Positions 1 to 64,000 of a stretch of DNA of 64,000 bases are shown in pieces. A program made the translations under genes and the position numbers. The DNA is from Crocinitomicaceae bacterium. GTDB lineage: Bacteria; Bacteroidota; Bacteroidia; Flavobacteriales_D; Crocinitomicaceae. The notes under the pieces were generated by a model that was given only the letters and a program-made list of their open reading frames with translations, had not been told where the DNA came from and did no database searches. Location: assembly GCA_023262855.1 (NCBI GenBank), contig JALQYQ010000068.1:1-64000 (forward strand), written 5' to 3'. The number at the start of each line of letters is the position of its first letter. The stretch's first letter is position 1.

Positions 1-2873
1 CCATTAGTCCATGTGTAAGTAGATGCTCCAGAACCAGATAGGGTAACTGCCGTTCCAGCACAAACTGTTTGATCAACGCCAGCATTTACAGTTGGTAGTG
101 GGTTTACAGTAATGGTAGCAACATCAGTGTTCGTACAGCCAGTTGCAGTTATAGTACCTGTAACCGTATATGTAGTTGTTGCAGCTGGAGTGAAAGCAAC
201 GCCATTTGTGATTCCTCCAGTCCAAGTATAAGTGGTTGCACCGTTTCCAGATAGGGTAACGGCAGTTCCAGCACATACCGTTTGGTCTGGGACAGCAATT
301 ACAGGTAAAGGATTAATAGTGACAACAAAAGTTGCAGTACATGCAGGTCCAGGAACTGCTGGAGAAGTATAAGTTACAGTATAGGTTCCAACTGTTGATG
401 CAGCAATATTAATTACACCTGTAGATGCATTAATCGATAAACCTGCAGTTGAAGAATATGTTCCACCCGTAGGACCTGTAATTGTCGGTGAAGGATTGGA
501 TGCATTTTTACAATAAGCAGCTTGTGGATAAGACAGTGTAGGTGGGCCAACAAAAGTACCAGAGACCGTTTTTGGACAACCATTTGCATCTTGAACTTGG
601 AAAGAGAAGGCCTGACCAGTTGTTAAACCATTGATTACAATTGTACCACCATTCGAACACGTTGTGTTTCCAAAACTAGCATTTGCTGGTGTTAACGAAC
701 CCGCAACAACACTAAATTGAGAACCATTAACTGCAGGCAAACCGCCTGAAATGGTTGCCGTAACCGTTGTACATGTCTGAGTGAAAGGAGATAAAATTTG
801 CGGTAAATATTGAACTGCATAAGGTGTTCCTAAATCATAACATGGAACAGATGTATTTACATAACTATACGTTCCAGTCGCGATTGAATACATTGTGATT
901 GGAACATAATAAATTGTATTATTTGTAAATGTTCCAGCAGGGAATGAATTCAACATTGCTTGGTCATTAATATCATTCAAATCATAGTCACTAACAATTC
1001 CTAACAAACAAGGATCATTTGCCACATCTTGTGTTGCAGATGGAACAAGTCCAACTGATGGAGGACAAGAATAGATTAACCATGAAACACCAGGGTCATA
1101 TATTGGACCTGGAGGATTGTTTGCGATTGCAGGATCAGTCCAATCGTTGTTAGTTTGAATATCAATTACATCACCATAGCATAAAACATAATTGTTATTA
1201 CTTACACCAATAATATCAGCAGTGAACGTTCCAATTTCAGCAGCACAACCACACGAAGCCGGCGCAGTAAAATTGATTAGTTGTGTACAAGCTAAATCGG
1301 CAGTAAAATAAACTTCAACCGTAGCGGCAGAACCATCTGAAATGGCATTTGTAATGTTATAATTGTACGTTGTTCCATTTACGAATGGTGGGTTAAACGT
1401 TTGGGTGTAGGTACCAGTTGCTGTAGTAACTTCTACCACCAATGTTCCTGTTGCTGGCGCATTGGAGTATTGAACCGTTCCACTAACTGGGAAGGTGTTG
1501 TTTGGTTGACACGCACCTATATTCGCTGTGAAATTGTTAATTAAACATGTACAGTTTACACCGGGACCAACAACTACTGTGTTTGTTGTGACACAGTTGA
1601 CATTATCCGTAACCGTTACTGTATATGTTCCGGCTGGCAAATTTGATACTGTATTACTTGCAGCGGTACTATTCATTGTTGAACCGACAACCGTTCCAGA
1701 TGAATTTGTCCAAACATAATCCCAAGGAGATGCTCCCGTACCGTGAGTGGCTGTTACAGAACCATTTGTGCCACCTATACAAGTAACTGGAACTGCTGAC
1801 ATTGTTGGTGCTGTACAGCAAATTTGTACAGCATTGAAATTAGTAGTCGCATCATCGATACAAGCTGGACTTGACCAACTTCCAGATTCACCATCTCCGG
1901 AAGTATTGACAGCCACCGATAAACTTGTCCCTGGAGCGCAAGATGAGGAAACAGTTTGTGTCCAACAAAAAGTCCAAGTACAGCCTGTTCCATTACAGTC
2001 GTCACCAAAATTATCACCTGGGGCTGTTCCGTTTGAAGTTGTTTCAAAATAAAAACCTGGTTGGTTCCAGTTGGTTCCATTTACCGTTCCAATTCCTGAA
2101 GGAAAAAAGTACCATGCTCCATCAAAACCTGGTCCTGGAATATTTTGACTCGTAGCCGCAGGTGTAGCACCAGTAATTGTTCCAGTCCATCCTGGCCCCA
2201 TTGAAATTTGTACTCCATGGAACCAGTTAGTATTTTGTTGAGACCAGCCATTTACAGTGTAACAGAATTGAACTGTTTGCCCTGGTGAATAACCACCGTT
2301 AACTGGAGCGGGATTGGCAGTTAACGTTGAATTTAACAAACAATCATTACAATCTGTGTCATTATCCACGGCAAGGGTAAAACTTGCGTCCGTTAAAGTC
2401 GTTGTATTACCACTCACTTGGATGTAATAAGTTTGACCAACTGTTAATTGTGTTACAACTAAAGTTCCACTACCTCCTGCTGGAACTGTCAAACATCCAC
2501 GGCCTAATAAGTTACCACATGTACCACTGTAAACACCCACATTCGCATTCGGAAAGTTTGAGATATTAATATTTCCAGTTGTTCCTGAAGCAACAAAAGA
2601 ATACCAAGTGTCTAATGCAAACGTTTGCATATTTCCACCACCTGTGCATTGTGTTTGATAAACATATGGACTTGCAGCCGTTGCACCAACCGTCGATTGG
2701 TTTGTTAAAGTAACAGGCGCACCATTTTGTAGCCCAGCAGTACAAGCTCCAGGTGTTGGAAGTGTTCCTAAACTTATGGCTCCAGAACAGTTATCATTAG
2801 CTGGTTGTGCGAATGCACTGAATGCTGAAAAAACAGCAAAAGTCCATTGAAAGAGTTGAATTTTCAAGTTCAT
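1..2873 (-). CDS. Large secreted PPC/SprB/Ig-like repeat protein, 3' end beyond the window
   Basis: An open frame runs without a stop from the ATG at 2873 to the left edge, giving about 957 residues of a longer protein. Residues 1-22 form a signal peptide ending AFAQ. The mature protein begins PANDNCSGAI, typical of Bacteroidota surface proteins, and is followed by a PPC-like beta domain (DTWYSFVA near residue 90). A SprB-like repeat lies mid-protein (GGTNGSVTATHG, then NLPAGTYTVTVTD). Near the left edge are Ig-like units with DQTVCAGTAVTLSG. Two such units are nearly identical in DNA (from 34 and from 247), a 213-bp or 71-codon period. Such proteins are usually exported by type IX secretion and act as adhesins or gliding-associated surface proteins; the expected C-terminal sorting domain lies outside the window. 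The start is 2 bp after the preceding gene, so the two are probably co-transcribed. Confidence 0.85.
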   Translation of the reverse strand, partial: MNLKIQLFQWTFAVFSAFSAFAQPANDNCSGAISLGTLPTPGACTAGLQNGAPVTLTNQSTVGATAASPYVYQTQCTGGGNMQTFALDTWYSFVASGTTGNINISNFPNANVGVYSGTCGNLLGRGCLTVPAGGSGTLVVTQLTVGQTYYIQVSGNTTTLTDASFTLAVDNDTDCNDCLLNSTLTANPAPVNGGYSPGQTVQFCYTVNGWSQQNTNWFHGVQISMGPGWTGTITGATPAATSQNIPGPGFDGAWYFFPSGIGTVNGTNWNQPGFYFETTSNGTAPGDNFGDDCNGTGCTWTFCWTQTVSSSCAPGTSLSVAVNTSGDGESGSWSSPACIDDATTNFNAVQICCTAPTMSAVPVTCIGGTNGSVTATHGTGASPWDYVWTNSSGTVVGSTMNSTAASNTVSNLPAGTYTVTVTDNVNCVTTNTVVVGPGVNCTCLINNFTANIGACQPNNTFPVSGTVQYSNAPATGTLVVEVTTATGTYTQTFNPPFVNGTTYNYNITNAISDGSAATVEVYFTADLACTQLINFTAPASCGCAAEIGTFTADIIGVSNNNYVLCYGDVIDIQTNNDWTDPAIANNPPGPIYDPGVSWLIYSCPPSVGLVPSATQDVANDPCLLGIVSDYDLNDINDQAMLNSFPAGTFTNNTIYYVPITMYSIATGTYSYVNTSVPCYDLGTPYAVQYLPQILSPFTQTCTTVTATISGGLPAVNGSQFSVVAGSLTPANASFGNTTCSNGGTIVINGLTTGQAFSFQVQDANGCPKTVSGTFVGPPTLSYPQAAYCKNASNPSPTITGPTGGTYSSTAGLSINASTGVINIAASTVGTYTVTYTSPAVPGPACTATFVVTINPLPVIAVPDQTVCAGTAVTLSGNGATTYTWTGGITNGVAFTPAATTTYTVTGTITATGCTNTDVATITVNPLPTVNAGVDQTVCAGTAVTLSGSGASTYTWTN

Positions 2874-2875
2874 AA

Positions 2876-3268
2876 TTACTGTTTATTAATATGGTTATAA
2901 TGGTAATATTCTTTTTCTGTTGGATACGCAGAATTGTCGAATCCTTTCATGATCATTCCCAAATCATTGATAGACCAAATGGCTTTGACATAATGCACAT
3001 TGTCCTCTATAAAACAACTAGGTGGGATAGTTAAACCTTTAGATGCTAATTCTTCTTTCGATTTCAATTCAACAACTGAACCATCATTCAATTCTAATAT
3101 GTTGCGTTTAGAGTTATAATAAGATCCACAAAGATCAGCGTGTAAAAACGCCTCTTTTATTTGTTCAAGTGAATAGGTGTTGCCCACTTTTGTGATTTCG
3201 AATGATTCCTGTGAAAATGCACAAAGCATAACAAGCATCATCACTGATGTTAGTAATAGTCTTTTCAT
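2876..3268 (-). CDS. Small exported protein of unknown function
   Basis: This 130-residue protein has an N-terminal signal peptide (MKRLLLTSVMMLVMLCAFS, cleavage probably before QESF). The mature part is hydrophilic with a few Tyr and Trp residues and no motif I recognise. It contains two cysteines, in DLCGSYY and PPSCFIED, that could pair in the periplasm. It lies 2 bp upstream of the giant repeat protein and 18 bp downstream of another small exported protein, all on the minus strand, so it is probably an accessory in the same transcript. That link is by position only. Confidence 0.75.
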   Translation of the reverse strand: MKRLLLTSVMMLVMLCAFSQESFEITKVGNTYSLEQIKEAFLHADLCGSYYNSKRNILELNDGSVVELKSKEELASKGLTIPPSCFIEDNVHYVKAIWSINDLGMIMKGFDNSAYPTEKEYYHYNHINKQ

Positions 3269-3286
3269 TTGTAAGTAGTTTGAGAG

Positions 3287-3502
3287 TTATTGCTTTTCAG
3301 CTGGTTCTTCTTCTTTTTTTGGAGATTCTTTTGACACAATAGGGCGAACAGGCTTTACGCGTTTGTCAATTTTATTGTGTTTCGAAATGTTTTCAACCTG
3401 TAAATTGGGCGTTGAAGTTTGCTTGTTTGTAGTTGGTGTTTTCTCTTGTCCGAAGGAGAATACGGACATGGCAAGACACCAAAGAAATAAGAAGTGTTTC
3501 AT
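3287..3502 (-). CDS. Short exported Lys/Pro-rich peptide
   Basis: This is a 71-residue product if the ATG at 3502 is used; a TTG two codons upstream is possible but less likely. Residues 1-19 (MKHFLFLWCLAMSVFSFGQ) are a clear signal peptide. The remainder is low-complexity and rich in Lys, Pro, Thr and Glu (KRVKPVRPIVSKESPKKEEEP) with no recognisable fold. A TATATTTG box lies about 30 bp upstream. It precedes two exported proteins on the same strand. It is a plausible gene because of the signal peptide and spacing; the function is unknown. Confidence 0.6.
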   Translation of the reverse strand: MKHFLFLWCLAMSVFSFGQEKTPTTNKQTSTPNLQVENISKHNKIDKRVKPVRPIVSKESPKKEEEPAEKQ

Positions 3503-3533
3503 AGTCAAGGTTTCACAATTTTCTAGTTTGACG

Positions 3534-3541
3534 CAAATATA
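3534..3541 (-). promoter_or_regulatory. Bacteroidota -7 promoter box
   Basis: The minus strand reads TATATTTG, matching TAnnTTTG, 31 bp before the ATG at 3502. No TTG at 19 bp is visible, so only half of the consensus is supported. It would drive the small exported genes and the repeat protein. Confidence 0.4.
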
Positions 3542-3629
3542 TTAAAATGGTTGCCAAAACCGAAAGAAAAAAGTTAGAAAACTATTGAATTATAAAATAA
3601 TTTGTTAGGAAAGTAACATTCTAATAGCT

Positions 3630-5465
3630 TTAAAGCTCATCCTCTTCAGTTATGTTTTGATCTCCTCGAATTGTTCTAAAACGTTTTCGAGCCTCAACGG
3701 AATACAAACTACCTTTAAAATTGAAGAGTAAAGTTTTATAATATTCAGCAGCTTTTTCTTTATTATTCATATGATTTTCATAAATATCACCTAATTGAAA
3801 AAGCGCATCATCGGCCAAAATATCTTCTCCATTATATTTTAACAATTCCTCAAGGAACGCAATAGCTTCTGTCCATTTACCTTGGTCCTGCATTGCCTTG
3901 GATTTTCGAATCAAAATTTCATCTCCTAAACTATGATAGGGGTATGTTTTAATTATGCTATCATACAACACAAAGGCCTCTTCATATCGATGTTGCTCGA
4001 CCAATAAATCGCCGTTTGCAAACCAAGTCATTGCTTGGTAATTACTATCGAGCCCAAAATTATCTGTTATTAAAATTGATAATTTCAATGCGTCGTTCGC
4101 AATCAGTTTAGAAGTTGATTCTTTTAAAACACTCAATTGTGACTGTGCAAAATCAAATTCACCGTCGTAGTAAAAAATTCTAGCGTTTTTAAATTTTGCT
4201 TCGTGTCCAATTGGTTCAAATTTGAAATCGGTCTCAATCTGCATGTAGTATAAAGATGCTTCCCAAATATCACCATGAAGAACATGGATATCAGCTAATT
4301 CCATCTTTACTTCACTTTTTTGCATGTCCGTTAAACCTGGAATAGTTAAAGCTTGCGTCAAAGTGGATATCGCATCTTGAGCTTGATTGGCATAAAAGGC
4401 TTGGATATGACACATTTCAATAATCAAAGAAATGGATGAACGCTTTTTACCAATTCTATCAATTGTTGTTTTATATTCTAAGAGAGTAACATCAAGTTCC
4501 TCCTTACTATAATTGCGATTGGTAGTTACCTCCAGAAAACGTGTGTTTAATAAAGCAGTTTCAGCTTGATAATAATACAATTGTTCGGTACCTAAATTCG
4601 TTACATATTTGAAGCATTTTCGAGCCGTTTCATACTCTTTATTTTCGACACAGATTCTACCAAGATCTAATACACGACGTCCCTGTTCATTCAATCGTTT
4701 ATCCAACGCTTGCATTTGAGTTAATGCACCTGAAAAATTTCTTTTTTGAATAAATAACCAAACTAACATTTCAGAATAAACTGATACGTCAGGTTTTTTC
4801 TGAATTCGTTCAAGTAATGCGTTTTTTAATAAGTCATACTCTTTAGATTCGTCAGCACTGAAATCGATTTGACGACTTAACAAACTTTGAATTGAACTTG
4901 CGTAACTAGAATGAAAATCCAATAAATCCAAGTATTCAGCAATCATTTTTTCTTTTTGCCCTGTTGCTCCGTATAGCTCAGCAAATTGAAAATGAAGTGG
5001 GTAGGTTCCTTTCAGTAACTTTCTACCTTTTTCAATAGTTGTCAATGCTAAATCATTTCTACCTTTTGCCTTGAAAGCATTGAATAACGAAATTATAGAA
5101 TTTGGATCAGTTTGTAAATCATCGATTAATGATGCATACAATTTTTGTGCTTTTTCGGGTTCCTGATTTTCTTCGTAAAACTGACCAAGCATTACCTGAT
5201 ATTCGAGATCATTACGATTCGAACTACATTGTTTTTTTAGAATTTTTTCAGCTTCCTTTTTGTCATTCGTTTGAATTAAACACTCATAATAGCGCAAAAA
5301 ATTAAATTTTGAAGGGTCTTTATCGAATAGTTTGACGTAATAAATTTTGGCTTTATCAAAATCACCCGAGGAATAATAATGTTGAGCTAACTGCAAATCC
5401 GTATCCACTTGTGCTTGAACAGCAAAAGATGAGAAAACGATTAGAAATAGCACCCAACTACGCAT
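3630..5465 (-). CDS. Exported tetratricopeptide-repeat protein
   Basis: This 611-residue protein has a signal peptide (MRSWVLFLIVFSSFAVQAQ). The mature protein is built of TPR-type helical hairpins: at the N terminus AQHYYSSGDFDKAKIYYVKL and GQFYEENQEPEKAQKLYASL, and near the C terminus DDALFQLGDIYENHMNNKE with KAAEYYKTLL. TPR proteins are protein-binding scaffolds; this one should sit in the periplasm or at the outer membrane. Its start directly abuts the stop of the upstream lipoprotein gene with no gap, so the two are translated from one mRNA and may form a complex. The partner is unknown. It ends PFAM-unremarkably in an acidic tail (ITEEDEL). Confidence 0.85.
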   Translation of the reverse strand: MRSWVLFLIVFSSFAVQAQVDTDLQLAQHYYSSGDFDKAKIYYVKLFDKDPSKFNFLRYYECLIQTNDKKEAEKILKKQCSSNRNDLEYQVMLGQFYEENQEPEKAQKLYASLIDDLQTDPNSIISLFNAFKAKGRNDLALTTIEKGRKLLKGTYPLHFQFAELYGATGQKEKMIAEYLDLLDFHSSYASSIQSLLSRQIDFSADESKEYDLLKNALLERIQKKPDVSVYSEMLVWLFIQKRNFSGALTQMQALDKRLNEQGRRVLDLGRICVENKEYETARKCFKYVTNLGTEQLYYYQAETALLNTRFLEVTTNRNYSKEELDVTLLEYKTTIDRIGKKRSSISLIIEMCHIQAFYANQAQDAISTLTQALTIPGLTDMQKSEVKMELADIHVLHGDIWEASLYYMQIETDFKFEPIGHEAKFKNARIFYYDGEFDFAQSQLSVLKESTSKLIANDALKLSILITDNFGLDSNYQAMTWFANGDLLVEQHRYEEAFVLYDSIIKTYPYHSLGDEILIRKSKAMQDQGKWTEAIAFLEELLKYNGEDILADDALFQLGDIYENHMNNKEKAAEYYKTLLFNFKGSLYSVEARKRFRTIRGDQNITEEDEL

Positions 5466-6029
5466 TTATTTCACTGGTTTTTTTTGATTCATTTTTTGAT
5501 TCATAACTTCAATTGAGAAATCATACAATTCCTTGTGAAGTCGATGAAAAGTTTCCATTGTTTTCGTTTTTTCCTTCACGTATTCTGTTAGAATTTTGCG
5601 CAATTGGTCAACCTTTCCTTTTTCAAAATCAATATACTCTTGGTATTTCGTTCGATCACCATTTTGATTTTGAATATCTGTCTTTAGGTTGTTTAATGTC
5701 AATCGCTCCTCTTTTATTCCTTTTTTAACAGTAGAATAGCTTCTGCTTAAAGGTCCAAGATTTCTTCTCATCACTTTATAAGCGTCCATCTTTTTACCTA
5801 AAGCCATGTCTATAGTATCCGAATAATAATTGTTTTTAATTCTTAACTCAACACCATTTGTTGCAACACGAAGGGCAGCAATAGTGTCTATTTCATTCTC
5901 AAGCATCACTTTTTCGATACTATCAAGTGAGGAATTCATGGATTTAATTGCTTCCAAATGCTTTGCGCTGTTGTTGCTAGAACAAGCGATTAGTGCGACG
6001 CACGTTAGAACAAATAAAACGTATTTCAT
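5466..6029 (-). CDS. Coiled-coil lipoprotein of unknown function
   Basis: This 187-residue protein has a lipobox: a hydrophobic leader ending LIACSSN, so Cys16 is the probable lipidation site. The rest is predicted to be mostly helical with heptad-like charged stretches (VKKGIKEERLTLNNLKTDIQ and later FEKGKVDQLRKILTEYV), suggesting a coiled coil, and has a Lys-rich C terminus. The next gene, the exported TPR protein, starts at the very next base, so both probably act together at the cell envelope. I do not recognise a family. Confidence 0.75.
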   Translation of the reverse strand: MKYVLFVLTCVALIACSSNNSAKHLEAIKSMNSSLDSIEKVMLENEIDTIAALRVATNGVELRIKNNYYSDTIDMALGKKMDAYKVMRRNLGPLSRSYSTVKKGIKEERLTLNNLKTDIQNQNGDRTKYQEYIDFEKGKVDQLRKILTEYVKEKTKTMETFHRLHKELYDFSIEVMNQKMNQKKPVK

Positions 6030-6104
6030 ACAGTTTAAATTTTAATAAAAATACAATGAGATTCAATAATAAAAAGTATCGCACTGATTTATTAACGAAA
6101 ATTT

Positions 6105-6132
6105 ACAAAAAAGCCGCTAGTGAAAGCGGCTT
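6105..6132 (-). terminator. Rho-independent terminator of serS
   Basis: An 8-bp GC-rich stem (6111-6118 with 6125-6132, AAGCCGCT/AGCGGCTT) with a 6-nt loop is followed on the minus strand by a run of six T. It starts 5 bp after the serS stop codon. Confidence 0.85.
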
Positions 6133-6136
6133 CTTA

Positions 6137-7408
6137 TTAGTTAATTATATCGAATCCAGTGAATTTTCTTAAAGCTTCAGGAATAACAATTCCTTCTGGA
6201 GTTTGATGATTTTCCATCAAGGCTGCAACTATTCTTGGAAGTGCTAGGGCTGAACCATTCAATGTGTGGCAAAGCTGGTTTTTCTTATCCGCATTTTTAA
6301 ATCGCAATTTTAAACGATTTGCTTGGAAGGTGTCAAAACGAGAACAAGAACTAACTTCTAACCATTTGTCTTGTGCTGCAGAATAAACTTCAAAATCATA
6401 CGTCAAGGCTGATGCAAATCCAGTATCACCTCCACACAAGCGAAGAATTCGGTATTGTAGTCCTAGTTTTTCAAGTAATCCTTTGACATGTTCCAACATT
6501 TCTTCAAGCGCTTTTGCAGTATTTGTTGGATGTTCAATTCGCACGATTTCAACTTTGTCAAATTGATGCAAACGATTTAATCCGCGAACGTCCTTACCAT
6601 AAGAACCAGCCTCTCTTCTGAAACACGGCGTGTAACCTGTTAATTTAATTGAGAAATCTTCTGATGGTAAAATTACATCACGGTAAATGTTAGTCAATGG
6701 AACTTCTGCAGTTGGAATCATGTAGAAATCATCGACTTGCATGTGATACATTTGGCCTTCTTTGTCAGGTAATTGTCCTGTTCCATATGCACTAGCTTCG
6801 TTTACCATCAAAGGTGGAATGAATTCTTCATAACCCGCTTTTTCAGCTTCTTCCAAGAAGAAAGAAATCAATGCACGTTGTAATTTTGCACCTTTACCTC
6901 TATAAAAAGGAAATCCAGCACCCGTAACTTTTACGCCAAGTTCAAAATCTATTAAGTCATATTTCTTTGCTAAATCCCAATGAGCAAGTGGTTCGAAATC
7001 GTAAGTTCTTTTTTCTCCAAATTCAAAAACTGTCTCGTTGTCGAGTTCATTTTTTCCTGCAGGAACTAATTCATTTGGTACATTTGGAATTGTATAAAGC
7101 AATTGAGTAATCTCTTTTTCGTACTCGTCAACTTTTGCTTTTAATTCTGCTTCTTTATTTTTTAAATCTGCTGTTTTCGCTTTAGCTGCATTTGCTTCAT
7201 CTTGCTTACCTTGCTTGAATAAATCGCCAATTTCTTTTGCTAATACATTCAATTCAGCAGAAATGGATTCTAACGAAGTTTTAGCCGATCTCCAATTAGC
7301 ATCTGCTGCTAAGATTTGATCCAACGTTTCTGTAACGTCTAAATTTCGTTTCTTTAGCCCTTCAATAATGGCTTCTTTTTCTGTTCGAATGCGGGTAATT
7401 TCAAGCAT
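6137..7408 (-). CDS. serS: Seryl-tRNA synthetase
   Basis: SerS charges tRNA-Ser with serine in the cytoplasm (class II aminoacyl-tRNA synthetase). The 423-residue length is normal. Residues 1-110 form the N-terminal helical hairpin that contacts the tRNA long arm (Lys/Glu-rich coiled coil with KQGKQDEANAAKAKTADL). The catalytic core shows class II motif 2 at residues 263-266 (FRRE, followed by AGSYGKDVRGLNRLHQF) and motif 3 near residues 385-392 (GSALALPR, with the ATP-binding Arg392). It stands between two terminators, so it is transcribed alone. Confidence 0.97.
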   Translation of the reverse strand: MLEITRIRTEKEAIIEGLKKRNLDVTETLDQILAADANWRSAKTSLESISAELNVLAKEIGDLFKQGKQDEANAAKAKTADLKNKEAELKAKVDEYEKEITQLLYTIPNVPNELVPAGKNELDNETVFEFGEKRTYDFEPLAHWDLAKKYDLIDFELGVKVTGAGFPFYRGKGAKLQRALISFFLEEAEKAGYEEFIPPLMVNEASAYGTGQLPDKEGQMYHMQVDDFYMIPTAEVPLTNIYRDVILPSEDFSIKLTGYTPCFRREAGSYGKDVRGLNRLHQFDKVEIVRIEHPTNTAKALEEMLEHVKGLLEKLGLQYRILRLCGGDTGFASALTYDFEVYSAAQDKWLEVSSCSRFDTFQANRLKLRFKNADKKNQLCHTLNGSALALPRIVAALMENHQTPEGIVIPEALRKFTGFDIIN

Positions 7409-7530
7409 CTTTACTATTTTTTATGTATGCGAATTTAATAATTAAATAGAACTTAAGGCTTTCTATAATGCCATTTATTTCCATTCCTTTTTTATAAACT
7501 AGAATGTGCTCGTTACAAATGTTGAGGCAC

Positions 7531-7568
7531 AAAAAAAGGCGAGCCTCACAATTATGAGACTCGCCTTT
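7531..7568 (-). terminator. Rho-independent terminator of rplU-rpmA
   Basis: The 9-bp stem AAAGGCGAG (7535-7543) pairs with CTCGCCTTT (7560-7568) and extends inward through CTCA/TGAG after one mismatch. On the minus strand it is followed by seven T. It lies 18 bp past the rpmA stop. Confidence 0.85.
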
Positions 7569-7586
7569 AAAATTGTATATCAATTC

Positions 7587-7856
7587 TTATGCTTCAGCAG
7601 CCTCAAATGGAACTACCGATACAAACGAACGATTATCTTTTTTCTTACGGAATTCTACTTGACCGTCAACTAAAGCATATAACGTGTGGTCTTTTCCAAT
7701 TCCAACGTTAGCTCCTGGGTGGTGCTGAGTTCCTCTTTGACGAATAATGATGTTACCAGCAATTGCTGCTTGACCACCAAAAATCTTAACACCTAATCTC
7801 TTACTGTGAGATTCACGACCGTTTTTCGAACTACCGACTCCTTTTTTATGTGCCAT
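7587..7856 (-). CDS. rpmA: 50S ribosomal protein L27
   Basis: L27 is a small basic protein whose N-terminal tail reaches the peptidyl transferase centre of the 50S subunit. The 89-residue product begins [20 protein letters not shown], the characteristic L27 N terminus, and contains the core [15 protein letters not shown] and GKDHTLYAL. There is no cleavable N-terminal extension of the Firmicutes kind. It lies 41 bp downstream of rplU, the usual L21-L27 pair, and the operon ends at the hairpin 7531-7568. Confidence 0.98.
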
Positions 7857-7897
7857 TGTTTCTAAATTTTAACTCCAATTAGATTGGAAAGTTCTTA

Positions 7898-8209
7898 TTA
7901 AGCTTTAATGTCTTTAATGGTAATCGAAGTAAAACTTTGACGATGTCCATTTTTCTTTTTGTAACCTTTTCTTCTTTTCTTTCTGAAAACGATTACTTTA
8001 TCACCTTTAACGTGATCCAAAACTTCTGCAGTTACCGAAGCACCTGCTATAGCTGGGGCGCCAACATTGATCTTTCCACCGTTGTCAACCAAAAGAACGC
8101 GATCGAATTCGATTTTTGCTCCTTTTTCTGCTGCCAATCTGTGAACAAAGATTTTTTGGTCTTTTTGCACTTTAAACTGCTGCCCTGCTATCTCTACAAT
8201 TGCGTACAT
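7898..8209 (-). CDS. rplU: 50S ribosomal protein L21
   Basis: L21 binds 23S rRNA early in 50S assembly. The 103-residue product starts [18 protein letters not shown], a typical L21 N terminus, and has the conserved basic segment [18 protein letters not shown], which contacts rRNA. It is first gene of the rplU-rpmA operon. A perfect Bacteroidota promoter lies 40-70 bp upstream, giving a leader of roughly 35 nt, too short for a structured ribosomal-protein leader. Confidence 0.98.
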
Positions 8210-8248
8210 ATAGCTTGTTTTAAATTATTTTTCCTAAAATTCGGACGA

Positions 8249-8278
8249 CAAAGATAGCTAAAAAAGTTTACAACACAA
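8249..8278 (-). promoter_or_regulatory. Consensus Bacteroidota promoter for rplU-rpmA
   Basis: On the minus strand, TTG (8278-8276) is followed after exactly 19 nt by TATCTTTG (8256-8249). This fully matches the Bacteroidota housekeeping sigma consensus TTG-N19-TAnnTTTG, about 40 bp before the rplU ATG. Confidence 0.85.
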
Positions 8279-8424
8279 GAATGTTAGAACAAATTTTAAA
8301 TCTTCTACCTTCGAAACACGTGCAAATAGTACTTTTTCGCAAATTGTATGTCAAGTCTCATTCTAAAATCATACCTTTAATGACAAATTTAACTCAACAT
8401 AGTTTTCTTTAAATCTCTCGTCCT

Positions 8425-8844
8425 TTGACTAAGTTTATTATCTTTTCTTACTTTATTTTATCAACATTACAATTGAATGCTCAAATGGATTTGTCTGGTA
8501 CAATGGCGAATGAGCTAATTGAAAATTGTGGTTCGGAAAAACCTAAAAGTAGATCTTTCTTAAAATTGAGTAAATCAACCTCGAAATACAATCCATTCAC
8601 TTATCTTGCTGGTGGTCTCTTGTTTGTGTACCAAAATGTACTTTCTGAACAAATATCTGCGAATTGTAATTTTGAAATATCTTGCTCAGAATACACGAAG
8701 AGATGCATCAATGAATATGGATTGTTTAAAGGTACGCTGGTTGGTTTGCATCAATTGAGTTGCTGTTCACCCACAATATATAAAGATTATTGCGAGTTTC
8801 AAATTTCCGAAAATGGTAAGGTTAAAAATGAAGTTGTTAAATAA
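8425..8844 (+). CDS. Secreted or membrane-tethered YidD-like protein
   Basis: This 139-residue protein has a signal peptide (MTKFIIFSYFILSTLQLNAQ). The C-terminal half (about residues 65-125) matches the YidD/haemolytic-domain pattern: FVYQNVLS, then CNFEISCSEYTKRCINEYG, LFKGTLVGLHQL and a CC pair. The family CSEY core and its conserved Cys are present. YidD normally acts at the inner face of the inner membrane with YidC in membrane protein insertion; here a signal peptide and a linker precede it, so the site of action may differ. The start appears to be TTG at 8425, because an in-frame TAA lies at 8410 and no ATG intervenes. It overlaps the next gene by 17 bp and forms a three-gene plus-strand unit. 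Confidence 0.75.
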   Translation: MTKFIIFSYFILSTLQLNAQMDLSGTMANELIENCGSEKPKSRSFLKLSKSTSKYNPFTYLAGGLLFVYQNVLSEQISANCNFEISCSEYTKRCINEYGLFKGTLVGLHQLSCCSPTIYKDYCEFQISENGKVKNEVVK

Positions 8845-9619
8845 TACGGCCTTAATCATAGCTTTCTTTTTTCTATGTTCCTATAACAGCTTTGGTCAAT
8901 TCGACCTAGATTTTGTAAAACATTTGAGCAAAAATCAATTTGCAGATGAACATTTAGCATATCTCGAATCAAGTGCTTTGCCAGTTGACTCAATGGCCTA
9001 TTTTAAAGCCAAGTATTTTATTCAATATGAAAAAGATTCGTTGTTTTTTGAACAGTGTGAGTCCGCACAGAATTTGCTGACTACAGATACTCTTTTTTTG
9101 CGTTATTTAGACAATTACTTTTTAAAGAAAAAAGATAGTAATCGTGATCAGTGGTTTTCTCTTAGGAATGCGATTATACCAAAAGATACTGTTGGAGCAC
9201 TTGTTTATTATAGTCTTGCAAGTAATCCAAGTTTAACAGACACCACTTTGGTTCCGGTTATGCTGCGAAACGATTTTAAAAACTATGCACGGGCATATAA
9301 GAAAAAGCCAATTGTTGCATTATTACTTTCAACAGTGTTGCCTGGTCTTGGTGAATTGTACATTGGAAATTTAAGAGCTTCTATTGCTAAATTTGGATCG
9401 CAGACAATTTTTGGATTACAGATTGTAGAAAGTATATATTTTGTCGGATTGATTCATCCTTTGTCGTTCGTTAATATTGGCTTCTTCTCTGCTTTTTATG
9501 TGGCGAACATTGTTGGGAGTTACAGGGATACAAAAACAAAAAAACACGATCTTAAAAACCAATTCTTATTCCATGTTTCGGATTATTACGCTTCTATGTA
9601 TCCAGCTTCAATTTATTAA
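8828..9619 (+). CDS. Exported/membrane protein with LPG-G-Y-G motif, first paralogue
   Basis: The product has 263 residues from the ATG at 8828; an in-frame ATG at 8813 would add five. It has a signal peptide (ALIIAFFFLCSYNSFGQ), a periplasmic helical region, then two or three C-terminal membrane segments starting at KKPIVALLLSTVLPGLGELYIG. The PGLGELYIGN signature resembles the small DUF5683/TM2-like membrane hairpin common in Bacteroidota (family name from memory). It overlaps the YidD-like gene upstream and the related gene downstream, so the three are translationally coupled. The function is unknown; a YidD link suggests membrane or envelope biogenesis. Confidence 0.75.
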   Translation: MKLLNNTALIIAFFFLCSYNSFGQFDLDFVKHLSKNQFADEHLAYLESSALPVDSMAYFKAKYFIQYEKDSLFFEQCESAQNLLTTDTLFLRYLDNYFLKKKDSNRDQWFSLRNAIIPKDTVGALVYYSLASNPSLTDTTLVPVMLRNDFKNYARAYKKKPIVALLLSTVLPGLGELYIGNLRASIAKFGSQTIFGLQIVESIYFVGLIHPLSFVNIGFFSAFYVANIVGSYRDTKTKKHDLKNQFLFHVSDYYASMYPASIY

Positions 9620-10409
9620 TTACTGTTATAGTCAGGATTCATTAACTATTCAGTTATTAGCTTTAGAGAAGGATATTTTTTATTCTACTTCGGACACAGT
9701 AAAGAATTCACTGATGGTTCAGAAAATGGACTTAATGATGAAGAATAAATCGGACAATGATTTAATTTTAAAAAATTGCAAAAGAATTGACGATCAATTT
9801 ATACCTGATTCAGTTGAGAAATCACGATTTTTATGGAACGCTTCAGTAATTGCCTATTTGGAAAACGACTTATATTATGCCTTGCATGCAATTAAGGAAT
9901 ATCAGATTGTTTCAAATGACTCAAGTATAACCTGTGAAAGCCTTAAGTTTTTCATTTATTCCAATTACGATACTGAAAAAACTAAAATTATTGTTTCTGA
10001 TTTAATTAAACGCGATTCAATTTTTGAAGCATATGAATGTTATTCAAACGCTCAGTCTTATGAAGTGCGTCAAGTTCAATTAAAAAAAGCGCTTTCGTAT
10101 ATATTGCCTGGTTCGGGCATGGTTGTTAACGGTAACTGGACTAAAGGCTTGTTGTCAATGTCATTGAATTCAGCGAGCGCATTAGCGATTTATTATTTGA
10201 TATCAAATCAATTATATATTAATTCGCTTGCTTGGGGCTCAAATCTGATTATGAAGTTTTATGTTGGAAACATTAATTTAACGGAGAAGTTAATCAATCA
10301 AAAGCAAGTGTATAGACAAAAAAAGCTCGCAAAAAAATGCGAGCTTTCTATTAATGATTGTTTATTGAAATATCCAATAAATTATAAGTTTCCTAGTCAA
10401 GGATTTTAA
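9573..10409 (+). CDS. Exported/membrane protein with LPG-G motif, second paralogue
   Basis: I place the start at the ATG at 9573, because it gives a signal peptide (MFRIITLLCIQLQFINYCYSQ) and 278 residues; a longer frame from 9477 would bury it. The layout mirrors the upstream protein: a periplasmic alpha-helical region, then KKALSYILPGSGMVVNGNW followed by two hydrophobic segments. The two are probably ancient tandem paralogues, although overall identity is low. It overlaps the upstream gene by 47 bp. Its last 17 bp overlap the 3' end of the convergent gene, and a minus-strand terminator lies inside its coding sequence (10318-10347). Confidence 0.7.
   Translation: MFRIITLLCIQLQFINYCYSQDSLTIQLLALEKDIFYSTSDTVKNSLMVQKMDLMMKNKSDNDLILKNCKRIDDQFIPDSVEKSRFLWNASVIAYLENDLYYALHAIKEYQIVSNDSSITCESLKFFIYSNYDTEKTKIIVSDLIKRDSIFEAYECYSNAQSYEVRQVQLKKALSYILPGSGMVVNGNWTKGLLSMSLNSASALAIYYLISNQLYINSLAWGSNLIMKFYVGNINLTEKLINQKQVYRQKKLAKKCELSINDCLLKYPINYKFPSQGF
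10318..10347 (-). terminator. Terminator for the minus-strand gene, inside the convergent CDS
   Basis: The stem AAAGCTCGC (10322-10330) pairs perfectly with GCGAGCTTT (10339-10347) around an 8-nt A-rich loop. On the minus strand the stem is followed by seven T, a canonical intrinsic terminator 46 bp past the stop at 10393. The same bases encode a Lys-rich part of the plus-strand protein. Confidence 0.8.
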
Positions 10410-12183
10410 TAACTCCTAAGTTTCCAGTTGCCTTCTTAGTGTCTCCACTAAGCATGGTGTAATAAAGTGTCGGGAAACAAATCACATTCGCAACACACCA
10501 TCCAATTTTTTGACGCGTAACCATGTAGTTTACATAAAATGTATTGTCAAAAACTTGCATTCTCAGAGGGTCAACATATTTCATGTCTTTTTTCTCTGTG
10601 TTTTTCTTGTTTACATTGAATGTGTTTTTCTTGAATTTACCTGTTTCGTAATCAAACGTTGCATATTCAAAATTATCACGTAATTCAGCATATCTTTTGC
10701 GTGTTTTACCTTTTTTAACGGTAGCGTCAATTTGATAGCTTGAACCATAAATACAATAGAAAGTGTTGTCTTTGAAAGCGGTTTTTAAATCATAAATATC
10801 CCAACCGCTGTAAGTTTTCGAACGGTCAATGTTTGATGCCCAAATAATTTCTCCTTCATCCGAAACGCGAATTGCTGTTACATTTCTTTTTTCACAATAG
10901 TAATTTGTAGTACAAGTTGTTCCACCTTGAGGCGAAGTTGTACAAGTTGTTACTGAGTAATTTCGCATTTTAGAACACATCAAAACAATGTTTTTATCAT
11001 CAATCACATGCATACTTTCAATTTTATAACGCGTATCAAGTGATTCATCATCATTTTTAGCCGCTGCTGCTCTTTTTTTCTTACTTAAAGCTTGTGTCTT
11101 CTTTTTGTCTTCTTTGTCAGATGCAAACAATTTGTCAATTGTTTTTTTGTCAAAATAGGTGTAATTTAATCCGTCATCTTCCAAAGTTGAACTATTGATT
11201 GCAGTGAAGAAAATTCCATGAATACTTTGCCCTTTAGAATCTTTTTCTAAGTCACCAAAAAAGCCATAAATTTTAATTTCTTTCTCTGTGATGACATAAC
11301 TGAAATCGTTGATTTTTTTATTGTCATCTCTCAATTCAAATGTTTTAACATCTGTTGTTTCTGGATTTATGATTGATAAGACACAGTATGATAAATCTTC
11401 AGCTTTTTTTGCTTTTTTGCGTTCTTCACGTGTTAACCCAATATAACTGCTTACGTATATATTACCATCTTTTCCATATTCATAAGAAGATGTAAGCCCG
11501 TAAGAGGTGCTTTTAAGCGTAATTGGAAGTTCAATTGTTGATTCTTCTGATGCTTCAAGTTCCGAATTTAAAATCAAAAACTTAAACTCCACATTGTCTC
11601 CTTTTTGAGGTAATTCTGATCCAATAATAATTTCAGAGCCAGCTTCTTTGTTGCCTAATACAACTATCGATGATTTTGCAAAGCGTGATGTATTAATGTC
11701 ATCAGAAAGGTTGTGCGTATAAATCTTTTTTAATTTATCGATGCGTTTTAATTCTGTAGAGAACGTTTCCACATACAATTCTTCTTTTCCAGATTTTTTT
11801 TGTTTCGTTGATTTAATCCAGAAAACGTAAACTTTATCTTGAAAAACAAGAGTTTTTAAATAATCTAAAGGTTTGTATGTATCTTTTTTTGCTTCGTTTT
11901 CTTTGTATCCACGCAATGCAACCGACGCTCTTTGTTTCATCGTAATTTTGTCATATGCAATGATTTTAATTTTGTCATCTGCTTTTGATGGACGCAATGC
12001 AAGGTTTGTGTTTAAACCATAAACATATTGATCATTGGTTTCAATGAAATGAGAAAAGAATCCATCTTTTTGGTTGCTGTATTCAAGTCTAGCAGACCAA
12101 TCTAACTCCAAATCTTGAGCAAAAGATTGAAAAGAAAGAAGGACTAAAACGACTGCTAGCTTAGCGTAATTTAGGTAATTCAT
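10393..12183 (-). CDS. Exported protein of unknown function, beta-rich
   Basis: This 596-residue protein has a signal peptide (MNYLNYAKLAVVLVLLSFQSFAQ). The mature part has many short beta-type segments with Asp/Lys turns, and phrases such as NIYVSSYIG and FYCIYGSSYQI resemble propeller blades, but I see no diagnostic repeat. A Lys-rich insert with AAAAKNDDE lies in the middle, and a Cys/Thr cluster (TTCTTSPQGGTTCTT) follows it. There is no type IX sorting domain at the C terminus, which ends GVIKILD. It has its own promoter and terminator, so it is monocistronic. The function is unknown. Confidence 0.8.
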   Translation of the reverse strand: MNYLNYAKLAVVLVLLSFQSFAQDLELDWSARLEYSNQKDGFFSHFIETNDQYVYGLNTNLALRPSKADDKIKIIAYDKITMKQRASVALRGYKENEAKKDTYKPLDYLKTLVFQDKVYVFWIKSTKQKKSGKEELYVETFSTELKRIDKLKKIYTHNLSDDINTSRFAKSSIVVLGNKEAGSEIIIGSELPQKGDNVEFKFLILNSELEASEESTIELPITLKSTSYGLTSSYEYGKDGNIYVSSYIGLTREERKKAKKAEDLSYCVLSIINPETTDVKTFELRDDNKKINDFSYVITEKEIKIYGFFGDLEKDSKGQSIHGIFFTAINSSTLEDDGLNYTYFDKKTIDKLFASDKEDKKKTQALSKKKRAAAAKNDDESLDTRYKIESMHVIDDKNIVLMCSKMRNYSVTTCTTSPQGGTTCTTNYYCEKRNVTAIRVSDEGEIIWASNIDRSKTYSGWDIYDLKTAFKDNTFYCIYGSSYQIDATVKKGKTRKRYAELRDNFEYATFDYETGKFKKNTFNVNKKNTEKKDMKYVDPLRMQVFDNTFYVNYMVTRQKIGWCVANVICFPTLYYTMLSGDTKKATGNLGVIKILD

Positions 12184-12209
12184 AATGTTGTATATTCAAA
12201 TTTGTGTAC

Positions 12210-12238
12210 CAAAAATAATTATTAAAACCTGAAAACAA
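12210..12238 (-). promoter_or_regulatory. Bacteroidota promoter for the 596-residue exported protein
   Basis: On the minus strand TTG (12238-12236) is followed after 18 nt by TATTTTTG (12217-12210), close to TTG-N19-TAnnTTTG. It lies 27 bp upstream of the ATG at 12183. Confidence 0.7.
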
Positions 12239-12245
12239 TGTGATT

Positions 12246-13163
12246 TCAACTTTTTTTGAATAATTTAAGTTGATTAGCATAATTCGCAATAAATACTCCT
12301 GTTAGTACAATGACCATGGATCCAACTTGATTCCATCCAATTTTTTCTCCATAACTGATGCCGAAAAGTACTGCAACAATAGGAATGAAATATGTAACGC
12401 TGCTTGCGAACAATGCTGAAGATGTGCTGATTAATTGGTTGAAAAGAATTACAGCTAAGGCAGTTCCTGCAATGGCAAGAATAGAAATGAAACCAAGTCC
12501 TTCCCACGCATGAGGATTTTCTTGAAGTGTATTAAGTGTTTCGAATTGAATATTAGCGAGAATTGATGGCAATAATATGATTAAGAACGCCAACGAAGTG
12601 ATTTCGAAAGATTTAAATTCTTGTAACTTGTATTTGATCGTCGTTAAACTGATTGCATAAAATAAAGTGGCTAAAACGATTGCTAAAATATGGTACCAAG
12701 TGCCAGTTAGTGATAGACTTTTCCCCGCAATCATTAATAAAACGATACCAACTGAGCCAACTCCAACTCCAACAAGTTGAATGCTAGACAAGCGAATTTT
12801 GTAGATGAAAAAGCCTATTAGAATGGTAAATATCGGTGTGAAACTATTCAACATTCCAGCAAAACCAGAAGACAATCCTGTTTCAGCATAAGTGAATAAG
12901 AAAGCGGGAAAAAAATTACCAGACAAACCAACTGTTCCTAGAAGTAAAAACTGCTTGAACGTTTTGATTTTTCGTACTGCACGAAGTGCAAAAGGAAGCA
13001 AGACGCAACCAGCTATTAACATGCGAAGTGCTCCGACTTGTGCGTCCGAAAAAATGGAAGAACCATCTGCAGCAAACATTCCTTTCTTCATCAGAATGAA
13101 TGAACTTCCCCAAACGCACGCTAAAACAGCAAGCATCAACCATGCTTTTAATTCTTTTGACAT
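12246..13163 (-). CDS. EamA/DMT-family transporter
   Basis: A drug/metabolite-transporter-type permease of the inner membrane. With the start at 13163 (MSKELKAWLMLAVLACVWG) the protein has 305 residues, ten hydrophobic segments and two EamA repeats: WGSSFILMKKG with AGCVLLPFALRAV in the first half and GTWYHILAIVLATLFYAIS in the second. The frame is open up to 13277, but those 38 codons cover a promoter box and putative MraZ sites and do not look like protein. The substrate cannot be told from sequence. It is divergent from the dcw cluster. Confidence 0.88.
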   Translation of the reverse strand: MSKELKAWLMLAVLACVWGSSFILMKKGMFAADGSSIFSDAQVGALRMLIAGCVLLPFALRAVRKIKTFKQFLLLGTVGLSGNFFPAFLFTYAETGLSSGFAGMLNSFTPIFTILIGFFIYKIRLSSIQLVGVGVGSVGIVLLMIAGKSLSLTGTWYHILAIVLATLFYAISLTTIKYKLQEFKSFEITSLAFLIILLPSILANIQFETLNTLQENPHAWEGLGFISILAIAGTALAVILFNQLISTSSALFASSVTYFIPIVAVLFGISYGEKIGWNQVGSMVIVLTGVFIANYANQLKLFKKS

Positions 13164-13167
13164 GGGG

Positions 13168-13175
13168 CAAAAATA
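13168..13175 (-). promoter_or_regulatory. -7 box four bases before the EamA start codon
   Basis: The minus strand reads TATTTTTG-CCCC-ATG, with an upstream TTG 17 nt before the box. If used, transcription would begin at or next to the ATG at 13163, giving a leaderless mRNA. Confidence 0.5.
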
Positions 13176-13272
13176 AGCATTCAAAAAGAAACCAATTTGA
13201 TTTGTTGAAAATGTTAATAACCTGTCAGTAAAATGTTGATAACCCCAATTGTTGAAATATTGGAAAATATCT

Positions 13273-13287
13273 ACCACATTTTACCAC
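13273..13287 (-). promoter_or_regulatory. Putative MraZ operator pair, distal (minus orientation)
   Basis: Two GTGGT boxes on the minus strand (complements at 13273-13277 and 13283-13287) have 10-bp spacing, one helical turn, in the context AAAAGTGGTAAAATGTGGTA. MraZ regulators bind tandem GTG-containing boxes upstream of dcw clusters in other bacteria; assignment here is by pattern and position. Confidence 0.5.
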
Positions 13288-13314
13288 TTTTCATTAAAAT
13301 CACAAGAAATACAG

Positions 13315-13322
13315 TATATTTG
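13315..13322 (+). promoter_or_regulatory. Candidate -7 box for the dcw cluster
   Basis: TATATTTG matches TAnnTTTG between the two MraZ-like box pairs, but no TTG lies at the right distance. Transcription from it would place the proximal operator inside the leader, consistent with repression by MraZ. Confidence 0.35.
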
Positions 13323-13395
13323 ATTTAAAATGTTTCCATAAAACGAAACAAAAAAGAAGTTCTATCGTTAGAATTTATTAACAATTAGAAAACTG

Positions 13396-13410
13396 GTGGT
13401 AAAAAGTGGT
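13396..13410 (+). promoter_or_regulatory. Putative MraZ operator pair, proximal
   Basis: GTGGT occurs at 13396-13400 and 13406-13410, the same 10-bp spacing as the inverted pair at 13273-13287, 34 bp upstream of the mraZ ATG. Autoregulation of mraZ through such tandem boxes is established for other bacteria. Confidence 0.6.
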
Positions 13411-13443
13411 AGAAATCCACTAATTTTACCCATTATTTATGTC

Positions 13444-13902
13444 ATGGCAGGCTTAGTAGGAGAATTTGAAGTAAAATTGGACGCAAAAGGGCGTTTTTTA
13501 TTTCCTTCCGGTTTACGGAAGCAGCTTTCTCCTGCAACTCAACGTGATTTCATGCTGAATAAAGGATTTGAAGATTGTTTGACATTGTACCCGCTCACGG
13601 AGTGGGAGAAAATCAGTGAAAAACTGTCGAAAATGAATTTGTTTAAACCAAAGAACCGAATGTTTTATCGTTTGTTCCACCAAGGAGCAAAATTGGTTGC
13701 TTTGGATAATGCTGGTCGTATTTTGATTCCTACTGCTCACATGGAGCGCGTAGGTTTGAATCAAGATGTTATGCTCATCGCATACAACGATCGAATTGAA
13801 ATCTGGGATAAGTCTAAATACTTCGATATGATCGAAGGCAACATGGCAGATTTCGCTGATTTGGCGGATGAAGTAATGGGTGATTTAGACAATGGAGAAT
13901 AA
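13444..13902 (+). CDS. mraZ: Transcriptional regulator MraZ
   Basis: MraZ is a DNA-binding double-AbrB-like (SpoVT/AbrB) protein that controls the division and cell wall cluster it heads. The 152-residue product starts MAGLVGEFEVKLDAKGRFLF, with the first swapped-hairpin signature DAKGR. The second lies at LVALDNAGRILIPTAHMERVG. An open frame upstream to a GTG at 13396 covers the putative operator and lacks family similarity, so the ATG at 13444 is chosen. It overlaps rsmH by 11 bp. Confidence 0.95.
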   Translation: MAGLVGEFEVKLDAKGRFLFPSGLRKQLSPATQRDFMLNKGFEDCLTLYPLTEWEKISEKLSKMNLFKPKNRMFYRLFHQGAKLVALDNAGRILIPTAHMERVGLNQDVMLIAYNDRIEIWDKSKYFDMIEGNMADFADLADEVMGDLDNGE

Positions 13903-14806
13903 TACTACGTACCACATACCAGTAATGCTACATGAATGCATCGATGGATTAGAAATTAATCCAGATGGTGTTTATGTGGATGTCACTTTTGGTGGTGGCG
14001 GACATTCCAAAGAGATTTATAAAAAATTGAGTAGCAAAGGGAAATTGATTGTTTTTGATCAAGACCCGGACGCGAAAGAAAATGCATGGGAAGCGGATAA
14101 TTTCTACTTCGTCGCGGCAAATTTTGCGTTCATCTCGAATCACCTTCGACTTTTAGGAATTAAACAAGTTGATGGAATTTTAGCTGATCTTGGAGTTTCA
14201 TCCCACCAATTTGATGAGGAAACACGTGGTTTTTCAATTCGTGCAAATGCGCCTTTGGACATGCGAATGAACAAGCATGGTGAATTGAGCGCCAAAAGTG
14301 TTGTAAATGAATACGACGAATTCGAATTGGTGAAAATCTTTAGAAGTTACGGCGAACTTTCAAATGCACGAAAAATTGCTGGTGAAATTGTAAAAGCGCG
14401 TGCTTCTCGAAAAATCAACACAACCAACGATTTAATGGATGTTTTAGGGAAATGTGCACCAAAATTCAAAGAACATAAGTTTTTCGCACAAGTATTTCAA
14501 GCAATCCGCATTGAAGTGAATCAAGAATTGGAGGTGCTTGAAAAATTCCTTGAACAAACGGCTGATGTTATGGCACCAAATGGTCGATTGGTTGTGATGT
14601 CATACCATTCACTTGAAGATCGTTTGGTAAAAAACTACATGAAACGTGGATCAATTCACGGTGAAATAACAAAAGACTTTTTTGGAAATGTATTGAAGCC
14701 ATTCACGGAAGTGAATCGACACCCAATCATTCCAACTGAAGATGAAATAGAACTGAATACACGAGCAAGAAGTGCCAAACTTAGAATAGCAGAAAAGAAT
14801 GGCTGA
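13892..14806 (+). CDS. rsmH: 16S rRNA (cytosine1402-N4)-methyltransferase
   Basis: RsmH (MraW) uses S-adenosylmethionine to methylate N4 of C1402 in 16S rRNA at the ribosomal P site. The 304-residue length is typical. Visible motifs are HIPVMLHECIDGL at the N terminus, the SAM-binding GGGGHS (YVDVTFGGGGHSKEIY), LADLGVSSHQFDEETRGFS and the C-terminal MSYHSLEDRLVKNYM. It sits second in the dcw cluster, overlapping both mraZ (11 bp) and the ftsL-like gene (8 bp). Confidence 0.97.
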   Translation: MENNTTYHIPVMLHECIDGLEINPDGVYVDVTFGGGGHSKEIYKKLSSKGKLIVFDQDPDAKENAWEADNFYFVAANFAFISNHLRLLGIKQVDGILADLGVSSHQFDEETRGFSIRANAPLDMRMNKHGELSAKSVVNEYDEFELVKIFRSYGELSNARKIAGEIVKARASRKINTTNDLMDVLGKCAPKFKEHKFFAQVFQAIRIEVNQELEVLEKFLEQTADVMAPNGRLVVMSYHSLEDRLVKNYMKRGSIHGEITKDFFGNVLKPFTEVNRHPIIPTEDEIELNTRARSAKLRIAEKNG

Positions 14807-15215
14807 TAATGAATACATAGATAAAGAAGTAGCTGAGGAAGCGGCAAAGAAAGTAGCGCAAAAGGAAAAGAAAACGAAGTCTAAACCGAAGAACGCGAAA
14901 CCAAACGCCTTTACTCAAATACTCAATGGAGATTTTTTAACGCGAGAATTTGTGTTAAACAACCTCAACTTTATCTTTTTCATCATTTTCCTGCTCTTAT
15001 TAATTGTTGGCAAGGGGTATTATGGAAAACAACTATCGAAAGATGTTGATACAACCCAAAAAGAATTAGATGAGATGACTGCTGATTACATCGAATCGAA
15101 AGCAAAATTGGAAGAAACAACAAGAAGGTATCGCTTAGTTGAAAAATTGGGACCAAAAGGTTTAAAAGAAACAGAAAACAAAACGAAAGTGATTCGTTTG
15201 AAAAAAGAGAAGTAA
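14799..15215 (+). CDS. ftsL: FtsL-like cell division protein
   Basis: This 138-residue bitopic membrane protein has a Lys/Ala-rich cytoplasmic tail of about 55 residues (EEAAKKVAQKEKKTKSKPKN), one transmembrane segment (FIFFIIFLLLLIVGKGYY, about residues 58-75) and a periplasmic coiled coil (TTQKELDEMTADYIESKAKL). Sequence similarity to FtsL is always weak; the call rests on topology and on the position between rsmH and ftsI. FtsL joins FtsQ and activates FtsW-FtsI at the septum. Cluster overlaps suggest translational coupling to rsmH. Confidence 0.8.
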   Translation: MADNEYIDKEVAEEAAKKVAQKEKKTKSKPKNAKPNAFTQILNGDFLTREFVLNNLNFIFFIIFLLLLIVGKGYYGKQLSKDVDTTQKELDEMTADYIESKAKLEETTRRYRLVEKLGPKGLKETENKTKVIRLKKEK

Positions 15216-15218
15216 TAA

Positions 15219-17324
15219 ATGAACGAAAAGAAAGACATATTCTGGAGGGCTTACCTGATTTATTTCGGGTTTGTTGTGATTATGTTGATTGTTTTATTTA
15301 AAACAGTTTCAATTCAGTTGGAAGGTCGTTCAACTATTTTTTCGGCCTCCACAGAAGAGAAAATGCCAATCCGAACAGTAGAACGTCCATCGAGACGAGG
15401 AGAAATTTTGGATGTGAATTATACACCTTTGGTTATTTCTGTTTCTTTCTACGACATTCACATGGATCCAACGGTCGTTGACCAAAAGATCTTTGATGAT
15501 GAAGTAACGAACTTGGCAAATGGCTTAGCGAAAATGTTTCCAGACAAAACGTCTCGCGAATATGAAAACATGATTCGTACTGGACGCCAACGTAAAAGTC
15601 GTTACTTACTGATTCGCAAAAAAGTGACCAATGAACAACGTAAAGCGCTTGGAACTTTGCCGATTTTTAAATTGGGTCGATTAAAAGGTGGATTCATTGA
15701 TACAGATGAAACAATTATTAGAAAGCGTCCGCATAACGAGCTGATGAAGCGAACGCTTGGGTATTATCAAAACAACAATGGTAAAATTCTAGCTGTTGGT
15801 ATTGAAGGAGCTTACAATCAATATTTGAGCGGTGAACCTGGAGAGGAAATCGAACAAAAGATTTCTACAGGCTGGAAAAAAACGGGACAAATTGTCAAGG
15901 AATGTGTTGAGGGAGCGGACGTTGTAACATCAATTGATAAGGAAATTCAAGAAGTAGCAAACTCAGAACTTGAACGTCAATTGCGTTTGCAAGGTGCTAA
16001 GAATGGTTGTGTAATTGTAATGGACGTAAAAACCGGTTTCGTGAAAGCGATTTCGAATTTAACGGTTGCTGAAGATGGAAATTACTACGAAAGCTATAAC
16101 TACGCAATCGGACGAAAAGAGGTTCCTGGTTCAACCTTCAAATTAGCTTCTTTAATGGCTGCTTTGGAAGATGAGAAAATCAACATCAACGATACTGTAA
16201 ATGCATTTGGAGAATACACATTTCATAATCGTACATTGAAAGATGCACACGAAGGTGGTTACGGTCGAATTACAATCAAACGCGCTTTTGAAAAATCTTC
16301 AAATGTGATTGCACGTGTAATTTATCGAGCATACCGTGATGAACCTCAAGCATTCATTGATCGCTTGGAACAGTTTGGTTTAACAGAACCTCTAGGAATC
16401 GAATTAGAGGGAGAGCCTAATCCAACGGTTTATCGCCCTGGAAGTCCGAATTGGTCAGGAATTTCTTTGCCGTGGATGGCAATTGGTTATGAGGTTCAGC
16501 AAACACCTTTGCAAACATTGGCATTCTACAACGCTGTTGCGAATCGTGGAAAATTCGTTCGACCACAATTTGTGAAAGAAATTCGTCGTGGAGCTGAGGT
16601 TGTAAAGGTGTTTTCGCCAGTAGTTATTAAAGATAAAATCTGTTCTGACAATACGTTAAATATTCTTCGAGCTTGCTTGGAAGGTGTAATGAAAGACGGT
16701 GGAACAGGTTCAAAATTGACTTCTTCACAGTTTTCTATCGCTGGAAAAACAGGTACTGCTCGAATTTTGAATGAAGATCAGAGTTACGGTAAAAAAGGGG
16801 AGGAAAAATACCAAGCATCGTTCGTTGGTTATTTCCCGGCTAATGAACCAATGTATTCGTGTATCGTTGTGATTTCCGCACCGTCAAAAGATATTTATGG
16901 TGCCATAGTATCAGGAACAGTATTCGCTGCAGTGGCAAATAAAGTGTATGCAACGAAATTAAAATACCACCACGCCATTAATGAGGGGGCAAAAAAGAAA
17001 CGAATAGCTCCTATTTCAATGAATGGTAGTCGCTACGATTTATTGCGCATTTATAAGTTGTTGGGTGTGAATTATTACATCAAAGAAAACGGTGAATGGT
17101 TTTCAACCAAAAAAGATGGAAGTCGTGTTGAGTTGAAATCAAAACACATCAGTAAAAATGCGGTACCAAATGTAATTGGTTTAAGTGCGCGTGATGCAGT
17201 TTACTTGATTGAATCAAAAGGAATGTCAGCACATGTTGTTGGCTATGGTAAAGTTGTTGAACAATCTATTCCTGCTGGAAGACCAGTGTTTAAAGGCGGA
17301 GTGGTTGAATTGAAAATGGATTAA
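15219..17324 (+). CDS. ftsI: Division transpeptidase FtsI (class B PBP) with PASTA domain
   Basis: FtsI (PBP3) crosslinks septal peptidoglycan in the periplasm. The 701-residue protein has a short cytoplasmic tail and one membrane anchor (about residues 9-28, YLIYFGFVVIMLIVLFKTV). A PBP dimerisation region follows (RPSRRGEILDVNYTPL). The penicillin-binding motifs are all present: S305TFK308, S360SN362 and K510TG512. The C terminus carries a PASTA domain (VPNVIGLSARDAVYLIESKG), as in many Bacteroidota division PBPs. It is 3 bp after the ftsL-like gene and 3 bp before murE, consistent with one polycistronic mRNA. Confidence 0.95.
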   Translation: MNEKKDIFWRAYLIYFGFVVIMLIVLFKTVSIQLEGRSTIFSASTEEKMPIRTVERPSRRGEILDVNYTPLVISVSFYDIHMDPTVVDQKIFDDEVTNLANGLAKMFPDKTSREYENMIRTGRQRKSRYLLIRKKVTNEQRKALGTLPIFKLGRLKGGFIDTDETIIRKRPHNELMKRTLGYYQNNNGKILAVGIEGAYNQYLSGEPGEEIEQKISTGWKKTGQIVKECVEGADVVTSIDKEIQEVANSELERQLRLQGAKNGCVIVMDVKTGFVKAISNLTVAEDGNYYESYNYAIGRKEVPGSTFKLASLMAALEDEKININDTVNAFGEYTFHNRTLKDAHEGGYGRITIKRAFEKSSNVIARVIYRAYRDEPQAFIDRLEQFGLTEPLGIELEGEPNPTVYRPGSPNWSGISLPWMAIGYEVQQTPLQTLAFYNAVANRGKFVRPQFVKEIRRGAEVVKVFSPVVIKDKICSDNTLNILRACLEGVMKDGGTGSKLTSSQFSIAGKTGTARILNEDQSYGKKGEEKYQASFVGYFPANEPMYSCIVVISAPSKDIYGAIVSGTVFAAVANKVYATKLKYHHAINEGAKKKRIAPISMNGSRYDLLRIYKLLGVNYYIKENGEWFSTKKDGSRVELKSKHISKNAVPNVIGLSARDAVYLIESKGMSAHVVGYGKVVEQSIPAGRPVFKGGVVELKMD

Positions 17325-17327
17325 AAA

Positions 17328-18788
17328 GTGAAAAATTTAAAAGACATAGTTGAAGGAATTGAGATTGTAAAACAGTCCGGATCTTCTGATGCGCAAATTT
17401 CTGAATTGGTGTTCGATTCTAGAAAAGCAAAAGAAGGAACTGCATTTTTTGCAATCAAAGGTTCTGCTGTTGATGGACATGATTTTATTCCGGCTGTAAT
17501 TGCAGCGGGATGTAAAGTTGTGTTTGCTGATCACGCTATCGAAGTTCCAGCTGATGTAACATTGATTGTCACTGAAAATACGTCAAAAAGTTTGGCATTG
17601 GCAGCAACGAATTTCTACAATCATCCTTCGAAAAATTTGAAATTAGTTGGTGTTACTGGAACGAACGGTAAAACAACGACGACGACTTTGTTATTCAATT
17701 TGTATACGAAGCTTGGGTTTCACTGTGGTTTACTTTCAACGGTTGTCAATAAAATTGGTAACCAAGCGATTGCGTCAACTCACACAACACCAGATCCTGT
17801 TTCATTGAACGCTTTGTTAGCGCAAATGGTGGAAGACGGTTGTTCACATTGCTTCATGGAAGTGAGCTCGCACGCAGTACACCAACATCGTGTGACTGGT
17901 TTGGATTTTGCCGGTGGCGTTTTTACAAATATCACACACGATCATTTGGATTACCACAAAACGTTTGCTGAATACATCAATGTGAAAAAAGCATTTTTTG
18001 ATCATTTGAGTGAAGATGCTTTTGCTTTGACAAATGTGGATGACAAAAATGGCATGGTGATGTTGCAAAACACCAAGGCTGAAAAACATACTTACGCGCT
18101 TAAATCACCAGCTGATTTCAAAGTGAAAGTGATCGAAAATCAGTTTTCTGGTTTGGTGTTAAACATGAACGGAGTGGAATTGTGGACGCGGTTAATTGGC
18201 GATTTCAATGCCTACAATTTATTGGCGGTTTTCGCTGTAAGTCAATTGCTGGGAGAAGATACAACAGAAGTGATGACAGTCTTGAGCAACTTGGAATCGG
18301 TTGAAGGACGTTTTGAATACTTCCAAACAACTTCAGGAATCACAGCTATTGTTGATTATGCGCACACACCAGATGCTTTAGAAAATGTTTTGAAAACCAT
18401 TGCGAATATCCGCACGAAAAACGAAACGGTTTATACCGTTGTAGGTTGTGGTGGTGATCGCGATAAAGCGAAACGTCCGCAAATGGCGGCAATCGCATGT
18501 GAAATGAGCGATAAAGTCATTCTTACTTCCGATAATCCACGTTCAGAAGATCCAGCTGTGATTTTAGATGAAATGATGGCAGGTGTTGAAGGACAACATT
18601 TCAAAAAAACACTTTCCATTTTGGACCGTGAGCAAGCAATAAAAACAGCCGTTTCCATGGCAGAAAAAGGTGATATCATCTTGATTGCTGGAAAAGGTCA
18701 CGAAAAATACCAAGAAATCAAAGGGGTAAAACACGACTTTGATGACATGCAGATAACGATTGAATTATTCAAAAAACTAGAGAAATAA
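17328..18788 (+). CDS. murE: UDP-MurNAc-tripeptide synthetase MurE
   Basis: MurE adds the third stem-peptide residue to UDP-MurNAc-L-Ala-D-Glu in the cytoplasm. The ATP-binding loop GTNGKTT has Lys115. The motif D402NPR405 (SDNPRSEDP) is the signature of enzymes that use meso-diaminopimelate, so the peptidoglycan should be DAP type. The 486-residue length is normal. The start is GTG, 3 bp after the ftsI stop, with no better alternative. The last base of its stop is the first base of the mraY start codon. Confidence 0.95.
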
Positions 18789-20032
18789 TGCTTTACTATT
18801 TATTCGACTATCTTGATTCTTTTAACTTCCCTGGTGCTGGGTTGTTTCAATTTATCTCCTTCCGTGCCGCAATGGCATTGATTACTTCTCTAATTGTTTC
18901 GATTTTCTTCGGTAAAAAATTAATCAACTTATTGAGAAGACAACAAATCGGTGAAACGGTTCGTGATCTTGGTTTGGCAGGACAAATTGAAAAATCTGGA
19001 ACGCCAACAATGGGTGGAATCATCATTCTTGCAGCGATTTTAATTCCAACGCTTTTGTTTGCAAAATTGCATAACATCTATGTAATCACGATGATTATCG
19101 CAACAATTTGGTTGGGTCTTATCGGTTTCTTAGATGACTACATCAAAGTCTTCAGAAAAAACAAAGAAGGTTTAGCTGGACGCTTCAAAGTAGTTGGACA
19201 AATCGGTGTTGGTTTAATCGTTGGATGTATTTTGTATTTCAATAATGATGTTTCCGTTCATAAACGTGTTTCTGCGGATTACAAACTACAAGCAGATGAG
19301 CAATTCGTTACGCATGAACATACGAACGGTAAAGACGAGAATTACAAGTGGATCAAAACAGATGATATGACAACGACAATTCCTTTCATCAAAGGGAATG
19401 AGTTCAATTACAACTGGTTGATCGGAGATTCAAATAAATCATTCGGTTGGTTATTGTTTATTCCAATTGTGATTTTCATCGTAATCGCAGTTTCAAATGG
19501 TGCAAACATGACGGATGGTTTGGATGGATTAGCATCTGGAACATCTGCAATTATTGGACTCGCGCTTGCTGTTTTAGCCTATGTCAGTTCCAATGCAAAA
19601 TTTGCCGATTACCTCGATGTGATGTACATTCCGCTCGCCGAGGAACTCGTGATTTTCATTGCCGCCTTTGTTGGAGCATGTATTGGTTTCATGTGGTACA
19701 ATTCTTATCCAGCACAAGTATTCATGGGTGACACAGGTTCATTGGCTTTGGGAGGAATTATCGCAGTTTTCGCGATTTCAATTCGAAAAGAATTATTGAT
19801 TCCTGTTTTAGCTGGTGTGTTCTTGGTGGAGAATTTATCCGTTGTACTTCAAGTAGGATATTTCAAACTCACGAAAAAACGCTTCGGAGAAGGAAGGCGC
19901 ATCTTCCTCATGGCTCCGTTGCATCATCATTACCAAAAGAAAGGATTACATGAAGCAAAAATCGTATCGCGCTTCTGGATTGTGGGCGTTTTGCTTGCTG
20001 TCATCACAATCGTAACCTTGAAATTGAGATAA
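18788..20032 (+). CDS. mraY: Phospho-MurNAc-pentapeptide transferase MraY
   Basis: MraY moves phospho-MurNAc-pentapeptide onto undecaprenyl phosphate, making lipid I at the inner membrane. It has about ten membrane segments. Catalytic and signature motifs are [18 protein letters not shown] and [10 protein letters not shown]. At 414 residues it is about 50 longer than the 360-residue E. coli enzyme; the extra length is a hydrophilic insert at roughly residues 155-220 ([15 protein letters not shown] and following), a feature I recall from other Bacteroidota. It overlaps murE by one base. Confidence 0.95.
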
Positions 20033-20043
20033 ACGTGGAAGGA

Positions 20044-21378
20044 ATGAATAAATACATTGCCATTCTTGGCGCCGGAGAAAGCGGTGTTGGTGCTGCCATT
20101 TTAGCAAAAAAAATGGGGTGGAATGTGTTTGTTTCTGATTTCGGAGCAATAAAAGATGAATTTAAAACAGAATTAACTGAAAATGGCTTTGAATGGGAAG
20201 AAGGAAAACACTCTGAAGAACGAATCCTGAATGCTGATTTGGTGATTAAATCGCCAGGTATTCCTGACAAAGCACCACTTATTAAAAAATTACGCGAAAA
20301 AGGAGTAAAAATCATTTCTGAAATCGAATTCGGAGGATATTACTCAAATGCGAAAACAATAGCAATAACTGGAAGTAATGGGAAGACAACGACAACAATG
20401 TTGACCTATCACATTCTTAAAAAAGCTGGAATTAACGTTGGTTTAGCGGGCAACGTTGGTAAAAGCTTTGCGAAACAAATTGCAGAAGAAAACTTCGATT
20501 GGTATGTGCTCGAATTGAGTTCTTTCCAATTGGATGACATGTTTGATTTTAGAGCGGATATCGCGATTCTAACAAACATAACTCCTGATCATTTGGATCG
20601 CTACAATTATGAAATGCAGAATTACGTGGATTCGAAATTCCGTATTCTACAAAACCAAACAAACAACGATTGGTTCATCTACAATTTTGATGATCCGATT
20701 ATTCAGGCAGAAGTCGAAAAACGATTGATTAATGCCAAAACTGCCCCTTTCTCTCTTGTGAAAGAACAAGAAGTTGGAGGCTTTGCAGACGAACAACAAA
20801 TAACAATAAACATAAACGAACAACTCACTATGTCAATTCACGATTTAGCACTTAAGGGGAAACACAACACCCAAAATTCGTTGGCGTCAGGTATCGCGTC
20901 AAGAATCCTAGAAATTAGGAAAGAAGTTGTGAGAGAAAGTCTTGAAGACTTTGTCAATGTAGAACACCGCCTTGAATTCGTGGCGAAAGTTCACGGAATT
21001 GAGTTCATCAATGACTCAAAAGCAACAAATGTAAACTCTACTTGGTTTGCACTTGAAAGTATGGAACAACCAACAGTTTGGATCGTTGGTGGTGTTGATA
21101 AAGGAAACGATTATTCTGAATTAACTGACTTAGTACGCGACAAAGTAAAAGCAATCATTTGCTTAGGTGTTGACAACAAAAAATTGATTGAATCATTTAC
21201 AGGAGTGGTTGATACAATTGTTGAAGCACGTTCAGCAATGGAAGCCGTGGCTTACGGTTACCGTTTGGCGAAGAAAGATGAAACAGTTCTTTTATCTCCA
21301 GCGTGTGCAAGTTTCGACTTATTCGAAAACTACGAGGACCGAGGAAATCAGTTCAAAGAAGCCGTTCGTTCTTTATAA
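20044..21378 (+). CDS. murD: UDP-MurNAc-L-alanine:D-glutamate ligase MurD
   Basis: MurD adds D-glutamate to UDP-MurNAc-L-Ala in the cytoplasm. The product is 444 residues from the ATG at 20044 (MNKYIAILGAGESGVG); a GTG at 20035 would add three. The ATG is preceded by a purine-rich GGAAGGA, unusual in this cluster, which supports the choice. Motifs: GSNGKTTTT for ATP, TPDHLDRY, NDSKATN (the Lys/Asn loop of the C-terminal domain) and LLSPACASFD. The following gene resembles its C-terminal domain. Confidence 0.95.
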   Translation: MNKYIAILGAGESGVGAAILAKKMGWNVFVSDFGAIKDEFKTELTENGFEWEEGKHSEERILNADLVIKSPGIPDKAPLIKKLREKGVKIISEIEFGGYYSNAKTIAITGSNGKTTTTMLTYHILKKAGINVGLAGNVGKSFAKQIAEENFDWYVLELSSFQLDDMFDFRADIAILTNITPDHLDRYNYEMQNYVDSKFRILQNQTNNDWFIYNFDDPIIQAEVEKRLINAKTAPFSLVKEQEVGGFADEQQITININEQLTMSIHDLALKGKHNTQNSLASGIASRILEIRKEVVRESLEDFVNVEHRLEFVAKVHGIEFINDSKATNVNSTWFALESMEQPTVWIVGGVDKGNDYSELTDLVRDKVKAIICLGVDNKKLIESFTGVVDTIVEARSAMEAVAYGYRLAKKDETVLLSPACASFDLFENYEDRGNQFKEAVRSL

Positions 21379-21387
21379 GAAGAAAAC

Positions 21388-21861
21388 ATGAGTGAAAAAT
21401 TAGGCACTCGCACGGAAGATCGTTTGTTGGAAGCAAGACGTGAAAGTCTACACCAACTGAACGAATCGAGCATTCGTCCTCATGGAAAATTGTGGGGAAT
21501 GGATGTGTTTTCTTGGTTCAATCCAACACCAAGTTTGATTGCAAACACCCTGCATTCGTTTCCTTTCCCTGCTATTTGGATTGGAAATGGTGCTGTGATT
21601 GCAAAAGCACTTGCTGAAGATGAATTGTTGCTGAATAATTTGTCTGCTGTAATTTCCTATGATTCTTCCATCTTTTATTTGGAGAATAATTGGTTAGATA
21701 AAATTAAAAATTGCGTAGGGACTCAATCAGTTGAAGAGGCTTTTCATTTTTTGAAAATGGTTAAAGCGCCACAAACAATTTTAATGTTTACAGCAACAGG
21801 TGAGAACTGGGAAGAAAACAAAAAAGAATTTGAAGATTTTTTAAAACTGGTTCAAGTCTAG
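21388..21861 (+). CDS. MurD C-terminal-domain-like protein of unknown function
   Basis: This 157-residue cytoplasmic protein sits 9 bp after murD and directly abuts ftsW. I do not recognise it as a named family. Read against MurD just upstream, residues about 45-157 align along the whole C-terminal (third) domain: FPAIWIGNGAV with QPTVWIVGGVD, LSAVISYD with VKAIICLG, SVEEAFHFL with SAMEAVAYG, QTILMFTATGENW with ETVLLSPACASF, and NKKEFEDFLKL with RGNQFKEAVRSL. The catalytic DSKATN loop and the ATPase domain are absent. It therefore looks like a degenerate, non-catalytic derivative of MurD, perhaps regulatory. The alignment is by eye. Confidence 0.7.
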   Translation: MSEKLGTRTEDRLLEARRESLHQLNESSIRPHGKLWGMDVFSWFNPTPSLIANTLHSFPFPAIWIGNGAVIAKALAEDELLLNNLSAVISYDSSIFYLENNWLDKIKNCVGTQSVEEAFHFLKMVKAPQTILMFTATGENWEENKKEFEDFLKLVQV

Positions 21862-23046
21862 ATGAGAGAATACTTGAAATATTTAAAAGGTGACAGGGTG
21901 CTTTGGATCATCACGCTTATTATGCTTGCTTTTTCATTAGTGAGTGTATACAGTTTTGTTCCAATCCTTGTGAAAATAGAAGGAGGAAGTCCCTTCAAAT
22001 ACCTATTTAAACATTTCATTTATGTCTTAATAGGATTTGCCGCATTGTTCTGGATTCATCGTAAAGATCCAAAATATATCGCGCAATTGTCAAAGTTTGG
22101 CTTTTATTTAGGAATCGGATTGATGCTCTTTACATTCTTCTTCGGAACGAATGTAAATGGCGCTGGACGTTGGGTGAAAATTCCATTTGTTGGTTTAACC
22201 TTTCAGTCTTCCGATTTTGCAAAATTGGCTTTGTTAATATATGTTGCGCGGTTACTTGAAAAGAAAAAAGATAAATTAAATAGTTGGAAAGAAGGATTTT
22301 GGCCGGTTATTATTCCTGTTCTTGTTATTTGTGGATTGATTGTAAAGGATAATTTCTCGACAGCCGCCATACTTTTTGCCATTAGTTTAACTGTTCTTTT
22401 TATCGGAAGAGTTCCCATTGTCAAATTGTTTTTAACTGTTGCGGGTGGTGTCGCAGCATTAGGGCTGGTAATTGCTGTGCACAAAGCGGCACCTGATTTG
22501 AACCTACTTCCTCGTTACGAAACGTGGGAGAACAGGATTTTAAATAAAATGGAAAGCGATAATGATGTGCTAACAAATGCCCAATCAATGAATGCCGAAT
22601 TAGCCATTTTTAACGGATCTTTTTTTGGACAAGGTGTTGGTGATGGTAAGTTGAAAGAATACCTTCCTGAAGCGTATGCCGATTTCTACTATTCCAGTTT
22701 TGTGGAAGAATTTGGCTTGGTGTCAGCCGTGTTTTTGATGCTCTTGTATTTAATCATGTTGTATCGAATTATTCGAATTGGCTTGAAATCTGATCGCTTG
22801 TTCGAAACATACGCTTGCTTGGGGATTGGAATTTTGTTACTTAGCCAAGCATCTGTAAATATGTTGGTTTGTACGGGAGTGTTCCCAGTAACCGGACAAA
22901 ATATGCCGCTCCTAGCAATGGGAGGCTCAGCCTTAATTATGACTTGTGTTGCAATCGGAATTGTTCAAAGCATTGCCTACGCTCAAGATAAAAAAACGGC
23001 AAAAGAAACGAAAGAAGATACTACAAACTCATTTGTTGAAGAATGA
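21862..23046 (+). CDS. ftsW: Division glycosyltransferase FtsW (SEDS family)
   Basis: FtsW polymerises lipid II into septal glycan strands together with FtsI. The 394-residue protein has about ten membrane segments and the SEDS signatures NGAGRWVKIP, QSSDFAKLAL and PVTGQNMPLLAMGGS, plus the large extracellular loop between them containing the conserved LPEAYADFYYSSFVEEFG. It begins the base after the previous stop, and its TGA overlaps the murG ATG by 4 bp, so translation is coupled. Confidence 0.95.
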   Translation: MREYLKYLKGDRVLWIITLIMLAFSLVSVYSFVPILVKIEGGSPFKYLFKHFIYVLIGFAALFWIHRKDPKYIAQLSKFGFYLGIGLMLFTFFFGTNVNGAGRWVKIPFVGLTFQSSDFAKLALLIYVARLLEKKKDKLNSWKEGFWPVIIPVLVICGLIVKDNFSTAAILFAISLTVLFIGRVPIVKLFLTVAGGVAALGLVIAVHKAAPDLNLLPRYETWENRILNKMESDNDVLTNAQSMNAELAIFNGSFFGQGVGDGKLKEYLPEAYADFYYSSFVEEFGLVSAVFLMLLYLIMLYRIIRIGLKSDRLFETYACLGIGILLLSQASVNMLVCTGVFPVTGQNMPLLAMGGSALIMTCVAIGIVQSIAYAQDKKTAKETKEDTTNSFVEE

Positions 23047-24149
23047 AAATAGATCGCGCAGTAATATCAGGTGGTGGAACAGGAGGACATATTTTTCCTG
23101 CGATTGCCATAGCTGATGAAATAAAAAAGCGAAACCCTCAAGCAAAAATTTTGTTTGTTGGTGCTATCGGCAAAATGGAAATGGAAAAAGTTCCAGCTGC
23201 TGGATATAAAATTGAAGGTTTAAGGATTGCTGGATTGCAGCGAAAATTAACCTTGTCGAATTTCTTGTTGCCGTTTAAAATCATTAAAAGTATGCTGCGT
23301 GCGCGACGTATTTTGAAAGATTTTAAACCACAGGTTGTAGTTGGGGTTGGTGGTTACGCAAGTGGACCAACTTTAAAAGCAGCAACAATGCTTGGGATAC
23401 CAACTTTGGTGCAAGAGCAAAATTCATTTCCAGGGAAAACAAATAAATTATTGGCTAAGAACGTGAATTCTCTTTGTACGGCCTACGAAGGATTGGAGCG
23501 TTTCTTTCCGAAAGAAAAAATTACATTGACTGGAAATCCGGTTCGTTTTGAAATGGTTAATATCTCAGGGAAACGCGGTGAAGCATTTGAGTATTACAAG
23601 TTAGATCCAACTAAGAAAACAATTTTGGTAATTGGAGGTAGTTTGGGAGCGCGTACCTTGAATCAAGCAATGATGAACCATTATTCGGTTTTAAAAGAAG
23701 CTGGAGTTCAAGTGTTGTGGCAATCAGGTAAATTGTATTTCAATGATTTGAATGAGCAATTAAAAGGAAATGAATACGAGGGAATTAAATTGGTGCAATT
23801 CATCGATCGAATGGATTTAGCGTATGCCATGGCTGATGTAATTATTTCTCGAGCTGGAGCGATTTCTGTCTCAGAATTGTGTTTAATTAAAAAACCGGTG
23901 ATTTTGGTTCCAAGTCCGAATGTTGCGGAAGACCATCAAACGAAAAACGCGATGGCCTTGGTTGAAAAATCGGCTGCTATTCTCGTAAAAGATATTGAGG
24001 CAAAAGAAACATTGATTCCAACTGTTTTGGATTTATTGAAAAATGATGATTTACAAGGGAAATTGTCTGCAGAAATAGAAAAATTAGGCAAACCAAAAGC
24101 AACGGAATCAATCGTAGACGAATTAGAAAAAATTAATACTACTCACTGA
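23043..24149 (+). CDS. murG: UDP-GlcNAc:lipid I glycosyltransferase MurG
   Basis: MurG (GT28) adds GlcNAc to lipid I on the cytoplasmic face, making lipid II. In 368 residues it shows the N-terminal lipid/phosphate loop GGGTGGHIFPA, GVGGYASGP, QEQNSFPGKTNK and the UDP-GlcNAc site ISRAGAISVSE with VPSPNVAEDHQTKNA. ATGA overlap with ftsW; 22 bp to murC. Confidence 0.96.
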   Translation: MKIDRAVISGGGTGGHIFPAIAIADEIKKRNPQAKILFVGAIGKMEMEKVPAAGYKIEGLRIAGLQRKLTLSNFLLPFKIIKSMLRARRILKDFKPQVVVGVGGYASGPTLKAATMLGIPTLVQEQNSFPGKTNKLLAKNVNSLCTAYEGLERFFPKEKITLTGNPVRFEMVNISGKRGEAFEYYKLDPTKKTILVIGGSLGARTLNQAMMNHYSVLKEAGVQVLWQSGKLYFNDLNEQLKGNEYEGIKLVQFIDRMDLAYAMADVIISRAGAISVSELCLIKKPVILVPSPNVAEDHQTKNAMALVEKSAAILVKDIEAKETLIPTVLDLLKNDDLQGKLSAEIEKLGKPKATESIVDELEKINTTH

Positions 24150-24171
24150 GTAGAGATGTAGAAAAATAGAA

Positions 24172-25551
24172 ATGGAAAAGCTAGATTCAATACAATTATC
24201 AGATTTTAATCGTGCCTATTTTATTGGTATTGGTGGAATTGGTATGTCTGCTCTAGCACGTTATTTTAACGCAATTGGATGGGAAGTTGCAGGCTATGAT
24301 AAAACGCCATCTCCATTAACCGATGACTTGCAAAACGAAGGTATTTCGATTCACTTCGAAGATTTGGGAGAACAGGTACCAAGCCAGTTTAAAGAAAGCG
24401 ATAAGACGCTTGTAGTTTACACACCTGCAATTCCAAAAGGAATGGGCGAGTTGGTCTTTTTCCAAACGCAAACAATCAATTTATTTAAACGTTCGGAAGT
24501 GCTAGGCTTGTTAACACGTCAATCTTTAGGACTCGGTGTTGCAGGAACGCATGGTAAAACAACAACGAGTTCAATGCTAGCGCACATCTTGAACGAATCA
24601 CATTTGAAATGCAATGCATTTTTAGGTGGAATCGCTACCAATTTTTCCTCGAATTTGGTATTGAATCCTTCAAGTGAATATACTGTAATTGAAGCAGATG
24701 AGTTTGATCGTTCATTTTTGAAATTGACACCTTTCGCTTCCATTATTACTTCTACAGATCCAGATCATTTGGATATTTACGGTGATGCATCTGTTTTCTT
24801 GGAAGGTTTTCAAAAATATGCTGCACTCATCAACCCGAAAGGTTGTTTGGTAAAGAAAGAAGGGTTGGATGTTGCTTCGGAAGCACAAACTATTTCGTAT
24901 GCGATAGAATCCAAAACTGCGGATTATTCAGGCTATAATTTGCGATTTGAACAAGGAAAGTTTTTGATGGATGTTCAAACACCAAAAGGGATATTGGGTG
25001 CTGTCGAAATAGGGATTCCGGGAATTCATAATGCCGAGAATGCTGTGGCATGTATCGCTTTAGCGCAGTTTTTAAGTTTAAGTGAAGAAGAAATTCGCTT
25101 TGGATTACAATCATTCCGCGGTGTAAAGCGCCGTTTTGAATACAAAATTAGAACTGAGAAGTTGGTGTATATTGATGATTATGCGCACCATCCAACAGAA
25201 ATTCATGCCTTGGTTTCTTCGGTTCGATTGCTGTATCCAAATCAAAAAATAACAGGAATTTTTCAACCGCATTTATTCAGTAGAACACGCGATTTTTTTG
25301 AGGGATTTGCACATGAACTTTCTCAATTAGACGAAGTGGTTTTACTGCCAATTTATCCAGCAAGAGAAGAGCCAATTCCGGGTGTTACGAGTGATGTTTT
25401 ATTGAAGAAAATTACATCTGAGCATAAACAAATTCTTCCAGCTCAAGAAGCCTTGAACTATGTTTCAAACTTGCAAGAAGGAGTTGTGTTGACAATTGGA
25501 GCAGGAGACATCGATCGCATTGTTGAACCACTTAAAAATGCTTTGTCATGA
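24172..25551 (+). CDS. murC: UDP-MurNAc:L-alanine ligase MurC
   Basis: MurC adds L-alanine to UDP-MurNAc, the first stem-peptide step. The 459-residue protein has the N-terminal nucleotide-sugar fold GIGGIGMSALARYF, the ATP loop GTHGKTTTSS, TDPDHLDIYG and the C-terminal IDDYAHHPTEI. All positions expected for activity are present. It overlaps ftsQ by 4 bp (ATGA). murF, murB and ddl are not in this cluster and must lie elsewhere. Confidence 0.96.
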   Translation: MEKLDSIQLSDFNRAYFIGIGGIGMSALARYFNAIGWEVAGYDKTPSPLTDDLQNEGISIHFEDLGEQVPSQFKESDKTLVVYTPAIPKGMGELVFFQTQTINLFKRSEVLGLLTRQSLGLGVAGTHGKTTTSSMLAHILNESHLKCNAFLGGIATNFSSNLVLNPSSEYTVIEADEFDRSFLKLTPFASIITSTDPDHLDIYGDASVFLEGFQKYAALINPKGCLVKKEGLDVASEAQTISYAIESKTADYSGYNLRFEQGKFLMDVQTPKGILGAVEIGIPGIHNAENAVACIALAQFLSLSEEEIRFGLQSFRGVKRRFEYKIRTEKLVYIDDYAHHPTEIHALVSSVRLLYPNQKITGIFQPHLFSRTRDFFEGFAHELSQLDEVVLLPIYPAREEPIPGVTSDVLLKKITSEHKQILPAQEALNYVSNLQEGVVLTIGAGDIDRIVEPLKNALS

Positions 25552-26372
25552 AGAAATGGTTGAAACGTGGTTTGTGGATTGCCTTTGCTATTGCAGTAAT
25601 TGTTCTCATGCGCATGACACAATCAGCGCAGGCTGAAACTGTCCTTGAAGAGCCAGAAGTATTGATTCACGTGAACGGAGAAAATGCATTTTTAACCGAG
25701 GATGAACTGAAGTTACGCCTAAAACGCAATGGATTTACTTTCAACGGACAAGCACAAAAAGACTTGAAAGTTTCGGTTGTCGAAAATTATATTCGTAAGA
25801 TGACTGAAGTCAAGGATGTAAAAGTATATACGAAGCTTGGATCCAAATGGAAAATTGAGGTTACAGTGCGTAAACCAATTGCTCGAATTTATAACAAATA
25901 CGATGAAACTTTTTACTTGGATGAAGATGGATTTGTCATGAATTCTTCGTCTTTACATACTGCTCGAGTTGTGGTTGTTACAGGTTATATTAAGGACAGA
26001 ATTTCCTCTGTTTCGGTGCCAGAAATTATTAACAACGATACCTTGAAAAGTATTCGAAATTTAGATGATGTGTATCGTATTTCCAATTATGTTTGTAACG
26101 ATCCACTAATGCAGTCTCTAATAGGCCAAATTCACTTGAAGAAAAACGGTGATTTTGTACTGATACCGCTGGTTGGAGGACAAAAAATTATTTTCGGTAC
26201 AGCTAAAACAGACAAGGAGGTAAAGGACAAGTTTAAGAAGCTGAAGATCTTTTATCAGGAAGGAATTCCTTACGAAGGTTGGGATAAGTACGAAGAAATA
26301 AGTTTGAAGTACGATAATCAGATCGTTTGTAAGACTGTTGAAGGCTATATTGAAGAAGAAAAAATTGAGTAA
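25548..26372 (+). CDS. ftsQ: FtsQ/DivIB-like division protein
   Basis: This 274-residue bitopic protein has a cytoplasmic KKWLKRG start, one membrane segment (LWIAFAIAVIVLMRM) and a periplasmic part with a POTRA-like region (VVENYIRKMTEVKDVKVYTK) and a beta domain (YLDEDGFVMN). FtsQ links the early ring to FtsL and FtsW-FtsI. Sequence conservation is low in this family, so the call rests on topology and its place between murC and ftsA. Confidence 0.85.
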   Translation: MKKWLKRGLWIAFAIAVIVLMRMTQSAQAETVLEEPEVLIHVNGENAFLTEDELKLRLKRNGFTFNGQAQKDLKVSVVENYIRKMTEVKDVKVYTKLGSKWKIEVTVRKPIARIYNKYDETFYLDEDGFVMNSSSLHTARVVVVTGYIKDRISSVSVPEIINNDTLKSIRNLDDVYRISNYVCNDPLMQSLIGQIHLKKNGDFVLIPLVGGQKIIFGTAKTDKEVKDKFKKLKIFYQEGIPYEGWDKYEEISLKYDNQIVCKTVEGYIEEEKIE

Positions 26373-26373
26373 T

Positions 26374-27657
26374 ATGTCAAAAATTATTGTTGGACTAGAT
26401 ATTGGAACTACAAAGATTGCTTGTTTCGTTGGTAAGAAAAACGAACACGGGAAAATCGAGATTTTATCAATGGGAAAAAGCGAATCCCTTGGTGTTATGC
26501 GTGGTATGGTTTCGAATATCGAGAAAACGGTTCAATCAATTCGTGTTGCTGTTGATGAAGCGCAAGAACGCGTTGAAGGTTCATTGACAATCGGTTCTGT
26601 AAATGTTGGCATCGCTGGTCAACACATTAAAAGTTTGCAACACCGTGGAATTCACACTCGTGATCAAATCGATAATGAAATTTCACAAAAGGATATCGAT
26701 GCTTTAGTGGAAGATATGTATAAATTGGTGATGCAACCAGGAGAAGAAATTATTACCGTTCTTCCTCAAGAATACATCATCGATAACGAACAAGGAATTA
26801 AAGATCCAATCGGTATGTTGGGACGTCGTCTTGAGGCGAATTTCCACATTATTACTGGACACGTTGGCGCTTTGTTAAACATCAACAAATGTGTGCAAAA
26901 AGCAGGATTGGAAGTGAAAGAAATTATTCTAGAGCCAATCGCATCTGCTGATGCAGTGTTGTCGGATGAAGAAAAAGAGGCTGGTGTAGTTTTGGTTGAT
27001 ATCGGGGGTGGTACCACAGACGTTGCGATCTTCCATGAAGGAATTATTCGTCACACAGCTGTTATTCCTTTCGGAGGGAATGTCATCACAGAAGATATCA
27101 AAGAAGGATGTACAATCATGAAGCGTCAAGCGGAAATGTTGAAAACGAAATTTGGTTCTGCTTTGGCTTCTGAAAGTCAAGAAAATGAAATCGTTTGCAT
27201 TCCAGGTTTGAGAGGTCGTGATCCGAAAGAAATTACAATCCGCAACTTGGCGAGTATTATTCAAGCGCGAATGGAAGAAATCATTGATTTAGTTCATTAC
27301 GAGATTTTGAATTCTGGCTACAGCAAGAAATTAATTGGTGGAATCGTTGTAACAGGCGGTGGTGCTCAAATGAAACACATCACGCAGTTATTCGAGTACA
27401 TCACAGGAATGGATACGCGCATCGGTTACCCAACTGAGCATTTAGCGAATAACAACCACATCGAGAACTTAACAAGCCCAATGTACTCTACTGGAATTGG
27501 CTTGGTATTGAAAGGATTCGAAGCATTAGAAAAAAGCGGTGTTACAGTGGAAGCAGCAAGTGCAGGATCGGTGAAAACACACTCTGAGAAAAACAGAGGT
27601 TCTTTCTTCGATACAATCGTTAAGAAAGGAAAAGACTGGTTCGCAGAAGAAGAATAA
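26374..27657 (+). CDS. ftsA: Cell division ATPase FtsA
   Basis: FtsA is an actin-like protein that tethers FtsZ filaments to the inner membrane. The 427-residue product from the ATG at 26374 (MSKIIVGLDIGTTKIACFVG) shows the phosphate-1 loop DIGTTKIA, the phosphate-2 VLVDIGGGTTDVAIF and the adenosine motif GGIVVTGGGAQ. The C terminus ends in KKGKDWFAEEE, a candidate amphipathic membrane-targeting helix. In-frame codons upstream to 26338 overlap ftsQ and lack similarity. One base separates it from the ftsQ stop. Confidence 0.95.
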   Translation: MSKIIVGLDIGTTKIACFVGKKNEHGKIEILSMGKSESLGVMRGMVSNIEKTVQSIRVAVDEAQERVEGSLTIGSVNVGIAGQHIKSLQHRGIHTRDQIDNEISQKDIDALVEDMYKLVMQPGEEIITVLPQEYIIDNEQGIKDPIGMLGRRLEANFHIITGHVGALLNINKCVQKAGLEVKEIILEPIASADAVLSDEEKEAGVVLVDIGGGTTDVAIFHEGIIRHTAVIPFGGNVITEDIKEGCTIMKRQAEMLKTKFGSALASESQENEIVCIPGLRGRDPKEITIRNLASIIQARMEEIIDLVHYEILNSGYSKKLIGGIVVTGGGAQMKHITQLFEYITGMDTRIGYPTEHLANNNHIENLTSPMYSTGIGLVLKGFEALEKSGVTVEAASAGSVKTHSEKNRGSFFDTIVKKGKDWFAEEE

Positions 27658-27667
27658 GGAATAGAAT

Positions 27668-27724
27668 ATGGACATGGATTTAGCGAGAAGTGTTCCGAAA
27701 GAAATAAAGAAACAACAACAATAA
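27668..27724 (+). CDS. 18-codon mini-ORF resembling the FtsZ N terminus
   Basis: Between ftsA and ftsZ an ATG-started frame encodes MDMDLARSVPKEIKKQQQ. Both it and ftsZ start within the shared context GAATATGGA, and the first residues match in pattern (MDMDLAR against MEFDLPK). It may be a leader peptide coupled to ftsZ translation or the remnant of a partial 5' duplication. No evidence of expression beyond the sequence; low confidence that it is a gene. Confidence 0.3.
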   Translation: MDMDLARSVPKEIKKQQQ

Positions 27725-27737
27725 AAAGAGAGAGAAT

Positions 27738-29342
27738 ATGGAATTCGATTTGCCAAAAGACACATCTTCAATTATTAAGGTAATTGGTGTTGGTGGAGGT
27801 GGTAGCAATGCAGTTAACCACATGTACGGTCAGGGAATTATCGGTGTTGACTTTATCGTATGTAATACGGATCGTCAAGCATTGGATATTTCTCCAGTTC
27901 CTTATAAAATTCAATTGGGACCATCATTAACAGAAGGTCGTGGTGCTGGTGCAATTCCTGAAATTGGAATGAACGCAGCAATTGAAAACATTGAAGAAAT
28001 TCGAGAATTGCTAGGAAAAAATACGAAAATGGTTTTCGTTACTGCAGGAATGGGTGGTGGTACTGGTACTGGTGCTGCTCCAGTTATTGCTCAAGTTGCG
28101 AAAGAATTGGGTATTTTGACTGTTGGTATCGTTACAGTTCCTTTCAACTTTGAAGGACGTAAGAGAAGACAACAAGCTGAAGAAGGAATGGACAAAATGC
28201 GCGAAAACGTTGACACTTTATTGGTAATCAACAATGAGCGTTTAAGAGAGATTACAGGTAATTTAACTATTGGAAATGCGTTTGCTCAAGCAGATGACGT
28301 TTTAACAACGGCTGCTAAAGGTATCGCTGAAGTAATTGCTGTTACTGGTGCAATTAACGTGGATTTCAACGACGTGAAAACGGTGATGAAAGACAGCGGT
28401 GTTGCAATTATGGGTAGCGCAGCGGCTGAAGGTGAGAACAGAGCAACAATTGCTGTTCAACAAGCATTGAATTCTCCATTGTTGAATGATAATGATATTA
28501 GTGGCGCGCAATACGTCTTATTGAACATTACTTACGGTGATAAAGAAGTGTTGATGGACGAAATCACTGAAATCACAGATTATATTCAAGAAGAAGCAGG
28601 GTCAACTGCAGATGTAATTTGGGGTCACGGTTACGATCCAACGTTAGGAGACAAATTAAGTGTAACACTTATTGCTACTGGTTTTCAATCGCACCCAATT
28701 ACTGGTTTTGAAAAAGCACCTGTGAAAACAGTTCGCACATTGGACGAAGAGCCAAAAAATGAGATTGTGGCTCCATTGGAGTCACCAACTCAAGTAAACA
28801 CCTTCAACAACGCAGTAGAAGTGAAAGCTGTTGTAGAAGAGCCTTTTTTAAAGCCAGAAGCATTGAATGAAGTAAAAGTTGAAGCGACAAATACATTTGT
28901 TGCTCCTACTCCAGAAAACGTTTTCAAAGCGGAGGTTGAAGAGCAAAAAACAATGAGTTTTGATTGGGAAGTTGCGAATTCAACAAGCGAAACATCATCT
29001 GTTGAACGGAAGAAAGAAGAAGTTGTTCGTTTCTTGTTAGAAGATGACATGGAAGAAAAAGTGAGCTTAGATCACGTTTCAGCCAAAACAATTCTTTCTC
29101 CTGAAGAACAACAAAAAAGAACACAAGAACGCTTGGCAAAAATTCAAGAGTATACAAATAAATTGAAAAAAGCGGAGGGTATTGCTGAATTTGAAAACGA
29201 ACCAGCGTATATCAGAAGAAACATCAATTTGGATAACTCTAAACCAAGTTCAGAAGAATCATATAGCCGTTTCGGAATTTCATCTGATGAAAATGGAACG
29301 ACTTTGAGAAGTAATAATTTTTTACACGATAACGTAGACTAA
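27738..29342 (+). CDS. ftsZ: Cell division GTPase FtsZ
   Basis: FtsZ is the tubulin-like GTPase that forms the division ring. In this 534-residue protein the GTP-binding core covers about residues 1-320, with [10 protein letters not shown], the tubulin signature G106GGTGTG112 and the T7 loop region [12 protein letters not shown] long acidic linker (about 320-490) precedes the tail, which carries [10 protein letters not shown] and ends FLHDNVD, a tail I recall as common in flavobacterial FtsZ. Its TAA overlaps the yqeY ATG by one base; an 80-bp gap with a mini-ORF separates it from ftsA. Confidence 0.97.
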
Positions 29343-29788
29343 TGAGCTTCTCAGAACAAATTAATACGGATATCAAAAACGCAATGCTTGCCAAAGACAA
29401 AGAGAAATTGGCAGTTTTGCGTGACATTAAATCAAAATTGTTGTTGGAAGCAACTTCTGGAAACGGAGAAGCATCTGATGAAACAGCAATCAAGATTTGT
29501 GTGAAATTGCATAAACAACGTATGGAAACATACGAAATTTATAAAACACAAGGTCGTGAGGATTTAGCGGCAGACGAATTGTTCCAAGCTCAAGTGATTG
29601 AAGGATACCTTCCTAAAATGATGAGCGAGGATGAAGTAAGAGCAGAAGTTGTTGCTGCAATTGCCTCAACGGGAGCAACTGGACCTCAAGATATGGGTAA
29701 AGTAATGGGTGTGTTGTCAGGAAAATTGGCTGGTAAAGCCGACGGAAAAATGATTGCAGCACTTGTGAAAGAAAACCTAGCTAAATAA
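29342..29788 (+). CDS. GatB/YqeY domain-containing protein
   Basis: This 148-residue cytoplasmic protein matches the YqeY family throughout: MLAKDKEKLAVLRDIKSKLL at the N terminus, QVIEGYLPKMMSEDE in the middle and DMGKVMGVLSGKLAGKADGK at the C terminus. The C-terminal helical domain is shared with GatB, the tRNA-dependent amidotransferase subunit; the free-standing protein's role is uncertain. It is the last gene of the dcw transcript, coupled to ftsZ by a TAATG junction and followed by a strong terminator. Confidence 0.9.
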   Translation: MSFSEQINTDIKNAMLAKDKEKLAVLRDIKSKLLLEATSGNGEASDETAIKICVKLHKQRMETYEIYKTQGREDLAADELFQAQVIEGYLPKMMSEDEVRAEVVAAIASTGATGPQDMGKVMGVLSGKLAGKADGKMIAALVKENLAK

Positions 29789-29835
29789 GTTTCTATTCTC
29801 CCCCGATAAATTTTCGAATTTATCTTATTGTTGTA

Positions 29836-29871
29836 AAAACGCGTTCCACTACAGGGGAACGCGTTTTTTTT
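29836..29871 (+). terminator. Terminator of the dcw cluster
   Basis: A 12-bp perfect stem AAAACGCGTTCC (29836-29847) pairs with GGAACGCGTTTT (29856-29867), loop of 8, followed by T residues. It lies 48 bp past the yqeY stop. Confidence 0.9.
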
Positions 29872-29881
29872 CTTTTTATCA

Positions 29882-29930
29882 ATCTTCTAACCTCTAACTT
29901 CTACCTTCTATCTCTTAATTCTAATTTCTA
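29882..29930. repeat. Degenerate TCTAACYT low-complexity tract
   Basis: A pyrimidine-rich run of imperfect copies of TTCTAACCTCTAAC lies between the dcw terminator and mtnB. There is no open frame. It may be slipped-strand repeat DNA; any role as an upstream promoter element is unproved. Confidence 0.6.
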
Positions 29931-29934
29931 AATG

Positions 29935-29942
29935 TATATTTG
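29935..29942 (+). promoter_or_regulatory. -7 box four bases before the mtnB start
   Basis: TATATTTG-CACC-ATG. The -7 consensus match sits so near the ATG at 29947 that a transcript from it would be leaderless or nearly so. No TTG at about 19 bp upstream; the CT-rich tract occupies that region. Confidence 0.5.
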
Positions 29943-29946
29943 CACC

Positions 29947-30552
29947 ATGACACGTGAATCATTAAAAGAACAAATAGCAGAAACTATTCGTCATTATAAT
30001 GCGAAGGGATGGTCGCCTGCAACGTCTACAAATTATTCATTTAAAGATGAAAACGGTGTAATTTGGGTTTCTCGAAGCGGCGTTGATAAATCGCAATTCA
30101 CTGCAAATGATTTTATCACAGTGGATTCAACTGGTTTGGCGATTGGCGATTTTGTTGGAATTAAACCTTCAGCAGAAACGTTGATTCATTGTGTCTTGTA
30201 CGAATTGTTTCCAGAAACAAAAGTGATTCTTCACAGTCATTCTGTTTATCCAGTATTGATTTCTGCTGTTTTAGGCCCACAAATTACCTTTGAAGGTTAT
30301 GAAGTTCAAAAAGGTTTTGATGGACAAACAACACATGAAAACGCTGTAAACATTCCAATTCTTGACAACACGCAAGATATGACGGCATTCAAACAAACGT
30401 TGATCAATGAAGTAAATCGCATTCAGCACCATTCGTTTATCATGCGCAAACATGGAACGTATGCATGGGGGAAAAATCTGTTCGAAGCAAAACGCCATCT
30501 TGAAACATTGGAGTATTTATGTCAATGTGAATGGATGCTAAAAAACGCATAA
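29947..30552 (+). CDS. mtnB: Methylthioribulose-1-phosphate dehydratase
   Basis: MtnB dehydrates 5-methylthioribulose-1-phosphate in the methionine salvage pathway (class II aldolase fold, Zn-dependent). The 201-residue protein starts MTRESLKEQIAETIRHYNAKGW; SPATSTNYSFK is typical of MtnB. The zinc ligands H96 and H98 lie in ILHSHSVYP, with a further His in RKHGTYAWG. The frame is open to an ATG at 29932, but that would translate the promoter box, so 29947 is chosen. The next gene is mtnD. Confidence 0.93.
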   Translation: MTRESLKEQIAETIRHYNAKGWSPATSTNYSFKDENGVIWVSRSGVDKSQFTANDFITVDSTGLAIGDFVGIKPSAETLIHCVLYELFPETKVILHSHSVYPVLISAVLGPQITFEGYEVQKGFDGQTTHENAVNIPILDNTQDMTAFKQTLINEVNRIQHHSFIMRKHGTYAWGKNLFEAKRHLETLEYLCQCEWMLKNA

Positions 30553-30563
30553 TAATAAATCAC

Positions 30564-30577
30564 TCCGCCGCGGCGGA
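30564..30577. repeat. GC-rich perfect palindrome
   Basis: TCCGCCGCGGCGGA is a perfect 14-bp palindrome of high GC content in an AT-rich intergenic gap of 61 bp. It has no T-run, so it is not a terminator; it may be a REP-like element. Confidence 0.6.
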
Positions 30578-30587
30578 CACCAATTAC

Positions 30588-30605
30588 AAATCACGAATCA
30601 CAAAT
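30588..30605. repeat. Dispersed 18-bp repeat, copy 1
   Basis: AAATCACGAATCACAAAT here is identical to 55106-55123, both in intergenic gaps just outside genes. An internal pattern of AATCAC units gives it a slippage-like look. Confidence 0.6.
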
Positions 30606-30613
30606 CTGAAAGT

Positions 30614-31153
30614 ATGGCAATATTATCAATCCCAGAAAAGAACATTGAAATCAGAAATGCTGAAGAAATCAGAGCATTTTTCAAGGAAAGAGGCGTTTTC
30701 TTTGACCAATGGACATGTGATGTTGTTTTTGACGATAAAGCAACGCAAGAAGAGATTTTAGCAGCTTATTCAAAAGATTTGACCCCGTTCATGGAACAAG
30801 GAGGATACCAAACAGCAGATGTAATTTCGATCAACAAACTGACGGAAAATTATGATGCGATTCGTGCAAAGTTTCTTTCAGAACATACACATTCAGAAGA
30901 TGAAATTCGCTTCTTTGTGGACGGGCAAGGATTGTTTTGGTTCAATTTAGAAACCGAACCTGTGTTTAATTTACTTTGCGAAAAAGGAGATTTAATTTCT
31001 GTTCCAGCAGGAACAAAACACTGGTTTGATGCCGGTGAAACAAACCCATTCGTGAAAGCCATTCGCATTTTCATCGATATGAGTGGTTGGGTGCCGCATT
31101 ATACTGAATCGAAATTGGAACAAAAATTTGCTGATTTCAATGTTCCGAAGTAA
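30614..31153 (+). CDS. mtnD: Acireductone dioxygenase
   Basis: MtnD (ARD, cupin fold) oxidises acireductone to the keto-acid precursor of methionine plus formate (Fe enzyme), or off pathway to CO (Ni enzyme). The metal ligands are H91, H93, E97 and H136, in EHTHSEDEIRFF and GTKHWFDAG. The 179-residue length fits. It follows mtnB by 61 bp and is separated from mtnC by an opposite-strand gene. Confidence 0.95.
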   Translation: MAILSIPEKNIEIRNAEEIRAFFKERGVFFDQWTCDVVFDDKATQEEILAAYSKDLTPFMEQGGYQTADVISINKLTENYDAIRAKFLSEHTHSEDEIRFFVDGQGLFWFNLETEPVFNLLCEKGDLISVPAGTKHWFDAGETNPFVKAIRIFIDMSGWVPHYTESKLEQKFADFNVPK

Positions 31154-31164
31154 TTAATTACCGA

Positions 31165-31947
31165 TCAGAAGTTTATCGTGTACCCAATATTAATTCCAAT
31201 CATGCGCAAATTCGTGTGATAGACTTCCGCAATCTTGTGTTCGTGGATTTGATTTGTTGTTACATTGATAAAACTTGCATTGATATCACCTGAAGTATGC
31301 GTTACTTGTGTATCGTGCACTTCGTCTTGCATGTAACGAACATTCACATATTCAAAGTGATTGAATCCACTTAAGTAACTAGCCGAAATGGTAAGTTTGT
31401 GTGTGTTTTCTGAAGAAATTCCTTTGAAGAGTTTTTCCATAGAAATCTGAGCACCAATTTCACCACCATAAACAAATCCTGCAAAACGCTGTGTTGTTTC
31501 TCGATCCAAAGGTTGACAGTCATCTTCATCTTGAGGATCAGCAATGACAATTTTTGTTTTAAAGTTGGCTACACCTATTTGTGGTGTGAAGTATCCGCGA
31601 ACAGCATGATAATCTCTTCCAATCATGACTTTTGTACCCAATAAATATTTGTGCATTGAACTTGTGTATGAAACATCCGTTGTTGTTTGAGATCCATTAT
31701 CGAACATATACGTTTGCTGCAATGTTTTAGCTGAATAACTACCCCAACTTGCTTTAAATTCTAAGAACACAGGAGCAGTGTAAAAAGGTGAGTAAGCACC
31801 CGAAAAACCAAAACCAACATTGGTTCCCATTTTAGGCATTTCACTTTTGATTGGAATGTCAATTGGAATAAATGTACCTAGTTGACCATGTTGCGAAAAT
31901 CCAGAAAAGCTGATACTTGCCAAAAGAAAAAGTAAGATTGATTTCAT
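31165..31947 (-). CDS. Outer-membrane beta-barrel-like protein
   Basis: From the ATG at 31947 the 260-residue product has a signal peptide (MKSILLFLLASISFSGFSQ). The frame is open up to 32043 but the extension is not signal-like. The mature protein alternates hydrophobic and polar residues and ends in Phe (IGINIGYTINF), as expected for an outer-membrane barrel. A Cys occurs only once (EDDCQPLD). It interrupts the mtn genes on the opposite strand and its stop lies 11 bp from that of mtnD. The function is unknown. Confidence 0.75.
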   Translation of the reverse strand: MKSILLFLLASISFSGFSQHGQLGTFIPIDIPIKSEMPKMGTNVGFGFSGAYSPFYTAPVFLEFKASWGSYSAKTLQQTYMFDNGSQTTTDVSYTSSMHKYLLGTKVMIGRDYHAVRGYFTPQIGVANFKTKIVIADPQDEDDCQPLDRETTQRFAGFVYGGEIGAQISMEKLFKGISSENTHKLTISASYLSGFNHFEYVNVRYMQDEVHDTQVTHTSGDINASFINVTTNQIHEHKIAEVYHTNLRMIGINIGYTINF

Positions 31948-32040
31948 AAGCTTATATTTATTTGTTAGACATTTAAATTCACACAATGTTACAGCCAACT
32001 TACAAATGATATACCACGATTTCTTTTCTTCGAATTCACA

Positions 32041-32048
32041 CAAAAATA
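32041..32048 (-). promoter_or_regulatory. -7 box for the beta-barrel gene
   Basis: The minus strand reads TATTTTTG about 94 bp before the ATG at 31947; a GTT rather than TTG lies 19 nt upstream, so only half the consensus fits. It is 49 bp from the divergent mtnC start. Confidence 0.35.
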
Positions 32049-32096
32049 ATAGGAAGCCAATCGAAAGAACCCGTCGATTATTCTTTTCTTTGTGGT

Positions 32097-32789
32097 ATGA
32101 AGATTGAAAATGTAAAATACATTCTAACAGATATTGAAGGAACTACGACTTCTGTTAAGTTTGTTTACGATGTTTTATTCCCGTATTTCCGTTCCCATAT
32201 TGGAGAATTGCGCGATTTGGTTTCGCAAGAATCTGTGCAAACTGCTTTTCGTCAAACGGTGGAATTGGCGGCAAGTTTGGAAAATAAAAAGTTGAACTCA
32301 GTTGATGATATCATCAATACGTTGTATCGCTGGAGTGAAGAAGATCGCAAAATCACACCTTTGAAAACGGTCCAAGGAGTTCTTTGGGAAAAAGGGTATA
32401 CATCTGGTGAAATTAAAGGTCATGTTTACGAAGAAGTTGCAGAATCTTTGAAATCATGGAAAGAACAAGGTATAGAACTTGGTGTTTTTTCTTCAGGTTC
32501 AATCGCCGCTCAGAAACTAATTTTTGGTTACAGTGAAGCAGGCGATTTGACACCTTATTTCTCACATTATTTTGATACAACAACAGGTGGGAAACGTGAA
32601 TTGGAAACCTATCCTAAAATTGCAGATGCAGTGAATTTTCCAGCTGAATCAATTCTTTTTCTTTCTGATATTGTTGAAGAATTGGAAGCTGCAAAGGCCG
32701 CTGGTTTCCAAACAGTACAATTGGTACGACCTGGCACAACTGCATCGTGGGAGAAATGTGTGAATGATTTTAGGGAAATAGAATTATAA
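32097..32789 (+). CDS. mtnC: Enolase-phosphatase (methionine salvage)
   Basis: MtnC is a HAD-family enzyme that enolises and dephosphorylates 2,3-diketo-5-methylthiopentyl-1-phosphate. The 230-residue protein has the HAD nucleophile D12 in ILTDIEGTTTS and motif II FSSGSIAAQ, with motif IV FLSDIVEE. Sixteen bases separate it from mtnA, so the two form one operon. Confidence 0.95.
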   Translation: MKIENVKYILTDIEGTTTSVKFVYDVLFPYFRSHIGELRDLVSQESVQTAFRQTVELAASLENKKLNSVDDIINTLYRWSEEDRKITPLKTVQGVLWEKGYTSGEIKGHVYEEVAESLKSWKEQGIELGVFSSGSIAAQKLIFGYSEAGDLTPYFSHYFDTTTGGKRELETYPKIADAVNFPAESILFLSDIVEELEAAKAAGFQTVQLVRPGTTASWEKCVNDFREIEL

Positions 32790-32804
32790 AAAATTAGAAC
32801 TGAT

Positions 32805-33890
32805 ATGGGAAAATTTAGAACCATTTGGACAACCGAAGATAAGTATGTTGAAGTAATTGATCAACGCAAATTACCGCATGAATTTGTTGTTGTGAAATTA
32901 GAAACCTACGAAGATGCTGAAGAAGCAATCAAAGACATGACCGTTCGTGGAGCGCCTTTAATTGGCGCAACAGCAGCGTACGGAATTTATTTGGCTGTTA
33001 GAGAAATGATTGAAGAAGAGTTGGATGGAACATTTTTAGATCAGGCATTTACGGATTTGCGTGCTTCACGTCCAACAGCAGTAAATTTATTTTGGGCCTT
33101 GGATAAAATGCGTGAAGCATTGGATAACTGCGAAGGCGATTTCTTACAAACTGCTTGGGAAGCTGCTGCTGCAATTGTTGAAGAAGACGTGGAAACTTGT
33201 CGCATGATTGGCGTTCATGGTTTACCAATTATTGAAGAAATTTCAAAACGTAAGAATGGTGAAGTAGTCAACATTTTAACGCATTGCAACGCTGGAATGT
33301 TGGGTTGTGTTGAATGGGGAACAATTACATCTCCAATCTACCAAGCAATGGAAAAAGGATTGAAAGTTCACGTTTGGGTGGATGAAACACGTCCACGTAA
33401 CCAAGGTTCTAATTTGACATGTTATGAATTGACACGCCATGGTGTTCCGCACACGCTAATCGTTGACAATGCTGGTGGACACTTGATGCAACACGGAATG
33501 GTCGACATGGTAATTGTTGGAACGGATCGCACAACACGAAATGGAGATGTGGCTAATAAAATTGGAACGTATTTGAAAGCATTGGCAGCGAAAGATAACA
33601 ATGTACCTTTTTATGTTGCATTGCCATCAACCACCTTAGACATGACAATTCGTGATGGATTGAAAGAAATTCCAATTGAAGAGCGTAATCAAGACGAAGT
33701 GCGCTACATGATTGGAAAAGGCGCAAACGGTAAAATTCAACCAGTATTGATTTGTCCGGAAACAACGCAAGCAAGTAATTATGGCTTCGACGTTACGCCG
33801 GCTCATTTAGTAACAAAAATAATTACGGAACGCGGAGTTTGCGATGCTTCGGAAGAAGGATTAGTGAGTTTGTTTCCGGAGTATATATAA
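32805..33890 (+). CDS. mtnA: Methylthioribose-1-phosphate isomerase
   Basis: MtnA converts 5-methylthioribose-1-phosphate to the ribulose form, the first step handled here. The family signatures are MTVRGAPLIGATAAYG, LTHCNAGMLG with the catalytic Cys, VDETRPRNQG and GTDRTTRNGDVANKIGTY. The 361-residue length is normal. No mtnK, mtnN or aminotransferase gene (mtnE) is nearby, so the substrate-forming and final steps are encoded elsewhere or use other enzymes. A terminator follows. Confidence 0.96.
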   Translation: MGKFRTIWTTEDKYVEVIDQRKLPHEFVVVKLETYEDAEEAIKDMTVRGAPLIGATAAYGIYLAVREMIEEELDGTFLDQAFTDLRASRPTAVNLFWALDKMREALDNCEGDFLQTAWEAAAAIVEEDVETCRMIGVHGLPIIEEISKRKNGEVVNILTHCNAGMLGCVEWGTITSPIYQAMEKGLKVHVWVDETRPRNQGSNLTCYELTRHGVPHTLIVDNAGGHLMQHGMVDMVIVGTDRTTRNGDVANKIGTYLKALAAKDNNVPFYVALPSTTLDMTIRDGLKEIPIEERNQDEVRYMIGKGANGKIQPVLICPETTQASNYGFDVTPAHLVTKIITERGVCDASEEGLVSLFPEYI

Positions 33891-33909
33891 AGAAACCTAT
33901 ATTGATTTC

Positions 33910-33945
33910 AATCCTCTGTTCGATTCGTCGGATAGAGGATTTTTT
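33910..33945 (+). terminator. Terminator of mtnC-mtnA
   Basis: AATCCTCT (33910-33917) pairs with AGAGGATT (33934-33941), followed by TTTT. It lies 20 bp after the mtnA stop. Confidence 0.8.
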
Positions 33946-33954
33946 GTACTAAAC

Positions 33955-34548
33955 TTATCCTTCAAGTAGAACCGTTACCCACGGATCTTCTGTTGTCTCA
34001 CGAATCATTTTTCCTGATCGTTTGTAGAAACGGTAAAAAGCTTCTTCTCCATTTGCTGAATAGAAAATCTCGACTTTTGGAATCCCATTCGAATACGTAA
34101 TTGCCTTACTAACAATTCGTTCTGTTTGATCATAGAGTAGCACAACAATTGTTTTCCATCGTTTGTATTTTCGTTCACGCTTTTGTACAACCCAACGACC
34201 AGTTTTGTGTCCATTGACATACAAACCTTCTTCTTTTACGGTAATTGGATAGTTTAAATAAGAATAAAGTTTGGTCGCACCATTCAAGGTATCATTGATG
34301 TATTTTGCATCCATCGTAATGCGTTCTTGTTGGTCGCGAAAAATCCAATTACCGTTTCGAACCCCATTTTCATTTGATTCACCAATTTCGTATGGATTCC
34401 AGTTTAAATCATATTGAACCCACGAATAATGAATGCCTTTTATCGTAGTATCACGCTGTGAAAAAGATAAAAATGGTAGAAAAAGAAATAATATGAATTT
34501 CACGTAGCTTGAATTTGAATGTAGCTCAAAAATACAGTTTTTCTGCAT
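33955..34548 (-). CDS. Exported MORN-like repeat protein
   Basis: I set the start at the ATG at 34548 (197 residues); an alternative TTG at 34566 lies inside a terminator hairpin. A hydrophobic segment (KFILFLFLPFLSFSQ, residues 18-32) follows a short polar start, so it is a signal peptide or anchor. The mature part has MORN-variant units of the type GVRNGNWIFRD and YVNGHKTGRWVVQK. Such proteins usually sit at the envelope; the function is unknown. It follows the YHYH gene across a terminator, so it may depend on read-through. Confidence 0.7.
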   Translation of the reverse strand: MQKNCIFELHSNSSYVKFILFLFLPFLSFSQRDTTIKGIHYSWVQYDLNWNPYEIGESNENGVRNGNWIFRDQQERITMDAKYINDTLNGATKLYSYLNYPITVKEEGLYVNGHKTGRWVVQKRERKYKRWKTIVVLLYDQTERIVSKAITYSNGIPKVEIFYSANGEEAFYRFYKRSGKMIRETTEDPWVTVLLEG

Positions 34549-34578
34549 AAAAAAATCCTCAACCAATGGCTGAGGATT
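34549..34578 (-). terminator. Terminator after the YHYH gene, abutting the next start codon
   Basis: AATCCTCA (34554-34561) pairs with TGAGGATT (34571-34578), loop 9 nt, and the minus strand continues with seven T that run directly into the ATG at 34548. This makes it a possible attenuator rather than a simple end. Confidence 0.75.
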
Positions 34579-34596
34579 CCTTTTCTAATAGATTGA

Positions 34597-35961
34597 CTAT
34601 TCAGCAATCACTACTGAATAACTCGTTGCTTGTGCGCCTGATTTTACATGCACAAAATAAGTTCCATTGTATAAAGTTGCTACATCAAAATAAGCAATTG
34701 TACTTCCTTTTTGAATCGTTTGTGTTTGAATCAATTTTCCATTGGCATCTGTCAAATCAATCACGATTTCATTTGAGTTTAATCCTGTTGTTTGAACCAT
34801 AATGATATCAGCAGAAGGATTTGGGAATACTTTAAAGTCAATTTTTTTCGTTTCGTCGATTCCAGCTGTTGAGGTGTAAGTTGTGACAGCTTCAGAAATA
34901 CTTGTAACAGTTCCGGCAGTTTTTACGCCATAATATGTTGGACCAACTGCATACGGATATGCAGAATTATGATTGGCATCTACGGTAGCGAAATAGCAAT
35001 AGATTCCAGCTGGATATTCTGGTGTCACACAAAAACGACCATTGTGCTCATCTAAATAATCTGCTTGACCTGGATGAGATACAAATTCGTAATCTTCACG
35101 GAAATACCCCAACGGATAAGTTGTGCTAACCGCTGGACCATCAGCCACATCTGTTCCATCTGCCCAAACAGTTCTAGTGGTAATGTTTCTTAATTGATAA
35201 CCTGATTTGATGCGTACGATTCCACCTGTTCCATCAGCATTTGCATAACCATAAGCACCATAAATTGGGAATCCGTCATATGCATAACCAATCAATGGCG
35301 AATGTTCAGCTGGATTGATAGCATATAATCCATCAGCAGCATATAAATCACAAATCGCAGAAATGACATTTAAATCTAAATTGTACGCACTTGGGTTTTG
35401 GTGATGGTGGTAATTTCCCATCGCTGGATGTCCTTTAGAACAGTCAAAACCAGGTTTTTCTGCGGGAACGGCATCACGATTCCATGGCATTGATGCTGTT
35501 GGTCCTCCCGGACATGGTGGATTTCCAGGTCCGCCACAAAGTGCACTAGTTGCATTGTTCCAAGCCACGCCATCACGGTAATCAAAAAGTGCTACACCGT
35601 TGATGAAAATTCCAATATTTCCTCCCGACGTGGCTGTTAATGTACCTGTGTTTTGAACTGGATTTAATGGAATTTTAAAAATCGCATTTTGATCTGTTGC
35701 CAACGATGGATTTCCGTCGAGAAACGGTCCTGTAGTGTAAGCTGGAATTCCATTCGTAGAAACGTAAACCCAATTGCTTGAATATTGTACAGTTTGAACA
35801 TTTGCTTCTACTGCATCCTGAATGGCAGTTGAATTTCCAGAAACATAATGACTTCCCATTAATCCGGTTGTATTCTGTAACCAAGATGTAATTGCTGGAT
35901 TTGTTTGAGCAAAAGAAAAGGGTGTAATTCCTAAGCTCAAGGCTATAAATAGTTTTCTCAT
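34597..35961 (-). CDS. YHYH-domain protein with type IX sorting domain
   Basis: This 454-residue protein has a signal peptide (MRKLFIALSLGITPFSFAQ), a YHYH-type domain in the middle (GHPAMGNYHHHQNPSAYNL, DGFPIYGAYGYANADG) and a C-terminal type A sorting domain (VFPNPSADIIMV, then YNGTYFVHVKSGAQATSY), so it should be exported to the cell surface by type IX secretion. The His-rich motif is a candidate metal site. It lies 57 bp downstream of the MauG/MbnH-like gene in the sigma-factor-led unit and precedes a terminator. Confidence 0.85.
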   Translation of the reverse strand: MRKLFIALSLGITPFSFAQTNPAITSWLQNTTGLMGSHYVSGNSTAIQDAVEANVQTVQYSSNWVYVSTNGIPAYTTGPFLDGNPSLATDQNAIFKIPLNPVQNTGTLTATSGGNIGIFINGVALFDYRDGVAWNNATSALCGGPGNPPCPGGPTASMPWNRDAVPAEKPGFDCSKGHPAMGNYHHHQNPSAYNLDLNVISAICDLYAADGLYAINPAEHSPLIGYAYDGFPIYGAYGYANADGTGGIVRIKSGYQLRNITTRTVWADGTDVADGPAVSTTYPLGYFREDYEFVSHPGQADYLDEHNGRFCVTPEYPAGIYCYFATVDANHNSAYPYAVGPTYYGVKTAGTVTSISEAVTTYTSTAGIDETKKIDFKVFPNPSADIIMVQTTGLNSNEIVIDLTDANGKLIQTQTIQKGSTIAYFDVATLYNGTYFVHVKSGAQATSYSVVIAE

Positions 35962-36018
35962 AGTTTATCGATTTACTTCTTAGTTGTTATTTAAATTAAA
36001 AACTTGCGCTCCAATACA

Positions 36019-37047
36019 TTATTTTGGAAAAGAATAACGTGGATTGTATAAAAACGCTTTATCTGTAAGGGTTAATAGAAATGATAAAAGATCTTTTTTC
36101 TCAGTGTCATTGAAGTGAAAAGGTTTCAATGGTTTTGACAAATAGCTAACGGAAGGATCAATTCCATCGCTGTAGTAATTGATGACATCTTTCAATTTTT
36201 TGTAGCGACCATCGTGCATATACGGAAAGGTAAATTCAACATTGCGCAAGGTTGGAATTTTAAACAGCATAGAATCTGTTGGATTGTGAGTAATTGCATA
36301 TCGGCCAACATCTTTCAGTAAACTATCCATTTTTAATCCATTGCTGGCAAATGTCGTACTCGTGAACAAGGGTTCCTTGTGACAAACAGCACAATTGTTG
36401 CGGAAGATTTTAAGGCCATTCTTTTCTTGCTCACTGAATTGAACGCCTTTTTCCTTGCGCATCACTTTGTCGTATTTGGAATCAGAAGATACCAATGAAA
36501 CCGTAAATAATGTTAAAGCCTTCATTAAGGTTGAAGATGTAATTTTATCTGAACCAAATGCTTTTTTAAATAAGTCTGGATAAACCGAAGAAGCATTCAG
36601 TTTTTTAAGCACATTTTCCAATTTGTCATCCATTTCTGCCGGATGTTGAATCGGATTGATTCCTTGTACTTCCAAATGATTCACGCCACCATCCCAATGA
36701 AAAGTCGAATTCCATGCAAGATTGATTAAAACAGGTGAGTTTCGTGTTCCTTTTCTTCCTTCAATTCCATGACTAACATTGTGGTCGACATGCGTGAATC
36801 CAGTGTACTGTAAATGACATGAGGCACATGAAATTGTGCTGTCACGAGATAAAATTGGGTCATAGAATAATTTTCTCCCCAATTGAAATCCTTCTTCTGT
36901 CAAGGGATTATTTTGAAACGAATAAATTGGTTTTGGCCATTTTTTAGGAACGTTAAATTCAATAATTGTCGGTTCGGACTTGAATTGGAAGGAAATCAAC
37001 CCAAGCGCACAAATACAAAAAGTGAAGAAAAGAATTCTGTATTTCAT
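36019..37047 (-). CDS. MauG/MbnH-like dihaem cytochrome c peroxidase
   Basis: This 342-residue protein has a hydrophobic N-terminal segment (FTFCICALGLISF) and two c-type haem sites, C74ASCH78 and C219AVCH223, in the arrangement of bacterial dihaem peroxidases (GRKLFYDPILSRDSTISC; MHDGRYKKLKDVINYY). It should act in the periplasm, cleaving peroxide or oxidising a protein partner. Directly upstream (3 bp) is an MbnP-like gene; MbnP-MbnH pairs are known in which the dihaem enzyme oxidises a Trp of MbnP to kynurenine. The pairing here suggests such a function but is inferred from gene order and motifs. Confidence 0.9.
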   Translation of the reverse strand: MKYRILFFTFCICALGLISFQFKSEPTIIEFNVPKKWPKPIYSFQNNPLTEEGFQLGRKLFYDPILSRDSTISCASCHLQYTGFTHVDHNVSHGIEGRKGTRNSPVLINLAWNSTFHWDGGVNHLEVQGINPIQHPAEMDDKLENVLKKLNASSVYPDLFKKAFGSDKITSSTLMKALTLFTVSLVSSDSKYDKVMRKEKGVQFSEQEKNGLKIFRNNCAVCHKEPLFTSTTFASNGLKMDSLLKDVGRYAITHNPTDSMLFKIPTLRNVEFTFPYMHDGRYKKLKDVINYYSDGIDPSVSYLSKPLKPFHFNDTEKKDLLSFLLTLTDKAFLYNPRYSFPK

Positions 37048-37050
37048 CCA

Positions 37051-37722
37051 CTAAATTTTAAAACAGTTGGACAACAATTTTGACAATTCAACCGCTTTTG
37101 CACCGGGAATCATGACGTTGCTGCACGAATTAACATCAATTGCTGAAATAAAGTGTTGCAGATCAAGCTGAATTACAATGTTTTCAGCTTGTTCCGTTTC
37201 TACTGAAATTGTTTGAATGGTTGGATAGGGAGAAAGATAGCCGCCTAAATGGTATTCGAAAGGAATTTTTTTTCCAGTATTATTTGTGATGCTTCCTTCT
37301 AATTTAAAATTGATATATCCACTGTTCCAAGTCCAATACATGCCTTTAATTGGATCAAGATCACCATCTAATATTCCTGCTACGTTAGTGGAACTGTCAA
37401 CTCCGAGATTAAATTGAATACCATCAAAATCCATTGATGGAAATGAAAGGTCTAAACTTGTTGGATGCTCCAAATCAAGTAAAAAAGCACTTTTCTGTTG
37501 ACTTAACAGTTTCCCTTTTGAAAAAAAAGAGAAGTTTGACACATAAAAACGACATGTTGTAATTTCCAACTGAACTGAATCATTGAGTGCGTAAACTTTA
37601 TTTAACTCGATTGTTTCGTTTGAAATTCGCGGTTGAAACGTGATTTTTAGGGATGTAGTTTGCCCGAATCCTAAAAATAGGACCATTAAAAATGAGACAA
37701 TAAGACTACTTTTTCTAATCAT
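37051..37722 (-). CDS. MbnP-like extracytoplasmic protein
   Basis: This 223-residue protein has a signal peptide (MIRKSSLIVSFLMVLFLGFG). Its core matches the MbnP family: LEITTCRFYVSNF, FDGIQFNLGVDSSTN and DGDLDPIKGMYWTWNSGYIN with FKLEGS following. MbnP proteins bind copper and carry a Trp that the partner MbnH dihaem enzyme oxidises to kynurenine. The WTW in the motif supplies Trp, but I cannot assign the modified residue by eye. It overlaps the metal-sensor-like gene by 4 bp and is 3 bp from the dihaem gene. Confidence 0.85.
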   Translation of the reverse strand: MIRKSSLIVSFLMVLFLGFGQTTSLKITFQPRISNETIELNKVYALNDSVQLEITTCRFYVSNFSFFSKGKLLSQQKSAFLLDLEHPTSLDLSFPSMDFDGIQFNLGVDSSTNVAGILDGDLDPIKGMYWTWNSGYINFKLEGSITNNTGKKIPFEYHLGGYLSPYPTIQTISVETEQAENIVIQLDLQHFISAIDVNSCSNVMIPGAKAVELSKLLSNCFKI

Positions 37723-38189
37723 TTACGTGGAGGTGGAGGAGGACCGCCTGGACCTGGTCTACTAAATACATTGTGAATGATTTCGTCCAAAATTTTCTGT
37801 TGAGCTGGTGAACACAAGATGTTGATTGCTTTAAAATGATCGAATGTCATTTGTTCTGTTTCTCGTTGGTTTTCGACAATTTGATCAATCAGCTGTGCAA
37901 CGTCGCTACTGTCTTTTTCATTGTTGTTAAAGAAACGGTACAAACGTTCATGTAAGTCGCGTCCACGATCCACCAGCGAATCTTTGCGCTTAAAATGTTC
38001 GTCTTGTAATTCAAGAATTTTCGTACGATTTTCTCCTTCAACGCCTAAACGTTCAACCAAATCCATTCTGCCAGGGTGAGGAGGTGGCCCCATTGGACGT
38101 TGAAATGTCATCCACAAAAACACGAGTGTAGTAACATTAATGACAACCAAAGTTGCGATTACAATTTTATAAAAACGTGTTGATTTCAT
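37719..38189 (-). CDS. Periplasmic metal-sensor-like protein (Metal_resist/CnrX type)
   Basis: The product has 156 residues: one membrane segment (IVIATLVVINVTTLVFLWM, about residues 10-28), then a helical periplasmic hairpin (MDLVERLGVEGENRTKILELQ) and a Pro/Gly-rich tail (RPGPGGPPPPPRK). This layout matches the periplasmic heavy-metal sensor family (CnrX-like), which controls ECF sigma activity. Metal ligands are not obvious; there is one Cys (NILCSPAQ). It overlaps both neighbours by 4 bp, in the order sigma, anti-sigma-like, sensor. Confidence 0.8.
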   Translation of the reverse strand: MKSTRFYKIVIATLVVINVTTLVFLWMTFQRPMGPPPHPGRMDLVERLGVEGENRTKILELQDEHFKRKDSLVDRGRDLHERLYRFFNNNEKDSSDVAQLIDQIVENQRETEQMTFDHFKAINILCSPAQQKILDEIIHNVFSRPGPGGPPPPPRK

Positions 38190-38473
38190 AAGTCTTGTTC
38201 TAAGTATGAAAAATAGTCCGAGTAGATAGTGGTTTCTTGCTGTGTTTTAGATTTTTTAACTGTCCTAACTGCTACAACGTTTACAGTGATTAACAATGCA
38301 ATACTTGCGGCCGCCAACCAAACAGCGCTCAATGGAATCGTTTTATCAAAAACAGTAATTTCAGATGGAATGCTTTTTAAACTACTTTTCAGTTGTTCAG
38401 ATACGCCCAATGGTCTTAAACCTTCGGTACTTTCAAGCGTAGCATTTACCCAATTGTCTTTTTTTGTTTCCAT
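38186..38473 (-). CDS. One-TM anti-sigma-like protein
   Basis: This 95-residue protein has a cytoplasmic N-terminal half (WVNATLESTEGLRPLGVSEQ), one membrane segment (about 49-68, LSAVWLAAASIALLITVNVV) and a short periplasmic or cytoplasmic tail. The small bitopic layout next to an ECF sigma factor and a CnrX-like sensor suggests an anti-sigma protein (CnrY-like position), but no sequence signature proves it. It is 36 bp from the sigma gene and overlaps the sensor gene. Confidence 0.65.
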   Translation of the reverse strand: METKKDNWVNATLESTEGLRPLGVSEQLKSSLKSIPSEITVFDKTIPLSAVWLAAASIALLITVNVVAVRTVKKSKTQQETTIYSDYFSYLEQDL

Positions 38474-38509
38474 ATTTCCTAAGATGCGTTCTTTATTTTT
38501 TTCTTGCGC

Positions 38510-39085
38510 TTAACGTTCATTTTCGTCGTAATAGCGTGCTAATTTTTGTTTTAAATTTTGACGAGCCCTGAAAATTAGGGACTCTACAGACGAAAGAGAT
38601 GTTTCTAATATCACAGCAATTTCTTCGTAGGGAATGCCCTCAAGCTTGTGCATACTAAAAGCTAACTTTTGATTTTCTGGTAATTGTTCAATTGCTGCGA
38701 ATAAAATACTTGCTCGCTCTTTGTTTTCTAATACGATGCCAGGATGTTCAAAATGTGGTTTCAATAAATTCTCAGCATTGTCATTCTGCTCAATCGAAAT
38801 GGTAAATCCAAAGCGTTTTTTGCGTGATTTTTTTCGAAAATGTTCCTTGCATTTATTCACGGCAATGCGATAAATCCAAGTGGATAATTTTGAATCGCCT
38901 TTGAATTGGTGAATCGAAGTAAAAACAGTGGTGAAAATTTCCTGTGTTACATCTTCTGCATCTTCTTGGTTTTGCAAAAGATTAAACGAAAGATTGTACA
39001 CTTTTGAAGAAAACGTGTCAATGAGTTGATTGAAAGCCAATTGACTTCCTTGCTTCAACGCATTAATTTCTTCTTGACTTTCCAA
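38510..39085 (-). CDS. ECF-type RNA polymerase sigma factor
   Basis: A 191-residue group IV sigma factor with region 2 (LLQNQEDAEDVTQEIFTTVF, then STWIYRIAVNKCKEHF) and region 4 helix-turn-helix (LEGIPYEEIAVILETSLSSV, ESLIFRARQNLK). It should turn on envelope or metal stress genes, including its own operon. The start is TTG at 39085; no in-frame ATG precedes region 2. A CGAAC-TTT-GTTCG inverted repeat (39090-39102) lies just before the start. The operon continues through to the YHYH gene with tight spacings. Confidence 0.85.
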   Translation of the reverse strand: MESQEEINALKQGSQLAFNQLIDTFSSKVYNLSFNLLQNQEDAEDVTQEIFTTVFTSIHQFKGDSKLSTWIYRIAVNKCKEHFRKKSRKKRFGFTISIEQNDNAENLLKPHFEHPGIVLENKERASILFAAIEQLPENQKLAFSMHKLEGIPYEEIAVILETSLSSVESLIFRARQNLKQKLARYYDENER

Positions 39086-39147
39086 ATTTCGAACTTTGTT
39101 CGTTAGATGACATGAAGATAATAAACTTGCGCTAGGATGTGAAATTC

Positions 39148-40797
39148 TTATTTCTTACGGCGTTTCTTTTTGCCCTTCTGCTGAACGCTTTTGAAATAGT
39201 ATTGATTATTAGACAATCCAATTTCAGCTGGAAGTTCAGTCCATTCAGTCGTGATATTAAATTGTCCTTTGTCTGTTACAAGTGGCATTTCGAAGTTTGG
39301 AATGCATTTTTCCCAACGATACAAAACACGGTTTCCTTTTTCTTTTATCGAAAGAGTTGGTGGATTCGTTTGACGTAAGTACTGATCAAAAATCAAGGAT
39401 AAATCCAGGTTTAATTTTTGACTCATGAAATTCTCAATTTGTTGCGTCGTTACAATTTGGTGATAAAATGTTTGATTCATTTCACGCAACATTTCGCGAA
39501 AGAGTGTATCATTATTTACGATTGTGCGAATAGTATGAATGAGATTGGCTCCTTTGTAATACATATCGCCACTTCCTTCTTCATTCTCACCATAAGGACC
39601 AATGATTGGTTTGTCGTTTACAATACTTCTGCGTTCACCACGACAATAGGTAGCACCGGCTTTTGCACCTTTGTAATATTCAACGAATAAAGTTTCACTG
39701 TAGGTTGTAAATCCTTCGTGAACCCACATGTCAGCGATATCTGCAGTTGTAATATTATTCCCAAACCATTCATGTCCCGTTTCATGGACAATGATGTAAT
39801 CCCACCACAATCCTTGACCTGAACCACTTAAATCACTTCCTAAATAACCTTTTTTGTATTTATTTCCATAAGCCACAGCACTCTGGTGTTCCATTCCTAA
39901 ATAAGGCGATTCAACCAATTTATAACCATCTTCATAAAAAGGATAAGGTCCAAACCAATATTCAAAAGCTTTAAGCGTCAAATGAACATCTTTGAATTGC
40001 TCACGTGCTTTTTCTTCATTGGAACGCAACACCCAATATTCAACATCTAATTCGCCTTTTTCTCCTTGAAAGGGATCTTTCCAAGAAACATAATCGCCGA
40101 TGTAAGGAATGATGCAATAATTATTAATTGGATTGACAACTTTCCACGAATAGGTTGTGGTATTTCCTTCGTTTTTCTCGGTTGAAGTTAAACGTCCATT
40201 GCTGACGCATACTAAATCAGAAGGACAGGTAAAATGTGTTTCAACTCCTTGTTCGGGTTCGTCTGATTGTGTGTCTTTACATGGAAACCAAACACTAGCA
40301 CCCAATCCTTGACAGGCAATACTGACCCAATCTTTTTTGTTTTCGTCTTTTTTCCAAATGATTCCGCCATCCCAAGGTGCATTTTTGGCAACACGGGGAG
40401 AACCGTGGAAATAGGCAATGACGCGGTACTGTGAAGTTTCTTTGAAAATACAATCATTCAAGGGAATCAAGTACGTGTTTTGTTTTCGGAATTCGCTTGG
40501 AATAAGTTGCTTAACAACCATTTCTTTTTCAATCACCACAAGACTATCCAAGAGCATTGGTTCTTGTAAGTCGATTTGAAAAACAGGATTTACAACTTCT
40601 TTTGTTGTGCGAAAAGTGATGATATTCTTACCGCTAATCTGTTTGTTGGTAATATCAAAATTGACAGATAAATCGTAATGTTCGAGGTTCCACCAGTCGC
40701 GACCTTCACCATTTCCACCACGTAATTCTTCACCAGAAAGTTGGCCGAAACATTGAACAATAAAGAAGCTAAAAAAGAAAAGTTGAAGTAATTTCAT
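39148..40797 (-). CDS. M1-family zinc metallopeptidase
   Basis: This 549-residue exported aminopeptidase-like protein has a signal peptide (MKLLQLFFFSFFIVQCFGQ). The zinc site is H338ETGH342 with Glu339 as catalytic base and E361 (DMWVHEGF) as third ligand. The N-terminal beta domain (LSVNFDITNKQISGKNIITF) and a helical C-terminal part are present; the C terminus is shorter than in four-domain M1 enzymes. It hydrolyses peptides in the periplasm or outside. It ends 62 bp before the ECF sigma gene. Confidence 0.92.
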   Translation of the reverse strand: MKLLQLFFFSFFIVQCFGQLSGEELRGGNGEGRDWWNLEHYDLSVNFDITNKQISGKNIITFRTTKEVVNPVFQIDLQEPMLLDSLVVIEKEMVVKQLIPSEFRKQNTYLIPLNDCIFKETSQYRVIAYFHGSPRVAKNAPWDGGIIWKKDENKKDWVSIACQGLGASVWFPCKDTQSDEPEQGVETHFTCPSDLVCVSNGRLTSTEKNEGNTTTYSWKVVNPINNYCIIPYIGDYVSWKDPFQGEKGELDVEYWVLRSNEEKAREQFKDVHLTLKAFEYWFGPYPFYEDGYKLVESPYLGMEHQSAVAYGNKYKKGYLGSDLSGSGQGLWWDYIIVHETGHEWFGNNITTADIADMWVHEGFTTYSETLFVEYYKGAKAGATYCRGERRSIVNDKPIIGPYGENEEGSGDMYYKGANLIHTIRTIVNNDTLFREMLREMNQTFYHQIVTTQQIENFMSQKLNLDLSLIFDQYLRQTNPPTLSIKEKGNRVLYRWEKCIPNFEMPLVTDKGQFNITTEWTELPAEIGLSNNQYYFKSVQQKGKKKRRKK

Positions 40798-40805
40798 TCA
40801 CGCGA

Positions 40806-41774
40806 TTAGTTTTCACGCTGCATCAAGAAATCGGCTAAAGCAATTAAACTTTGTTTGTTTTTATCAGCAACATTGATTTGTTTCAAGGAGTTCATAGCGA
40901 AGTCGTAATGTTTCTGCATTTCAATTTCACATGCAATCCGAGCACCAATATCGGAAAATAAATCTCTTGTTTGAGCAACTTTGAGAATTAAATCTTGTTC
41001 AGTTTCCAATCGATTTAATTGTTCCACTTGAACAGCATTTGCTAATTCTCGTGCTTTAAGATTTAATAGGGTTTTTTTATTGGCAATGACATCTCCACCA
41101 ACTTGTTTTCCAAATTTTTCTGGATCGGCATATAAATCAAGGATATCGTCCTGAATCTGGAAAGCAATTCCAAGGTGTTGACCAAAATCGTACAAATGTT
41201 GACGGTCGTCCAAAGAGGCCTCTGCAACGATAGCTCCAAGTTCAAGGGCGCATCCGAGCAAAACAGAAGTTTTCAAGCGAATCATTTCAATGTATTCATC
41301 GATTGTAACATTTGAACGCGATTCAAAATCCATGTCCATTTGCTGACCTTCACACACTTCTTGGGCAGTGCGATTGAATACATTCAATAAATCAGCAAGG
41401 TGTTTTGGGTCTTGTTTTGCTAACAACTGAAATGCTTTAACAAACAAAACATCTCCAGAAAGGATTGCAATATTTTGATTCCATTTTGTATGAACCGTTT
41501 CTTTCGCTCTTCTCAAAGGCGCTTCATCCATGATATCGTCATGAATCAAGGTGAAATTGTGAAATACTTCAACGGAAAGGGCTGCATGAATTACCGCTTC
41601 TTTTTTCAGTCCGAACAATTCTGCACCTAAAAAAGTTAGAATTGGTCGCATACGTTTTCCTCCCAATTGCATGAAATAACGTAAAGGATCATACAAATTG
41701 GATGGTGTTTTAGGGAAATCTAGTCGTGTGATTTCATCTTCAAGAAGGGTGGTATAAACAGCTAATTCTTGCAT
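40806..41774 (-). CDS. Polyprenyl diphosphate synthase
   Basis: Trans-prenyl transferase that lengthens allylic diphosphates with isopentenyl diphosphate. Both Asp-rich motifs are present: FTLIHDDIMDEAPLRR and GIAFQIQDDILDLYAD. GGKRMRPIL is the third signature. The 322-residue length suits short- to mid-chain products; chain length cannot be told safely. It begins with the last base of the rfbA stop (TAATG) and ends 8 bp before the M1 gene. Confidence 0.93.
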   Translation of the reverse strand: MQELAVYTTLLEDEITRLDFPKTPSNLYDPLRYFMQLGGKRMRPILTFLGAELFGLKKEAVIHAALSVEVFHNFTLIHDDIMDEAPLRRAKETVHTKWNQNIAILSGDVLFVKAFQLLAKQDPKHLADLLNVFNRTAQEVCEGQQMDMDFESRSNVTIDEYIEMIRLKTSVLLGCALELGAIVAEASLDDRQHLYDFGQHLGIAFQIQDDILDLYADPEKFGKQVGGDVIANKKTLLNLKARELANAVQVEQLNRLETEQDLILKVAQTRDLFSDIGARIACEIEMQKHYDFAMNSLKQINVADKNKQSLIALADFLMQREN

Positions 41775-42637
41775 TAGTTTTTGATCAAATTCATTAAATA
41801 CGTTCCGTATCCACTTTTAACAAGTGGTTCGGCAATTTGTTTCAATTGATCATTAGAAATAAATCCATTTCGATATGCCACCTCTTCAATACAACCAATT
41901 TTCAATCCTTGACGCTCTTCAATTACCTGAACAAATTGTCCCGCTTGCATCAAAGAAGTAAATGTTCCTGTATCCAACCAGGCTGTTCCACGGTCTAAAA
42001 CCGCAACTTTTAATTTTCCTCTGCGAAGATATTCAGCGTTCACGTCTGTGATTTCATATTCACCGCGTGCTGAAGGCTGTAAGTTTTTTGCTATTTCCAC
42101 GACTGAATTATCGTAAAAATAAAGTCCTGGTACGGCATAATTTGACTTCGGTTGTTTTGGTTTTTCTTCAATAGACACTACATTCATTTCAGCATCAAAT
42201 TCAACAACACCATAACGTTCAGGATCACTTACGTGATAGGCATAAACAACACCACCGTCAGGATTATTATTTTCTTTGAGCAAGTTATCCATTCCAACTC
42301 CATAGAAAATGTTATCTCCTAAAACTAGCGCAACTTTATCGTTTCCAATGAATTCTTCACCAATTACGAATGCTTGAGCAAGACCGTTTGGAATTTCTTG
42401 AACGGCGTATGAAAACGAACAACCCAATGATTTTCCATCGCCTAATAATTTCTCAAAATGCGGTAAATCGTGAGGAGTTGAAATAATCAGAATTTCTTTG
42501 ATTCCAGCGCTCATTAAAATTGATAGCGGATAATAAATCATCGGCTTATCATAAATCGGCATTAACTGTTTGGATACAGCCAATGTTAGAGGATGTAATC
42601 GAGTACCAGATCCTCCTGCTAAAATAATTCCTTTCAT
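41774..42637 (-). CDS. rfbA: Glucose-1-phosphate thymidylyltransferase
   Basis: RfbA makes dTDP-glucose for dTDP-rhamnose and other surface sugars. From the ATG at 42637 the 287-residue protein has the nucleotide site [18 protein letters not shown], with [30 protein letters not shown] and GTAWLDTGT. The frame is open to 42691, but those 18 codons overlap the MMPL gene and lack similarity. The rest of the rfb pathway is not in the window. Confidence 0.94.
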
Positions 42638-42665
42638 AGTGGTAGTGTATGAATCAAAATGAATA

Positions 42666-45350
42666 TTATTCCTTTTCTGGAGATTCTTCATTTGGGGTAG
42701 GATCTACATTTTCATCAGAAACACTAGTGCCATCTTCTGAAATTAATTGTAAATCTGACCAATCCAATTCAGATTCCTCAGCGTACGCATCGAAATAGGG
42801 TTCCTCGAATGATTTGGTTGTTAATCTTCTTTCCAATGACAATAATAAACATGGAAGTAAAATTAAATTGGTAAACAGTGCCACGAAATAAGTAATTGCC
42901 GATAAATAGCCAAGAGCTTGCGTTCCTCCAAAATCAGAGAAAATAAATACAATGAAACCAAAGAACAAAATAACCGATGTGTAGATAATACTCAACCCAG
43001 TTTCACGAATTGACATCGCAACACAATCTTTTAAATCCCATTTTTTCTGTTTCAATTCTTGACGGTATTTGGCCAAGAAGTGGATGGTGTTATCGACGGT
43101 AATTCCTAATGCAATTGAGAAAATCAACAAGGTTGAAGGCTTTAAGGGAATGTTGAACCAACCCATGATTCCCGCTGTAACAATCATCGGAATGATATTC
43201 GGGATCATTGACACAACTACCATTCTAAATGAAGAGAACAAGAAACTCATCAAAATGGCAATTGAAATAATGGCAAATACGATACTAGACAATAAATTGT
43301 TTACTAAATATTGCGTTCCTTCAGAGGCAACAACGGATGTACCGGTTAATGTCACATCATAATACTCATTATCTATTGCTTCACGCAGCGTTTTTACAAA
43401 CGTTGGTTTTGAATAATAAGTTTTAAGTAATTCAGTGTCAGTATCAAACTTATATTGGAGGTCTGAATTGCCTTTTGAAATCAACGCCGTTACTCCGTTG
43501 TAGATGTTCGAGTAATTTTCAAACAAGGAATCAATGTATACTTTTTTCCCAGCTTCAACCTTCTTAAATAAACGCTCAATATCCTTTCTGTCAGGATTCA
43601 TGATGCTATCAATGTTTGCTTTAACTTTTGCAACTTGATCTGAAACCTGATAAGAACCAATATCTTTCATTTGTGTTCGAACACGTAAAATGAAATGAGT
43701 TGTATCCACCAATTCTTTAATCGAAAAGGCTGAATTATTGTTGGTCATACTGAAGTTATCCAAGTAACGTGCAAGTCGACCTTTATCTCGATTTGATATA
43801 ATGGTGTAACGTTCAGGATTATTGTCGTAGTAGGCCATGTTCACGACTTTTACAAAATCTACAATAGATATTGATTTTGCGAACAAGGAATCGTTGGCCA
43901 TCATGTTTTGAACTTCTTCAACTTTGCTAAGTGTGTTTTTTCCAAACAATCTTCCTTTTTCCTTGTAGTCAATCATTACTTCAAAAGGAACTGCTCCACC
44001 GAAGTTTTTTTCCATAAAATGAATGTCTTTCAAGATTGGATCATTAGCAGGTAAATCTCCCGTAATGTTTCCAGTAACTTTCATTTTGAACATTCCTAGT
44101 GCAGCAACTGTTGTCAGAGCGATGGTGAAAAAGTATACCAATCCGCGTCTGTGAGCAGTTATAAAGACTAATTTTTCTAAGAAACCTGTCGCTAATTTAC
44201 GGTCTAAGTGTTTTAGGTGTCGCTCTGGTGGATTCTTTAAGAAGGAAGCAAAAATCGGCACAAGTGCTAATGAAACAACATAACACAACATGATGTTAAT
44301 CGAAGAAATCACACCAAATTCAAAGAATTTTTCAGAATTTGTGAAAAGGAAAGTAATGAAACCAAGCGCAGTTGTAACGTTAGTCAAGAACATAGCGATT
44401 CCAGTTTTACTTACTACACGGTGCAAGGCTTTCATTTTATTACCGTGATGCCTGTATTCTTGATGGTACTTATTATAGAGGTAAATACAATTCGGAATTC
44501 CGATTACAATCATGAGTGGCGGAATCAAAGCCATCATAATCGAAACGGTATATCCCATTGTACCGATTGTTCCAAGCGCCCATATTACAGAGACACCAAC
44601 AACGGTCATACATATTAAAACAGCTCTGAACGAACGGAAGAAGAAATACATTAATAAAGAACTCACAAGCATTGAAAGTCCAATAAAGACATACATTTCT
44701 TTTTGAATACGTTTTGCTAAAACTACTCGCAAATATGGGAGTCCGGCCCAACGCATTGTGCCAAATTGTTTCGAATAGGTTCCAGCTAGGTTTTGAATGT
44801 CAAAAACGACTTTCGATTTTTTATTATCCGATAAGTATTTTTCATCCAAACCAATCATCATCAACGAAACATGGGTGGAATCGTTGTATAACATATTATT
44901 GTACAGTGGATTGTTTTTAATTTCTCTTCGAATAGAATCAATTGATTTTTCGTTGTAATTGATATCCGAGAAAATGCGTTGAATATCAAATTTTTTGCCT
45001 GCCTTGTTGTTGTGTAAAGTGAATAGTGTTGCCTCAGAAATAATTGATTCTACACCGTCAAATTGAAGAATAGAATCTCCTAATTCCTTCCATTTCAGAA
45101 AGTTTTCTTTGGTGTATAAAGAGTCTGTTTGAATAGCAAGAACCAACGTTCCTCCGTCTTCGCCAAAGCGTTCTTTGAATAACTTATAGTTGCGTGTCGT
45201 TGGTGAATCTTTCGGTAAAATAATCCCATACTTGTTCTCCATTCGCAGACTTGTAACAGCATAATAGCCATAATACACAGTCAGAAGCGTAATCACTCCT
45301 AAAATGAAAAAACGGTTTTTAAGGATAAAATTGGCGACTCTATTCCACAT
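42666..45350 (-). CDS. RND/MMPL-family transporter
   Basis: This 894-residue inner-membrane transporter has two halves of six membrane segments, each with a large periplasmic loop. The first TM is [18 protein letters not shown], then [20 protein letters not shown]; in the second half [20 protein letters not shown] is the Asp-containing SSD/MMPL motif. Family members export lipids, hopanoids or drugs; the substrate is unknown here. The cytoplasmic C-terminal tail is acidic ([16 protein letters not shown]). A perfect promoter lies upstream; rfbA follows after 28 bp. Confidence 0.92.
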
Positions 45351-45381
45351 TATTTTTCTGAATTTATTCCAAACAAGGCAA

Positions 45382-45411
45382 CAAAAGTAATGAAATTAAA
45401 AGAGATGGCAA
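45382..45411 (-). promoter_or_regulatory. Consensus Bacteroidota promoter for the MMPL gene
   Basis: On the minus strand TTG (45411-45409) is followed after exactly 19 nt by TACTTTTG (45389-45382), 31 bp before the ATG at 45350. It probably drives the MMPL-rfbA-prenyl synthase-M1 unit. Confidence 0.85.
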
Positions 45412-45416
45412 ATTTT

Positions 45417-47441
45417 CTAAGGTTTCAAGTCTTCTTTTAACCATTCAAAAAACTCGCGTTGCCAAACTAAACTGTTTTGCGGACTTTGAACCCAATGACT
45501 CTCAGTTGGGAAATACAAGTATTTACTTTTCAACCCTTTTAATTGTGCTGCTTGAAACGCTTGCATTCCTTCGCTTTCTGGAACACGGAAATCCATACCG
45601 CCGTGAATGACTAAAATTGGTGTATTCCAATTGTTTACGTAGTTATGTGGACTGTTCTTTTTGTAGTTTTCTTTGTTTGCATCCAGCCAATATGGACCAC
45701 CGTGATCCCAATTTGCAAAGAACAGTTCCTCCGTTGTTCCATACCAACTTTCAAGGTTAAACAAACCGCAATGAGCAATGAAGGTTTTAAAGCGATTTTC
45801 ATGAATTCCTGCCAACATATAAACGGAATATCCTCCGTAAGATGCACCAACTGCTCCTAATCGCGTTTCATCAACATACGGTTCTTGGGATGCATTGTCA
45901 ATTGCAACTAAATAATCTTTCATTGCTTGTCCTCCCCAATCTTGCGAAATGGCATCGTTCCATTCTTGTCCAAAACCTGGTAAACCACGACGATTTGGTG
46001 CAACAACAATATAGCCATTTGAAGCCATCAAAGCCAGGTTCCAACGATAGGAGAAAAATTGACTTACAGGACTTTGCGGTCCGCCCTGACAATACAACAA
46101 AGCAGGATATTTTTTTGTCGCATCGAAATTAGGTGGATAAACCATCCAAACCAACATTTTCTTGCCATCTGTTGTTTCAACCCAACGTTCCTCAACTTTT
46201 GGCATTGTCAATTTCGAAAGGATCTCTTTGTTAGCTTCGGTTAATTGAACCACTTTTCCTTTTTTCACATTGATTTCATATAAATCAGTTGGCGCAACCA
46301 TCGATTGACGTCCAGCATAAATGAAATCACCAAAAATCGAAATGCTCAAATAGTCATTTTGACCTTCTGTGAGTTGTTTGTATGCTCCTGTTGCAACATC
46401 TAAATCAAATAATTGAACTGTTCCTTTAATGGCAGCTAAGAAGTAAATGCGTTTTCCAGATGGATGCCAAGCGAAATCTGTAACAGACAGGTCGATTGAT
46501 TTTGTTAGGTTTTTGTCGTTACCAGAATTGTCGCGAACAATGATGTCATTTTTGTCTGCTTCAAAACCATTGCGCGCCATACTCAACCAAGCCAATTGAT
46601 TCATAGAAGAGAATGCTGGGTTGTTGTCGTATCCCTTATATCCTTCTGTTAATTTGCGTGTTTCTTTTGTTTCAATCGTATATTCGTACAATTCACTGTT
46701 CGTACTTTGAGCAAATTCTTTTCCTTGTAATTTTTTGGAAGTATAAATGATTTTTTTCGAGTCGTTTGAGTAACAAAATTGCTCTGTCCCGCCGTGAGGT
46801 GGTAGAATTCCATCGTAAATTTCGCCATATAAAACATCGGTTCCTGTTGCTGAAATTTCTTTTGATGCGGAAATCGTATGGACAAATAAATGTCTACGGT
46901 TGTAATCATCGTAATGATCCCAATGACGGTACATCAAATCGTCTTCAATGCGAGCATTTGCTTTTGGAAGATCTGGATATTTATCATTCACTGTTTGACG
47001 CATTTTAACAGCTTCAATGGCAATCAAAGAACTTTCATTCGGAGCAATTTTGAATCCTTCAAGTTCAATGTCTTTAAACGACGAACGCTGAGTTTTCATA
47101 CTTCCGTCGGCTTGTATCGAATAGATTTGCATGCCATCTTTTTCCGTCGACATGAACCAAATTGTATTGTTGATTCCCCATTGCGCTTCGAATTCTGAAA
47201 AAAGAGTTTCAGTGATTTGTTTGCTTTTGTTTGTGCGCAGATCAATCACAAAAAGATCGGTATTTCCCTTGTTTGCGGCCATGTCAAACGTGCGTTGACT
47301 GTACAATAAATAATGTCCATCAGGAGAAACTGTTCCCCCAGAAACACGCTTCAATTGCCATAATAGTTCGGGAGTCAACGTTGATTGCGCAAAAGAAACT
47401 GCGCTGAAACAAAGACAAATACTTGCGAATAAAACCTTCAT
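45417..47441 (-). CDS. S9-family prolyl oligopeptidase-like peptidase
   Basis: This 674-residue exported serine peptidase has a signal peptide (MKVLFASICLCFSAVSFAQ), an N-terminal WD/propeller-like region (LKRVSGGTVSPDGHYLLYSQ) and a C-terminal alpha/beta hydrolase. The catalytic triad is Ser534 (GASYGGYS), Asp617 (HGGMDFRVPES) and His649 (TESHWVQ). It is acylaminoacyl-peptidase or DPP-like, cutting short peptides in the periplasm. It ends 66 bp before the MMPL gene. Confidence 0.93.
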   Translation of the reverse strand: MKVLFASICLCFSAVSFAQSTLTPELLWQLKRVSGGTVSPDGHYLLYSQRTFDMAANKGNTDLFVIDLRTNKSKQITETLFSEFEAQWGINNTIWFMSTEKDGMQIYSIQADGSMKTQRSSFKDIELEGFKIAPNESSLIAIEAVKMRQTVNDKYPDLPKANARIEDDLMYRHWDHYDDYNRRHLFVHTISASKEISATGTDVLYGEIYDGILPPHGGTEQFCYSNDSKKIIYTSKKLQGKEFAQSTNSELYEYTIETKETRKLTEGYKGYDNNPAFSSMNQLAWLSMARNGFEADKNDIIVRDNSGNDKNLTKSIDLSVTDFAWHPSGKRIYFLAAIKGTVQLFDLDVATGAYKQLTEGQNDYLSISIFGDFIYAGRQSMVAPTDLYEINVKKGKVVQLTEANKEILSKLTMPKVEERWVETTDGKKMLVWMVYPPNFDATKKYPALLYCQGGPQSPVSQFFSYRWNLALMASNGYIVVAPNRRGLPGFGQEWNDAISQDWGGQAMKDYLVAIDNASQEPYVDETRLGAVGASYGGYSVYMLAGIHENRFKTFIAHCGLFNLESWYGTTEELFFANWDHGGPYWLDANKENYKKNSPHNYVNNWNTPILVIHGGMDFRVPESEGMQAFQAAQLKGLKSKYLYFPTESHWVQSPQNSLVWQREFFEWLKEDLKP

Positions 47442-47483
47442 TTTTCCAATTTTTAGGGAAGTGAAGGTACTAAATAATCCGAA

Positions 47484-47690
47484 TCAATGAGAATCTTGAA
47501 TCGTTTTCTTTTTGCGGTAGTTCTGTAGAAAGGAAATTGCTGTTAGAAAGAGTAACGTTGAACTTATAAGAGCAATGGTATAAATTAGATTTTGCTCAAT
47601 TGCCACATCGCGCATCGACATAAAAACAAAGGCATTTACAGCCAAGAGAAGCGTAATCATAAATCGTTGAAACCACCTTATTCCTTTCAT
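47484..47690 (-). CDS. Small two-TM membrane protein
   Basis: This 68-residue product has two hydrophobic segments (FMITLLLAVNAFVFMSM and IYTIALISSTLLFLTAISFL) and Lys/Arg-rich ends (YRKKKTIQDSH), so it is a small inner-membrane hairpin. No family recognised. It lies upstream of the S9 peptidase on the same strand, 42 bp away. Confidence 0.6.
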   Translation of the reverse strand: MKGIRWFQRFMITLLLAVNAFVFMSMRDVAIEQNLIYTIALISSTLLFLTAISFLQNYRKKKTIQDSH

Positions 47691-47769
47691 TTAGAACATT
47701 TTGATTGGATTAAATATAAATGAAAAAAATTAAAATCCAAAAAAAAGATCAGGTTCAAACGACAAGATT

Positions 47770-48405
47770 TCAATAAAATATTTCTAAAAGTAAGGGTTTG
47801 CTTGAAGCAGCAATGTATTTATCTAATTCTAGGAAATAATTCTCAGAAACCATTGGACAGCCCAAACTATTGCAAATTTCATAAGGTTGTTCAATATCCG
47901 GAACACACGAATACCGGTGTAAAACCACCAAGCGTTCAAAGGCTTTGTTGTTGGTCGCATCTAAACCATGCAATTTGTAGGATTTTCCAAAATTACCGAT
48001 GTACGAAGCACCAATTTTATATTTCCCAATTGAAGTACAATAGGAATTTGGGACATTGCTAAATACCAAACTGTCGCGGTATTCGGTGTTTGATCCACTT
48101 CCATGTGCAACAAGTCCAGAACTAACGACTTTCATGGAATCTAAATCATACACAAACAAGCGTTTCTTGCCAGAATTCATGTGCATATCGATAAGAATGG
48201 CGTAGCGTTGATTGAAATTCGAATGTGTTTTGAGGTAACTTTTTGCAGCTTCGGCTTTTGATTTAATGCGAACTTCTTGAAGGGAATCTTTATTTACCTC
48301 AACTGGAGCAATATCAGTTACCTCGTTTGAATTTGTAGAAAGCGAATTTTGACCACAAGCGCTTACGACACTAGCTAGTAAAAAGAAAAGAGCAAGATAT
48401 TTCAT
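47770..48405 (-). CDS. L,D-transpeptidase-like (YkuD_2) lipoprotein
   Basis: This 211-residue protein has a lipobox (LASVVSACGQN, Cys17), a linker and a murein L,D-transpeptidase-like catalytic domain. The signatures are YAILIDMHMNSGKKRLFVYD, SIGKYKIGASYIG, KLHGLDATNNKAFERLVVLH with the conserved His, and NSLG-Cys183-PMV, which holds the catalytic Cys. It should act on peptidoglycan at the envelope, but SxGC members vary in activity. It is alone between two non-related genes. Confidence 0.85.
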   Translation of the reverse strand: MKYLALFFLLASVVSACGQNSLSTNSNEVTDIAPVEVNKDSLQEVRIKSKAEAAKSYLKTHSNFNQRYAILIDMHMNSGKKRLFVYDLDSMKVVSSGLVAHGSGSNTEYRDSLVFSNVPNSYCTSIGKYKIGASYIGNFGKSYKLHGLDATNNKAFERLVVLHRYSCVPDIEQPYEICNSLGCPMVSENYFLELDKYIAASSKPLLLEIFY

Positions 48406-48491
48406 AAACTGAGTTTGATTAACAGTTTTTGAAAATACAGTTTAAATGGAAAGAAGTTTATTTTGAGTTGGAAAAAAATGTTAATTCAGAA

Positions 48492-49310
48492 TTAAAATCC
48501 TTTTTCAAGTAAAATGGCAGCCATTTCTTCCTGTAATTTTTTTGCTTCTTCAGCAGCGCGTTCAGCGAAGTCCAAACCATTTGATGCATAAATGATTCCT
48601 CGAGAAGAATTCACCAATAATCCACAATCGTCGTTCCAACCATAGTTTGAAACATCTTGCAATGAACCACCTTGTGCGCCAACTCCTGGTACTAAAAAGA
48701 AATGATCTGGAACCAACTTACGTACTTCTCCAATTCCTTCAGCACGCGTAGCGCCAACAACATACATTAAGTTGTCTTTTGTTCCCCATTCTGCAGATTT
48801 ACGCAATACATGTTTGAACAATTCTTCGCCTTTTTCGTCTTTGATCATTTGAAAATCCAAAGCACCTTTATTCGATGTTAAGGCTAACAAAATCACCCAT
48901 TTATTTTCGAATTCGAGGAATGGTGTTACGCTGTCTTCTCCCATGTAAGGCGCAACTGTAACAGAATCACATTTCAAATAATCGAAAAATGTTTTGGCGT
49001 AATAACTAGAAGTATTACCAATGTCTCCGCGTTTTGCATCGGCAATGGTGAAGATGTTTTTTGGGATGTAATCAATTGTCTTTTGCAACGACTCCCAACC
49101 TTTTGGGCCATAACATTCGTAAAACGCGATGTTTGGTTTATAGGCCACACAAAAATCTTTTGTAGCGTCAATAATTGCTTTGTTGAATTCAAAAATCGGA
49201 TCTTCCGTTTCCAATAAATGCGCTGGAATTTTTGATAAATCGGTATCTAAACCAACACATAAAAATGATTTTTTCGAACGAATTTGGGCAACTAATTCTT
49301 GACGTGTCAT
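48492..49310 (-). CDS. pyrF: Orotidine-5'-phosphate decarboxylase (type 2)
   Basis: PyrF makes UMP from OMP in pyrimidine synthesis. The 272-residue length and [14 protein letters not shown] at the N terminus mark the longer type 2 form. The catalytic Asp-Lys-Asp array is in [30 protein letters not shown] and [12 protein letters not shown] bind phosphate. A TAATTTTG box (49330-49337) lies 19 bp upstream. Confidence 0.95.
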
Positions 49311-49329
49311 GCTACAAAATTTGTGAGCG

Positions 49330-49337
49330 CAAAATTA
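49330..49337 (-). promoter_or_regulatory. -7 box for pyrF
   Basis: The minus strand reads TAATTTTG, a full match to TAnnTTTG, 19 bp before the pyrF ATG; no clear TTG 19 nt upstream. Confidence 0.4.
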
Positions 49338-49452
49338 CGAACTATTTTCTTCCTAAAACTCATTCACCATAAATGATTATTGCTCTTTCATTTTAGTCGA
49401 ATATAACCATTTATAAGCGGTCTGAACTCAAAATAATAATCGAACTGAGGTT

Positions 49453-50235
49453 TTAAGGAATCACAATCTGTCCAACATCTTTCGTGCGAACAGAGAAATA
49501 TCCTAAGCATCCACCAGAGAAATTCGAAGTTGGATTCGCAGGTGTTGCTCCTTGTTCGTTTTGCTGTAGTGTGTAGAAATAATCATACACCGTTTCTTCA
49601 ATTCCAAACATCACCACGTCAATTGTATCACCTGAATCAATTCCATCGGCAAAAATTGGTTCCATCATCATATTTCCATCGTTGTATTGATCTGATTGAA
49701 TGAAATTGCCAATAATTCGTTCGTGATTATTAAATAAGTTGAATTGAAAAAAGTTCTTAACGCCTCCAATATCTTGACGCATCGGCACTACAGCATGAAC
49801 TGTATCTGGACCAAAAGCAAAAGCAAATGTTTGGACAGAACTCAACGGAATGTTTTGCATCATTTTTCCTGAAGCAACAAAGACTTTTCCATCAACACTA
49901 ACGCTTAAAGTGTATGTTCTTCCTTCGCTAACAGCATAACCAGTACATTCGTATATTCCTGGAGAAACCAAATTTAACGAAGTGGAAGTACCTAAATCGT
50001 CAGTAATTGTTACAATAGCATAATCAACAGTTGGAAATGCAATTCCTTGATCGATATCAAGTGATTTTGTGATGCTTACACGATGCGTTGTTTCGCCCAA
50101 TGTAACAAATCCTTCGATTACGTATTGCGGATCTTTTGAATTCAAATCAACATCAATGACTTTCGTGCATGATGTATTAATTCCGCCAATTAAAAGCGCA
50201 ATCAAAGCTATTTTAAGAAGTAATTTAATCTTCAT
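49453..50235 (-). CDS. DUF4249-type lipoprotein paired with a TonB receptor
   Basis: From the ATG at 50235 the 260-residue product has a lipobox (MKIKLLLKIALIALLIGGIN followed by TSC, Cys23). The mature domain begins KVIDVDLNSKDPQYVIEGFV, the DUF4249 pattern, with beta-rich Ig-like body. The frame is open to 50400 but that part overlaps the TonB gene and is not leader-like. One base separates it from the TonB receptor gene, a common Bacteroidota pair in which the lipoprotein is thought to sit on the receptor. Confidence 0.85.
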   Translation of the reverse strand: MKIKLLLKIALIALLIGGINTSCTKVIDVDLNSKDPQYVIEGFVTLGETTHRVSITKSLDIDQGIAFPTVDYAIVTITDDLGTSTSLNLVSPGIYECTGYAVSEGRTYTLSVSVDGKVFVASGKMMQNIPLSSVQTFAFAFGPDTVHAVVPMRQDIGGVKNFFQFNLFNNHERIIGNFIQSDQYNDGNMMMEPIFADGIDSGDTIDVVMFGIEETVYDYFYTLQQNEQGATPANPTSNFSGGCLGYFSVRTKDVGQIVIP

Positions 50236-50236
50236 A

Positions 50237-52561
50237 CTATTTGAATTTAAAGTTGTAAGTAATCGAAGGAACCCAACGGAACAATGAGGTTTGAACGGCT
50301 TCTGTAACGGCTGGATTGTCTGCATTTTGTCTGAAGGTAATCGAGTAGGCGTTTTCACGTCCGTACACATTGTACAAAGAGAAATTCCAGCTACTTTCAA
50401 ATTTAGCCGTATTTTTTCGGTACCAAGTCACACCAATATCTAGTCGATGATATGCTGGCATTCGATAGCCGTTTCGTTCGGTATATAAAAATTGCGTTTG
50501 ACCATCGATTGTGTATTTTCCTGAAGGGAAAGTAACTGCATTTCCGGTGTAATAAATGAATAAAGCTGAAACAGACAATTTAGGTGTGATGTCGTAAATC
50601 CCAACAACCGACAAATCATGTGTGCGGTCTTGTTTTGCGGCGTACCACTTATTGTCGTTGATGCCATCAATTTTACGCTCGGTGCGCGAAAGTGTATAGC
50701 CAATCCAACCTGTAAATTTGCCCGTTTTCTTTTTCAAAATGAACTCTAAACCGTATGCACGACCAATTCCGTACAACAATTCTCCTTCAATTAATTCATT
50801 TGCTTGAAGATTTGCTCCGTTTCGGTAATCGATTTGATTTTGCATCGATTTATAGTAGGTCTCAATGTTCATTTCGTATGCATTTTCCTTGAAATTCTTG
50901 AACCAACCAATTGAAACTTGATCACAGATTTCTGGTGCCGTATTCAAGCTTGAAGGAATCCATAAATCAGTTGGTGAACTTGTTGTGGTGTTGGAAACCA
51001 AATGAATATACTGCGCATTGCGTGCATAAGCTGCTTTAAACGAAGCTGTTTTCGAATAAACATAACTCAACGAAATGCGGGGTTCTAAAATTGGATAGGT
51101 TTTAACAAACGAATTGTTCTTGTAAATTGTTGTGTCTGTCACATCCCCATCTGAATCGTACGAATAAGTGTTTTGCCCATTGCCTAATAAAGAGAAAGTA
51201 CTCAAACGCAAACCATAGTTCAAGGTTAGTTTTTCATTGACATTGAAATCGTTTGTAACAAACACAGCAGTTTCCAATGATTTGTTTGGTGTCAATGTCA
51301 GCGGATTAATCCCTGATTCTGCATTTGCATCGATTTGTCCTGGAACAATGGTGTGATTGATTGCATTGATTCCGAAACGAAGTTTGTTGCGCGTATTGAT
51401 GAAGTACTGAAATTCTTGTTTTAGGTTGATGTCTTTGATCGATGATTTAATGTCGAAAGCAACATCGGAACTACTGATTGATATTTTGTAATCGTAGGAA
51501 CTAAAAATCACGGAGGTATTTGAAAAAAGCTTTTCATTGATGATGTGATTCCAACGTGCAGTCCCTGTTGCATTTCCCCAATCAATCCCAAAGGTTGTCC
51601 CGAGTCCTAGTTTGTCTCTTCCAAAATACCCAGAAAGGAAAACGCGGTTTTTCTGATTGATTCGGTAGTTGACTTTGGCATTTAAATCATAAAAATAAAG
51701 TGTGTTGTCTTTGAATTTGTCGGAAGCACGCAAGAACATATCGACGTAAGTTCTTCTACCCGAAATTAAGAAAGAGGATTTTTCCTTAACAATTGGCCCT
51801 TCAACATTTAAACGGGATGAAATAATTCCTAAACCACCACTTACGTTGTAACGCTTGTTATTTCCTTCGTTCATTTTGATGTCTAAAACAGAACTCAAAC
51901 GACCACCAAAATTTGCTGGTTGATTTCCTTTATACAAAACAGCATCTTTGATCGCATCTGAATTGAATGTGGAGAAAAATCCTAATAAATGTGCGGCATT
52001 GTAAACAGGCGCTTCATCCAATAAAATTAAGTTTTGATCAGCAGCTCCACCACGGACATAGAATCCAGCATTTCCTTCTCCAGCGCTTTTTACCCCTGGT
52101 AATAATTGCATTGATTTAACAATGTCCTTTTCACCAAGTAGAACAGGAATTTTAGCAACAGCAGCCGTATTCAAACGTTCAACGCCCATGATTGGGTCAG
52201 TGATATTTTGATCTTCTTTTTTTGCGGTTACTTTCACTTCCGCTATTTGGTGAACTTTGTCTGCTAATGAGCTAATACGCTGATTGATAACAATGTTTTG
52301 GTTCAGTTCTACTGGGATTTCTTTTGGGTCATAACCTGCTGAAGAGTAAATTAAAGTATAATTTCCTTTGGGTAAGGTGATGGAATAAAACCCGTATTCA
52401 TTGGAAAATGTTCCTTGACCAAGACCTTTAACGGTAACTTTTGCGTTGATTATTTCTTCTCCTTTTGTCGAGTCAGCAATTGTACCACTTATGGTGTATT
52501 TCTCTTGCGAAAAAGCTTCGAAGCAAACAAAAAGAAGGGTAAATAGGATGTAATTTTTCAT
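50237..52561 (-). CDS. TonB-dependent outer-membrane receptor with CarboxypepD_reg-like domain
   Basis: This 774-residue receptor has a signal peptide (MKNYILFTLLFVCFEAFS), an N-terminal carboxypeptidase-regulatory-like domain (ISGTIADSTKGEEIINAKVT), a plug domain (PVLLGEKDIVKSMQLLPGVK, with GNAGFYVRGGAADQNLILLD) and a C-terminal barrel ending ITYNFKFK. It imports a large substrate, unknown here, using TonB energy. With the DUF4249 lipoprotein it forms a two-gene unit. An inverted repeat spans its promoter and start. Confidence 0.93.
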   Translation of the reverse strand: MKNYILFTLLFVCFEAFSQEKYTISGTIADSTKGEEIINAKVTVKGLGQGTFSNEYGFYSITLPKGNYTLIYSSAGYDPKEIPVELNQNIVINQRISSLADKVHQIAEVKVTAKKEDQNITDPIMGVERLNTAAVAKIPVLLGEKDIVKSMQLLPGVKSAGEGNAGFYVRGGAADQNLILLDEAPVYNAAHLLGFFSTFNSDAIKDAVLYKGNQPANFGGRLSSVLDIKMNEGNNKRYNVSGGLGIISSRLNVEGPIVKEKSSFLISGRRTYVDMFLRASDKFKDNTLYFYDLNAKVNYRINQKNRVFLSGYFGRDKLGLGTTFGIDWGNATGTARWNHIINEKLFSNTSVIFSSYDYKISISSSDVAFDIKSSIKDINLKQEFQYFINTRNKLRFGINAINHTIVPGQIDANAESGINPLTLTPNKSLETAVFVTNDFNVNEKLTLNYGLRLSTFSLLGNGQNTYSYDSDGDVTDTTIYKNNSFVKTYPILEPRISLSYVYSKTASFKAAYARNAQYIHLVSNTTTSSPTDLWIPSSLNTAPEICDQVSIGWFKNFKENAYEMNIETYYKSMQNQIDYRNGANLQANELIEGELLYGIGRAYGLEFILKKKTGKFTGWIGYTLSRTERKIDGINDNKWYAAKQDRTHDLSVVGIYDITPKLSVSALFIYYTGNAVTFPSGKYTIDGQTQFLYTERNGYRMPAYHRLDIGVTWYRKNTAKFESSWNFSLYNVYGRENAYSITFRQNADNPAVTEAVQTSLFRWVPSITYNFKFK

Positions 52562-52604
52562 CTAAGTTGTATTATGGCTGCAAATATCGTCAGCCGACTT
52601 AGAT
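52560..52604 (-). promoter_or_regulatory. Nested inverted repeat over the TonB receptor start
   Basis: Outer arms ATCTAAGT (52560-52567) and ACTTAGAT (52597-52604) enclose inner arms GGCTG (52576-52580) and CAGCC (52591-52595). The inverted repeat contains the start codon on one edge and a GATATTTG -7-like box in its middle. It could be an operator or an mRNA hairpin that masks the start. Confidence 0.45.
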
Positions 52605-52693
52605 AAGTAACATTAAAAGTTGTTAAAAGGTTTAAATAGATGACAAAAAGGTTAAAATCGAATCATCTGCTCGACAAAAGAATCAAGTTAAAA

Positions 52694-53776
52694 TTAATTA
52701 TTCTCCTGACCTTTCAATTTTTCAGCATTCTCAGCAACCTTCAATGCGTCAATCATTTCACGCATATCGCCATTCATGAATGCACTCAAATTGTAAATTG
52801 TTTTGTTGATGCGGTGATCGGTAATTCGACCTTGTGGATAATTATAGGTTCTAATTTTCGCTGAACGGTCACCCGTTGAAACTAACGTTTTACGGTGCGC
52901 CGCACGTTCGTTGTGAACGCGATCTAATTCTGCTTGGTACAAACGAGAGCGGAGTACCGAAATTGCTTTTTCTAAGTTCTTGTGTTGAGAACGTCCATCT
53001 TGACATTCAACAACAACTCCAGTCGGAATGTGTGTCAAACGAATGGCAGATTCCGTTTTGTTAATGTGCTGACCACCGGCTCCAGACGCACGGAACGTAT
53101 CTTTGCGCACATCGTTCATGTCAAGCTCAAAATCCACTTCTTCTGCTTCAGGTAAAACGGCAACTGTAATAGCGGAAGTATGCACACGTCCCTGTGATTC
53201 AGTTTCTGGAACACGTTGAACGCGGTGAACACCAGATTCAAACTTTAACATTCCATATAATCCTGCTCCAATGATTTCCATTGAAATCTCTTTGTATCCT
53301 TTTACTGTTCCCTCTGAAGAATTCAAAATTTCATATTGCCAACCCATTTCTTTGAAGAACATGGTGTACATTCTAAAGCAATCTTCTACAAAAATACATG
53401 CTTCATCACCACCTGTTCCTGCACGAAGCTCCATGATCGCATTTTTATCATCTTCAGGATCTTTTGGAATCAACATCATCTTAATGTCTTCTTCCATTTG
53501 TGGACGTTTTTGCTCCAATTCATCGATTTCCATCTTTGCCATTTCGCGCATTTCAGGATCGGTTTCGGTTTCAAGCAATGATTTGGCACTTTTTAAATTT
53601 CCCAAAACATTGGCATATTCTTTATAGACAGTGTCTAATTCTTCAAGGTCTTTGTATTCGCGATTTAATTTCACGTAGCGTTCCATATCCGATATAATAT
53701 CTGGATCAACGATTTGTTTTCCAACTTCAACAAAACGGTAATGGATAGCTTCTAACTTCGATAATAAATCACTCAT
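52694..53776 (-). CDS. prfA: Peptide chain release factor 1
   Basis: RF1 ends translation at UAA and UAG. From the ATG at 53776 the 360-residue protein has the GGQ motif G234GQ236 in GAGGQHINKTESAIRL, as at E. coli 233-235, and the N-terminal helical domain MSDLLSKLEAIHYRF. The frame is open to 53818 but that overlaps a palindrome and is not family-like. RF1 rather than RF2 is supported by the absence of a programmed frameshift and by length. Confidence 0.95.
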   Translation of the reverse strand: MSDLLSKLEAIHYRFVEVGKQIVDPDIISDMERYVKLNREYKDLEELDTVYKEYANVLGNLKSAKSLLETETDPEMREMAKMEIDELEQKRPQMEEDIKMMLIPKDPEDDKNAIMELRAGTGGDEACIFVEDCFRMYTMFFKEMGWQYEILNSSEGTVKGYKEISMEIIGAGLYGMLKFESGVHRVQRVPETESQGRVHTSAITVAVLPEAEEVDFELDMNDVRKDTFRASGAGGQHINKTESAIRLTHIPTGVVVECQDGRSQHKNLEKAISVLRSRLYQAELDRVHNERAAHRKTLVSTGDRSAKIRTYNYPQGRITDHRINKTIYNLSAFMNGDMREMIDALKVAENAEKLKGQENN

Positions 53777-53812
53777 AACATTATTTTTTTGTCCGATTAT
53801 TTGCACTTGCAC

Positions 53813-53832
53813 GGACAAGTCGCGACTTGTCC
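53813..53832. repeat. Perfect 20-bp palindrome (REP-like)
   Basis: GGACAAGTCGCGACTTGTCC reads the same on both strands and lies between purM and prfA. It has no T-run and so is not a terminator for purM. Such a palindrome resembles dispersed REP-like elements; other copies in the genome cannot be checked here. Confidence 0.65.
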
Positions 53833-53861
53833 CTACGGCAAAATCGACCTAATAAAATTCT

Positions 53862-55028
53862 TTAATATTCAAACGTACCGTAAACTGATTCAATCGTTAG
53901 TTTCTTGCCATCATTTGCTTCAACGCGACCAACAATTTGGGCATCGATGTTGAATGATTTTGAGATTTCGATAATTGATTGAGCATGTTCAGGTGAAACA
54001 TACACTTCCATGCGGTGACCCATGTTGAAGACCTTGTACATTTCTTTCCAATCGGTTCCAGACTCTTCTTGAATCAATTTGAAAAGTGGAGGAATTGGGA
54101 ATAAGTTATCTTTAATAATGTGCACATTGTCAACGAAATGCAACACTTTTGTTTGTGCGCCACCTGAACAGTGCACCATTCCGTGAATGTCAGAACGGTG
54201 TTTATCTAATATCTGTTTGATAACTGGAGCGTATGTTCTCGTTGGAGACAAGACTAATTTTCCAGCATCGATTGGTGAACCTTCAACTTTATCCGTTAGG
54301 TTTTTTGTTCCTGAATACACTAAATCACTTGGTACACTTGGGTCAAAACTTTCAGGGAAATCTGCTGCAAGCATTTTATTGAAAACATCATGACGTGCTG
54401 AAGTAAGTCCATTTGAACCCATTCCTCCGTTGTAATCTCTTTCATAGGTTGCTTGACCAAAAGATGCCAATCCAACAATCACATCTCCACCTTGAATCGT
54501 GTGATTTGAAATTACTTCAGAACGCTTCATGCGGCAAACAACTGTTGAATCAACGATGATTGTACGCACTAAATCGCCTACATCTGCTGTTTCTCCGCCT
54601 GTTGAATGAATTCCAATTCCTTGATTTCTTAAGGTTTCTAACAATTCTTCTGTACCATTGATAATTGCCGAAATCACTTCTCCCGGAACTAAATTCTTGT
54701 TACGACCAATCGTAGATGAAAGTAGAATTTTGTCTGTGGCACCAACGCACAACAAATCATCAATGTTCATGATCAAGGCATCTTGTGCGATTCCTTTCCA
54801 AACAGAAATATCACCCGTTTTTTTCCAATACATGTAAGCCAACGACGACTTTGTTCCAGCACCATCTGCATGCATCACAATGCAATAATCTTCATCTCCT
54901 GATAAATAATCAGGAACGATTTTACAAAATGCTTGAGGAAATAATCCTTTGTCCACATTTTTGATTGCGTTGTGAACGTCTTCTTTTCCTGCTGAAACGC
55001 CACGAAGGTTATATCTAGTATCGGCCAT
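53862..55028 (-). CDS. purM: Phosphoribosylformylglycinamidine cyclo-ligase (AIR synthetase)
   Basis: PurM closes the imidazole ring in purine synthesis, ATP-dependent. The 388-residue product is longer than the 345-residue E. coli enzyme. Signatures are RYNLRGVSAGKEDVHNAI, VMHADGAGTKSSLAYMYWKK, SSTIGRNKNLV and GGETADVGDLV. A TATCTTTG box lies 18 bp upstream of the ATG. Confidence 0.92.
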   Translation of the reverse strand: MADTRYNLRGVSAGKEDVHNAIKNVDKGLFPQAFCKIVPDYLSGDEDYCIVMHADGAGTKSSLAYMYWKKTGDISVWKGIAQDALIMNIDDLLCVGATDKILLSSTIGRNKNLVPGEVISAIINGTEELLETLRNQGIGIHSTGGETADVGDLVRTIIVDSTVVCRMKRSEVISNHTIQGGDVIVGLASFGQATYERDYNGGMGSNGLTSARHDVFNKMLAADFPESFDPSVPSDLVYSGTKNLTDKVEGSPIDAGKLVLSPTRTYAPVIKQILDKHRSDIHGMVHCSGGAQTKVLHFVDNVHIIKDNLFPIPPLFKLIQEESGTDWKEMYKVFNMGHRMEVYVSPEHAQSIIEISKSFNIDAQIVGRVEANDGKKLTIESVYGTFEY

Positions 55029-55045
55029 TGAACTGAATTTGCATG

Positions 55046-55053
55046 CAAAGATA
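55046..55053 (-). promoter_or_regulatory. -7 box for purM
   Basis: The minus strand reads TATCTTTG, matching TAnnTTTG, 18 bp before the ATG at 55028. The -33 TTG is not at the usual distance. Confidence 0.4.
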
Positions 55054-55105
55054 ACAACTATTTAGACTAAAAATTCATGATTCAGAATTCATGATTCCTA
55101 ATTAT

Positions 55106-55123
55106 AAATCACGAATCACAAAT
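55106..55123. repeat. Dispersed 18-bp repeat, copy 2
   Basis: Identical to 30588-30605. It lies in a 107-bp gap with AATTCATGATTC-type short repeats on the left side. Confidence 0.6.
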
Positions 55124-55135
55124 GATAAATCCTAA

Positions 55136-55585
55136 TTAGTTGTCTCCTTTAGTATTCATCACCTTTCTGAATGTGTAAGATGAAAGAATATGGCGTCGCG
55201 CGAAACGCTCTAAAGTTGGAGTGCTACGCATTTTGTTGTAGACACTTGGTTGAACGTTGAAGTATTCGTAAACATTTCCGTTTTGGAAGGTGATTTTAAG
55301 CGCCATTCCTTTGTATTGAAAATCTTCAATCATTTCTGTATTGATCACTTCCGTGTATTCATCTTTTGTTAATGCATGTGTTTCAGGAGAAATACTTACA
55401 AGGAAAGAATACGCTTCAATGATTTCTTGACTTTTCAATTCAGCCTCTTCTTTTTTCGGATCACCATCTTGAAATTTATCTGGATGCCATTCTTTTACCA
55501 AATTGCGGTAAACTTTTTTTAAATCAGCTAGGTTGGCTTCTCGTGTTACGTTAAATAACTTTCTGTATTCAATGATTCTCTTCAT
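55136..55585 (-). CDS. J-domain plus KTSC-like protein
   Basis: From the ATG at 55585 the 149-residue protein has a DnaJ-type J domain at residues 1-65, with the HPD tripeptide at residues 34-36 (LVKEWHPDKF), and a C-terminal KTSC-like domain (GMALKITFQNGNVYEYFNVQ, then FARRHILSSYTFRKV). J domains stimulate Hsp70 ATPase; KTSC domains are small and of unknown role. There are no zinc-finger or C-terminal DnaJ domains. The frame is open to 55624 but that part overlaps a hairpin (55593-55615). Confidence 0.8.
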   Translation of the reverse strand: MKRIIEYRKLFNVTREANLADLKKVYRNLVKEWHPDKFQDGDPKKEEAELKSQEIIEAYSFLVSISPETHALTKDEYTEVINTEMIEDFQYKGMALKITFQNGNVYEYFNVQPSVYNKMRSTPTLERFARRHILSSYTFRKVMNTKGDN

Positions 55586-55592
55586 AATTCTC

Positions 55593-55615
55593 TTCGATTC
55601 GGTGAATCCGTCGAA
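55593..55615. repeat. Bulged inverted repeat
   Basis: TTCGA-TT-CGG and CCG-TCGAA form a hairpin with a 2-nt bulge and a TGAAT loop just upstream of the J-KTSC start. No T-run; role unknown. Confidence 0.4.
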
Positions 55616-55741
55616 CAGAAACACGCTTAATTTGCCGCAAAAGTACCTATTTAAAATGGTTTGAAAGGTGTAAACGTGATTTAATGTGTATCTGAGAACA
55701 GTTGTTTTAACTATTTTTACCCCAACATAAAATCAATTTTC

Positions 55742-57937
55742 TTGCAAAAAGAACTTCTCATTATCACGCCTCCGTTCACGCAATTGAATACGCCGTACCC
55801 AGCTTCGGCCTATTTGAAAGGCTTTCTCAATACTAAAGAAATTCCATGTGTTCAAGCGGATTTAGGGATAGAAGTGATTTTGGAACTTTTTTCAAAAAAA
55901 GGATTGACTGAGCTGTTTGAATCAATCGATTTGGAAAAACAAGATTTGTCAGAAAATACACATCGAATTGTTCAACTGAAAGCAACTTACATTCGACTCA
56001 TTGATCCAATTATTCAATTCTTACAAGGAAAGAATCCGACCTTTGCCTTGGCCATTTGTCAGGCTGATTTTTTGCCGCAAGCGAGTCGCTTCGAACAATT
56101 GGATGACTTGGATTGGGCCTTTGGAGGAATGGGTACGCAAGATAAAGCGAAGCATTTGGCAACCTTGTTTTTGGAAGATTTATCCGATTTAATTATTGAA
56201 GCAGTCGATCCGCATTTTGGCTTTAGTCGTTACGCCGATAAATTGGGGATGTCAGCAAATTCGTTCGATGAATTGCATACGAACTTACAAGCTGAAAACA
56301 CCTACATCGATGCGATTAACTTGCGTATTTTAAAGGATCGAATTGAACAGGTGAATCCAAAAATGATTGCATTTTCAGTTCCGTTCCCGGGTAATTTATA
56401 TGCTGCATTTCGATCTGCTCAATTTATAAAAAAACAGTTTCCATCCATAAAAACGGCGATGGGCGGTGGATTTCCAAATACCGAATTACGCCAATTGAGC
56501 GATCCACGCGTGTTTGATTATTTTGATTTTATCACCTTAGATGATGGTGAAGCACCTATCGAAAATTTGATTGAGCATGTCAATGGAAAGCGATCGTTGG
56601 ATGAGTTGAAACGGACCTTTGTTTGCCGAAATGGAACAGTGGAATTCATCAATGGTTCTAAAACTCCTGATTACAAACAATTGGAAGTCGGAACACCCGA
56701 TTATTCAGATTTGCTATTGGATCAATATATTTCTGTCATTGAAATTGCAAATCCGATGCACCGCATGTGGAGCGATGGACGTTGGAACAAATTAACCATG
56801 GCGCACGGTTGCTATTGGGGAAAATGTACGTTTTGCGACATCTCTTTGGATTACATCAAAATTTATGAGCCATTAGCTGCAAAAGTATTAGTGGATCGGA
56901 TGGAAGAATTGATTCAGCAAACAGGTCAAAACGGTTTTCACTTTGTGGATGAAGCGGCGCCTCCAGCCTTGATGCGCGATTTGGCCTTGGAAATCTTACG
57001 TCGTAATTTGGTGGTTTCTTGGTGGACCAATATCCGTTTTGAGAAAAAGTTTACGCGCGATTTATGTTTGTTGCTAAAAGCGTCGGGGTGCATTGCCGTT
57101 TCTGGTGGACTCGAAGTGGCATCAGATCGTTTGTTGAAATTAATTGACAAAGGAGTAACGGTTGAACAAGTCGCGCAAGTGACACATCATTTCACCGATG
57201 CAGGAATTTTAGTTCATGCGTATTTGATGTATGGATTTCCAACACAAACGGTGCAAGAGACAATTGATTCGTTGGAAATGGTTCGTCAATTGTTTGAAAT
57301 TGGTGTTGTGCAATCCGGTTTTTGGCATCAGTTTGCATTAACAGCACACAGTCCTGTTGGATTGAATCCAGATGATTTTGCAATTGAACGCGATACCGAA
57401 ATTGGAACCTTTGCAAACAATGATGTTCAATACACGGATAAAACAGGAATTGATTATGGAAAATTTAATTTTGGTTTAAAGAAATCCTTATACAATTACA
57501 TGCATGGAATTGGTTTTGAAATTCCAGTTCACGAATGGTTTGAGTTCAAAGTTCCGCGAACAAAAATCCCAAACAATTTTATTGAAACAGCAATTGAAAC
57601 GGAAGAATTTGCCTTTACAGCTCCGAACTCAAAAGTTGTATGGATTGGTGCTCAACCTCAATTAGCGTTTTTCACTAAAACCAAAAAAGGACAAACGTTC
57701 GAACAAGCAGCCTTGTTATTTCATGGAAATTCGGCGAGTGAAGAATTAATCATGACCAAAGAAGAAGCGTTGTGGATTATGGAAATATTGCCTTTAATCG
57801 ATCGAACTCAAAATAAAACGTTAACGTTCAAGGAAGTTGAAACTCATTATTACAGGATGAATTCGGAAGATTTCGAACCGTTTTGGTATGGAAAATCGTT
57901 AGCTGCTTTGAAAGAATTAGGATTGTTGGTGGTTTGA
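55742..57937 (+). CDS. B12-binding-like radical SAM protein with CX4CX2C
   Basis: This 731-residue protein has an N-terminal Rossmann-like B12-binding-type domain (MIAFSVPFPGNLYAAFRSAQ, GGGFPNTE) that lacks the DxHxxG cobalamin motif. A central radical SAM domain follows with three cysteines C357YWGKC362TFC365, spaced CX4CX2C rather than the usual CX3CX2C. HFVDEAAPP and GLEVASDRLLKLIDKG match this family. The C-terminal 200 residues are not assigned. The start is TTG at 55742. It stands alone, so its substrate is unknown. Confidence 0.85.
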   Translation: MQKELLIITPPFTQLNTPYPASAYLKGFLNTKEIPCVQADLGIEVILELFSKKGLTELFESIDLEKQDLSENTHRIVQLKATYIRLIDPIIQFLQGKNPTFALAICQADFLPQASRFEQLDDLDWAFGGMGTQDKAKHLATLFLEDLSDLIIEAVDPHFGFSRYADKLGMSANSFDELHTNLQAENTYIDAINLRILKDRIEQVNPKMIAFSVPFPGNLYAAFRSAQFIKKQFPSIKTAMGGGFPNTELRQLSDPRVFDYFDFITLDDGEAPIENLIEHVNGKRSLDELKRTFVCRNGTVEFINGSKTPDYKQLEVGTPDYSDLLLDQYISVIEIANPMHRMWSDGRWNKLTMAHGCYWGKCTFCDISLDYIKIYEPLAAKVLVDRMEELIQQTGQNGFHFVDEAAPPALMRDLALEILRRNLVVSWWTNIRFEKKFTRDLCLLLKASGCIAVSGGLEVASDRLLKLIDKGVTVEQVAQVTHHFTDAGILVHAYLMYGFPTQTVQETIDSLEMVRQLFEIGVVQSGFWHQFALTAHSPVGLNPDDFAIERDTEIGTFANNDVQYTDKTGIDYGKFNFGLKKSLYNYMHGIGFEIPVHEWFEFKVPRTKIPNNFIETAIETEEFAFTAPNSKVVWIGAQPQLAFFTKTKKGQTFEQAALLFHGNSASEELIMTKEEALWIMEILPLIDRTQNKTLTFKEVETHYYRMNSEDFEPFWYGKSLAALKELGLLVV

Positions 57938-58208
57938 TTTTAGGACTTTAAGACAAAGGACTTTAATACAAAAGACCAAGGACGGCAAGATAAAAGACTT
58001 TTAGATGTTAGAATGAAAAATTATAGTGATTTCACGCTAACAAGTCCTTCAGCGCAGCGGTCTTTGGTCTAAACGCGCAGCGGTCTTTGTTGGTTGTTTG
58101 ATCTGGGAAATAAGTTGAAAGTTAATTTGGTTTTAATCACTTAAACTTAGTATTCAAAATGGATTGGTTCAAATCAATGTTCCATGCTCCATTTTCGATG
58201 TTCGTTTT
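57938..58208. other. Non-coding gap with short direct repeats
   Basis: No credible ORF. The left part holds AGGACTTTAAGACAA and AGGACTTTAATACAA, about 15-bp near-tandem units, and GACCAAGGAC. Further right are two exact copies of GCGCAGCGGTCTTTG. No terminator of clear form was found. Confidence 0.6.
58052..58089. repeat. 15-bp exact direct repeat
   Basis: GCGCAGCGGTCTTTG at 58052-58066 and 58075-58089, with a 23-bp period, in AT-rich DNA and with higher GC than the surroundings. Confidence 0.7.
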
Positions 58209-59351
58209 CTAGAATCCATGTAAATTCAGCGTCTCCCCATCCACCATCGTTACCCATTTACCCATTTTCTTTTGGATCACTCGGAAATGATTTGCTTCGT
58301 CCGGTGTAACAAGTGAAATCGCTTCTCCTGGATTTTCTGCACGACCTGTTCGACCAATTCTATGAACGTAATCTTTTGGTGAGCGTGGCAATTCGTAATT
58401 GATGACAAAAGGAAGAAATTGAATATCAATTCCGCGTGCAATGATATCGGTTGCAACCAGCACGCGAATATTTCCATTTTTGAAATTCGTTAGGGCGCGA
58501 ACACGCGCTTCTTGACTTTTCTTGCTGTGCATCGCCATTGCATCAACGCCATTTTTTCGCAATTTTTCAGTCACTGTATCCGCTTTGAAAGCTGATGAGG
58601 TAAACACTAACACTTGTTTCATGTTTTGCGACTTGATGATGTAGCGCAATAAAGGACCTTTTTTCTCCTCGGAAATGAAATAGCCTGTTTGGGTAATTAA
58701 TTCAATGTTTTCTTTTGCTTCCTCAATTTTGATGGTCACAGGATCGTGTAAAACAACATCGGTAATACTTGATAAATCAGCACTAAGTGTCGCTGAAAAC
58801 AAGAGATTTTGACGTTTTTTCGGAAGCAACGCAAATACTTCATTCATTTCATCCTTGAAACCAAGATTGAGCATTTTATCAGCTTCATCCAATACCAAGG
58901 TTTGAACTTGGGAAAGATTGATCGCATTCAGTCGCTCCAATTCTAATAAACGACCGGGAGTTGCAATCAAAATCGAAACGCCCATCAAGGCCTTCATTTG
59001 TGGATTAATAGAAACACCACCGTAAACAGCCATCGTTTTAATTGGAGCATCCAAAGCGCTACTAAACAATTGAAAAACTTCGCGCACTTGAATCGCCAAT
59101 TCGCGGGTTGGAACAACCACTAAGGTTTTGATGTGGCGATTTTTAAGTGGTTTACTTTCCTTTAAATTGGTTAGCAGAGGCAACACAAAACTTGCAGTCT
59201 TTCCTGAACCTGTTTGTGCAATTCCCAATACATCTTTGTTCGCTAAAATTGCAGGAATTGCAGCTTCTTGAATGGGAGTTGGTTGTGCGTATTTTTGGTT
59301 CTCAATGACGCGAATGAATTCCGGTGCTAAACCTAATTTTGAAAAGGGCAT
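58209..59351 (-). CDS. DEAD-box RNA helicase (RhlE-like)
   Basis: An ATP-dependent RNA helicase. In 380 residues it shows the Q motif (YAQPTPIQEAAIPAIL), Walker A AQTGSGKTA, PTRELAIQV, DEAD in VLDEADKML, SAT, and the C-terminal RGIDIQFLPFVINYE and HRIGRTGRA. It is short, lacking a basic C-terminal tail, so a minimal helicase core. A TATCTTTG box lies 18 bp upstream. RhlE rather than another subfamily is a likely but not firm assignment. Confidence 0.92.
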   Translation of the reverse strand: MPFSKLGLAPEFIRVIENQKYAQPTPIQEAAIPAILANKDVLGIAQTGSGKTASFVLPLLTNLKESKPLKNRHIKTLVVVPTRELAIQVREVFQLFSSALDAPIKTMAVYGGVSINPQMKALMGVSILIATPGRLLELERLNAINLSQVQTLVLDEADKMLNLGFKDEMNEVFALLPKKRQNLLFSATLSADLSSITDVVLHDPVTIKIEEAKENIELITQTGYFISEEKKGPLLRYIIKSQNMKQVLVFTSSAFKADTVTEKLRKNGVDAMAMHSKKSQEARVRALTNFKNGNIRVLVATDIIARGIDIQFLPFVINYELPRSPKDYVHRIGRTGRAENPGEAISLVTPDEANHFRVIQKKMGKWVTMVDGETLNLHGF

Positions 59352-59369
59352 GAACTGTTATTTAAAAGG

Positions 59370-59377
59370 CAAAGATA
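59370..59377 (-). promoter_or_regulatory. -7 box for the helicase gene
   Basis: The minus strand reads TATCTTTG, 18 bp before the ATG at 59351. No TTG at the usual spacing. Confidence 0.4.
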
Positions 59378-59514
59378 CGCTTTTGTTGTGAAGGGTAATT
59401 TATTCTTTAGACTGAATGGATTGAATCAAATCAATATTAACAAGATATAAAGGAAGTTTAACATTCAAATTAAAAGCTTAATATCTCTTTAATACTGCAG
59501 CTACATCACGCCTG

Positions 59515-59522
59515 TACTTTTG
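59515..59522 (+). promoter_or_regulatory. -7 box for the haem lipoprotein
   Basis: TACTTTTG matches TAnnTTTG 18 bp before the ATG at 59541; TTG is not 19 nt upstream. Confidence 0.4.
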
Positions 59523-59540
59523 AATCGTAAAAAAGAACAA

Positions 59541-59876
59541 ATGAAAAAGAAGTACATCGCAGCATTCGGCTGTTTAGTGGGGTTGTTAAGTTGTGAAAAA
59601 GCAACTGTTGAACCAATTAATCCATCAGCAATTTCGTATAATAAAAACGTGCAACCAATCATTGAAGCTCATTGCATTGAATGCCATTTAATGGGAAGTG
59701 AATCAGCTGAATTGTTTGATTACGATCATGTTGCTGCAACAGTGGTTTCGGGACAATTGGAAGGTTGTTTAAACGGAGATACAAACTTTGTTCAAATGCC
59801 AACGGATCATGTTTTAGATGATAGTTCAAAGAATATCATTTACTTGTGGATTAATCAAGGGTTTCAGGATAATTAA
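59541..59876 (+). CDS. Small c-type haem lipoprotein
   Basis: From the ATG at 59541 the 111-residue protein has a lipobox (AAFGCLVGLLSCEKA, Cys17 probable) and one CIECH haem-binding motif (IIEAHCIECHLMGSESAELF). Planctomycete-type cytochrome C domains share the pattern NVQPIIEAHCIECH. It should be a membrane-bound periplasmic electron carrier or haem sensor. A TTG at 59520 would put the start before the leader and lies in the promoter box. The opposite-strand gene is convergent. Confidence 0.8.
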   Translation: MKKKYIAAFGCLVGLLSCEKATVEPINPSAISYNKNVQPIIEAHCIECHLMGSESAELFDYDHVAATVVSGQLEGCLNGDTNFVQMPTDHVLDDSSKNIIYLWINQGFQDN

Positions 59877-59879
59877 TAA

Positions 59880-59906
59880 CAGGTGATTCCAATATGAAAT
59901 CACCTG
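59880..59906. terminator. Shared convergent terminator
   Basis: CAGGTGATT (59880-59888) pairs with AATCACCTG (59898-59906), a 9-bp stem with a 9-nt loop between the stops of two convergent genes. T-runs are weak on both sides, so termination may be partial. Confidence 0.55.
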
Positions 59907-59915
59907 AAAATTTAA

Positions 59916-61115
59916 TTATTGATTAATTTCTACTATCCGAATATTCACCAATAATTGATTGAAATTTCTAAAAACGTTTTCCATTGGTAGACCTTTGAAA
60001 TAAAATTCTTCCCAAGAAAGAGTTTGATTTTTGTAATCAGAACGATGGATGTTTTGTGTGCTTAACAACGAACATTCCTTATCGTTTGTGTTTTCCTGAA
60101 CCAATTTTTGTAATTCTGCAAGGTCCTTTTTGATGGATGCTAATTCTGTTGAAGCTTGATCGTTTTCACTAAATAAATACGATTGAACAGGATCAAATTT
60201 ACTGCCGAATATCCGAATGGCTTTGTCTTCTGTAATGCCTTTTCCATCAGAAGAAATTGATTTTATTATTCCAACTTTTAGGTTTTCAATTTTCAAACAC
60301 AACTCATTGGCTTTTGTGCGAATCAACATCTGACTTTCAGAAAGCGAATCAGATTCCTTCTGTTGGCTTAAATATATATAACTCGCCAATAATTGATCAT
60401 CTGAATTGAAAACTGCTTCTTCTACAGCATGACTTGAACGCAAATTAGTCAGCGTGAAAAGCAAACCTCCTGCTGTTAGAATCAAAATTGATGAAATAAT
60501 GGTGTTCGTTTTTGTTTCTGGATTACGTATTCCGCCAAAGAAATAGATTGGTAGAAATAAGAAGAACAAAATACCAAGAGAACTTGTCCATAAGATGTGC
60601 GCAAAAGGCCAATGCATCACTTTGAAGAGAGTTGCTAGACAAATGACAATTCCAAAAATGGTTGCAATGCCGATGAGTAGTTTGTCTTTGCTTTGTTTTT
60701 GTTCCTTTACCTTTAAAATAGAAAGGATTGGAAGAAATAGGAAGCAGAAAAACACAATTCCAGTGAGCAACATCACAGCAGCTCCGGGCCAATGCATAAT
60801 TTTAAACAAAGAACCAATTATAAAGGTGAAAGCTGAAAAAGCTCCACTCAAGATCATGACTTTTTTCATGGCGTAATAATTTTTAAATGTTAGTAATAAC
60901 TGTGTCTCTTCTTGAATTTCCCGAAGCTCATGTTTGTAAAAACGGTGAATAATGCTTCGGTAAAATTCTTCGAAGTTGCTGTTGGGTAGCATTTCTGTTT
61001 CAATTACACAACAAATGTGGTCCAGGAGATCTAGCTGCAGCTCCTCCGACTCAATTCCATTACGTCTAATGTCCTCAAGAATGAACGATATGTGTTCGTC
61101 TTTTAAAACATACAT
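59916..61115 (-). CDS. Membrane protein with two GldL-like HWPG segments
   Basis: This 399-residue protein has a helical cytoplasmic N-terminal part (DHICCVIETEMLPNSNFEEF) and about six membrane segments. Two of them carry GldL-type motifs: LFKIMHWPGAAVMLLTG and LFKVMHWPFAHILWTS. GldL is the type IX secretion and gliding motor protein; here the motifs occur twice and the rest is unlike GldL. A periplasmic or cytoplasmic coiled-coil tail follows. It is 1 bp downstream of a PadR gene, so the regulator probably controls it. Confidence 0.75.
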   Translation of the reverse strand: MYVLKDEHISFILEDIRRNGIESEELQLDLLDHICCVIETEMLPNSNFEEFYRSIIHRFYKHELREIQEETQLLLTFKNYYAMKKVMILSGAFSAFTFIIGSLFKIMHWPGAAVMLLTGIVFFCFLFLPILSILKVKEQKQSKDKLLIGIATIFGIVICLATLFKVMHWPFAHILWTSSLGILFFLFLPIYFFGGIRNPETKTNTIISSILILTAGGLLFTLTNLRSSHAVEEAVFNSDDQLLASYIYLSQQKESDSLSESQMLIRTKANELCLKIENLKVGIIKSISSDGKGITEDKAIRIFGSKFDPVQSYLFSENDQASTELASIKKDLAELQKLVQENTNDKECSLLSTQNIHRSDYKNQTLSWEEFYFKGLPMENVFRNFNQLLVNIRIVEINQ

Positions 61116-61116
61116 T

Positions 61117-61455
61117 TTAACCCATTTTTGGTTTTAAGTCTAACAGAAAAATCATCGTGTCGATGAAGTCCGAAAACTCATTCACCTTTTCTGTTGCGAC
61201 TTTTTTACCGGTTTGAGTTACTGAGTAATACTTACGAATGCGGTTACCTACATTCACTACATCTGTGGTTAAAATTCCTTGTGCTTCCATCGCGTGCAAT
61301 GTAGGATACAACGCGCCTTCAGTCAATTGAATTTTTCCACCCGTAAGGTCTTTTACTTTCTGAGTAATCTCATACCCATACATTTTGTCGCTTTCCGACA
61401 ATAACTTTAAAATAATCGTTTTTAAAGTTCCTTTTACTAGTTCTGATGAATACAT
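61117..61455 (-). CDS. PadR-family transcriptional regulator
   Basis: This 112-residue winged-helix protein has the PadR pattern: KGTLKTIILKLLSESDKMYG, YEITQKVKDLTGGKIQLTEG, ALYPTLHAMEAQGIL and RKYYSVTQTGKK. Such regulators are repressors that respond to small molecules or membrane stress. The stop is 1 bp from the membrane protein gene, a common PadR arrangement. A TATATTTG box lies 4 bp before its ATG and 16-bp-phased TATATAC repeats follow upstream. Confidence 0.92.
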   Translation of the reverse strand: MYSSELVKGTLKTIILKLLSESDKMYGYEITQKVKDLTGGKIQLTEGALYPTLHAMEAQGILTTDVVNVGNRIRKYYSVTQTGKKVATEKVNEFSDFIDTMIFLLDLKPKMG

Positions 61456-61459
61456 GATA

Positions 61460-61467
61460 CAAATATA
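61460..61467 (-). promoter_or_regulatory. -7 box four bases before the padR start
   Basis: The minus strand reads TATATTTG-TATC-ATG, a leaderless-type arrangement like those of mtnB and the EamA gene. Confidence 0.5.
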
Positions 61468-61486
61468 TACTTTTTATTTTATATAC
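61464..61486. promoter_or_regulatory. Candidate PadR operator
   Basis: TATATAC occurs at 61464-61470 and 61480-61486, a direct repeat with a 16-bp period overlapping the promoter. The sequence is AT-rich, so chance is possible. Confidence 0.35.
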
Positions 61487-61570
61487 CTAAGAAGATTAGG
61501 TATAAAATTTACAAAGTATTATCGAAATTCTTTAAAAGCCACTATTAATGAGTGTTTCAGGATTAATTAA

Positions 61571-61603
61571 ATAAAAAAAAGACCCCGAAAATCGGAGTCT
61601 TTT
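61571..61603 (-). terminator. Terminator after the His-rich peptide gene
   Basis: AAAAGAC (61577-61583) pairs with GTCTTTT (61597-61603) and CCGA with TCGG inside, one mismatch, followed on the minus strand by eight T. Confidence 0.85.
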
Positions 61604-61626
61604 GAATTTGCTACATGAAAATTTGT

Positions 61627-61827
61627 TTATTTCTGTTTGTTTGAAGCGTTGTTTTGCTCATGTAGTTGATGGTGTTGTGTATGATGTTTGTGTGTTTGAC
61701 AATGTTCTGTTTGAGTTCCACAATGTTGTTGGTGACCGTGGCAATGTCTTGGAACAAATGCTGCGAGACTTCCGAACGTTAGTAGTGCTGTGACTGTTGC
61801 GATGATGATGCTTGTTTTTCTTTTCAT
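61627..61827 (-). CDS. Small secreted His/Cys-rich peptide
   Basis: This 66-residue product has a signal peptide (MKRKTSIIIATVTALLTFGS). The mature part is extremely rich in His and Gln with three Cys: RHCHGHQQHCGTQTEHCQTH followed by KHHTQHHQLHEQ. This composition suggests binding of Cu, Zn or Ni in the periplasm, like a metal sponge or chaperone. It is 18 bp after the 78-residue membrane protein gene and ends at a strong terminator. The role is inferred from composition only. Confidence 0.75.
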   Translation of the reverse strand: MKRKTSIIIATVTALLTFGSLAAFVPRHCHGHQQHCGTQTEHCQTHKHHTQHHQLHEQNNASNKQK

Positions 61828-61845
61828 AATTTCCTTCGTTGATGA

Positions 61846-62082
61846 TTAACAATGACAGTGTTGTTTGTTTTTGAATTGTGTGTATTCTTCGTCTGACATT
61901 TGTCTTATTTTATCCATAAATGCGTTGCGATAATCTGATTTGCATTGGCGTATTTTGCGTCCCATAAACAAACGGAACAAGAGGAAGAAGATTAAAAAGG
62001 AAAGGATGATATGCGGAACAAGAAATAATAAAGTACCTATCAAAATTCCTTTTGCGATTGATTTAAAAATTGATTTTGTCAT
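61846..62082 (-). CDS. Small membrane protein with Cys/His tail
   Basis: This 78-residue product has one long hydrophobic stretch (GTLLFLVPHIILSFLIFFLLF, about residues 16-36) and a basic tail with IRQMSDEEYTQFKNK, ending QHCHC. The C-terminal HCHC suggests metal binding. The motif M[ST]DEE-x-x-x-FK also occurs in the 105-residue protein upstream, so both belong to the same small family. The gene is first in the second transcription unit of the ECF system; its upstream region carries promoter copy B. Confidence 0.7.
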   Translation of the reverse strand: MTKSIFKSIAKGILIGTLLFLVPHIILSFLIFFLLFRLFMGRKIRQCKSDYRNAFMDKIRQMSDEEYTQFKNKQHCHC

Positions 62083-62114
62083 TTTGTGTGTTTTGATAAT
62101 TTGTTAGTTATTAG

Positions 62115-62146
62115 TGAAGACGAACGTGCTTGATTTTTACTTTAAA
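62115..62146 (-). promoter_or_regulatory. ECF-type promoter element, copy B
   Basis: On the minus strand TTTAAAGTAAAA (62146-62135) is followed after 9 nt by GTTCGTCTTCA (62125-62115), 33 bp before the ATG of the 78-residue gene. Both blocks and the spacing are identical to copy A before the sigma gene; the 9-nt middle differs. This is what a -35 and -10 recognised by one ECF sigma factor would look like. Confidence 0.7.
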
Positions 62147-62152
62147 TAGGGC

Positions 62153-62180
62153 AAAAAAAAATCCACCTACTTGGTGGATT
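62153..62180 (-). terminator. Terminator of the sigma/105-residue unit
   Basis: AATCCACC (62160-62167) pairs with GGTGGATT (62173-62180), loop 5, followed on the minus strand by T residues. It separates the first and second units of the ECF system. Confidence 0.85.
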
Positions 62181-62197
62181 CCTTTAAAATAGTTGAT

Positions 62198-62515
62198 TTA
62201 TTGACCGCAACGATTTTTAAATTGCGCTTTAAATTCTGCTCGCTCTTCGTCTGTCATTTGCATCATTTTTTCTTTCATGGCTTTTCGTTCCTTAAAATTT
62301 GGTTTTCCTTTTGGTCCTCCAAAATGGGATCCACCAAAAAGGATTCTAGATAGAATAAATAATCCAGCTGCCTGCCAATACGTGATTTCAGGTAATTGGA
62401 AAATATCTGGCATTAACCAATTCCATAAGAGCATAATCACCCAAATAAATGCTGTTATTCCGATTGCAATTAATGGAATAAATAAAAATGCTTTGCGTCC
62501 CCAGTTCTTGTTCAT
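62198..62515 (-). CDS. Small two-TM membrane protein with MTDEE motif
   Basis: This 105-residue protein has two hydrophobic segments (AFLFIPLIAIGITAFIWVIM and YWQAAGLFILSRILFGG) and a charged tail with KMMQMTDEERAEFKAQFKN ending RCGQ. The tail shares MTDEE-x-x-x-FK with the 78-residue protein. It is 10 bp from the sigma gene and so shares its transcript; as a membrane protein next to an ECF sigma factor it could act as anti-sigma or sensor, but has no known anti-sigma domain. Confidence 0.75.
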   Translation of the reverse strand: MNKNWGRKAFLFIPLIAIGITAFIWVIMLLWNWLMPDIFQLPEITYWQAAGLFILSRILFGGSHFGGPKGKPNFKERKAMKEKMMQMTDEERAEFKAQFKNRCGQ

Positions 62516-62525
62516 ATGTTTCGTT

Positions 62526-63077
62526 TTAAAATGTTAATTCGTTGTATAAATGATTCAATTTATTGCGCAGGTGTTTCACTGCATAGCCTTTGCGACTGAT
62601 GATTGTTTTGATGTTTTCTCCTTTTTGATCGGCAATTTCTTGTAAGGTAAAATCTTCCAATTCGTTTAGGACAAATACTTCACGTTGATTACTTGGTAAT
62701 TCATCCAAGGCGTCCATCAATTCTTCCCAAAAGAGTTCTTTGAAATGACCAAGCTCCGGATTGTTGCTGTCGTCAAGTAGTAAAATGTCCTTAAAGTTAA
62801 ATTCGCCATCTTCATCTGAATACGCATAGTTTTCAAGTGAATCAGTTGTTTTTTTGCGATAGCGATCTGTTACTTTATTGCGGGCAACTTGATAAATCCA
62901 AGCGCCAACATTTTCCACATCTTGCACATTTGTTAAATTACTCAGTTGATACCAAACATCTTGAATAATGTCTTCAGCATCTTCGGTTGTTTTGACTTTA
63001 CCTCGAACAAAGCCGAACAATTTTTTTCCAAATTGTTGTACAATTGATGTTAAGGAAGTTGACCTTTGTTCGCTCAT
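62526..63077 (-). CDS. ECF-type RNA polymerase sigma factor (second)
   Basis: A group IV sigma factor of 183 residues from the ATG at 63077 (MSEQRSTSLTSIVQQFG); ATGs at 63089 and 63101 are also in frame, but promoter copy A ends 6 bp before 63101, and by comparison with copy B (33 bp to its ATG) the 63077 start fits best. Region 2 shows VKTTEDAEDIIQDVWYQL and GAWIYQVARNKVTDRYR, region 4 LPSNQREVFVLNELEDFTLQ and IADQKGENIKTIISRKGYAV. It probably activates its own gene and the second unit. Confidence 0.88.
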   Translation of the reverse strand: MSEQRSTSLTSIVQQFGKKLFGFVRGKVKTTEDAEDIIQDVWYQLSNLTNVQDVENVGAWIYQVARNKVTDRYRKKTTDSLENYAYSDEDGEFNFKDILLLDDSNNPELGHFKELFWEELMDALDELPSNQREVFVLNELEDFTLQEIADQKGENIKTIISRKGYAVKHLRNKLNHLYNELTF

Positions 63078-63106
63078 CGAATAGTTCATAATTAGTTCCA
63101 TGCTCT

Positions 63107-63138
63107 TGAAGACGAACCATGAAACCTTTTACTTTAAA
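63107..63138 (-). promoter_or_regulatory. ECF-type promoter element, copy A
   Basis: On the minus strand TTTAAAGTAAAA (63138-63127) and, after 9 nt, GTTCGTCTTCA (63117-63107). It matches copy B at 23 of 23 block positions with the same spacing, and implies autoregulation of the sigma gene. Confidence 0.7.
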
Positions 63139-63246
63139 AAAGTTGAATTTTTTTCAAAGGTCATTTAATTTCTGATACTTACATTGTTAAAAATTGATAA
63201 TTCATGACGGATTGTCACCTAGGTAACTTTTGGCAAGATTTTAGAC

Positions 63247-63254
63247 TAACTTTG
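63247..63254 (+). promoter_or_regulatory. -7 box three bases before the ABC transporter start
   Basis: TAACTTTG-AGC-ATG, another leaderless-type arrangement. A second near-match TAACTTTT lies 24 bp upstream. Confidence 0.45.
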
Positions 63255-63257
63255 AGC

Positions 63258-64000
63258 ATGAGTAAAAAAAACGTATCCTTTTCATGGGCATTTAAAGAGT
63301 TTATTTGGCCGAGAAAGAAAATAATATCGATTGGTTTAGTCCTAATTATTATTCGAAGTTTAGCAGGTTTAGTGCTGCCGTATGCAAGTAAAAATTTATT
63401 GGATGTGGTTGTGCCTTCAGGGGACAAACAAGCCCTTTGGATTTTAATTGTCGTAGTTTGCGCGTCGCTTTTGGTGCAAGCTGTCAGTTCATATTCACTG
63501 ACAAAATTGCTGAGTGTTGAAGCGCAGCGTTTAATTTCTGTTTTACGCACGAAAGTGCAGCGTAAGTTGTTGACTTTGCCAATTAGTTTCTTCGATAACA
63601 ACAAATCGGGAGCTTTAGTTTCACGCGTTATGACGGATGTTGAAGGTGTTCGAAACATTGTTGGAACAGGCTTGGTGCAATTAATAGGAGGAACAATTAC
63701 TTCGATTATCGCCTTGGTGTTTTTGATTAAAATCAATGCATGGATGACTTTATTCGTTTTGTTGCCTGTTATCATTTTTGCATTTATAGCTTTAAAGGCG
63801 TTCGCATATATTCGTCCAGTGTTTAGAGATCGCGGGAAGATCAATGCTGAGGTTACGGGCCGATTAACAGAAACGATGAACGGTGTTCGCGTCATCAAAG
63901 GATTTAATGCCGAAGAGCAAGAGAATAAAATTTTCGAAAAAGGGGTGGATCGTTTGTTTGAAAACGTGAAAAAATCCTTGACGGCAACAGCGATTATGAC
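63258..64000 (+). CDS. ABC transporter permease/ATPase, N-terminal part (truncated by the window)
   Basis: The ATG at 63258 opens a frame that continues to the right edge, 247 codons. It encodes the start of an ABC exporter half-transporter: membrane segments IISIGLVLIIIRSLAGLVLP and ALWILIVVVCASLLVQAV, then RLISVLRTKVQRKLLTLPIS, FFDNNKSGALVSRVMTDVEG, and EVTGRLTETMNGVRVIKGFN, the conserved coupling region. The nucleotide-binding domain lies beyond the window. Opposite-strand frames here are shadows. The substrate is unknown; MsbA-like lipid or drug exporters share this pattern. Confidence 0.9.
   Translation, partial: MSKKNVSFSWAFKEFIWPRKKIISIGLVLIIIRSLAGLVLPYASKNLLDVVVPSGDKQALWILIVVVCASLLVQAVSSYSLTKLLSVEAQRLISVLRTKVQRKLLTLPISFFDNNKSGALVSRVMTDVEGVRNIVGTGLVQLIGGTITSIIALVFLIKINAWMTLFVLLPVIIFAFIALKAFAYIRPVFRDRGKINAEVTGRLTETMNGVRVIKGFNAEEQENKIFEKGVDRLFENVKKSLTATAIM

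Follow-up and report, generated by a model that had tools for sequence, protein, structure and literature searches.

The window, i.e. the whole 64,000-nucleotide stretch of Crocinitomicaceae DNA that was analysed, contains on its minus strand two neighbouring units of small genes, each preceded by a copy of the same bipartite element. The first unit consists of a gene for an ECF sigma factor of 191 aa (62526..63101; Pfam Sigma70_r2, 2e-10, and Sigma70_r4_2, 5.3e-10) and a gene for a 105-aa protein with two transmembrane (TM) segments and a basic two-helix tail (62198..62515), hereafter the two-TM protein, which is a candidate anti-sigma factor. Between this unit and the second element, a terminator-like hairpin with a T run is predicted at 62155..62185 of the minus strand (RNA fold -15.3 kcal/mol, z -4.85), which is absent from the terminator list of the pattern scan. 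The second unit encodes a 78-aa membrane protein (61846..62082) and a 66-aa protein rich in His and Cys, whose sequence has a signal-like N-terminus (61627..61827). Past this unit, the pattern scan placed a terminator-like hairpin at 61577..61603, also on the minus strand; the scan is weak evidence by itself, since it found 2 sites where 1.0 were expected. The gene descriptions in the initial annotation hold, except that its label of one TM segment for the 78-aa protein is less certain: the hydrophobic stretch is about 35 residues long by eye and may be one long helix or a hairpin. AlphaFold predicted a single long helix followed by a short one in the tail (pLDDT 79.9, pTM 0.34), and a counterpart of this protein scores as two hydrophobic segments. 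Further along the same strand, genes for a PadR-type regulator and then a 399-aa protein that matches GldL_N and GldM_1st (59916-61455, -) form a separate operon, which is not directly behind the element. On the other side, a divergent ORF (63204-64000, +), ABC-exporter-like by eye, runs off the window, and no copy of the element lies in its direction.

The window has exactly two copies of the element, TTTAAAGTAAAA-N9-GTTCGTCTTCA: P1 (63138-63107, minus strand) upstream of the sigma gene, and P2 (62146-62115, minus strand) upstream of the second unit. As the initial annotation had stated, the two copies are identical at 23/23 block positions with a spacing of 9 nt in each and different middles, and we found that their flanks differ as well. 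Dinucleotide shuffles of the window gave 0.00 matches to the element with up to 3 mismatches. The genome-wide search that had been proposed as a check (3.28 Mb in 73 contigs, 94.7% complete) returned the two window copies only, both at 0 and at 3 mismatches, and the reversed-pattern control gave 0 matches in the whole genome. With the looser core TTAAAGTAA-N14-CGTCT and 1 mismatch, 4 matches were obtained vs 4 in the control; as the control count is equal, the 2 extra matches look like chance. A wide regulon in the host genome was therefore rejected on the basis of both searches of this 94.7% complete assembly, and the regulon appears to consist of the two local units only. The layout seen in relatives is a -35 box TTAAAGTAA, 14 nt and CGTC, or equivalently TTAAAG, 17 bp and CGTC. 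P1, with -35 TTAAAG(TAA), 17 bp and -10 CGTC, and P2 are exact matches. Judged from relatives, the element is an ECF promoter with -35 TTAAARTA, about 17 bp and -10 CGTC. A scan for sigma-70-type promoters found 8 vs 9.3 expected, i.e. no excess over chance.

The ATG of the sigma gene lies 5 nt past P1 and 9 nt past CGTC (window 63101-63111, -), and in several relatives ATGGA is found equally far from the element. With the start so near the element, also in relatives, the mRNA may be leaderless or have only a very short leader. A second in-frame ATG is found 12 nt further in.

The Pfam matches of the sigma factor above cut-off are Sigma70_r2, Sigma70_r4_2 and Sigma70_r4 only, and there is no region 3 domain, which places it in the ECF group (group 4). 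It scored 72.9 bits against TIGR02937 (sigma70-ECF; cut-off 42.9), and the best PDB sequence match of the profile of its family was SigW. The best-scoring named NCBIfam model was PRK12513, far below its cut-off (102.9 vs 206). A scan of genome contigs yielded 13 related-sigma loci, 12 from Bacteroidota at 42-71% identity and one from Acidicapsa at 29%. The nearest relatives of the sigma factor include those in a Paludibacter MAG, in an unplaced Bacteroidia MAG and in two genomes of the same family (best 70%, L164). The two-TM gene was not found in 25 genomes of the same genus, some of which are incomplete. The GC content of the module region (0.34-0.37) is at the low end of that of its surroundings (0.35-0.41). 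Horizontal transfer and repeated loss of the module are both possible readings, and we claim neither.

For the two-TM protein, we aligned the window's sequence with 79 of the 128 sequences that remained after thinning 136. In this 80-member alignment W31, N32 and L55 are invariant, and the pattern is LWNxLxP...ITFWQAxGLLVLSKILFGGF, a variable linker, and MxxEEREKFK...RC. The AlphaFold model, of modest confidence (mean pLDDT 76.9, pTM 0.39), has helices at 5-38, 46-60, 74-85 and 89-103, i.e. two of TM length and a two-helix tail. By the positive-inside rule, judged by eye, we infer that both ends are inside and that the basic tail is cytoplasmic. The window's protein belongs to no Pfam or NCBIfam family. 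Among the 80 members, 7/80 have weak Metal_resist matches (best 2.7e-5; the window's protein has none) and 3/80 match DUF3106, and no class I anti-sigma domain (ASDI or zinc-binding ASD) is among their Pfam matches at E <= 0.01. A structure search with the model gave nothing at E <= 0.001, and a PDB sequence search with the profile gave nothing at E <= 1. In class II anti-sigma factors (CnrY type), sigma2 and sigma4 are wrapped by a short two-helix segment in the cytosol; for the two-TM protein a two-helix tail is predicted, and no sequence or fold match was found. The two-TM protein, encoded beside the sigma gene wherever both were found, is the best candidate anti-sigma factor and probably holds the sigma factor in check. 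The initial annotation had also pointed to an M[ST]DEE-xxx-FK tail common to both membrane proteins, and this was borne out at the profile level: the tails of the two-TM protein and the 78-aa protein align with hhalign probability 95.1 (E 3.3e-8), and the two-TM profile picks up the 78-aa gene unaided in the host genome (E 3.3e-4) and the second-unit protein in the Paludibacter MAG (E 3.6e-5). The tail is missing from some second-unit proteins of relatives. Counterparts of the 66-aa protein occur in L033-L036, L163-L165 and other loci, and His is present there too.

The two-TM family was found in 67/395 phylum genomes at E <= 1e-3 (the weakest dozen being doubtful) and in 55/395 at E <= 1e-10; other draws gave 22/299 order genomes and 102/395 class genomes at E <= 1e-10. 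The own genome is part of each of these draws, and the draws overlap. The loci examined were the best hits of each search, with 16 class hits in new genomes (mostly weaker) and several phylum hits left out. In 52/52 loci (L046-L097, of which the window is one), the sigma gene adjoins the two-TM gene on the same strand, upstream of it in 51 and downstream in one (L075). In 75 new loci, a sigma gene was found in 73, always adjoining the two-TM gene, upstream in 71 and downstream in 2. We assembled a set of 63 loci with both genes, namely the window, 11 related-sigma loci and 51 others, and accepted an element 5' of the sigma gene at no fewer than 7/9 plus CGTC and a second copy at no fewer than 8/9 plus CGTC, the latter being sought up to 1.6 kb past the two-TM gene, with some loci shorter. 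The element was present 5' of the sigma gene in 48/63 loci and a second copy downstream of the two-TM gene in 19/63 (window included in both); by these rules no element was found in 15/63 loci of the first set and 20/73 of the new loci. Separated by the base at -35 position 6, second copies are found in 19/26 loci of the G subtype and 0/22 of the A subtype. The core matches at 13/13 positions before the sigma gene in 9/12 Bacteroidota related-sigma loci, and 0/200 letter shuffles of the upstream stretch were as good. The second copy often precedes a gene for a small membrane protein, frequently followed by one for a small secreted protein, and in several genomes also by an Hsp20-like protein. 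Relatives of the switch are present in many Bacteroidota.

A link was observed between the -35 box and the recognition helix of the sigma factor. In the first set, loci with TTAAAGTA have Lys at sigma residue 165 (window numbering; ENI-K-T; 26 of 48) and loci with TTAAAATA or TTAAAATG have Asn or Gln there (22 of 48), so that 48/48 agree. The link was then put to 75 unexamined loci, 15 of them from the earlier phylum listing, in which the element was scored without position 6. Among the 53 with an element, residue and base agreed in 51 (Lys with G 27/28; non-Lys, i.e. Asn, Gln or Pro, with A 24/25), the exceptions being a locus with Lys and A and another with Asn and T. The -35 base therefore fits the recognition-helix residue of the locus's own sigma factor in 99/101 pooled loci with an element. 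In a tree of the 101 sequences, from which the residue-165 column was left out, there are 4 changes of the residue and 3 of the base, and the 2 independent pairs on supported branches are both concordant (p 0.5, not significant alone). As there are only 3-4 changes on the tree, the link is strong as a regularity and weak in the number of independent events. That a Lys at the start of the recognition helix would read the downstream end of the -35 box is in keeping with sigma4-DNA complexes. Such a residue-to-base link would help to predict the regulons of uncharacterised sigma factors.

Outside the module, exact core sites were sought in 23 genomes, where 47 were found, 28 at the module and 19 distal. 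The number of distal sites is not in excess of the reversed pattern (19 vs 27). However, 15/19 distal sites were intergenic and within 150 nt before an ORF vs 5/27 of the reversed pattern (p = 6.7e-5), and in these five control sites the ORF starts at an ATG inside the reversed pattern (3) or right at its end (2). As the count is not above the control, the distal sites are supported by position and recurrence only. A second set of 20 genomes gave 24 sites in all vs 6 in the control; of its 8 distal sites, L291, L292 and L293, without a plain target, were set aside, and in L304 the element is inside the ORF as called and upstream only if the start is later. Of the 19 distal sites of the first set, the remaining four are inside ORFs (L132, L136, L137, L143). 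L136 and L137 are equivalent positions in two genomes of Dyadobacter, with genes for a TetR-type protein, a 79-aa protein and an MFS exporter starting about 470 nt further on. The genes behind the intergenic distal sites of the first set and the retained ones of the second include TolC-type proteins heading or within exporter operons (L134, with RND matched; L141 and L303, with adaptor and pump by eye in both) and ABC exporters (L145, L281). Hsp20 is encoded together with a small membrane protein in L139 and, by eye, in L147. An epimerase-like protein lies behind the element in L146 and, by eye, in L144 and L148, which come from three genomes of a single genus. An MBL-fold hydrolase is encoded in L142, and an FAD monooxygenase of the Tet(X) superfamily follows an exact element in L296 (277-1455, -; 251 bits, far below the Tet(X) cut-off of 750). 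In L140, the element precedes a gene whose product weakly matches siderophore-interacting proteins, in an operon that ends in a CDF transporter. L135 and L138, each from a Dyadobacter genome, have two small proteins at this place, and L133 a ribosomal-protein look-alike. In other genomes, the regulon probably also covers exporters, detoxifying enzymes and Hsp20, and the distal genes suggest a stress by toxic compounds or of the envelope, with metals as one possibility.

Relatives were also found on plasmids outside Bacteroidota. A plasmid search at E <= 1e-15 gave 17 records (Pantoea 11, Caballeronia 2, Haliscomenobacter 2, Paraburkholderia 1 and Burkholderia 1), and stretches of three of them were examined (Pantoea dispersa, Burkholderia arboris and Haliscomenobacter). 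A two-TM homolog adjoins a sigma gene on the Pantoea dispersa (E 7.5e-33) and Burkholderia arboris (1.5e-27) stretches. In the former (L274:3537-4525), the two-TM gene, annotated as hypothetical, precedes the sigma gene, the reverse of the window's order. With the loosened pattern A[AG]TA[AT], 14-15 nt, CGTC, one site was found before each of these pairs, CAGCAATAT and CCACAATAT. Both sites have N14 and match the -35 box poorly, at 3 and 4 of the 7 scored positions, and they bear A where the sigma factors have Gln and Asn, in agreement with the residue-base link. The Pantoea MBL-fold gene adjoining the sigma gene shares 38% identity with the MBL-fold gene of L142 (E 4e-73), and no element was found before it. 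In the case of the Haliscomenobacter plasmid sigma factor (L275), there is no two-TM gene within the 5.5-kb stretch.

We consider it likely that the two units form an autoregulated ECF sigma module, a self-amplifying switch held by the two-TM protein. The sigma factor would read the element and so drive its own operon and the second unit, as the conservation of the element implies. The two-TM protein would be anchored in the inner membrane, its N- and C-termini on the inside, and would keep hold of the sigma factor through the basic two-helix tail. A disturbance of the envelope would make it release the sigma factor, which would then amplify itself and its inhibitor and produce the second-unit proteins. 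The second-unit membrane protein has the same tail and could therefore attach to this partner too, dampening or modulating the response. The initial annotation had proposed one regulon read by its own sigma factor, which is well supported by the conservation of the element before many sigma genes, the recurring second copy and the match of -35 base and helix residue; the likely anti-sigma role of the two-TM protein is an addition to that annotation. Its suggestion of a metal or oxidative stress found no specific support, no metal family being above cut-off, and metals are one possible signal.

Several other explanations of the locus can be considered. If the regulon is real, the two-TM protein could be a co-expressed envelope effector, with the sigma factor governed by transcription, proteolysis or an unlinked factor. 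The protein has no recognised anti-sigma domain, and a tail common to it and the second-unit protein would fit a family of effectors. Furthermore, the two-TM gene precedes the sigma gene in L075, L231, L232 and the Pantoea plasmid, and thus co-transcription, not inhibition, may be the conserved feature. However, the two-TM gene is kept beside the sigma gene across Bacteroidota and the Pantoea and Burkholderia plasmids, even where no second element is seen, and its basic tail, if cytosolic as the charge suggests, is where the sigma factor is; we regard the effector explanation as unlikely, although it deserves to be taken seriously. It is quite unlikely, in our judgement, that the module is a dedicated copper or zinc response of the CnrYXH type in which the His/Cys-rich protein binds the metal. 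Besides the composition of this secreted protein, the weak Metal_resist matches in the two-TM family, the weak match of the 66-aa protein to ZraP (18.7 bits, E 0.0016, far below the cut-off of 200) and the distal operon that ends in a CDF transporter would fit such a response. Nevertheless, the window's two-TM protein is without a Metal_resist match, its tail is taken to be cytosolic, in contrast to the periplasmic sensors of the CnrX type, and drug-type exporters and Hsp20 outnumber metal genes among the distal targets.

The element itself could belong to another regulator or another sigma factor, as the host genome has ten matches to this sigma factor, itself counted. This seems very improbable to us, since the boxes of the element are spaced as in ECF promoters and its -10 box is CGTC, its -35 base fits the recognition helix of the adjoining sigma factor in nearly all loci with an element, and it occurs nowhere else in the host genome. 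That the second copy is a recent, functionless duplication of upstream DNA would account for the identity of both blocks in the window, and is hardly credible given that the middle and flanks differ between the copies and that the second copies of the 19/63 loci have their own middles and in many cases precede genes of one type.

Autoregulated pairs of ECF sigma and anti-sigma factors are represented by RpoE-RseA and SigW-RsiW. Like these pairs in general, the module of the likely self-amplifying switch has a sigma gene followed by a membrane-protein gene, a self-promoter with a -35 box, about 17 bp and a CGTC-type -10 box, and a small stress regulon. Unlike them, its partner protein is without a recognised anti-sigma domain and has a short C-terminal tail after a two-TM hairpin, and a product of the regulon has the partner's tail. 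The CnrH-CnrY-CnrX system resembles the module in a small membrane-bound regulator with a short two-helix part and in the weak Metal_resist similarity of some members. The sigma-binding part of CnrY is N-terminal and CnrX-type sensors are periplasmic, whereas the two-TM tail is C-terminal and without sequence match to solved structures, and no CnrX-like gene was noticed beside the module. Metal_resist with LTXXQ motifs, the mark of periplasmic metal sensors and chaperones, is found neither in the window's two-TM protein nor in the 66-aa protein. The available part of PMC7406223 describes CnrY as a class II anti-sigma factor with two helices.

In Bacteroidota, according to the available parts of PMC13114119 and PMC13088901, the Dma/Reo dual-membrane anti-sigma factors are membrane partners of ECF sigma factors, with a proposed role in envelope stress, and Reo is described as crossing the inner and the outer membrane as far as the cell surface. 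Such systems resemble the module as Bacteroidota ECF sigma factors with a membrane partner, and differ from it in that the two-TM protein, with 105 aa and two short TM helices, has no room for a periplasmic or outer-membrane part. In Flavobacterium psychrophilum, the SM6 promoters contain a CGT box, and an ECF/anti-sigma pair lies behind one of these promoters (PMC9723704, available part). They share with the module the CGT box of Bacteroidota ECF promoters, but the SM6 genes include type IX secretion components. The class I anti-sigma domain was reported near 6% of Bacteroidetes ECF sigma factors vs 32% on average, and broken synteny or other modes, e.g. other anti-sigma classes, were suggested as reasons (PMC7406223, available part). 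The two-TM family, in 55/395 phylum and 102/395 class genomes, could fill part of this gap. By title or the start of the abstract, we found no paper that describes the module, and the available parts of PMC7406223, PMC12596196, PMC13114119, PMC9723704 and PMC13088901 do not describe it; an entry in the ECF Hub catalogue may exist. The parts of the module are of known kind, and its partner protein matches no named family. We tentatively suggest an undescribed class of anti-sigma factors, which may combine a C-terminal tail grip behind a membrane hairpin, a sigma-controlled second tail as feedback brake and a one-residue -35 preference (Lys for G, Asn/Gln for A), in many Bacteroidota and some Proteobacteria. 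A small self-contained module with a clear promoter rule is testable in a laboratory strain.

In a divergent group of nine loci (L084, L086-L092 and L094), TGCAAT with a CGTCTTTA-like box was seen by eye at the matching upstream place; this group perhaps represents the same switch with another -35 box. In addition, a family-less protein of 70-80 aa (IFKTN ... VDLxDxDKILR) recurs behind the element or inside the sigma operon. It is encoded, with 76-77 aa, behind the distal element in L149 (605-838) and L295 (1560-1790), and by eye in L150 (505-738), and look-alikes lie past the two-TM gene in L041-L043 and L169-L171.
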